A stretch of DNA of 64,000 nt, taken from assembly GCF_949628215.1 (NCBI RefSeq), contig NC_134282.1, forward strand, positions 18,146,723 through 18,210,722. The letters run 5' to 3'. This stretch comes from Phalacrocorax aristotelis. Lineage: Eukaryota > Chordata > Aves > Suliformes > Phalacrocoracidae. The notes below the pieces were generated by a model. It saw only the letters and a program-made list of their open reading frames with translations. It made no database searches and was not told the origin of the DNA. Both the position numbers and the translations under genes were made by a program. Below are positions 1 to 64,000 of this stretch, one piece after another (position 1 is the first letter of the stretch; each line of letters opens with the position of its first letter).

Positions 1-1447
1 TTTCTCCTAACTTGCTAACTTTCCATTTTCTTCAGTGAATCCTCTTCTTTCTTCTCTCTGTTATGTCTACAGTTTTTTCCAGTGTTCTTTTCATCTTGCT
101 ATACTTCCCAGTGTACGTTACACATTTCCAGGATCTCTGCTAGTAGATGAGTACTGACCTAAATTATTTTTCACATCTTGTACGTTCCTGCTTTCTTCTT
201 TGTTGTTCTAATATCTCCTCTGGACTTTGGTGTTTCATAAGTTATAGATAGCTGCACACACTACCCGTGCCAATAGATCCTTCTTGTTCTTATAACCATC
301 CTGTGTTTACAATTAAACTTTCCACTCCATATGCATCCAGGCTGCCAACACAAAACCTTCATGTTCTATAAACTGTACTTCACCACCATGTCAGTGCCTT
401 AAAATTCCTCCCTGTAGCCAACTATATCCTGGCTTGATTACTGTCCACACTTTTGTCAAAAGACAAACTTCAGTGATAGTGATTGTTTCCTCAGATGCCC
501 TTGCTGTCCTCTTGCTCAGTAGTGAACCAACCATCAGATTCTTGTTCCTTCTTCCAGTCCTTGTATAGCTCTGAACCTGCCAGCCCTTTGCTTGTTTTCT
601 GTCACACGCTCTTTCCTGCCTCAGCACGTCTAGGCTTTGTTTCCATGTTTCTGCACAGAACTGCATGTGCTTTTGCGCTAAAGCATCATGAGCACCAAGT
701 CCGAGCCATTTGGTGAGCATCAACGTGACCAGTGATATGCCAGTCAATTGATCTGCACTTGTGTAGCAAGTCTGACATGTCCAGAATGCCCCAGATATAC
801 TGTGCATGCACACACCATTTGCATGCTGCAGACAGAGGGCTGAAGCTTTCCAGAAAAATCAAGTTGACAGAGTATATGCAATAACATTGATCTACCCTTC
901 TGTAAGACTCCCAAGTTTGGGATTCTCTAATTTCAGGAAGCCTAGAAAAATAGATTAAAATAATGACATTTTCCCCAGACAAAATTGTAGGAAGAAAAAT
1001 GACATGCCCCTATGCCAGATGTCTGTCTTTCTCACTCCCTCATCAACACGCTTTCTTCTGTGCCAGGTGTCACGTCTGCATGAGTAAGTATGACAGAACG
1101 TTAGATACTGCTGTCTGCAGGTAGCCTCTTTCCTACTGGCTGCAGATGTCTGTGCTTTGCCACTCCCAGCAGTGGTTTTGGGGTATTCTAATTTGATGAT
1201 GGGCTCTCATGATTATGAGCATTCTGAACTCCCATTTGAAAACCACTGGACACTGCTCTTAAAGTCATTAGCAGGTCTATTCAGAATACAAATCTTTATT
1301 GCAATTATTCTGCTTCTATATTCCTAAATGATGGATCATCATACATGCCACACATCCTCTCATCTGAGTGCTAGTTCCTGGGCAGCAGAGGTGAGCTTGC
1401 TAACAGGCTTCCCCCCTGGCGTGATGCCCAGTGCTAAGTGATCTCAC
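1..1447 (-). other. IQCG intron, leading off the left edge
   Basis: Non-coding on inspection. The 140-codon minus-strand frame at 391-813 resembles neither the downstream IQCG sequence nor any family I recognise, so I treat it as chance. No further IQCG exon was found here. Confidence 0.6.
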
Positions 1448-1529
1448 CTGAAGTTCTATTTCAGTTTGTTTCTTGACATCTTGCAGCTGTTTCTCGAGTG
1501 ACTTTATCTCCTTCTTTCCTTCCTCCTCC
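1448..1529 (-). CDS. IQCG: IQCG coding exon 5 (last in window)
   Basis: The exon has 82 nt and encodes a charged coiled-coil segment (EEEGKKEIKSLEKQLQDVKK), against human EEKGRKQIISLQKQLINVKK. The acceptor is TTTTTCTTCAG and the donor GTGAGA. It ends in phase 0 after ELQ. The following exons lie beyond the left edge. Confidence 0.9.
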
Positions 1530-4500
1530 CTGAAGAAAAATGGGAAAATACAATCCCTTGAATATATCAAAAAAGACAAGAGCTGTTTACCTAGAAGGGG
1601 AACTTCCTGTCTCCTGATACATTGTGGCACCTACCTGAACACTGCCCCACTTATCCTGCTCATTCAATGAGTTTCTAACAGCTGAATTAAAAGTGCACAC
1701 AAAAGCTTGGCCTGCTTCCTCAGACCAGCAGAAGGCAAGCTGCTTCCCATGCTGAGTAGCAAAAAAGGCATTCATCTCTTAACTCTGAGCCTTGGGGAGC
1801 AGCACATCTGCAAGTCAGAAACAGAGTTTTCTCACCAGAGCTAGTGACTTGCTAAGTAAATCCTAAAAGAAAAGGTGCACAGACTGAGCAAGGAAGATGG
1901 AAATTAAAGGGAGAATGAGCCAAAAACCATGGGATGCTCTTGTTGAAAGCCTGGAGTGGACTCAAAGATGATGTGATTCCTATAGCAGAGAGGGATGATG
2001 CCTATCATTGAGTCACAGTTTCTGCATTTCAGGCAAAACTCTCCCTGATTCTCTGCAGAAGCATGCCTCATCAGCAGGCAGTGCCAAATTGTGTAAGTTT
2101 CATTATATGCATGGAGAGTGTTTTTTTCATATCACACTTAAAATCCTTCAAAAAACACTGCCTCAGGTTCTGAGATCCATGAAGGGATATGAGTGAAGGC
2201 CAAAAGCTAGAGAGGTGTTTACCTGTATAAAACAAAACATATGCTGTAATGTTCTAGGTCTTACTATCTTATTTCACTTGGAGTGCTTTTCTAAGTTTTT
2301 ATGCTTACGATTTGATTTAAAGCCAGTAATTATGTCAGTTGGTACCTGAGACTTTGTACCCTGTCCCAGCTTTACAGTCAAACATGCATTTCATTTTCAG
2401 AGTCCTTAGCTGGGTGACCGTGATGAACAAAAGCCCTGATATGGAGTTCCAGTCTTACTGCAGACTGCTTTCAGACTAGTCTATAGACACAAAACCAGAC
2501 AAGTATATATCATATTGAAAGACAGATCAAGTTCATTCCATGAAAAGAACATATAGTAGAACAGACAACATAGTGCCTAGATATGATTGACAGAATGGAA
2601 TAAAAAGGATTATGTCCTTTCCAATTATAATTTGTCTGCACCTTTCCACCTTCCAGTATTGGATAGTTATTCCACAAGCAATTGCTGCTTTCATTTTAGC
2701 TTTCTGCCCTTTCCATGGATAAACAATAAATTCCTTGGTTTTAGACAGTGAAAGAGTTGGGTTTCATGCTTGAAATTTCCCTGGAAGCTGGGGACTTGCC
2801 CTAGAGGCAGACCCCTGAGCCACCACCAGAGCTTTTCCAGTAAGTTCGACTCATGACAAACCTTGACTTACAGCAGCTTTGCTGCCTACCCTAAATGATG
2901 GGCCTGAGCTGCTGCACAGAACAAAGTACCTTTAAAATGGTCAAATGCTTCTCTGATGACTGCTATTCTCTCTGACAGGCTTGGGGTTGAAGCAGAGCTT
3001 GCCATGCTATAAAAACCTCCAAACCTCTAGTGCGCAGAAGTTTGAGCTGAGGAATCACCAGTTTCAGCTGAGATGATAACAAACCGTACCCTGTAAGATT
3101 TGGGACAGAAGAGGATCTATAGTGCAGTGGCTGGTGGATTAGCCTTAAGTAAGACAACTGCCTCTGTCACCATCTGTGCTAACCCCTCACTGCTACTGGG
3201 AAAAGGGAGCATATTAGCATATGGGCCAGAGCAGATTCTCCTGGGCATCACATAACCTGAAGACCATATGTTGCTGGCCCTGGTTTGAACAGATTCCCTG
3301 TTGCTCTAGCTTTCACTGGGGACAAGAGTTAAAGATCAGGGAGCTCCTACATCACATTATGTTTTAATTGATATGGGGCAGCATTTGCATTAATGCAGAC
3401 ACTGGTGTCCACTGTGGTCAAAGCTCAGGCAATTCCTCGTTCAGATCAGTACCAGAACCATCAGTTATTTCTTTCTGAAGGGGAAAAAAGTGCAGTTTGT
3501 AAAGCAGACAGAATAATTCAAGTTGAAAAAAGTGAAATCCTTCCTGTATTTTGGTGGGGTTTTTTTGTTTGGTTTTTTTTTTCCCTTTTAGCATGTACTG
3601 AGCAGGAATGGGCTTTGGCTTTTAGCCATTAAGCAGGGAAGTACTGAATACAACACTGACCTGATGAGGATGTCATGAAACTTGCTCTTTTTTGCTTTCT
3701 CTCTCTCATTAGCTTCTGTTAGGCTATTAAATGTTCCTGATTTCTGCATGTTTGTCATAGTGACTGCAATTACATCATTTGCATACTGCCTGCCAGGAAG
3801 AAAAAGAACACAACAGTAATTTATAAGTGTGATACTACAGTGTCTGGCACCTTTACAGCTAAAAAGGTAAGGAAATAAAGGATCCCATTTCTGTTCTTAC
3901 GTCCTATGAAACCCAGCAGTGCTTCTCCCATGGTATCTGCTTCTTGTACATCTGGAGAACTCTGTGTTAGGAGTCGGTTGAAGTTTATAATTTAAAAATG
4001 CTGCCCTGAATGTTACTCTAGGAAATAGCAAAGAGGCACAAACCTATCCATGCTGTGCCAGACTGTGCTGCCATTAGGAAGAAGGGTGCCAGCCTGCAGT
4101 AGTGATGACAAATAGGAGGATCTAGGAAAATGAGACCTGGGGCTGCAGACAAGTGTGCCTATGAAGGGATATCCTGGTGCCAAAATATCCCAGTACGGCC
4201 CTAAGCCAATCTTAACAAATACATGGGCTTGCCCAGTTTATTGAATTTCATGGTGCATGCGGTATTTATATTTTAGCTGCCTTTTTCTCATTTGTGTTAG
4301 GATCTTCTTTAAGCCCTTTGTTGAAGCAACATTAAAGGACAGAAGCCAGGATTCAGAAAAAATATATACTGAATGCTCAGCTCCCCAGTCTCTTTTAAAC
4401 CAAAGGCTTCTGATACTTCTGCAAATCAAGACACTGGATTAGGTGCAGGAATAAAAATTATTAAGAAAAAAAAAGAAACTCTTTGTTCTTTATTATCTGT

Positions 4501-7500
4501 TCTATAAAGGAAAATGGCTGTAGATGCCATAGAGGCTGTGTGCCCTGCAGAATAGCTGAGTTCACATGACAATGCTCAGATCCCACTTTGCCTATACATA
4601 TCTGCTAGGGGATCCTCACTCCAGATACCAGAACATCAGCACTGGCTAGTACCTGGCATGAATTCCATCCAAACAACCATTATCAACTGGGTACAGCAGT
4701 ACACAACAACTGGGTACACCAGCAGTGGGAGAGCAGGAAGCTTGTAGTTTTGCTTTCAAGAGATAGACTGAGAACTTTACAGCTCTGAGCATCCCCCACA
4801 GTCATCGTATTAGTGCTTTACTCACCTGTCAGCCTGAATTTTTCTGAGATTCTCTACAGACAGAGCCAGGTGTTTCATGGCCCGGTTGGAAAGACAATGG
4901 GTACTCTTTAGACCTTCAGTTTTCCCCAGCTGCTGCTTGTGTTTGATGCTTTTCAGAGACGTGGAGGTAACTGTTTCCCCACTCCCTTGCCTTGCTGACA
5001 TAAGCTCTTGGTAGTTAATGTCCAGCTCCTTCTGGGTCTCTGTGATTTCTTTCATTTCCTGGATGCCAGTCTAAAAGGGAATAAGGGAGAACTGTTTGCA
5101 CATTGGGCTGTAGAAATAAACCCTCTGCAACATTATGTGAGAGGAAGAAAAATTAATAATGAACTAGAATGAAGCTATACAAAGAGCAGTTGATAGTATA
5201 TGTTACATTCTGGAAAGAGTAGAAGAGCAGAAACATTTATCTTGGTTAGCTTTGAGCATGCCATGTAGGCGTATTAAAGTTTATGGGATCAAAAGTCCTG
5301 AAGTGCCAGGACTCGAAAAGTCCTCAAAAGGAGAATCCGTCTGCCCCAAGAGATGACAGTTCAGACTGTGTCATTCCTGACATGTTCTTAATGACTTCCA
5401 TCAATGGAGACTACACACTCTCCTGCCAGTCCAGCATGTCACAACAATCTTTATCATAAGAAAGTTTTTTTCTCCACAGCTGCATCTGAGCCCCTGGGTT
5501 CTTGTCCTAGTCTCTGTAGGCACAGAGAACAAATCCTTCTGTCCTTCTTTGCAGCAGCTTTTATGTGCTGGAATACAGTTAGCGTGTTTCCCCTCTGCCT
5601 TCTCTCCATCTTAGCCATTTCCCACTGCTTGTCACCATGACCTTTCCCTACGGTATTATTGTTAAAACAAGAGCTGAGAAGTGTAGAAATAAAAGTGATA
5701 GACATCAGCTATCTGCTTAGCTGCCTTTTTGAGAAAGTGAGTGCAGAGGAAGTATAACATGAATTCAAAGAAGGAATTCAAAATATTGGCTGCTCTTTTC
5801 TACATGGAAAGGTATATTGTGGCCATGTATAATTTTATTTTAAAAGCCCCAGAAAAACAAAAGCACATTATAAAATCAGCTGAAGCCTTGCTTCTAGGAA
5901 TTTCTCTGCTTTATGTGCTGTGGGTAAGAACACAGGTGTATACACTGGTACATGGAAAGAGAAAATTTTCTTGCCTGCGTACCAGCATTTCTGTGGCTGA
6001 ACACAGTAACAGTACCACTGAAGCCAGTAAACACAGTCACTGCCAGCCCCATCCTAGTCCATAGCTGCCTACTCCCCACCCTGGCTGCCTGGGGGAAATG
6101 GATTAGAGAATGCACTGAGCTGAAACATTTTCCAGCAAAAAAAAGAAAAAAAAACACTTTATTTTTAGCAGCACTAGTTCTCAGTCCTGATCCCTCCACA
6201 ACCACACATATGTTGGTGCCAACACAGCACAAAGGGCAGAGCAAAAACAAGAGGTCAGGGCAGCGACTGTCTTTGCCAGTAGTACTTCCCAGAAGTTACT
6301 CATCAAGCGAGGCTCTGTTAGTAGTCTGCGATGCTGTAGTCCATGAGGGCAGTGTGCAGGGCACTGCAAGGGGTTGCTTCCTTCTGAGTATCTTGGACAT
6401 CTCTGGATGGGATGGATCAGCCTCTGGCAGTGCCTGACTCACCGCTGACTACAGAAGGAGTCTAAGTGACTGCATGCTTAACTTTTGGACAGTAAAATTT
6501 ACATTAAATGAAATGCATGCAAAGTATACAAATGAAAATTACATAGTTAATTAGAAAAAAGGGTTTAAATAGTTTGCTGGTGATGGCTGTACTTCAGAAA
6601 GAACTAATTTTGGCAAACAAGCTCCTTTAATATCATGTAGATTTTATGAATGTTCTGATAGATGTTTTTTAATGCCTGGGAAAGTTCAAGACTGGCTATA
6701 ACTGGCTTGTCTGTAAACAGCAGGGACTTGCACACTAATAATTACCAAATAGCTATGTAAGAGCAAAGAGTAACACTGCATGTGTTACCATCTGTGTAGT
6801 CTTCTAGTTGTTTATCTTTTGCTAGTCTGTTAGCCCAAAATTCAGCAAACAGAAAGACTTTCTTCCTCTGGGGGATGCACTGCATGAAGCAATGTACAAG
6901 AGTCCCTGATTTAGAAAATCAACTCGAAAATGTCATCAACTGAAATGTAGATGTCAATCTTTGAAAATGTCATTGATTTCTTTGACTGACAGAGCTCCAG
7001 GGTGCTTTTCAAATACAGGTCTTCTACAAATACAATGATAATAGCCAAATGTAAACTAAGAAACGGGGAGGAGTAGCAGATTACAGAGCACCAAAGTTAG
7101 CAAGTAGCATCCCTAAGCCATTTTCTTCTTTCTAAATTGTTTCCTTCTCGATTTATTTTGGCACCTTTAAGAACACAAGTAGGGTTTATAGTCCGAAAAA
7201 AATTGTGTTTTAAGAAGTGACTTGGTAAAAATGAGCATCTGTGATTGAAGAGGAGAGCCATGGTGTTTTCTCTATAATTTAAGTGTACCTTTAGTAGCTC
7301 TGTCAACCTGAGCCTGTGTGTCTGAAGAAATACAACTCCTACTGGCCTAGAGATACGGTATTTCTCTGTGGTTTTGCTGCTGACACTTAAGAGGTTTCCC
7401 ACCCAGGTCTGTGAGAGAGAAGCCTCCCCTGGAAACAGGTGAGGCTGGCTCACAGGACTCTCTGAAGGGGAGGAGTGCCCTCTATTGCACAGTCTGAGCA

Positions 7501-10500
7501 TCGTTCACGCCCTGAAATTCACTGTAACACCAGCTTTGGCTGTTTGCAATGGATTTTTTTTAAAAGAAGGCAGTATAGAAAGAAAACACGTAGAAAACAA
7601 CACATTGATTTACCTTCCTCTTGCATTCTTAAGTGGTATAATAGACAGAGTGAATGGCATTAGATCTGAAAACTCGGATCCCAGTTTTTATTTCCATGCT
7701 GGTCACACTTTTTTGAGTTCCTCTTAAAAATGGTTTTCAAACCTGCTTAAACTGGAAAAAGCCTGCTATGTCACTTAAAATATATGACAACGGAACGTAG
7801 AACCATTTACCCCTCAGGATGGTCCCATCCCGTTTCCTATGTGTCTCAGCTACAAGAAATACCACACCTTCCTCCACAGCAACAAACCTCTGCCTGAGCA
7901 TTAGGGCTTCTTCTCTGTTCTTTATATTTCTGCCCAAACCTTCTTAGTTATGATGCCTATTAGAAATCAACTAATTAATAATGGTCATTGAGAATGGGTA
8001 GTTACTAATATATTTTGAAGTGGAATCGTCCTTAATTCATTGTCTGTGAGGACTAAAGGAACTTTAGCATGGACTTAGAGATGAACAGAATTACCCTGGT
8101 TTTGAGCATTTTCAGATATCCTATTTGCCTGTATTTTTAAAATAGCTGTGTATCTACATAAGAACCTAGATGTGTTTTGCTTCCTTTTCCCTAATCCTTT
8201 GGTTGTCATCTAACCACCAAGATTTTAAAATTATAAGCCCAGGAACCTCATCTTGGGTCAGTAGGGTCCTTTGCACAAAGTCTTGACAAAGGCTTCTCAG
8301 TGGTGCTGCGGTATAAATACTAAAATTGGTCACGCATGCACCTTTAGTGTGTTTCTTCACCCAAGGGTCATGGACAGCTTAGCATAAAAAATACCTCAGC
8401 TGATTTTTTTAAAATGCTGGTGGAAGACATAAAACCAAGACAAGAAAAAAGATGATATATTTCTTTTAAGCAGGGAGGATAGAGGCACATACATGGCTGA
8501 GGTCTGTCTTGCCCTCATATGAAACCGGCATAATATACCCAAGAATTGAGAGTTGATCAACACAATTCTCCAGCACAGCAGTAAACAGCAGAGCTTCCAG
8601 ATGAGTGAATTTTTCCATTTCTTTAGTCTCTGTGTTCTTGCTAAGAGGAACAAAGACAAAAGATACCAATGAGAAGGACTGATGTTAGTAACATCAGTTA
8701 ACAGTAGTTTAAACTAAAGGTAGACCTGAAATAGCCTTATTCGCAGCCTTTCATATACTTCCCTAGCTTTGTTTATAGCCTTTCATACACCGTTTATAAG
8801 ACGAACCATGCTCTGCTAATGGCTGCATGCAGGGACGGTGGGAATGTTCAGCTTTCACAAAACAAAGGAGGTCCCGGTCCCTCCTACTGTCAATCTGGGT
8901 AGATGGGCTGAGAAGGGAAGGGATATGGTAAGTACAAACTGGGTGAGGTGGGCTCACCATTCAGTTCAAGGGGGAGCAGTGTTTCATTGACAGACTCAGT
9001 TCTTTGGGAAACAGTGGAATGAAGGTGCCTTTTTAAAAGGAAAAAAAAATCCACGTGCCTTATAAAATCTCAGATGGTGAACCTTCGTGCTCTAATATTT
9101 CCTCATTATTACTGTGTAGCCTTAACATTTTTATGATCCCAATCCCCTCAGCAGGAACAGTTACCACCTTAGATGTTAAAAGTCAAACAAGAACCAATAT
9201 CTGGACTAAGTAAACTATCTTTAACATTCTGTGCTGTTTTCTCTTAAATGCATTTCAAATGTGAAACAGCTCTGATGTACACTTAAGCATCCCTTTGACT
9301 TGCTTACAGACGGAATATTGTGAAAGTGCATCTATGGAACAGTGTAAATTCACTCTTAATCCAAATGAAATTGGTCCATTTAGAAGAAAGCATAAGAAAA
9401 CACCTACAAAACAATGGAGAAATTCTCTCCGATATTTAATGTTTTGGTAAGCCATTAGACATTCCCTCCAAACCCTATACTCACAAAACAGATATTTTCT
9501 GTATAACACCTAGCACAACTGGAGTTTGAGATGACCGAGATCCCTAACCTCATTGCAATGGCAGCATCAACGCCCACTAACAAAAATCTTCATTTGGCTG
9601 CTATACCTGCAACTGGATTTGTGCCATCTGTAAAACCCTTGAATAAACATATTCTATGTCTGCAGAATATTACAGTCCAATCTGTAAGGCATGCCAAGGA
9701 AATACATTAGACGATACCTGTTAGCATGATTAACAGGGTAAGACATGGCCACATTCTATGAAAATTAAAGAGGTTTACAGGCAGTTATGCTCTAGATCAC
9801 TGGAAATCAGTGATTTTTCATAAGCAATGTTACAAGTATTTTTAAAAATGCATACTTACTATAACCTCTCTGAAACAGTTACCATTTGCCCTCATCCTTT
9901 TTTGTTGTTTTTGTTGAAGAAAATACAGTGATTTATAGTTGGAACATTAAATTAATTTCACTTGGGCAGAAAACATGGGTCACTTTTCAGTGCAGGTTTA
10001 GTAGGTGTCTATTAGTGTCATAATAGGTAAAACAAACAGAAATAACTTAGATTTTATCTGTCTGTTTCTTGATGTCCCTGCCTCTTGCAGTAAGTTGTTT
10101 AATACAACATGTATTGAAATGTACTGTCCTTTGTAACAGGACATGGCTCTCCTTGCACGTAAGACTACGATTGAAAGCTCAGTGTGCGAGTGGCACTCTT
10201 TTTCATGACAACTATGTGTATAGTCAATGAGCCTGGAATATTGCTCCTTTCAGCCTAGACCCTTCTCTTTGATTAACTGAAGAATATCTCAGAATGCAAG
10301 ACTACCAGGTGCAGAGTCTTGCATTAAGGATTTTCACAAGAATTTCTGCTATGAGGTCAGGAACACAGGGTGGAAGAGAGGGTTCAGGGGTGGAGTGACT
10401 CCCATGTTATGAACCACTAATAATGCAAAGTGCTATGATGTAGCAGGACTGGTATTTTCAGCAGATATATGGAAGTATTAGTGCCGCCACATAAGGCATC

Positions 10501-13500
10501 AGTAAAGCTCAGATAAGGCATGGTGCATGTTTCTAGTTGTTTGTGTTAAAAAACATGCACAGGTACAGAAGAAAACTAGTGGGGTGTTCATTGGAATAGA
10601 AATTCTGTTTTACAAGAGGTTAAAAGAATTGAGGACTGAGATTACTCTCTGTAAATACACAGGAAGAGTAGATACCAGGGAGAGACAGAGCTATTTAAGC
10701 TAAAGGATAATACTGGGCCAGGGTCAAAGGAGTACAATTTCCCCTAAACCAGCAATTATGATAAGGTTTCTAACTTCTGGATGGATGAAGATATGGCCCA
10801 GCCTTTCAGACAAGATAATGGCAGAGGCACCCTAAATTATGTCAAGAAGCAGCATGCTTAAATCATGGCAGGAAAAGATAACAGCAAAGGAGTGATTCTG
10901 AATATTATCAACATGTTCACTATCCTCCTTCTACTATTTAGGCTGACTTACCTAATTAATCCCACTGTTCAGGGCTGTTGGTGATGACCCATGACTAAGA
11001 AGGAACATATTTCCTCCCTTCTGAGACCTTTTTCTGTCCTTTCTGTTAATTATATTTAAAACATTGCTAGAGCTTGACATAGGGATCTGGTAATATCATT
11101 ACAAATGAAGACATAATAATCTGTATAATAAACTAAAAGCATCACTTTTCCCTTTTTTTCAAACTTGGAATCAGTGATGGAAGTGGAGACACACAAATTA
11201 AGTATTTTTACATAAAGTCAGCCAATGTCTCTTTCTAGTCAACAGGCACTAGTAAAATAATTTTAAAATGTTTTACTCATTTTTACATCTATTAGACATG
11301 GAGTCCTAATGCTAAAAATATGTTGAAAAAAGATTTGTTGTGGGAGAGCTGTGGCAGATGATTACAACAGCATTCTGGAAACAAGAAATATCACTTGCAG
11401 CTCTCAGGAAAAAGTGACTTATTTGGAAACAAAGGACAATGCAATAGCTTTTCCTCTATCCCATCATCAGCAGAGAGGATTAACTCAAGATATTAATGCA
11501 TGTTAAGAAAGCTCACCTCTGGAATGTCTCTCTAAAGCCTGCTGGTTTGCTCCTCCTATATATCACGTCTTATAACCATATACTCACTCAGCAGATGCAC
11601 GTGCCGAGCCAGTACACTCTGGGCTTATGTTGACTTGGAAGCAAGAAGGCAACTGCTCTCTGGGGCATTAAGAAATGCTACAAATAGTGAGCTGCTTTCC
11701 CTGGATTTTAGCGTTAACACAGTGCCCACGGACCGTCCTGATTCAGCCATTGGCATCGACCTTAACCGCTGCACTTTGCTCAACTCCTTCATTAAACTTT
11801 ATAATTAAAAAAAAAGGACGTATGTGAAAGATTCAGCTTCCCCCAAGAGTTTAGGTTGACGTTCTTTCCCTGCTGATCTAAAAGGAAAGAAAAACATACT
11901 GAGAAACAATTTTTAAAACAACTGTATAAAAGGTCTGGCCTCCTGTTCCTTTGGGGATTGTAACTCCCTCTGCTGTGTGAGAGTCCTGGATGCATGTTTC
12001 TCCCATCCTGCTGCCTCATAAACTAAAATGGCAGCATTTTTGCAGCATTCCTTTTAGTCAGTTAGGGAGATACTGATGAATTCCAGTGAGAAAATTTGAA
12101 GCTGAGAATGTCACATCTCCTTTAGCTCTGTTTTACAAATGACTGGCAAAGAGAGATTCTGAATAGCCACAGTGGCAGCGGCTGGGCCATAAATCAGAAA
12201 TACCTTTGTTTTTACAAAAAAAAAAGTCTCTTAAGGAAGCAAAGTGGTTGTGGCCTTACAAAACTCTGCCTACCACTACAAATGTCAAAATATAAGTTGC
12301 TCATTAAAAAAAAAAAAAAAAAGTATATTTGTAAGAGTAAAGAAACCTTGAAAAGCTGACGTAATCTTGGTTTTGGCTTAAAGACGCAATTTAGCTTTCA
12401 TCCTGACTGTAGAGAAAGACTTGGCTCCTGCCCTCTGAGGCTGTATTGATGGGAACTCAGGAGAATCGAGTGCAGGAATGAAAGACATGGTGCTACATTT
12501 AGCTCTGTGTCCCATATGGGACTAGATCTGTATGGGACAGGAAAAGATAAGATTTAGGGAGCGCTTATTGGCTGTGGCATCTCTACTGCTGGAAAACAGA
12601 GTGTTCTGGCAGGTAGTTCATTCTCCTCAAAGCAGTGATTTTGTCCTTTCTCTGAGCAGCGGTTCCCTGCTCACATTTGATACTGTTAACCAGGTAGATT
12701 GCTCGGCATTGCTTTACCTTCTACCTCTTCCTTGAAGTAGTAGCTGACAATAATTTGGAGAATTCATAATATCCTATCCCTTCTCTGCTCCTATTTCCTA
12801 ACAATTTCATCTAAGAAAAAAAACTCTGCTTATACACGCTTACAAGGCATTGAGTGCTTCTATCCTGGCCCAGCAAAGTACAGATACACTTAATTCTCCT
12901 CCTGGATCGGGAATCTAATTCCTCAGTCCAGATTCAAGCTCTCTGAGCCCAGCTGATGACAAGATGAGTTGATTTTGCTCCTGAAATCCAGTTTTTCATA
13001 AAAGCACTCTGGGCATAGGTTCAAATGCAGCTTAAGACACTTAGGAACAAAGTTACAGTGAAAGTCCGGACAGCCAGGGCACATTTTGTGTTGGACTAGT
13101 TCCTAAATCACTTAAGGCACTCTGAAAATGCACCTATATTTCTGGCTACATGAGGGCAGTGACAGAAATTGGGAATGAATGACCCCGACTTGGGAAAACG
13201 GGTAAGTACCTGCTTTCACCTATTCTTATTTCGGAAAACACAGGGATGGGAGACTTCATTACAGGGATTTGAGCGTAGAAATACACGTTTTGTATCAGCA
13301 AAGCAGTATCGGGAGTACAGTAAATGTTGAGATGATTCACTAATTCAGGGTGAGGAGGGAGGCAGCCGGACAGGGCTCGGAGAGAAGCCACCAGCAGAGG
13401 AACCCAGCGCCCTGGTCACCCCAGAAGCACCAAGCGCTGCCCCCCCTCCCCGCCGCCCCCTCGCAGCACTCCTCGGCTCCTTCCACCGCCGCGGCCGGTT

Positions 13501-13722
13501 CTCACCACCGAGCTGCGGCCGCGCCCGCCCCGCCGGGCCTCCCCTCAATCTCCGCGCAGGGATCTACCCGCTCCCACAGGGTCCCTGCTCACAGCGACTG
13601 TGCCGGCAGTACCGCACCGGGCCGGGCCCCTCTGCCTGTCCGACCCCCGCCCGCTGCCGGTGCTGGGCCCGGCCCGGCCCTCACCGGCAGGCGGCGGCGG
13701 CAGCGGCAGTGCCTGCCTCCAT
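1448..13722 (-). CDS. IQCG: IQCG (DRC9), 5' half of gene, partial at left edge
   Basis: IQ motif-containing protein G is subunit 9 of the nexin-dynein regulatory complex in motile cilia and sperm flagella, and binds calmodulin through a C-terminal IQ motif (family knowledge). Five minus-strand exons join without a phase break: 13722-13685, 8640-8493, 5070-4826, 3789-3661, 1529-1448 (642 nt, 214 codons). Matches to the human protein as I recall it include DQLSILGYIMPVSYEGK (human DQLSILNYIMPVQYEGR), ENLRKIQADR (human TLKKIQIDR), and a coiled-coil stretch with KSLEKQLQDVKK (human ISLQKQLINVKK). The start at 13722 has a strong Kozak context (GCCATGG) and lies in the CpG island. The predicted N-terminus is Ala-rich and shorter than in human. 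The remaining coiled coil and IQ motif must lie left of position 1. Gene identity is firm; the short first exon is less so. Confidence 0.9.
3661..3789 (-). CDS. IQCG: IQCG coding exon 4
   Basis: The exon encodes about residues 144-186, including YANDVIAVTMTNMQKSGTFN and KFHDILIR. These correspond to human FFSDVIADTIKELQDSATYN and HFYDIIAR. The acceptor reads TTCCTGGCAG and the donor GTCAG. It is too short and out of frame with any ATG to show as an ORF; it was found from the phase requirement and homology. Confidence 0.88.
4826..5070 (-). CDS. IQCG: IQCG coding exon 3
   Basis: The acceptor is CCCTTTTAG and the donor GTGAG. The exon encodes about residues 63-143. Most of it is poorly conserved, hydrophilic linker; the end (ENLRKIQAD) matches human IQCG. 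It ends in phase 2. Confidence 0.85.
5071..8492 (-). other. IQCG intron 2
   Basis: No coding exon, RNA gene or recognisable full repeat was seen. Open frames here (for example 5894-6250 and 7097-7501, minus strand) lack splice context and recognisable homology. Confidence 0.55.
8493..8640 (-). CDS. IQCG: IQCG coding exon 2
   Basis: The acceptor is TTCCTCTTAG and the donor GTATGT. The exon encodes about residues 13-62 and contains DQLSILGYIMPVSYEGK, the best conserved IQCG signature in the window. It ends in phase 0 after LSH. Confidence 0.9.
8641..13684 (-). other. IQCG intron 1 (about 5 kb)
   Basis: This is AT-rich intronic sequence with an A-homopolymer near 12306. No exon with conserved IQCG sequence was recognised, although human IQCG has roughly 50 more N-terminal residues that could be encoded by an exon missed here. 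Confidence 0.5.
13685..13722 (-). CDS. IQCG: IQCG coding exon 1 (start codon exon)
   Basis: The exon has 38 coding nt: MEAG, a threonine, then an alanine run, ending ACR. It ends in phase 2 (CG) at a GTGAGG donor. The next recognised exon (8640) needs exactly one base to finish a codon, so the two join as CG-C (Arg). This is inferred from phase, Kozak context and island position rather than from homology, since this N-terminus does not resemble the human one. Extra exons in the 5-kb intron cannot be excluded. Confidence 0.6.
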
Positions 13723-13949
13723 GGCGACCACCACGCTCCGGGGGCCTCGCGGGGCTGCCCGGCTGGATGCCTGCACGGCGGGGCTGGGGCCGCCCCTCCC
13801 GGATCGCCACCCGGAGGAGGACGGAGACGCGGGGGACGGGGCGAGGAAGGCGCGGGGGGGCGGCTTACCCACCCCGCTGCGGCCGTCTCGGGTTTACCCG
13901 TTGAGGCGGTGCAGACGGCCGGCCGCAGGGGTCCTTCCCGCCCCATATC

Positions 13950-13956
13950 CCGGAAG
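13950..13956 (+). promoter_or_regulatory. ETS/GABP-type site upstream of RPL35A
   Basis: CCGGAAG lies about 20 bp upstream of the inferred RPL35A transcription start. This placement is common in ribosomal-protein and other housekeeping promoters. It is a motif match only. Confidence 0.45.
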
Positions 13957-13968
13957 GCAGCGCGGTGA

Positions 13969-14006
13969 CTCCCTCCTTTGCCGCCATCTTGGTTCGCAGC
14001 CGTGGG
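13969..14006 (+). other. RPL35A: RPL35A 5' UTR exon 1 with TOP-like start
   Basis: A pyrimidine tract (CTCCCTCCTTT) starts the inferred transcript, as in 5' TOP mRNAs, whose translation is controlled by mTOR/LARP1. It runs into GCCGCCATCTTGG and ends at a GTAAGG donor at 14007. The acceptor of the next exon is CCCTTCTAG at 14398. The exact start base is inferred. Confidence 0.65.
13980..13990 (+). promoter_or_regulatory. YY1-type element in the RPL35A first exon
   Basis: GCCGCCATCTT is the reverse complement of AAGATGGCGGC, the YY1 site typical of the region just downstream of vertebrate ribosomal-protein gene starts. Its position within the inferred first exon fits. Confidence 0.55.
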
Positions 14007-14430
14007 GTAAGGAGTGGTGGCGCGGGGCGCGGGGCGGGAGGGAGTTTCCCCTGCCATGGGACCGTCGGCGGGCGCGGGACTCCCGGGGCGTTGCGGCTGG
14101 CGCCGCGTTGAGCGGGTAGAGGGCGGGATGGCGCCGATGTGCGACGGATGATCCCGGCCGCAGGTTGAGGCTCTCAGCTGAAGGGGGGCCGAGGCGCCCG
14201 GAGCGCCCAGTTCTGTGGGGAAGCGGAGGGTTCCCTTCCCTCCGCGTCTGAGGGAGGCTGGAAGCCCTCGTCGCCGTGCTGTGGGTGCCCCCGGCCGGCA
14301 GGATACCCTGGCCCCCGGACCGGGTATGCAGCGCCTCCCTGGCTTGGCTGGACGGAGCTGCCGGTCTGTGAGGCTCATGGCTTCTCTGTCCCTTCTAGGC
14401 CAGCTGGGACCAGGGCTTCGGGAGGACACC

Positions 14431-17632
<3,202 letters not shown>

Positions 17633-17644
17633 ATTTTTATTGGA

Positions 17645-17650
17645 AATAAA
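17645..17650 (+). terminator. RPL35A polyadenylation signal
   Basis: AATAAA lies 12 nt past the stop codon, followed by a T-rich stretch. This implies the very short 3' UTR usual in ribosomal-protein genes. Confidence 0.85.
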
Positions 17651-17699
17651 ATGGAGAATCTGTTTAATATTTGTACATTTCTATTTTTATCTCCTCCAC

Positions 17700-19314
17700 C
17701 TGTTTTGAGGGACTTTGTTCATTTTCAGTAGCATATCAGAATTCACAGCACAGGGGTGGAGTGGCGACTCTCGCTAGACCATGAAATGGAGACTTGACCC
17801 ATCCTTGGCAGGGCACTTGTAGAGCAGGCTGCGTTCCAAAGACACATAACTGGCAGCCTTCACTGCGACTCATCTGTGCCCCCTGTCATGGAATCTGAAT
17901 GGTTTGCAGAGCTAAACAATAAATGTTTACAACCTCCGAAACTGCGCGCACAAGCTCTATATAGAACACGAGAAATAATTCTTTGCCTGCCTGCTAGAGG
18001 GAAACTTCTTACTCCTGTTTCTCTTGCACTTGGTGATGACTGCTGCTGAGACAAAACTCTGTAATGGGACACTAAGTCCTAGCTCACATCTGAAAATAGG
18101 GTTATAGTAGAATCACAGAATGGGACCATACGTACTGGGCAGCACGTGTGCCCATAGTGTCTTCTCTGAGATATTTATTTAGACATGTTTTCGTCACACA
18201 ACTCTAGTGCCCGGGTGTCAGTTCTTGGTGGCTTCCTGGCCAGCCTCGTTGCAGTACCTAATGTGGGGTGGGGAGGGTCCATACCTCAGACCAGTGTATC
18301 ACTGTCGTGAGTTCCTTAAGGTTTGTTGAAGAAGGCATTGAAAAATGAATTCAAAGATTCTTAAAGTGCATGTGTCGGTTTCTTAGTACATGCCTGAAGA
18401 ATATGGGGTAGTTTTAAGAGTGGTTTCGGGCAGCTGCAGGTTGTCATGGGTACTGCTGATGTCACAGTCCCAAAATGGCCTGCCCCCATGCCCTGGGTGG
18501 GTGATGCCACTGATTCTACGTAGCTGTTTCAGGCTTTCAGTTATCGGACAAATTAAGACTGACTTTGAAATTGTAATTCAAGCAAAACCTGGGCCTGGCT
18601 ACACAGTTCTGGTATAGAAATTATTTCACTGGACTTACTTGAAGAACTAAACCTGTAGCTACTACTGTCTCCAGCAGCAGGAGAGCACTTGAGTGGAAAC
18701 CTGCATGTTTTAATGCATGGAGAGAAGCTGCAGCTTATGGGATGCTGGGTCAGGTCAGGCAGGGGTTTAGTCTTCTGGAAATACTGACAGGTGGTACAAG
18801 TAGGATTCAGAGAAGGATGGGGTGGAATACAAATTGAATCTCCAGTTTTAGGCACTACCAGAGGAAGGAGGAGGAAACATGGGCAAATTGGACTGTGACA
18901 GCAGGTTGGCGGGACTATGGTCCCTAGCGTGTGGTTGGATTCTGCTGATGTGGAGGTAGTAAGCGCACCCAAATTTGAGGTGCAATGCCCAAAAATACAT
19001 AATGATCCCATTTTTCTCTCCCCTTCTATCTTTTTCTGCTGTACCAGATACTGAGATACAAAGCCTGTTCCTGGGAGGCCTGACATCAAATATCATATGG
19101 CTGCAATTTTTGAATCTTTGTGTCAAAACTCTATTTCCTTTCATGTTCGTTCAGTCCCACCAAAACCAGTGTGTTCACTTGTATGTGATGGCCGCAGAAA
19201 GCAGCAGGCATAGCTGGTTCCAAGGCCTGTGCGATGCAAGTGCCTTTGCTGCAGCAAACCCCTTCTGCTCCTTTCCCCAGCAGCGCAGTAAAATGCCTTG
19301 TGTGGGAGGGTGCC
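17700..19314. other. intergenic, no gene recognised
   Basis: Neither strand shows a conserved exon. A short stretch from about 18106 begins AGAATCACAGAATGG, which resembles the end of an antisense CR1 element, but the similarity fades after about 15 bases. Confidence 0.5.
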
Positions 19315-19866
19315 ATGGCCACCGGGGAGCCTGCTGTCTGCTCCTTCGTGGACCAAACCACCTGGGAGCTCCTCAGCCTGCTTGACATAATGGGGAGGTA
19401 GAAGGGAAAGATGCTGGTGAGGGGGTTGGATGATGACAATGTGAGAGCTCCCTCGGTGCTGGTGGATTTTACCCAGGACCTGCGTGGCACAGCTGACATC
19501 AGGGATAGACTGCAGCAGGTGGAGAGAGAGGAAGAGGAGGAGGTTTGGCCATATCTGGTTTTTATGCTGTGGCAAGCTGCTGTATTGAAGTAGCTAATGC
19601 GCTGGGATCACGTGGATGAGGCTCTCTGGGATGTGAGGAGCCCCCTTCCCTGCCTGCCGGACGTGCTGGTGCTTGTGCTGATCCATGCAGAGCCCCGGGA
19701 GCAGCCGGACCAGGCAGTGGGAGCCCTTCAGAGAATGCAGTGTCTGATGGATGAGGCCTGGCAACCGGTGGTGGAGGCAGCTGCCTACAGGCCAGGCCAG
19801 CCTGGTGGCAACCTGGAGGCAGAGCAAGCTGTGTGCGGAGTGCTGAGAGGTCTGAAACTGCCATGA
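19315..19866 (+). pseudogene. C2orf72-like paralogue, degenerate or near-intact
   Basis: One frame runs from an ATG in good context (GCCATGG, 19315) to TGA at 19864: 183 codons broken only by TAG at 19399 and TAG at 19591, with no frameshift. It aligns along its length with exon 1 of the intact C2orf72 at 28525. WELLSLLDIMGR precedes the first stop and KGKMLVRG follows it, against RELVERVGGRRAVLLVAE. VLVDFTQDLRG matches MAAFARDLLGE, YLVFMLWQAA matches LLLVLCRAG, and ALWDVR matches VVRDVR. DVLVLVLIHAE matches AVVGVLLPGG, and VVEAAAYRPGQPGG matches VQAARYSPGSPAA. Identity is low but collinear. It lies on the same strand, 8.7 kb upstream of C2orf72. No later exons were recognised. It is probably an old tandem duplicate that lost function late; a live gene with sequence errors is possible. 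The function of the family is unknown. Confidence 0.75.
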
Positions 19867-21640
19867 AGGTATCCTGGGCCATAGCTAAACACTGGGGCAA
19901 GGGACAAACAGACAGGCTTTTTGGGAACAAAAACATGCTCAGGGTGGGGCATGGAATGGTCTGGGGGACAGTGTAGACCAAAGTGGTGCTGGGTGGCCAT
20001 GTTCAGATACGGGAGGGAAGACAAGCTGGACCCTGCAGGCAATGTGAGCTGGAAATGAGAATGGGGGCTTAAGTGCTAGGATGGACAACTGCATGTCCTC
20101 TTCTAAGTTGGTGGTGGCTCTTGCTCCTTGCCAAAAAACACGTGACCATGGAGATGCTGCTCAGTGTAACTGCAGTCCTGACCCCACCGCTGGGGCTTTC
20201 CGTGGCTATGCCGACAGCTCCACGGTCTCACTGACCCTGAATTCTTCATTGGAGGGGTGTGCCACCTTCTCTGGGTGAGCCATAGGCCAAAGCTTTGACC
20301 AGGATGATGCCTGCTGTTCTTCTCTCATGTGCATTTCCTCCCTTAGAAGTCAACTCCCAGGGTCCATTTATTGTTTCGCTCGCAGAGTTCAGTCACTGCT
20401 GTGCTCTGCCTGAACACATGCGACACAAGGTATTGAAGACAGCTGGAGAATGAATTCCCTTGGGCAGCAGAATCTGGCAGGCTGGATTTAGCGCTGTTCA
20501 GATGGATGTCCCTTTGTAGAAATACTTCCCTCCTGGCGCCTTGCTCACTGCCCGCCTTCTGCATGGACGATTCAGTATGTGGCTGCTGCCAGAAGGGGAC
20601 ACTGCTCCTTCACCATCACGCTGTCCTTGCTACGAAGCTCAGATTTCTTTGCTGCGTTGGCTGCATGATCTACCCCAGGAAACTGCTATCAAAAATCACT
20701 GAGTTTCTGCTTTGCATGAAGTACCTTGCTCGAATGTCAAAATGTGCCTGAGAAACTTGCTGGGCTGTCCCCAAGAAACCAGCTGTCAACAGAGAGGGAG
20801 TGAGAGCAGGCCAGCTGCCTCTGGATTTTAGACTGTCCCGAAACTGAGATAGTGAAAGAAACCCAGAGGTAAGAGCTAAGACCACTTTTTCCCAGGACAG
20901 CCTGAATGCAGGTGTCTTCAGTAGTTCTCATCAGCACAAAGCTCCTGAAATTCGCTGGGGTTCTTTGTAGTCACAGGATGGTGGGAGAGCAAAGTCTGCT
21001 GTCCCCTCTTGCTTATTGGACAAGATGCCACAAACAAGATGTAGGTCTGTCTCCGGTTACAGTGCTGTTTGCCATTAGTGCATTGGCCTTCCCTAAGACA
21101 TTGTCCTCACACCAGAATAGTTGAAGGGTCCAGGATGAGCTGTCTAAACTTGTTACTCTCGTCCATGGGATCCTTCCTACCTACCCTGATGGAAGGACCT
21201 GGGGATGGTTACGCACATGGCATGCTCTGCAACTCGCTATTTCACAGGCAGTTGCTCCAGGCATGCCTGGTAGCTCAGCGTGGTGTGTTCGGGCATGTGA
21301 TGCTATGCTGTCCTTCATGCTGTTTTCATGCTTGCTGCTTGAGCAGCCCTTGAATGTCCTGTCCCTTCAATATGATGGGTGAAAGAAGCTTGCTGTATCT
21401 TGACCCAAACTCCACTGAGATCTGTAGGTCAGGCCGAGTGCTGGCTTACAGAGGTGTCAGCACAGCTCTTGTGGGAGGACTGAGAGTGGTGTGGGCTGAA
21501 CCTGAGCGTGTATAGGGCTGAGAATCAGCTGCAACAAGGACAGTCCTGATCTGTGCCCATCCACTTTAAACTAGAGGCACTGCAAGTAAAACAGTATATT
21601 TGTGTTCACTCCTCCTCATTCCTGGCCAAAGGAGAAAAAA
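19867..21640. other. intergenic, no gene recognised
   Basis: I looked here for second and third exons of the C2orf72-like copy (the WSRRKN-type basic segment and the acidic C-terminus) and did not find them. Short open frames on both strands have no recognisable similarity. Confidence 0.5.
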
Positions 21641-21649
21641 ATTCTATGC

Positions 21650-21972
21650 CAATGGAAACCCAACGTTTAGCCCACTGCCCATTAAAGGGCCTCTTGCAGG
21701 GATGTAACCTGACATACAGGTGGCTACCAGCAGACATCCAGCGGGTTGAATTACTGGGATGGGTTATTTTGGGTGGGAGGAACTATGGGAGCAGCGGATT
21801 ATTTTTGTTTCTAAGGCCAATGGCCCATAAAATAGCTGAAGCTTTTTCGCATCCTCTCTGGGCATGGCAAGGCACTATGGTGAGCTGCATGTTTTTGCAT
21901 TGGGAGCTTATATATATTTCTTCTGGGTTTTTTTACAGATCTTGTATCCACCTAAGATCTTAACTATCACCA
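21650..21972 (+). pseudogene. diverged RPL35A duplicate
   Basis: The clearest part is 21931-21963, which matches 17601-17633 (acceptor plus last RPL35A exon) at 28 of 33 positions without gaps. It includes TTTTACAGAT and most of TGTATCCA..CTA.GATCT. Upstream and in the same order are pieces like the preceding exon: TATGGGAGCAGCGG (21784) against CATGGGAACAGCGG (16861), and AAGGCCAATGG (21813) against AAGGCCATTGG (16912). A weaker match to exon b (GAAACCC..CACTGCCC, about 21655-21680) precedes them. The retained splice acceptor shows that at least the last piece is a genomic rather than an mRNA-derived copy. The introns are much shorter than in RPL35A. It cannot encode eL33. Confidence 0.6.
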
Positions 21973-21974
21973 AA

Positions 21975-24900
21975 AGAAGTATTAAAAACCTGGTATTTCA
22001 TTTCCGTGTGTGTGTATTTATAAGCTTTAAAGCTGTACATCAAAGACTATGAAACTCCTGCTGAAGCTGTAGGTTTGTGTGATATAGTACAGCCGGGGTG
22101 GGATCTGAAGGTGGTTCAGAGCCCCTGAACCAACATTTCTCAGGGAAAGGACCCTCCAGGTTCTTTCCACATCCTTAAGGACAGTGTGACTTTATGAAGA
22201 AAACAACCTTGCTGTAGGTGTTTGGATGATGCTGGTGCTTGGCAGCCTCTTAGGTGAGGTGCTGTTTCCATAAAAAAAAACCCTGCTTTAAAAGATGGGG
22301 AGAAAATTACCTTGTTCAGTTGTCTAAACATAATTATAACACAGTTGACCCAATCGCTCTGTTGTGGAACAGACTTGTGTATCTTAAGATAAATTCCTCC
22401 TTTCGATAGGGAGGACACTTTCTCTTTTTTTGATCAAGCTATATGCAGAAATAGTTCCCTTGAGTCAATGCAAGATTTGTACAGTTCAGGCTGTTTGTGA
22501 GTGCAGAAAGTTTGTCTTTAAGAGACTCCTGATCAGCACATTGGGGCATCCTTAAAGGAAGTAGCCATGATGAGGTCCCGTGTTTCCATTATTTCCTGTA
22601 GCATCTGAAACATGCAGTTAACCACCCAAATCCAGGGACAGTCCCTGCAGCATTTTCAAGTTTCATCTCCGGCAGCATGTCTGTGCTGTGTCCAGGCACT
22701 TCTGCATGGGGTGACTTGGGGCACTGCCAAGCGCTGCTGGTGGAAGGGGGAGCTCTGAGGCATGTAAAATCCTGGCCAGGACCTGGGAGCACAGGGATGC
22801 CCTGCAGGGGCAAGTGATGCAGCCACAGGGGTGTGTGGCTGGGACGGGAAAAAGTGTGGTCACCTGGACAGCTGAGAAGGAGAGGAGGCAGAACACCATG
22901 GGTGCTCTCAAGCTGCATCCATGCTTTGTTCTCCAGCTAATCTTGGGTGGCTATACAGGAGTCCTGGAGCAACCTGCTCTGCTGCTGTGACTGCTGCCCC
23001 AACATGCTGCAGTCCAACAGAGGCAAGTCATCAGAGACTTGTTCTTTAAATGTTGAACCCCCTTCTCATTTCGACTAATGCAGGGTTGGTGAGTTTACAC
23101 GCAATAGCTCTGCTGCCAGGCTAGCAGGAGCATTGCAATTCAGCAAAGCAGGAACAAGCAGCTGTGGCCTGAAACCTCTCCAGCCAGCTTAGCTACAGAC
23201 CAAAGAGGACATGCACCAGCAAGCATTAGGAGCACTGCTGCAAAGCCCAGAAGTCTGCCAAGGACAACAGGTCTCTTCCTAGGACAGAGGAGAAAAACCT
23301 GCTCTGTTCAGCTGGCATCACATGCGGCGAGAGCAGCAGGGAGCGGTGTCCTGTGGGCTCCTGGCATATAAGCATCTGAGTACCACCTCTGGAAGAAGAG
23401 CTTGATCAAGACAGCACCTGAGCCAAGATTTGCCATCCAGACCATGCTTTGTCCATTTCCAAAAAACCCTTACCTAGCCCTGCTCCTCACTGGTCTGGCA
23501 CATCGTGCCTATGCACCAGGGCAAAATCCAACTGCCCTGTGATACCCTGTATTGTACGAGAAGGGCACCGTGCCAGCTGGCTATCTGTGGCCTCTTTCAG
23601 GCCTCAACAGTGTCAAAACAGGCAGATCCAAACCCACCTGCTCTGCCTATCAGAGCAACTCCAGCCTGGGAAGCTGATGGATCTGCCTGTTGTCAGAGAG
23701 CAGTTCTGAGAACCTGGGGGCTTCGCCCGTGCCAAGAAGGGGTTTTGGGGGAAGGATGCAGGAGGGAGCATGAGGGAAGCAGGAGGGGCTGCATTTGTGC
23801 TCAGTGGTCCCCAATCACAGGTTACCAGCTCGATGTGGTTTGGGGTAACTTCTAAGAGGTTCTGCAAAGGCTAAGCACACAAAAAGCTGGACTGCTGGTG
23901 TTGGAGGCACGTGTGTACTGGGGGAAAAAATGGAGGCTGGTGGCTGTGAACAGCTAGTCCCAGGTCCTTTTGTCAAAGTGAAGGCAAAGGTCCAGCTGAG
24001 GCTCTGGCAGGACAGCCTGAAAAAAGCCAGAAGAGGCAGCTTGGTCCTTGGGTCTGATTTCATGTGTACTGCCAGCCAGTTTTTTAACATCTTCCCCGTG
24101 GAGGAGCAATGAATGGAGCAGGCTGAGGGGGCAGCCTCCATCGCTCTCCAAGGGGACAAGCAGAGACATCCCTCCTACCGTGAGATCAGGCTCTGCTGGC
24201 TGTGCCAGGTCCCCATCGTCCTCTTCAGAAATACCTTCCTATGCCCCTCTGCCATCCAGAAAGGGATGGTGACTCAAGGAAACCTAAGAAAACTTAGGAC
24301 AACTGCAGAGACGGGCAGGATGAGGCACAGATTTCAAAGGGAATGGTATTTTGGAGAAGAGAGGTGGGGAAGGTTTTGGGGCTCCCCATCAGGAAGCCAG
24401 GCTGTGTCTGAGCCATGGTACAGCCAGGGACTTCACAGCTTTATTTGCTTATGGAGTGTAACCTCTGCTGAGTGGGGTGTGATGGCCTGGATGGATCCAG
24501 GCCAGGCCTGAGTCGGCACGGGCTGCCAGGGGACAAAAACTGGGGCTGCCTCAGCGGTCCCTGGAGATGGCTGGGTCTGGGGCATGGGGAGCTGGGACAG
24601 AACAAAGTGACCATCCAGCTTGGATTCAGTTTGGATTCAGTTGTGACTGAACTTGTCACAGGAAAGATCCATGTCTTGTTTGACACAGTTCAAGCTTCAG
24701 TGGGTGAAAAGTGGAGAGGGGTCTGGGTTCAGGGGCTAGAAATGTTATGGGGAGTTTTGGGGGAAAGTCAATGGAGGAGATGGGGAGAGTTAATGGAGGA
24801 GTGAACAGGAGACAAGCTAGAAGGGGCTCAGCAGGCCTGGGATGTTCAGGGCAAGGGGATAGGTGGGTTTGAGGTATTTTCTTCACTTGCAATTACGTCC

Positions 24901-27900
24901 TCTGCTACTTCTCTGGGGCACCCAAGAGGATCTCCATGGATGAAGAGCTCAGTGAGTGCTGGTGCCTCACAGCAATGCTCCTGGTGGCAGCTGGTAGTGC
25001 TGTACAAGTAAAGCAGATGCTCTCCAGCATCTTGTAATGGTGACGTGTTTTTCCAAAGCGGTAGGTGGAAGCAGGCTTGGGGAACAGGTCTGTGAAGGAG
25101 CACTTGTGCAAAAGTTTGCTAAGGCTTAGCTTGTCAGCAGCCAGTTCCTGCTCCTAGCTGGCTCAGAGGCTTTTCCAAGTGCCACTGTGAGCACCGAGGC
25201 TGCTGAAAGAGTTTAAGGAGCTGGGCTGGGTCATTGAACACAGGGGCTCAGAGCTGCTCTAACAGATTCCCTCTTGCTCGTTCAGGCTGTCTGCACTCCT
25301 ATCATCAACCTTGGCATAAGAATCCATTTCCCTCCATCCTCTTCCTACTTTCTTCAAAAGAGAGGTTTAATCTTTGTAAATGCCCCTCTTAAAGGGCCTA
25401 ATCCAATGGACCTTTGATTTTGTTTAGACTTCAATGCACTACTACTACACATGAGAAATTTATTTCTCTGAACAAAGCATCTTCTCTTCCTCCTTTGAAG
25501 TCCAAAATGAGCAGATGTTGTGTTTGCTCTGAACAGCCATGAACATGTGTAAGAGATGTGATTACCTTCATTTAGGGCTATCTGCAGAGATTTTCTTCAG
25601 ATGTGACTGTCAGGTGGACATGTGAAGGGGTGTCAGGCCTTGTAAATACATCTGTGGTTTTGCTCTGATGCCTGCCAGAGCTTTGAAGTCACTTTGTCGG
25701 GGACTACAAATACTGCTGAGCTCATGACTGACTCTGACCTGTTTGAGCTGTACCTCTTTAAGTAATGCAAAGGGAGACAAAGTTGTATTTGCTATTAGAT
25801 CTTACCTCTGTTAATAAGTAAAGAAACGTAAACAAGGTTGTTTGGTATCGTGGGTGACATTTGCCTTTCCAGCTAGCCTCTGCTGGCAATGGTACATGTG
25901 TAACTAAAATGAACAAAAGAATCGTAGTGGCCACGCAGAACAGCTCTATCTGGTCTCAATTATTAGATTTTAGAGGCTGCGCTGGCAGTTTAGATGCTGG
26001 GGCCACTGCAGAGAAATAGCCAGTGGTGCTCCTTATGAGCTGAGTTAGGAAGATAATTTCATTTTTTTCTATACCTTCCCTGCAGAAATCATCTTGGTAA
26101 GTTTGAAGAATCACCTGCTTGAATGCCCACTTTCTGAGGTACTTTGGGGGCTCTATGCGAGTCACTGGTGCAGCACTGCTTGAAAAGAGCCCTGTGAGAC
26201 CCATGCTGTAACGGTCTTCGCACATCAGACAGGGTATAGCTGGCACCACCACACCACAGGCTGTGCTGGCAGCTCGTGTGGAGTTTAACATGCTGTGGGT
26301 CTGTTGTGGCAGTTTGCAGGGGGCATCCTATCTCCTTACAGCTGCCTTCAAAAGACCTGAGCTTCCCCGATCAAACTGGCCAAAGCAAGTGCCCATCTTT
26401 GCCTTGTTCCCTGCAGGCACCAGCCAAAGCTGCTGGTCCTTCTTCACAGAGACCTTCTTGTGTCTGGCTTATGAACAGATCTGTGTGAGGGCTGTATCTA
26501 AAATTCTATAGTGGGGGAAATTATGAGGCACGAAACCCCAAGGTGAGGGCTCCTGGGGACGAGCACCCGCTCCTGTCCCCTCCTGCTGCTGCTGCCGCAA
26601 TTCATGGTGCTGACTATACCCAGGGTGTTTCTCCACGGGACTGTGAGCAGGTTTCTGACCAGATGAGAAAAAAAAATCCTTGTACATACAAAAACAGGGC
26701 AACATTAAGGCCAGACCTGGCTTTTGAATTATGCCTGACTTTGTAGCCCTGGTATGTTGACAGCTGCTCTCTGGGCTACCATGCTGGCATGGAAGCATGG
26801 GCTCTTGCAACAATAGACCCTGATCTTTGGAAGAGTAGCCTAATACTTCTGTTTTATTTTCCCCCAACTTGCTTATCAACACTTGTCAATTAATAAGTTA
26901 CTTTTGCTAGGACCCAGGGCAGAAAGTCTCTCTGAAACCCTCAGCCAGGCTCTGCAGTGCTGGCATAGGGCAGTGTTTGCTAAGCCTGTCATAGCTGGGG
27001 CAAACATTTTCCTGACTTAATCTTCCTAAGCTGCCACACCCTGCCATGCCTGGGAATGAACCCATGGCACATCCCTTCCTTGTGATGGCTGCTGACCTGC
27101 CAGGCTCTGGGGACGGGTGGCAGGGAGCAGGCACGCTGGCTCAGCTGCCTTTATGGCACATGAGCATGTCCCAACACACATGTTGGGAACCACTGATCCA
27201 GGGCAGGCACATGGATTTCTGCCATGCTTTCACTTCCAGTGCTCTTGGAGCCTCTACCAGTCCCACAGAGGTGGTTTGGCTCCAAATGACCTCAGAGAGT
27301 GACTGGCCAAGGTGACTCTTGCCATTTGCACCTTTGAGCTGTTTATCCCCTCTTGGGTTCTTGTGATAAGACATTACCTGTTTGGAGGAGCCTGTTCTGA
27401 TGTGGAACAGGGGAAGTGTTTACCACATGCCATGAATCGGAGCTCCCTGGTTCATCTGCCAGGCACACTGACACCAAGCAACTGCCAGGGCCAGGCACAG
27501 TGGCTGCCATCACGTGGCTTTTGTTCACTGTTGGCTGGCAGGGCTGGCTCATGGGACACGGGCCTTTCCCTGCGCCAGGGCTGCGTAACATGTGCCAGCA
27601 CTGCAGCTCTGATTATAGCCCTGTACTTACCCCTGCAAACATTCTGTGCTGTGATGGGAGCCGCATGTCACTGTGGAGCGCTGCCGATGCTGGTGGGGCT
27701 CTGACTACGGGCTGTGTTTTGTGTGGAAGGGGATGGATGTGGTGTTTGCAGAGGGGAAGCCAAAGGGGACTGGCTTGGGTAGGGTCTTGGAGGCACAGTG
27801 TGTGGGGTGGGGGCTGCAGCTCGGCTTTGTGCTTGTGCACAAATTGGGGAACTTGTGACCAGTGGGGTGGGTATGGCCTTTGAGGGGGTAATTGTTTCCC

Positions 27901-28240
27901 AGATGCAGCCATAGCCTGGAGAGGCTGTGCAGCAGCGTAGGGCCTCCTACAGCACATTGTGCCCGCAGAGGCCACTCCATCACTGCCCTGGGGTGCAGTG
28001 TGTTATGCCCTGGGGGGCATGTTATATCCTTGGGGGTGTGTGATCCTCTGCTCCTCAAGCTCTTGCATCCACAACCCCTTTGCAGTCACCACAGCCTTCA
28101 CTCACCCCTCTTGTACCTTCCTAGTCCCCCCACAGCCTGTGTTTTTTGCCTGAATTTTATCACCTTCCTGCTTTAAGAGGTCCAGTCTAGCAGGAGGCTT
28201 GTGCAAGGACCCTGGGTCAGGTTGCGTGGCAGATCGGGGG
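21975..28240. other. long intergenic stretch, no gene recognised
   Basis: Moderately GC-rich sequence with many short frames on both strands, as expected by chance at this composition. None resembles a family I know. The most protein-like frame is on the minus strand at 25956-26291. Exons of a lineage-specific or non-coding gene could be present but cannot be called from sequence alone. Confidence 0.45.
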
Positions 28241-28249
28241 CCCCGGGAC

Positions 28250-29130
28250 CTCTCTAGTCCGCTCCCTGCTGTGCCCACCCGGCAGGGGCTGGGCACCAGG
28301 AGGAGCTGGGGGGGTGCCGGCCCCGGGGGTGCTGCAGGCCGCCCTGCACGGGGGTTGGGGGTATCCTTGACGCCCTACCCGTTGCATCGGGGCGGGCGCA
28401 CGGGGCGGCGCTTGGGGCGGGGGGCCGGTGCGGGTGCTGATGCCCGGCTACGGGCCCGGTGGGCGGTGCGGTGCCGTCGGGGGCGGTGCGCGGTGCCGGG
28501 CTGGGTGCGCGGCGGCGGCCGGGGATGGCGGCGGCGGAGCTGCAGGAGCTGCGGGAGCTGGTGGAGCGGGTGGGCGGGCGGCGGGCCGTGCTGCTGGTGG
28601 CCGAGGTGGTGGCGGAGGGGGCCCCGGCGGCGGCCACGATGGCCGCCTTCGCCCGCGACCTGCTGGGCGAGGAGGCGCCGCCGGGCCCGGGGCCGGGCCC
28701 GGGGTCGGGGTGCCGGGCCCGGCGGCGGGCCGGCGGCGGGCGGCGGGCGCTGGGAGCGCGGCTGCTGCTGGTGCTGTGCCGTGCCGGGGCGGCGCGGAGC
28801 CGCGGGGCCCGGGCCCGCCTGCGGGAGGTGGTGCGGGACGTGCGCGGCCGCCTGCCCCCCGCACCGCCGCCCGCCGTCGTGGGCGTCCTCCTGCCCGGCG
28901 GGGACGGGGAGGACGCGGCGGTGCTGGACGCGGCGCTGCGGCAACACTTCCCGGCGCCCGGGACGGTGCAGGCGGCCCGGTACAGCCCCGGCAGCCCCGC
29001 CGCCCTGCGCCGCTGCCGCGCCGCCGCCTGCCGCGCCCTGCGGGCCGCCCTGCAGCAGCAGCACCCGGCAGGTACCGGGGGCGGCGGGGGCCGGGCCGCC
29101 ACCTCCCTCCCTCCATCCCTCGCCCCGGGC
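28250..29130. promoter_or_regulatory. CpG island over C2orf72 exon 1
   Basis: Extremely GC-rich and CpG-dense sequence covers the promoter and first coding exon of C2orf72. High GC creates long overlapping open frames on both strands; only the frame starting at 28525 matches a known protein. Confidence 0.8.
28525..29071 (+). CDS. C2orf72: C2orf72 coding exon 1
   Basis: 547 nt, residues 1-182, ending in phase 1 at donor GTACCG after QQQHPA. It holds the main conserved domain, an Ala/Arg-rich alpha/beta-looking region with hydrophobic strands such as RAVLLVAEVV and RLLLVLCRAG. Confidence 0.88.
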
Positions 29131-32100
29131 CCTGGGCTTTCACAGCGGGCGTTGCCCTGGGATCTTCTCCTCGGTGGGATCTACCCCGTCCCAACGGGTT
29201 CTGACCGTTCCTGATGGGATCTTCCCCCCTAATGGGATCTGGCTTTCCCCAATGCGAGCTCACCGTTCCTGATGGGATTCCCACCCCACCCCACCCCGGT
29301 GGGATCTGGCTTTTCCCATTGGGATCTGACCACTCCTTATGGGATCTCCCCCCCACCCCAGTGGGATCTGGCATCTCCAATGAGATCTCTTTCCTACTGG
29401 TGGGATCAAAGCCTTCCCAATGAGATCTGCCTTTCTACGCCTCTTTCTGGTAGGGTTTCCAGTCCTGGCAGCTGGGGAGGAGAAACTTCCCAGCAGGTTG
29501 GGAAGCACTAGAGCAGCTCTTGGATAGCAGGGATGTGGTAGCTGAGGGCTGTGAGGCGGTGGCCATCCAGGCTTATGGACGTGTGTCTTTGGGGATGCAG
29601 GATTGGGGTACAGCCCTTGCTGCAGAGCACAGGCAGCACCTGACCTTCCTGTGGGAGGAAGGTGCTTGAGGTGGCTTCGTATAATGAATAAGAACAACAG
29701 CAAGTGGGTGTTTGGGTTTAAAACCACATGTCTGTTGTTGGTGGCCAGTTTAAGCAACATGAGGATGGCAGGATGAAAGCTGGGTGTCAAACAGGCCTTG
29801 AGGAACAGCACTTGGCCTGGGGCAGAAGGCGAGTCATGTTTATATGCAAACGCAGGGCACTGGGTGGCTGGGCAGGGTCAGCCCTCACAGCAGCTACACA
29901 GAACAGCCCAGGCTCACTTCTGTCTTTGGCACCGCTTTTTGTGGGCTATTTCCCTTCTCCCTTCTTTCATTTTTTCCACCTTTTCCTTGCTCCCCATCAT
30001 TTGCAGGGGCTCTGGTGTTCTGTTCAGTCACTGCCTTTACTGCAAGGGATCCTGGCACTTGCCAGGAGCACCACATTGACAGGGTCCTCTGGGATCTCAG
30101 AGCTGACACACTCAGGTGCTTCTTTCCATCACCTCAGTCCAGAATCCTGGATCCAAACATTGAGGATCTTTGAGATGGCCGGGACCCACTGTGAGGGTGC
30201 AGGACTGTCTTCTGCCAACCGTTTGTACTGAGGCACGCATGATCCCCTTTCCAGGTTCTCCCCTTTCATGTGCTTGTCTTCCTTACATTGTTCCTGCTGC
30301 AAGAATTTCTGGTGTGCTTGCAGACACCACTGAGCCCTCCAGTTCTGGTTGCAGCAGCCTGCTGGGACAGCAGCTGCAGAGGCAGAAAAACATCTCTGCG
30401 TATGTGACCTTTTCCTGGTGCCTAGAGCTGCTGGCGTTCGGCTCAGTACGTGTATTTTTGTGGCTAGCTGTGGCTTTGTCCTTCGTGCAGGCGTGGAAGC
30501 AGCATAGCAGCCAGCAGAGGAGAAAGAGGAACAGAAGGAGCCAGAGCAGGTGTTGCAGCCTGTTTGCGTGTGCTTTATAAGCGCGGTGCGTGGGAGTACT
30601 CGGCATGTTGCTTTAATTTACCTCTGATGTGCTGCCTGGTGATCTTAGTCATGTGTCCCAGGACCTGCATGTGTAATGAGGATGCTCATCAGCTGCAGGG
30701 TTCAACCTTAGGCTGTGGCAGCTTCTTGCCATGCTCCTGTGAGCACTACCTTCTGAAATGTCCATGTGACCAGAGGGATCCCAGGTGTAGCTGTGCCTCT
30801 GGAGAGCTGGAGGCCCGGCGGTGCCAGGCACCAGCCCCGTTGCAGCTTGGTCTCCCTCACCTTGGGGCTTTCCCCACAAGCAAAGCAAAAGGGGAATAAT
30901 ATCTTTAATGTAATGTGAAGGAAGACTGTGGGGAAGATGGGTGTGGGGCTGCGGAGCACCCTGCAAAGCAGGTTCTAGGGATGTCAGTGTAAAGATGTCC
31001 TTGGCTGGGGCTGAGCTTGTCTTGTTTCCCCTCTTGACTTTGAAGGGGGCTTGTGCTAAGCTGACAAAAGATGCTCTTGTGCCTGGAGGTGTACAGAGTG
31101 TAAGGCTCTGTGTATGTGTGCTTGTGCCCTTTTTATTTGAGCCCAGCCTCAAAGCCTCTTCCTCTCCCATACACATGGCTGCCCAGCTCTGCCCGTGACA
31201 GTTGCTCTGGAGCCGCAGCCCCCCCGTGCTGGGAAGGTCCTGGACACTGTTACTTGTGTGGTGGAGCTGGGACAGGAATTGCAGTGGGGTTCCTGCATCT
31301 CTTGGGTCTAAGCAGAAATGTGCTCAGCTGCTCTCCTGTCATGGTGCCTCAGTGGTGTCCAGAGTCCCCACGCGCTGCAAGGAGGGGATGTATTTACAGC
31401 TGGAGGTTTTGGTTTGTTGACTGGCAGGAAACACTGCCACTGTGAACCCTTTAGTGTCGTAACAGCTTGATAAGTTGAAGGACACTGAAGTGGTTTATCA
31501 GTTATCCGATTACAAGGTGAAAGGCTGAATGATATTTCAATGGAGATGCTGAACTGCTGCTGTTGGAAACCCTATAAAATGTGCTGCTGTCGTGTTTTAT
31601 AAGCTGCTGTAGTGTTTTACTATAATGGCTTGAAAGCCTGCAGTAACTTGCTGTGACCTTTGATGTCCTCCAGAATATATACTATACATTGATGGAGGCC
31701 ACATGCTCTCTGCATTTTGCAAGCAGTTACAGCTGTAGTTTCCAGTGTGCTGAAAGTCAGCATGTGCAGCAGGTCTCCCTGGGAGGGAGGAATTGCTTAA
31801 TAAAGTGGGGAGCAGTAAATAGGGTGATATGGCAGAAGCTGTGTGACAATATAAAATAGAAACTTCCCTCTGCAGGAATGCCCTAACAGTGTCAGTCCCC
31901 AGCCTTGCCACATGTGCCAGCTGAGCTCCTGCCAGGTTTCTTGCTTGCTCTGGGCCGCCACATGCAGGATGGTTTTGGCAGTGAGGTGACAAGGTAGAAA
32001 CTGACACTCGGGACAAATTTCCAGAGAGGTTTCATCCTGAAATAAGGACTGCCAGGAGCTGCTCTGTGCTTTCCAGGGGTCGGCTCTCTGGAGTGGACCC

Positions 32101-33625
32101 GGTTGTGCTGTGAGGAGTTGGGCTCATGGAGGGGAGATGTCGTGAGTCGGTAGCAGAGAGGTAGGGTAGCAGCAGGCCTGACCTAATGCCTGTCTGAACT
32201 TATCTTCTCTGGTTTATCCAGAAGAGGGGAAAGACCAGGAGAGGTGGAGGCTCCCATCCTTTCTGCGGTGCATTTCTTTGAGCCGGAGGAGCTGGAGAAA
32301 AGGTCACGAAGCAAAAGCTGCAAACAATGTTCATGAAGGTATGCCCAGCTCTCTCCCCTGTACTCCTGCTGTGATTCTGAGAGGTTCCTCCCTGACTCCC
32401 CGGTGGTCCTCATGGCCAAACCACTTGCTGGTGTCCTCCTTAAGCTATTTCCAGCTCCACAGCTGATATCTCTTCCCTGGCTGTGGTTTGGCCAGAACCT
32501 GAAGACAACTAGTGCACATCTGGCTGCTGTGTTGCTGCCTCTCTGTTTTCTGACCTTTTGCTTGTCTAAATAAAACCACGCCTGGTCCAGTGCCCAGCTA
32601 CACCCCCGAGAGCACTGCTGAACTCAGCTGCGTTTTGCCAAAGTTTCTGGCAGCAGAACTGCTGTGTGTCTAAACAATAAATTGGAATCATCACCCTGAT
32701 CTTACATGATGTTTTCTGCAAACACAGCTCAAAGGAGTGTTCCCAAACCACTTGCATTTGGGGCTGACGGGGAGGAGGAAGAGGGTAGTCAGCCTTGATC
32801 TCCCGGATTCTAAAGGAAATTGTTCAGGTGGTGAATAGCCTAGCATTCAGCCTTTGCTGTACTGTTGGTACCTCTGCTTGCCTTTCCCAGCGGTGATTGT
32901 CTTTTTGCAGAGAGCCCCCATGCAGGAGGCTACAAGGTGCGTGGTGTGCACATCCAGACTGCTCTACAGAGCACGTAGAGGAGGGGAAGCTCCTTCACTG
33001 TAAATAGAATAGAACAGAACAGAGTATTTTTAATTGGAAGGGACTTAAAATTATTGTCCAGTCCAACTGCCTGACCACTTCCCAGCTGACCAAAAGTTAA
33101 AACATGTTATTAAGGGCATTGTCCAAATGGCTCTTAAACACATAAAATGCTTAAAAAACATAAGGATTAGAGAAAAAAATGCCCGCTTTGTGCAGCTTTG
33201 AGACGTCCTCTAGAGTCAGAAAATTTTAAGTGCCTGATCTTGCTGTCAGTGCCAGGCAAGTGACACCTTGTGGCCATGCAGCTTGTTCTGAGATTACTGA
33301 GATCGCAGGAGGCCAGGGAGCTGGGCCCTGTGCTCCTTTGCTCATAGATCACCCCTGGTTCTTGAATTAATGCTGAATTTGTAAAACAAAATGAAAATCA
33401 GTTATGAAAAAAATCAGCTGTGCTTAGGTTGTGAGTATTCATCGATTGCTTTGTCTCATGCTTTCTTTTCATCTTAAGTTTCATTTTGCATGAAGAAGGG
33501 TTTCTTTTTCAGATCTCTCTCTGCTCTTTGCAGATGACCTGCAGGACCCCAAGGAAGAAGTGGCTCTCACCAGCCTCTCCCCGAATGGAAACTACGAAGA
33601 AGCTGCTGGAGGCCCGGGCACCTAG
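28525..33625 (+). CDS. C2orf72: C2orf72 orthologue, uncharacterised protein
   Basis: Three exons, 28525-29071, 32222-32338 and 33534-33625, give 756 nt and 251 aa. The match to human C2orf72, as I recall it, runs the whole length. RELVERVGGRRAVLLVAE matches QALVEAAGGRGQVLLVGE; LREVVRDVRGR matches LREMLRDVRGR; VQAARYSPGSPAA matches VQAAAYCPGLPAS. In exon 2, PSFLRCISLSRRSWRKG matches PGLLACFSWGPWSRRKN. In exon 3, DDLQDPKEEVALTSLSPNG matches EDFQEPEEELPLTAIFPNG. I chose ATG 28525 (GGGGATGG) over the in-frame ATG 22 codons upstream because its N-terminus fits human. No signal peptide or membrane segment is evident. The function is unknown. It lies 3.8 kb upstream of PSMD1 on the same strand, as in human. 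Confidence 0.9.
29155..29435. repeat. about 20-bp minisatellite in C2orf72 intron 1
   Basis: About 14 diverged tandem units are close to GGGATCTGGCTTTCCCCAAT, each starting GGGATCT (or GAGATCT, GGGTTCT) and usually ending in AAT, GAT or GGT. Unit length varies from about 17 to 27 bp through C-run expansion. The array starts about 85 bp after the exon 1 donor. Confidence 0.85.
29436..32221 (+). other. C2orf72 intron 1, remainder
   Basis: No coding exon was seen. Several open frames on both strands (for example 29728-30231 plus, 30649-31176 minus) have no recognisable similarity. Confidence 0.5.
32222..32338 (+). CDS. C2orf72: C2orf72 coding exon 2
   Basis: 117 nt, phase 1 in and phase 1 out. 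The acceptor is TTTATCCAG and the donor GTATGC. It encodes a basic segment with SRRSWRKGHEAKAANN. Confidence 0.85.
33005..33142 (-). mobile_element. CR1 LINE 3' fragment, antisense
   Basis: Reading on the plus strand: AGAATAGAACAGAACAGAG, then TTGGAAGGGACTT, then GTCCAGTCCAACTGCC and GGGCATTGTCCAAATGGCTC. This order is the inverted 3' UTR of avian CR1 elements (tail of short ATTCTATG-like repeats, then the GGTTGGAC and GACAATGCCC blocks). It is truncated, non-autonomous and moderately old, and sits in C2orf72 intron 2. Confidence 0.75.
33534..33625 (+). CDS. C2orf72: C2orf72 coding exon 3 and stop
   Basis: The acceptor is CTCTTTGCAG. It encodes the acidic C-terminus DDLQDPKEEVALTSLSPNG, then NYEEAAGGPGT and TAG. 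This is shorter than the human C-terminus. Confidence 0.87.
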
Positions 33626-35580
33626 AGCTGCTGGGTGCCCAGCACAGTCCACGACCCGGATCTGCCTGGTGGATTTGGAGTAGTGGGAAGAGGAGGTGGT
33701 GCATGCTTACTCACCCTCTCCTCTGAGGACCCACCACTCCGGGGAGAAGCTGCTCGGCTTAACTTACCAGGGTCTTCTGTAGCTGCCAACAGCCTCTGAG
33801 GTCCATGCCAGAGAGCCATCCCCTGCTGCGCCCTGCTGCCTGGGGGTGCCTGGAGCTGCCAGTGGTCACTGGGCTTCTGAGACACTCTTTGAGGATGTAC
33901 CTCACATCCTGGGTGTGATGATCTGGGGACTTTGTGTGTGAAATGCAGCCAGGTGCTTCAAGAAGGAAGGACAGTTTCTAATTCTGACCAAAGTTCCCTG
34001 CTGAGATTGCCAGGGCTGGCCTCCCTGGCAAACAGATTCTGCGGCCTTGTTTTCCTGCTTTATTGCTGCTTTGAAGTTCCCGCCTTCTCTCTGATCAGGG
34101 AAAAAAAAAAAAACCACAACGCGGTGGCATGGAGATTGCAGTGGGATTACATGTGAGGTCTCAGATCTACAGCTACTGGAAAGGCTTGAATGTAACTGTG
34201 TAATGTGAAGAAATGCAGTAACAGCCCACTGTGGGTAGCAGAAAGAATGCAAAAGATACTGATAGTAATGGCAGCTGGAGCAGAGTGGGGTTTGGGAGCA
34301 GGATCCATCCCTCTGGCTTGTCCTGGTGCTCACAGACTGACTGATGGACTGCCTGGGTTGGAGGGGTGGCAGACGGACACTACGGTGTGGCTGGTGCTGG
34401 ATGGGGTTATGGGAGAGGCCCGTCTGACCAGGGACATCTCCACAGCTGTGCGGTGGTAGGTCTTGGAGGCGGCCTGCAGCATTCTTCTCAACAAGATGTG
34501 GCTGCTACATAAATAAATATAAAAATATGAAAATAATCTATTTAAGTAGTTCCGAAGGACTGCCTGTAGCCTGCAGGGCTACAATTAATTACAAATCCTT
34601 TGTTTTTGAGGTACATTATTATAATGGTAGGAATACTTGTTTTATTTTGACTTTAATGCAACATAAAACAGGTCTTGTTTTATTTTTAGCACAAGTTGGG
34701 TTTTGTTTGGTGCTGGCTGTCCTTTTGGAATTTCAGGCCACAAAATTCAGCTCATCATGTCCTGCCTACCTCTTCTCTGTGTTAGCTGCCGAGTTACGGC
34801 AGTACATCCTCTGTGCACATCTGTCCTTTCTCTGCCTCTTTATTTCCCAGTGGCAGTTGAAGTGTTTGCAGTCCTGCCCGCTCCGGCCAGTACCCTCTCC
34901 CAACAGTGTACCATCGGCATCTCTCTAGCTCTTACTTGGAGCAGGGGATGGGTTTTTTACCCATCTCTGCTCATGATCATGGTCATGAATATTTTTCAAC
35001 AAACCATTTTTCTGTGCCTCAGGGGACAGCAACACCTACCTACCTCACTGGAGTAATGATGGGTAACACTGGAGCGGAGCTTAGCAGATCTTGGGTTTAG
35101 AGTTAGTCCCTTTTGCAATGGTGCTGCTTTGCCCTTTTAGCTGGGAGAGAGCATCTGAGGGTGCGTGGGGCATGCCGGTGGGGTCGAGTGGAGAGATGGG
35201 GAGCATTTCCAGGTGTGCTCAGCAAGCCTGTGTGTTATCACACTGCTTGTTTGAATGTGCTTGGCTGAAATGCAGCTGTCGTGCTGTAGCTGCTCCATGA
35301 GAAGGTGGGAGGGAGGGGGGCAAGTGGATGCCAAGTCCCTGTGAGCAGCGTAAGGGGAAGTGCATGTTGCATCTCTTCACAGCAGAAACCCTTCCTATGT
35401 GGGTGTGGGCTAGCGAGACTGAACCTCAGAGATAGCTGATGTTGCTCGGCAGAGAGGGCACCGAACCCACCCACCTTCCAGCCTGCAGGATTTCTGTAGG
35501 TTTTCTTTGCTTATGACCAGGTGGAAAATACAAATGTAATGAAGTGACTTCATAATAAAGTCACTTGGTGTGTGTGGCTG
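33626..35580 (+). other. C2orf72 3' UTR (inferred) and downstream sequence
   Basis: No coding sequence was recognised. The first well-formed polyadenylation signal with a GT-rich downstream element is at 35554-35559; an earlier AATAAA at 34512 lies in A/T-rich sequence. UTR extent is inferred. Confidence 0.4.
35554..35559 (+). terminator. candidate C2orf72 polyadenylation signal
   Basis: AATAAA is followed within 15 nt by a GT-rich stretch (GGTGTGTGTGG), the usual signal plus downstream element. Other candidates are 34512 and 36285. Confidence 0.4.
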
Positions 35581-37268
35581 TATTCATGGCCCCGGGCCTC
35601 AGCACTGAGTGGTGCGTGCATCTTAGTGAGATGAAGGTGTCCTCGGCTCTGTCCCTGGCAGGAGTGTGTAGGTCTGCTGTGTGCTGGAGTCCCTCTGCCT
35701 GTCTTCCCAGTCACTAGGCAGTTACATGCTTTCCCAAGAAAACCCTTGGTTAAATGAGTCCAGTAGGACTTGACAGTATGATGAGGTGAATCTATTTTCT
35801 TTGAGTATTTGGCCTTTGCCACCTAGAATTTACCAGTGAAGGGGTGACCCAAGAGTACAGATTTGCAGTTAAACCTATCTTAGTGCCAAAAATCCATTGG
35901 ATATATTTACTGGTAATTTTTAAGTAAATCATGCAAGTTTACCCTTGCAGTGAGACTTTTGTGGAAGATGAACTGCCTGGCATTTAGGAGGTATGAGTGG
36001 GAATACATTTGAGCAAAAGTATTGTTTGCCTTTGACTGAGGGATGTGACTTGAATTCTTTTTTTTCTTTTTTTTCACTAGCTGGGCATAAAGAGGTGCAG
36101 CAGATAGTTTTACATGTTTAATTGATTTAATAATTTAAGGGCACTGTTATCTTACGTGCTTGCTGTAAAAAGTAAAGACATTTAATTTCTGAATTGGAAC
36201 ATGCTTCAGTTTGGTTTTTGTTTGCCATGGTGTTATCCTTAAAGTAGCATTGCTCATGGTTTAAGTGGTATTTCCCTTGATTCAAATAAAAGGTATATTG
36301 GGAGGGAATGGAAGTGACCCCAGCATATGGTATGCAGAAGATCAGCAGCATGGTCTGTGTGCAGTTGCGGCCGGCTGCTCACCTGTGGGCAGTGGGGAAG
36401 GCTGGAGACTTCTCAGTTGTCCAAGGAGAGCTGGGCTGACCCTCTTGGCATTGTGGGCAGGGCTCTGGTAACTCTCCTTAATAACATTCACTAACTGAGG
36501 CCATTAGGTTTCCTCGAGGAATTCAGGCCCTTCAGAATATATTTTTTCCTATTTAGTAGAAACGGATAGAAATCAATGCCACTGAAGTCTGGGTGCTTTG
36601 ATCTCTTGTTGTACAGCTCCATTGCTGTTGAGCTGGGTTCTCCTTGGTACAATTTCCCATCCGGTCCATACTGGACCCAAAGCAGGGGCCAAAATTCTCC
36701 TCCAGAACCGGGGCACCTGTGCAGGGGATCTGGACACTGCCCTGTGCTGCGAAGCGGCAGATGGGGAAAAGGATTTGGTGAGGGGCTGTCAGATGCGGAG
36801 ATGCATGCTTCCAACGAAGAAATGGGTTTGGGCGAGGCCTTTCCCCATGGTACAAGGTACCTCAGGGGGCCCGGGGCCCACGGAGGCGGTGGTAAATCCC
36901 CGATCCCTGCAGGCCTGTGCCCACAAGATGCCACCAGCGTGGTGCAGCCTGGCAGAAGGGGGCAGCCGCTCGCCTGGGCAGGGCGCAAACACGGGCATTT
37001 AGGGGGTCACCCGGGGGGATCCCGCAGCCCCTTTCGCCGCCCCCAGGCAATGAGGCGCCCGTCGTGCGGTCTGTGGGGTGTGGGGGGGAGCTCGGGGGGG
37101 GCGGTCAGGGATGCGTAGGCCGTGAGGTGCCGCACCACCCGCGAGGCGCGCGGGAAAAGTGTGAGGTCCCGGCAGGCAGAGCTGTCGCCCTTCGCGCCTG
37201 GTTGTTTCTCCGCCGCCCCGCTCAGGCGATCGCCACGGGCACCTTTTCCCGGGAGCAGCGAGCTCTTG

Positions 37269-37297
37269 CCGGAAGGGGCCCTTGGCTGCACTTCCGG
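37269..37297. promoter_or_regulatory. paired ETS-type sites, PSMD1 promoter
   Basis: CCGGAAG (37269-37275) and ACTTCCGG (37290-37297) are opposed ETS cores about 130 bp upstream of the start codon, typical of TATA-less housekeeping promoters. Motif match only. Confidence 0.4.
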
Positions 37298-37423
37298 GCC
37301 GGGCGGCGGCGGCGCGAGCGGCGGTGGCACCGGCACCATCAGCACCAGCGCACCTGGGCCGGGCCGGAGCGGGCCGGACCCCACCGGACCCCACCTTCCC
37401 TCGCGGGCCGGGCGGGCGACACC

Positions 37424-54826
<17,403 letters not shown>

Positions 54827-57800
54827 GTACAATACCTTCCTTGGTCACTTCTACAGCATTCAGTTTGATGTCTCTTACATTTTGAGGAAATGTGTACGCT
54901 ATTGCTTTCATGAAATGACTTAAGTGCTAACTGAATGGAGGTTGAAAAGTGAAAAAATTGAGACTAAAACTTGGTTCAGAATTAGAAGCCTTCCTTAATG
55001 TTCATGGAATGCTTAATGAGCCTTTCTGTAGGTTTCCAGTCTTACGGCTTAAATGGCTGAGTAGAGTTAAATGAAGTTGACAAACAGAATGCAAAAGTAA
55101 TATTTGCAGGATTGGGAGTTAATTAAAAATTAAATATACAGTGCTTGTGCTAGGCCTCTTAAAGGCAGCAGTACTCAGAAAAATGTGTCTGACTAATTGC
55201 TATCTAAAATGTCCTGGAGGTTGTCACTCTGGTAAAAATAACCTGAAGAAGGTGGTCAAAATAGTTGTTATTTTTTTTTTAAGTATCCACTGTTGAACCC
55301 TGATAGGTAACTGGGCTTACGCTGTGGTAGTGTAAGCCCATCACAAAACAGTCATGGTGTTTGCTTTGGTTCTCTAAAGTGGAATCTGTCACTGAATTGG
55401 TATTTTGTAGTGCTCTATAGTTCCCTGAGTAAGAGGTGTTTGGTTTTTTGTGTTGTGGGTTTTCTGTGGTATTTTTTTGTGTGGGTGTTTTGTTTTTTTT
55501 TTTAATTAGATTGGGGAATTAGAAGGTTCCCCAAGGACTACACCTTCCATCTGTTAATAGAGTAATCCGTGTAGTCTGAGCACTGAGTCAAGCTGCAGCC
55601 TTTGAGTATGTCTGAGAGGAGGTAGTGCATACTTGGGTCCAGGACTATAATTTAAAAATCTTTGTTCACATCTTCTTTATGTTAGTGGCAGTCTGTAGAT
55701 TCATCCTAAAAAGTGTGATAAGAGGTGTTTAAAGCTGGTATTAAAAAACTGGGTTACTGGTATGACCAGTCAGTTCATTAACCAAGTTGTTCCTCACATA
55801 GAAATTACTTTGCTCCATTCTATCTGAAGTATATTCAGGCTACAATTAAATGTAGTTTAGAAACAGAACAAATTCTCTCTGTGGGCAGGAGGTGTCTCCC
55901 AAGAGCTTCTGCTCTGTTGCTTTCCATGAGCACATATTGTTCCTTGCTGCATAAGCAATCTGTGTCCCTTTTGAAGCCAAAGGGTCTGTTTAACTGTCTT
56001 CTGCGTCTGTGTACAAAAGGAAAATTCCATGCAGGCCTTCCATAGTTTCAGGCATCTTTCTTCCAAACAGGTTGTGACAAAGCACTTTTGATCTCTGATT
56101 TCAATGTAATTATTCTTTTCAACAAATGCAAAACATAATTGGGCATTGATAGCTCCTACTAAAATGAGAAGCTTTCAAGGCTCTGAGCTAAACCATTTAC
56201 CATGTGCTGGCATCTTGTTGGAGCAAGATAGTTCTGGGCCTGTTCTCTCTCTCTCTAGCAATGACCAAATGAGTGATATCTTTGACTCTCACCTACTCTC
56301 CAGTGGTTCAGACTTTATCCTGCTTCTTCCCTTCCCTTTTGGAGGGGTACGGTCCAACACCTGGTTGCACAATAGGGAAGACCATTCCTTTGTAAATTCC
56401 AGTGTCCACCTTACTTGGTAGCAAAGGACTAAAATTCTTTGGCTGATTACCACTGGCTTCTGGAAGCAAAAGGCTTGTGTTAGGCTGTTGTAGCTGCTAA
56501 CACTTTTCACTTGATAAATTTCACAGAATACACGATCAGTTGTTTTGCTTTAAGGCACAAGTTTTGGCAGGAGTCCTTGGTTTGTCTAGCCCAGACCCCT
56601 GTATTAACATGCAGTGATGGAAGGGATTTTCTGCATAGGGGGTGCCACAGATACCCCCCTGCATTACTCTCTCTAATAATAAACCAAAAGCTGGATTTCA
56701 ATTCCTGGAAAGAAATATTGTCTATTGGTGTAGGGATCTAGAAGCTAGTTTACTTTTACCTTTCCTGTTTGTTGAAACTGCTAGTTAGCACTAATGGTGT
56801 GCTCTGGCCCATCTCAGTGCTGCAGGTATGCAGAGATGTAACAGGCGAGTGGGCTGTGAGTTTGTCAGATTTCATGACTAAAATAACATCTCTTTCTTAG
56901 AGCTGATGTATGTTCAAGTTTAACTGGATTTACTTGTCTTAAAGGCCACTAGTACAGCACTGAATACTGGCAGGAGTCAGTGATCTGCCAGCTGCTAGGT
57001 ATACAGAGCTTTTGATTGAAGTGTTTTGTGATGAGAGGTGAGCAGGTCTGTAACACAGCGAGATAAGACCCAGAAATTAATCTTGTCTTAGGTGAAGGAA
57101 CATGACTGAAGCTCCTGTGAGAAGAGGTCTCGTTAAATTCTTTGTATGGTTCCAGAAAGGGAATGGTGAAGTCAGGATTGAAATAAGAATAAATTTGTTT
57201 AATGCAGTCCACATTTTTCTTGGGGAATTCCTGCCATTACTGTAGGGTTGAACATGCTGGAGTTATGAGTTCATCTGCTGTGTTGTACACTACAGCAGCA
57301 GGAGTATGCACAGACTTGTGCTTCTGTCTGCTCCTCTTATAGGAATAATAATATCCATGTAAGGGTGGAAGGTACACAGTCAGAGAGTGGTAAATTTCCT
57401 TAAAAGCACCTTTGGTGAACATGACAGAGCTCCTGAGAGAGCTATAGCCCGCAAAGTTACTTTGTGTCATAAATACCTAGTTTTCTCCTTTTGTTACAGT
57501 TATCTGTGAATAAATGTTGCTTCTCTTGGATTTGAACTGAAAGTGTCATAAATGTCACAAAGCCAGCTATTTTTAGGTAGTACATTTGCATAGCAGAACA
57601 TTCTGTAAGGCTTTTCTGTCCTTGTTTACTTCTGTGAGTCTTGCTAGCACATACATGCAACCCTGTGTACACTCAGGAGTACAGCTTGGCTTTCATGGCT
57701 AGAGTTAATGAAAGCAGCATGGTAACAGTAAAATGTGATAGAACGTAATGTAATAAAACATGACATTTCATTTTTAAAGCAACAAGGTTTTGTTTTAACT

Positions 57801-60800
57801 TGAAGATTAACTTTTTAAACAGACAAATTTTTAGTGTCTCCCCCCCCCTTTTTAATTACTGGAAAAGGCCGCAAAAGAATATGTGTGGCTACTTCATTGT
57901 TCAAACTTCATGAATCAAGGTTCAGATAGGATTTTCTAGGCTAGGTTATTAAGTTTTGCCTAAGAATTGCAAGATTAAATTTTCTAGTGTTATGAAAGAT
58001 ATCAAATATTCCAGTTACACCATTCAGTATTTTCCTTAGCATGTGATTTCTTAAGAGAGTTTCTATATTCCTTAACATACCAAGTGAAAACAGTCTGTAG
58101 TTATGGCTGTCTTAAACTCCAGCTGATACTTAGTGACTGCAATACCTTTTATCTTCTCAGATAACTTAACTTAAATGTTAAAATGAACTTTCAGCAGTGT
58201 TCAGGTGTTTTCTTCCTATGTTCTTTTCCAAATTCGTCTTTGTTGTGTAGAGCAAAGGTGAAAAGTTGGTGAAATTCTTGCTTCTGCAACAGGATCACTA
58301 GCTATATTTGATCAGCAAGTGCTCAGGTACTTTGAGGGTAAGCCACGTAAGGAACGCTTGGTGGACTCTGTGCATTGCTCCAAACATCAGCTCTGGTGCA
58401 AGAGTTTTGAAGGGATTAGGGGAGCAGGGGTTAATGCTGCTATAGCAGTTACACACTTGGATGTTGGATGCATGCTTGCCTGGCTGTGTGGACATCTGCA
58501 GGCAAGTCGCTCTAGGGAGCAGAGCAGTAGCAATCATACTGCTTGAGTTGTAGAATACATTGTGGGGTCCTGTTCATATAGCACAAAAATTCCTTGTTCT
58601 ATTCTTGGACTCCCTAAAGCTTTCGAGGGACCACGTATGTAGAATTGAAGCCTATTGACCAGCAGTGTTGCTGCTGTTAATTCTGATTTTGCTGGCTCTT
58701 TAGGAGTAGTCCACAGGTCTGCAGACTGGGGATCGAAAGCACAGCTTGCTGCGGCTATAGGACTTGGTATGGCTTTTTTTTTCGCCCTCTCTGCTTAGTG
58801 CCTTACAAAAATTAGGCACTAGTTAGGTATTTTGTGACTGATCATTTTCATGCCACTATATTAAATTATCAGAAAATGCTCTGGTGCAAGAGAATTGTTT
58901 CAAAACCATCTCCTCCTTTCTTTCTCTTCACAACTAGCAGGACAGTCAAAATAGTACAGCATAAAAACCTGAAGCTATTTACATCTTTTCTCTTTTTAAA
59001 AATGGCCACCTCTTAGAGGAGACACTTAAGTAAAATGTTATTGCAAAATCGTACAGAGGCATGAGTAAAGCTTGAGATGTTTGGAGATTGCAGTGTGGAT
59101 GCAGGGCTGCACAATAAGCTGTATTGTGAAATAAGAAGAGTGATGTATTGACTTGGCTACTGTAATGTGTTTCTGTTCTCACAGTCCTGATATTTTTGCC
59201 AGTGATCACAGATAGCAAACTTACCGTACTGTTGACGTTTATATATTAGTCCTTCTTTCTATTAAAGGGGTTTATAACATATTTATCATGGCTGTTGGAA
59301 AACAGCATTTAAGGTGCTTGTGATTTCTGGTCAGCCTTTTTCTTTTTTTAAGACTACTATGATGAGGTGGAAAACAGGATAAATTTAAAGTGGTTTACTT
59401 TTCAAAACTGGAAAGAATTATTTTTATCTCAATTTTTGCCACTTTAGATCATGACTTGATCTTTGTATTGCAGTGAGATGTGATTGGTTTATGTAGTCAG
59501 CTTTATTTTTGTATTGTTATATGATACAGCAATGCTGCAGTGTATCTAAACACATTAGTTTATATATGAAATGAGGAGGTAGATGTAATAACAAATCTGG
59601 TTAGGGAGAAGGCTTCCACGTGTGATGCAGCAGTGCTTGCAAGTATGTACTAAAAAGGTTTAATACTGTTATAGCAGTCATTAAAGTCCAAGGGAATAAG
59701 AGCCATGGGGAAGCAGGACTTAAGCTGTGGGATGCTGCTTCTGCCTTGGTGCAATATTGTTGGGAAAAGGCTAAGGGCAGGAGAGGGAACAATGCAGCCT
59801 CTAGAGAGTCCTGAAAGGAAGATACAGTCTCAGCTGATAAGTGTAAGCTACCCAAACATGGAGAACTTTGCATGGCTTATGTTCAGATCTTCATTTTAGG
59901 ATGATGCAAGCGAAATAGTAATGTTTCCTGCTTTTGTATTCTTTGTGTTTACATAGCCTTTGATATTTTAACACATCATATATTTGTTTTAAAGCAAACA
60001 CAGATCAGATATTTGGACTTTGTTCCAGGAAGACTTGGAGAGTTTTTCTTCAACTCCTACAACCTACCTTTATCCAGTAGGCAGATGGCAGATCATCTGG
60101 GTAATTGAGTATGAGGCTAACAGTCGCTCTAACGTGATCTGTACCAGTGACTTTTTCAGTGTATTAATTGTGAAGAAGAATAATTTAGTGAAACACACCT
60201 GCTTGTTAATTCTTGCATAGGAAAGATTAAAAGGGGTTTGTTTACCCTCCAACCCATTTTATCTTTGTCTTATTTGATCTTCTTTGGGAAGGAGAATGAG
60301 GGTCCCTTTTAGTGAAAGGTTACTATTAATACAAATCTTTTTATAATCAGGATAAGCCTTAGAATTCAGTGAAAGTCTGTTTGGATTTGACAATGCCTTT
60401 ATCTGCAGGTCTGAAACTGGAAACAGCTGTGTGCCTTCACTGACCAAACTAGCGTACTGGAGAAGTCCCTGGGCATCTCTGGCCAACTAATCTAATTTCT
60501 AATGAAAATTGTAGCTGTGCGGTTGGATTGCACAAATACCTTCAGTGTTTCAGACAATACGCTATGATGTCTTGCATTAATTCATTCCCTGCTATTGTTT
60601 TATTTTTGTTCTAGACTATTTGTATGCATGAGATTATGCTTCGCAAAATAGGGCTCAGAGCTGTATATCACTTGAGAGCTTTTGAAATTCTCAGCAAGTG
60701 TTTTAACTCCCTACTGTAAACTGGAATGTCTACACAGATAGGTAAATTAATATCATTGGTTTAAATCTGGGATAGGTTCTTCAGCCTAGCTTGTACCCCA

Positions 60801-63800
60801 CTGAAAACTCAAAAGTATTCCTTCAGGAAATGAAGTCCTTCTTAAGGCCTAAAATTACTGCGTATAATCATTCTATAATCTTGCGTATAAAGATTTTCAG
60901 ATCACTAAATCACAGTGTGCATGAGAAGAGGTAGAGAAACCAGTCTAGCATGTTTCCCCCACCACCTCTAGTTCCAGAAAAATATTTTGTTTCTCAGATT
61001 ATATACACTAAGGGTTTTGAAACTAAACATTTTAAGCAGTGCAGTTTATAACTAAATTGGTTGTCTGACGAGATCCTTGATTTTGCTTTAAAACTACTGT
61101 TCAGCAACTGAAGCTTCAAATTAAGTAATAAAAAATGGTGAGATTCTTTGAGCCGTTAAATGAAGTTGGATTATTTTTTTTTATGGCAAAAACTTCCTGT
61201 TGTATTTTATTAGGGAATATTGATGTGCGTCTTGCAGAATAAAAGGCTCATTTGTTGTGCAGGGTTTAATGAATTTGAAAATGAGTTGCTATCATCTGTC
61301 TAGAGCATTTGTAAAGAGGATCCTTCAGAGAGCAAGAAGCTCCTAATTTTTAGGAGTGTGATGTTGTTTTTCAGAGATTGGAAAGGACCTCAATACCTGG
61401 ATGCAAGGAATTGTAGATGTGGCTAGACAAAAGGGTGTGTCATAAATTATTAAAAGTAAGGGTAAAAAATGGACATTTCAGCAAGTCATTTTACCTATTT
61501 TTGTAACTAGCTTCCCATTTAAAAATGGAAAAGCTTCCTCTCCTATTCTGCAGGGCAAAAGCCTTTCTTTGCAAGTGGAGAAAACAAGTGCATCTCACGG
61601 GAACAGACACTGACAGTAAACACAATGGTGTCAAATGTCAAAACAAAAATATGGAAGTTACTTCTCTTCTGACTCTTGTTTTTGCGTGTTGATGGTTACC
61701 TAGAGAGCCAGAGGGGAAGTGAAACAAAGGAGTGCTTCTTAACAGTTGTACGTAGGCATCTTTATCAATTTAATGAAAGAAATCTAATGCTTCATGGTGA
61801 TATTAAATCAGTCCTGAGAACTGGCCAGAACTCTGGGGCTCCTGGCTCCAGCTTGCAAGGCAAAGAGCCAGAAGAGCTCTGGCAAGCATCTTGCCCCTTC
61901 AGGCTCCAGTGTCCCAGGTTGTTCAGTATGCCTTTACCAGGTTTACTGTGCTTGCATTACTTTACCTTTTAAGGCTGATGTTACATATGACTGCCTAGAA
62001 AAAGATTAAGGGGAGTAATGCTTTTGCTTTCTCATACCAGCTTGCAGTGCTGTGGATTTTAACACCAGAAGAAAATGGTGTAGGAAAATGATATTTTCTA
62101 TGAAGCGCAATAAAAAAATCAGTGTGCCACTTGTATGCTAGTGAACAACTTTATTGCATCAGTCTCTCTTCTCAGCGCCTTGACTTCTGCTTAACACTGG
62201 ATTTTTTTGAAACTGTGTTCTGATACATTTGAAAATTGATACTAGTATGGCCAGGTGTGATGTGGTTAGGAAGAGTCTTTCTTACACTTGGAGAATACAA
62301 GATAAGTGATGAATAATTTTTTTCTGGTTGCCCAAAATTTTTCTGATAGGATCTGAACTAAAGGCTTGCAGGTTATAGAAGCCCAGATGATTTGGGACTG
62401 GCTTCACAAAATGTGTTCTATATCACCACAGTTGAGATTAGCTGAATTTCTTGCTTCTCTGTTTCTTAGGGTGGCTTAAAGGTTGGGATTTTGTTTGTTT
62501 GTTTTTCCTTTGTTTTGTCTGGGTTTTGTTGTTGGGGTTTTTTTTGTGTGTTTGGTTGAGGTTTTTTTTAGGTATCCCTTTATTTGCATTTCAAGGCTTC
62601 AAACGCAATTATTTTCCTTTCTGCAAGACTGCTGAGGTGGATATATTTATAGGTAGTCCTTATGTCCATGTCTGTGCTGTAATTTTTAATTAGATAGGCA
62701 GCAAGAACATTGACTAAATAATCTCCTAATGTATTTTAAATAATTAAAAGAAACAAAAAAATGCCATACTTGTCCATTGTTGTTCTAAAATGTATTTCTT
62801 CCCGTAGGGCTTGCAAGTTGCAGATCAGCTTTGACTTTTGTCTGTCTTACTTCTCTAGTAGTTAAAATAGAAATGAAATATGACAGATAAAAGTTTCTGT
62901 GATAGTGAGGAAAATTGAACAAGTTAACTTTAAGTTATTATTTTATGTAGTATATAGAGGCCATAGAGGTGGCCAGGTGGTTGTTTTGGCATGTGCCAGA
63001 TTCTGAAAGAATTGGGAACATTTCAATCCAGAGAAAGGAGTGTATTTTTTTTGGTTTTGGGGTGGTTGGTTTTTTTTTTTGTTAAATGGAAAGTGCATGA
63101 CCCCTTTCTTCTGTAAAAAGGTCTTGTATTCTGCTAGCAAGTGACTGCAAACCTTTTATCAATTATTGTTTGGGCTGCTACTTTTATGAAGGAAGCTGGA
63201 AGCTATAAAAATACTCTGAATTCACATCCAGCATGTAAAAATATACCTTATATTCTGTTACTTACAGATGGTGCTTGTGGATCTAGTCCTGAGCCTCCTG
63301 TCTCACTTCTCAGTACCATACAAGCAGTGTTGTCCTTAGTTACCATACAACATACTTGTGCTTTCTTACAGTAGCTTGCAGTGACTCTTATTTTCAATCA
63401 TATCTTGCTAATGAAGGTAATGTCCTGTTCAAATCTGTTCTTGTAGATACGGTTGCTAAAACAAGATCTCTGCAATCCATTATGCTGTCTTTTTATTTCA
63501 TAGTTCTGCATCTTCTCTCATCTTTCTTCTCCTTTTGTCTTTAGGCTTTCCAAGACTGTTACCTGAATTCTTAGCTTGTTTGCTTTGTCAGTGGACAAGC
63601 AATTTCTTTTTATGCTTAGCACATTAAATGGAATGTGCACGTTTTCTTGATGTTGTGTTTCTGTCTGTGGGGAAATTTCCTTTCTCTGGAGTTTTGATTA
63701 GTCACTAGTCCTTTTGATTGAGGATTATTGTTGCTGACTAAATTTAGTAACTGGAGCATGTTGAGCTTCTATTTATGGTTACTAAAATCAAGAAATCTAT

Positions 63801-64000
63801 ATGCTGGCTTGACAAAATACATTTTTGCTGGGTGAGGCTTTTTCGAGGGTTGTTTCCTGTTGGTGGAGTCTATTAATTACAAAGAGGCATTGGAATTGTT
63901 CTCTGTGGGACACTTAGGGCAAATCACTGCTTGTGTCATTGCTCATTGTAGATTGGCAGTTGTACAAGAACCGGGGCAGACAGAAGGGAACTGAGTTACC
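54827..64000 (+). other. PSMD1 intron 16, running off the right edge
   Basis: More than 9.1 kb without a PSMD1 exon. In human, HTR2B lies antisense within a PSMD1 intron. I scanned minus-strand frames for seven-helix receptor sequence and saw none, so that gene, if conserved here, lies further right. T/G-rich tracts occur near 55440-55502, 62487-62572 and 63040-63080. Confidence 0.6.

Follow-up and report, generated by a model that had tools for sequence, protein, structure and literature searches.

The 64,000-nucleotide stretch of the Phalacrocorax aristotelis genome analyzed here (contig NC_134282.1; hereafter the window) contains IQCG on the minus strand followed on the plus strand by RPL35A, a reading frame resembling the first exon of C2orf72, C2orf72 itself, and PSMD1. 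IQCG was identified by a minus-strand match to DRC9 (best stretch approximately 8.5 to 8.6 kb, E 3e-8) in a search of the PDB that took two of the three frames each of 38 to 53 kb (plus) and 1 to 13.2 kb (minus); one of the frames searched in each region was without any match. The other RPL35A pieces flanking the one recovered by phmmer were assigned by putative motifs of this gene. The main features are as follows.

15656..17632, plus strand: RPL35A exons in three pieces, the upstream neighbor (middle piece by PDB phmmer)
19315..19866, plus strand: exon-1-like frame of a putative second C2orf72-family gene (translation, Pfam DUF4630, profile E 3e-6, period-3 power 10.2)
19399..19401, plus strand: first in-frame TAG of that frame (translation)
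19555..19848, plus strand: best conserved part of the frame, including a VEAAAYRPG block (alignments, profile)
19591..19593, plus strand: second in-frame TAG (translation)
19869..19870, plus strand: donor-like GT (AAG|GTATCC), putatively matching the exon-1 donor of C2orf72 (CAG|GTACCG) in position, with phase 2 versus 1
28525..29071, plus strand: exon 1 of C2orf72, intact and CpG-rich (DUF4630, 28 bits, above the cut-off)
32222..32338, plus strand: probable exon 2 of C2orf72 (splice sites, flanking introns both in phase 1, similarity to a provisional human protein sequence)
33534..33625, plus strand: exon 3 of C2orf72, with its stop at 33623-33625 (best C-terminal match of the provisional human C2orf72)
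50178..51332, plus strand: PSMD1 exons, the right-hand neighbor (PDB phmmer)

Pfam searches of ten ORFs downstream of C2orf72 gave no match, and no tRNA (ARAGORN) or Rfam family at gathering scores was found in the window. A GC-rich block (37001-38000, GC 0.77) before the PSMD1 exons is probably the promoter of that gene. A single minus-strand match at 18109 to what we take to be a CR1-like 3'-end motif would suit a bird or reptile genome.

The C2orf72 gene of the window reads intact, with three exons encoding 251 amino acids and two introns, both in phase 1, and its GC content at third codon positions is extreme (GC3 0.97). Exon 2 was picked on visual inspection of splice sites and phase. The human C2orf72 sequence used in the alignments and the profile is a provisional one, which we treat as a lead and not as data; the database entry of the human protein is A6NCS6 (PMC6053247). 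It scores 264 against exon 1 of the window (best of 3000 shuffles, 116), and its C-terminal part has its top plus-strand match at exon 3 (83 versus 44 at the next place), whereas the part corresponding to exon 2 scores 43 at the true place, under chance matches of up to 49. Pfam searches with stop-masked whole frames of 28.3 to 38.3 kb (three plus-strand frames) gave no match; since exon 1 of C2orf72 was itself missed, such long queries are insensitive. Intron 1 carries an imperfect 67-base tandem repeat (29233-29360). In the Red Junglefowl the gene is designated C9H2orf72, lies on chromosome 9, and appears in a cerebral-hemisphere expression table (PMC5421773).

The frame between RPL35A and C2orf72 begins with an ATG (19315-19317), runs for 183 codons, and ends at a TGA (19864-19866). 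Coordinates and translation agree with the description in an earlier note of a plus-strand frame with only two in-frame TAG codons; these two codons mean that the interval holds no intact reading frame. Upstream of the ATG the frame stays open back to a stop at 19186, and past the second TAG there are 90 open codons, the second of which is an ATG (19597). The probability of two or fewer stops under a Markov null is 0.014, and equally few stops occur in 2061 of the 22890 overlapping frames of similar GC content in the window, a set from which the frame was not removed. The scarcity of stops is by itself weak evidence. The CpG observed/expected ratio of the frame (0.21-0.27) equals the background, there is no CpG island, and neither AATAAA nor ATTAAA occurs from 17919 to 20600.

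The strongest evidence that this interval was a coding exon is its codon imprint, which is independent of the provisional human sequence. Period-3 power is 10.2 in the frame and 11.4 in exon 1 of C2orf72. The value of the frame is reached by 6 of 2116 windows, with starts at 28381-28531, all of which overlap C2orf72 exon 1, and the maximum off both exons is 4.01 (2042 windows). GC content by codon position is 0.705, 0.388, and 0.683, and the resulting contrast (0.306) is close to that of C2orf72 (0.297; ratio 1.03, bootstrap 0.67-1.54) and is matched by none of 12690 sampled frames. The imprint is seen, in the same frame, between the two TAG codons, and it is also present past the second; in the short stretch before the first it is weaker, with a period-3 power of 2.1. 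Of the two adjoining 549-base segments, the upstream one has no imprint (0.7), and the downstream one has a mild periodicity (2.2) without the GC pattern.

To look for the relatives of the frame, we compared its translation with Pfam and with the C2orf72 sequences. DUF4630 (PF15443), the family of C2orf72, is the top model among 24736 Pfam models (E 0.025, 15.2 bits, stops read as X), and the last 90 codons alone (19594-19863) match it at E 0.0066 (17.1 bits); both scores miss the curated cut-off of 25 bits. DUF4630 was found in none of eight controls (seven further ORFs plus a copy reversed by hand), and the segment of the frame between the stops (19402-19590) was also without a match to it. 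A two-sequence profile built from the window C2orf72 and the provisional human protein detects the frame at E 3e-6 (next unrelated sequence 0.41, among 1611 sequences). With the window C2orf72 alone, phmmer gives E 0.0033 (next unrelated 0.85, same 1611 sequences) and tblastn 0.008 (next 0.59). A reverse phmmer search over 1307 ORFs, in a set that omitted the frame pieces 19402-19590 and 19594-19863 and kept 19189-19398 (the top hit, overlapping the frame), gives 0.0084, rising to 0.012 once 500 shuffled C2orf72 decoys are included (next unrelated 0.08-0.11). The statistics drawn from the window sequence alone (E 0.003-0.012) are modest.

Shuffled sequences point the same way. The alignment score against the window C2orf72 is reached by 0 of 3000 shuffles under BLOSUM62 and BLOSUM45 and beaten once in 3000 under BLOSUM50 (best shuffle 81 versus 76 observed). 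The raw BLOSUM45 score means little, because GC-rich frames at 13.5-13.7 kb (113) outscore the frame (100). The earlier description of a sequence collinear with, yet strongly diverged from, an exon 8.7 kb away is borne out: the C2orf72 ATG lies 8659 bases past the TGA of the frame on the same strand, and the exon aligns lengthwise in one frame at 26% amino acid identity, with VEAAAYRPG in the frame facing VQAARYSPG in C2orf72. DNA identity is 47% (0.53, 0.47, and 0.40 by codon position, over 168 codons). Judged by these comparisons, the frame is homologous to exon 1 of C2orf72 beyond chance, in the sense of descent and not of curated family membership. Structure prediction was less informative. 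AlphaFold returned a usable alpha/beta model for C2orf72 exon 1 (pLDDT 70, pTM 0.71) and a poor, all-helical one for the frame (pLDDT 45, pTM 0.35), unlike that of C2orf72, and the best Foldseek match was at E 0.13. A small GTPase (Ras-like) fold, weighed for C2orf72 exon 1, is a tentative candidate. Searches of prokaryote and virus collections gave 141 and 197 pattern matches, respectively, none confirmed as a relative.

The claim that the frame contains no frameshift stands for its alignable parts and is qualified elsewhere. About a third of the frame, in its middle (approximately 19489-19617), is hardly alignable to C2orf72. A frameshift-tolerant alignment to the window C2orf72 prefers five shifts at a penalty of 8, three at 12, and two at 15, and the cheap shifts fall in or near this middle part; at a penalty of at least 20 a single frame is retained, covering only 19618-19848. 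Against the provisional human protein, eight shifts are preferred at a penalty of 8 and one frame (19555-19848) at 12 or more. The 3' end is the other doubtful place. With the GT at 19869 as the old donor, the exon would measure 554 bases versus 547 in C2orf72 and end in phase 2 instead of 1, and because of these differences there may be one frameshift near the 3' end of the frame, if that GT was indeed the donor.

No counterpart of exon 2 or exon 3 was recognized on the plus strand between 19.9 and 28.4 kb. The top match there (25728-25811, E 1) was rejected as chance. Because these exons are short in C2orf72, copies that had diverged to the extent of the frame could escape the search. At the DNA level, 18.3-28.3 kb showed nothing more similar to 28.3-36.0 kb than E 0.23.

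To estimate how long the frame has been free of constraint, we simulated neutral decay of random coding sequences with the codons of the frame (400 runs per point), assuming the indel rates, a frame-breaking share of 80% of indels, and the CpG weight. At 5% indels per substitution, the probability of two or fewer stops and no frameshift was 0.40, 0.09, 0.005, and 0.003 at 0.04, 0.1, 0.2, and 0.3 substitutions per site, respectively; at 10% indels it was 0.17, 0.007, 0, and 0. With one shift allowed, the values at 0.1 substitutions per site become 0.265 (5%) and 0.055 (10%). In this simulation the frame is fitted by at most about 0.1 neutral substitutions per site, which, set against 47% DNA identity, suggests that most of the divergence accumulated under coding constraint and that the loss was late. 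This part of the reading in the earlier note, long selection followed by recent loss, is supported by the codon imprint, the profile homology, and the decay simulation.

A three-way alignment bears on the age of the duplication. In its 161 gap-free columns the frame equals the window C2orf72 at 40 and the provisional human protein at 42, the latter two agree with each other at 77, and the exclusive matches of the frame number 10 with the window copy and 12 with human. A duplicate younger than the divergence of birds and mammals should be closer to its neighbor, and since the frame is not, the split would be older than that divergence. Given the long branch and a provisional human sequence, this suggests that the duplication is old.

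Taken together, these results make it probable that the frame is exon 1 of an old second gene of the C2orf72 (DUF4630) family, which stayed under constraint while most of its divergence built up and was lost late in this lineage. Here we infer the age of the duplication, the lateness of the loss, the old splice structure, and the fold. An old DNA-level duplication beside C2orf72 would have produced the second DUF4630 gene, which would have been translated and maintained as a coding exon during most of the divergence. Two nonsense codons would then mark a late loss of function in this lineage; exons 2 and 3 would have been lost or have drifted past recognition, possibly with a phase change at the donor. 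The living protein probably folded into the small alpha/beta domain predicted for C2orf72. The two copies share their strand, the one-frame alignment along exon 1, and, putatively, the position of a donor-like GT at the exon end; they differ in that the second has two stops, no recognizable exons 2 and 3, no CpG island, a much lower GC content, and a domain score under the Pfam cut-off.

Among other readings, it is unlikely that C2orf72 was duplicated in tandem more recently, in this lineage only, and that the copy changed very fast (relaxed or positive selection, a fall in GC once outside the CpG island) before it died, although this would account for the adjacency and shared strand, and an exit from the extreme GC regime of C2orf72 would speed change and is compatible with the background CpG ratio of the frame. 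Such a duplicate is at odds with the absence of surplus residues in common with the neighbor over the provisional human protein (10 versus 12) and with the lack of DNA likeness between the two intervals. It is still less probable that the gene is alive, either with TAG codons that are artifacts of assembly, polymorphisms, or removed by splicing, or with a shorter protein that starts at the ATG at 19597. The barely decayed codon imprint and the open codons that follow this ATG are what a living gene would have, whereas the two stops, the unrecognized exons 2 and 3, and the lack of polyadenylation-type hexamers (AATAAA/ATTAAA) from 17919 to 20600 and of a CpG island are not.

Two further explanations are very improbable, and we reject both. 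A retrocopy of C2orf72 mRNA would agree with a sequence that is exon-1-like only; exon 2 and 3 sequence should, however, come directly 3' of the frame, where none is recognized, and the exon end has a donor-like GT. The second, a stretch of GC-rich non-coding DNA that is open and similar by chance, draws on the nine percent of GC-matched frames with two or fewer stops, but the period-3 power and codon contrast are unmatched in the window outside the two exons, and the DUF4630 and profile matches also speak against it.

If the frame is the remnant of an old paralogue, a wider history can be tentatively proposed, to which we give somewhat less credence than to its rejection: a second C2orf72-family gene between RPL35A and C2orf72, duplicated before the bird-mammal split, would persist intact in some present-day reptiles or birds, with losses elsewhere, among them this lineage and perhaps the mammals. 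The view that this family has no named second member is not contradicted in the open-licence literature searched, where no title concerns a second avian member; it may need amending for one reptile gene annotated as a C2orf72 relative, corn-snake LOC132709993, named 'uncharacterized protein C2orf72-like' and differing in embryonic skin RNA-seq (PMC11948899). This gene may be the second gene, an ordinary C2orf72 orthologue, or neither. A story of the same kind is described for slc26a12, an overlooked old vertebrate tandem paralogue of slc26a2 that is disrupted by stop codons and deleted exons in some birds and turtles but intact in others (PMC11145369). That family is unrelated, and its history was shown with many genomes; it demonstrates that ancient tandem copies which some birds have lost and others retain do go unnoticed. 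STK33, a unitary pseudogene of neognath birds, is likewise a gene lost within birds, in another unrelated family (PMC4509753).

If confirmed, the frame would extend a vertebrate family of unknown function by a gene that had been overlooked, and this lineage would be a natural knockout for it; comparison of species that kept the gene with those that lost it would then give a first clue to the role of C2orf72 proteins. A further point is that the codon-position imprint of a single raw window can reveal a gene that died lately, ahead of comparative data. Opposite the frame, the antisense strand is also open over a long stretch (19131-19607, 158 amino acids), with weak Pfam matches under the cut-off (DUF7455, E 0.039; Calc_CGRP_IAPP, E 0.052); a long antisense frame of this kind is expected opposite a GC-rich coding frame.
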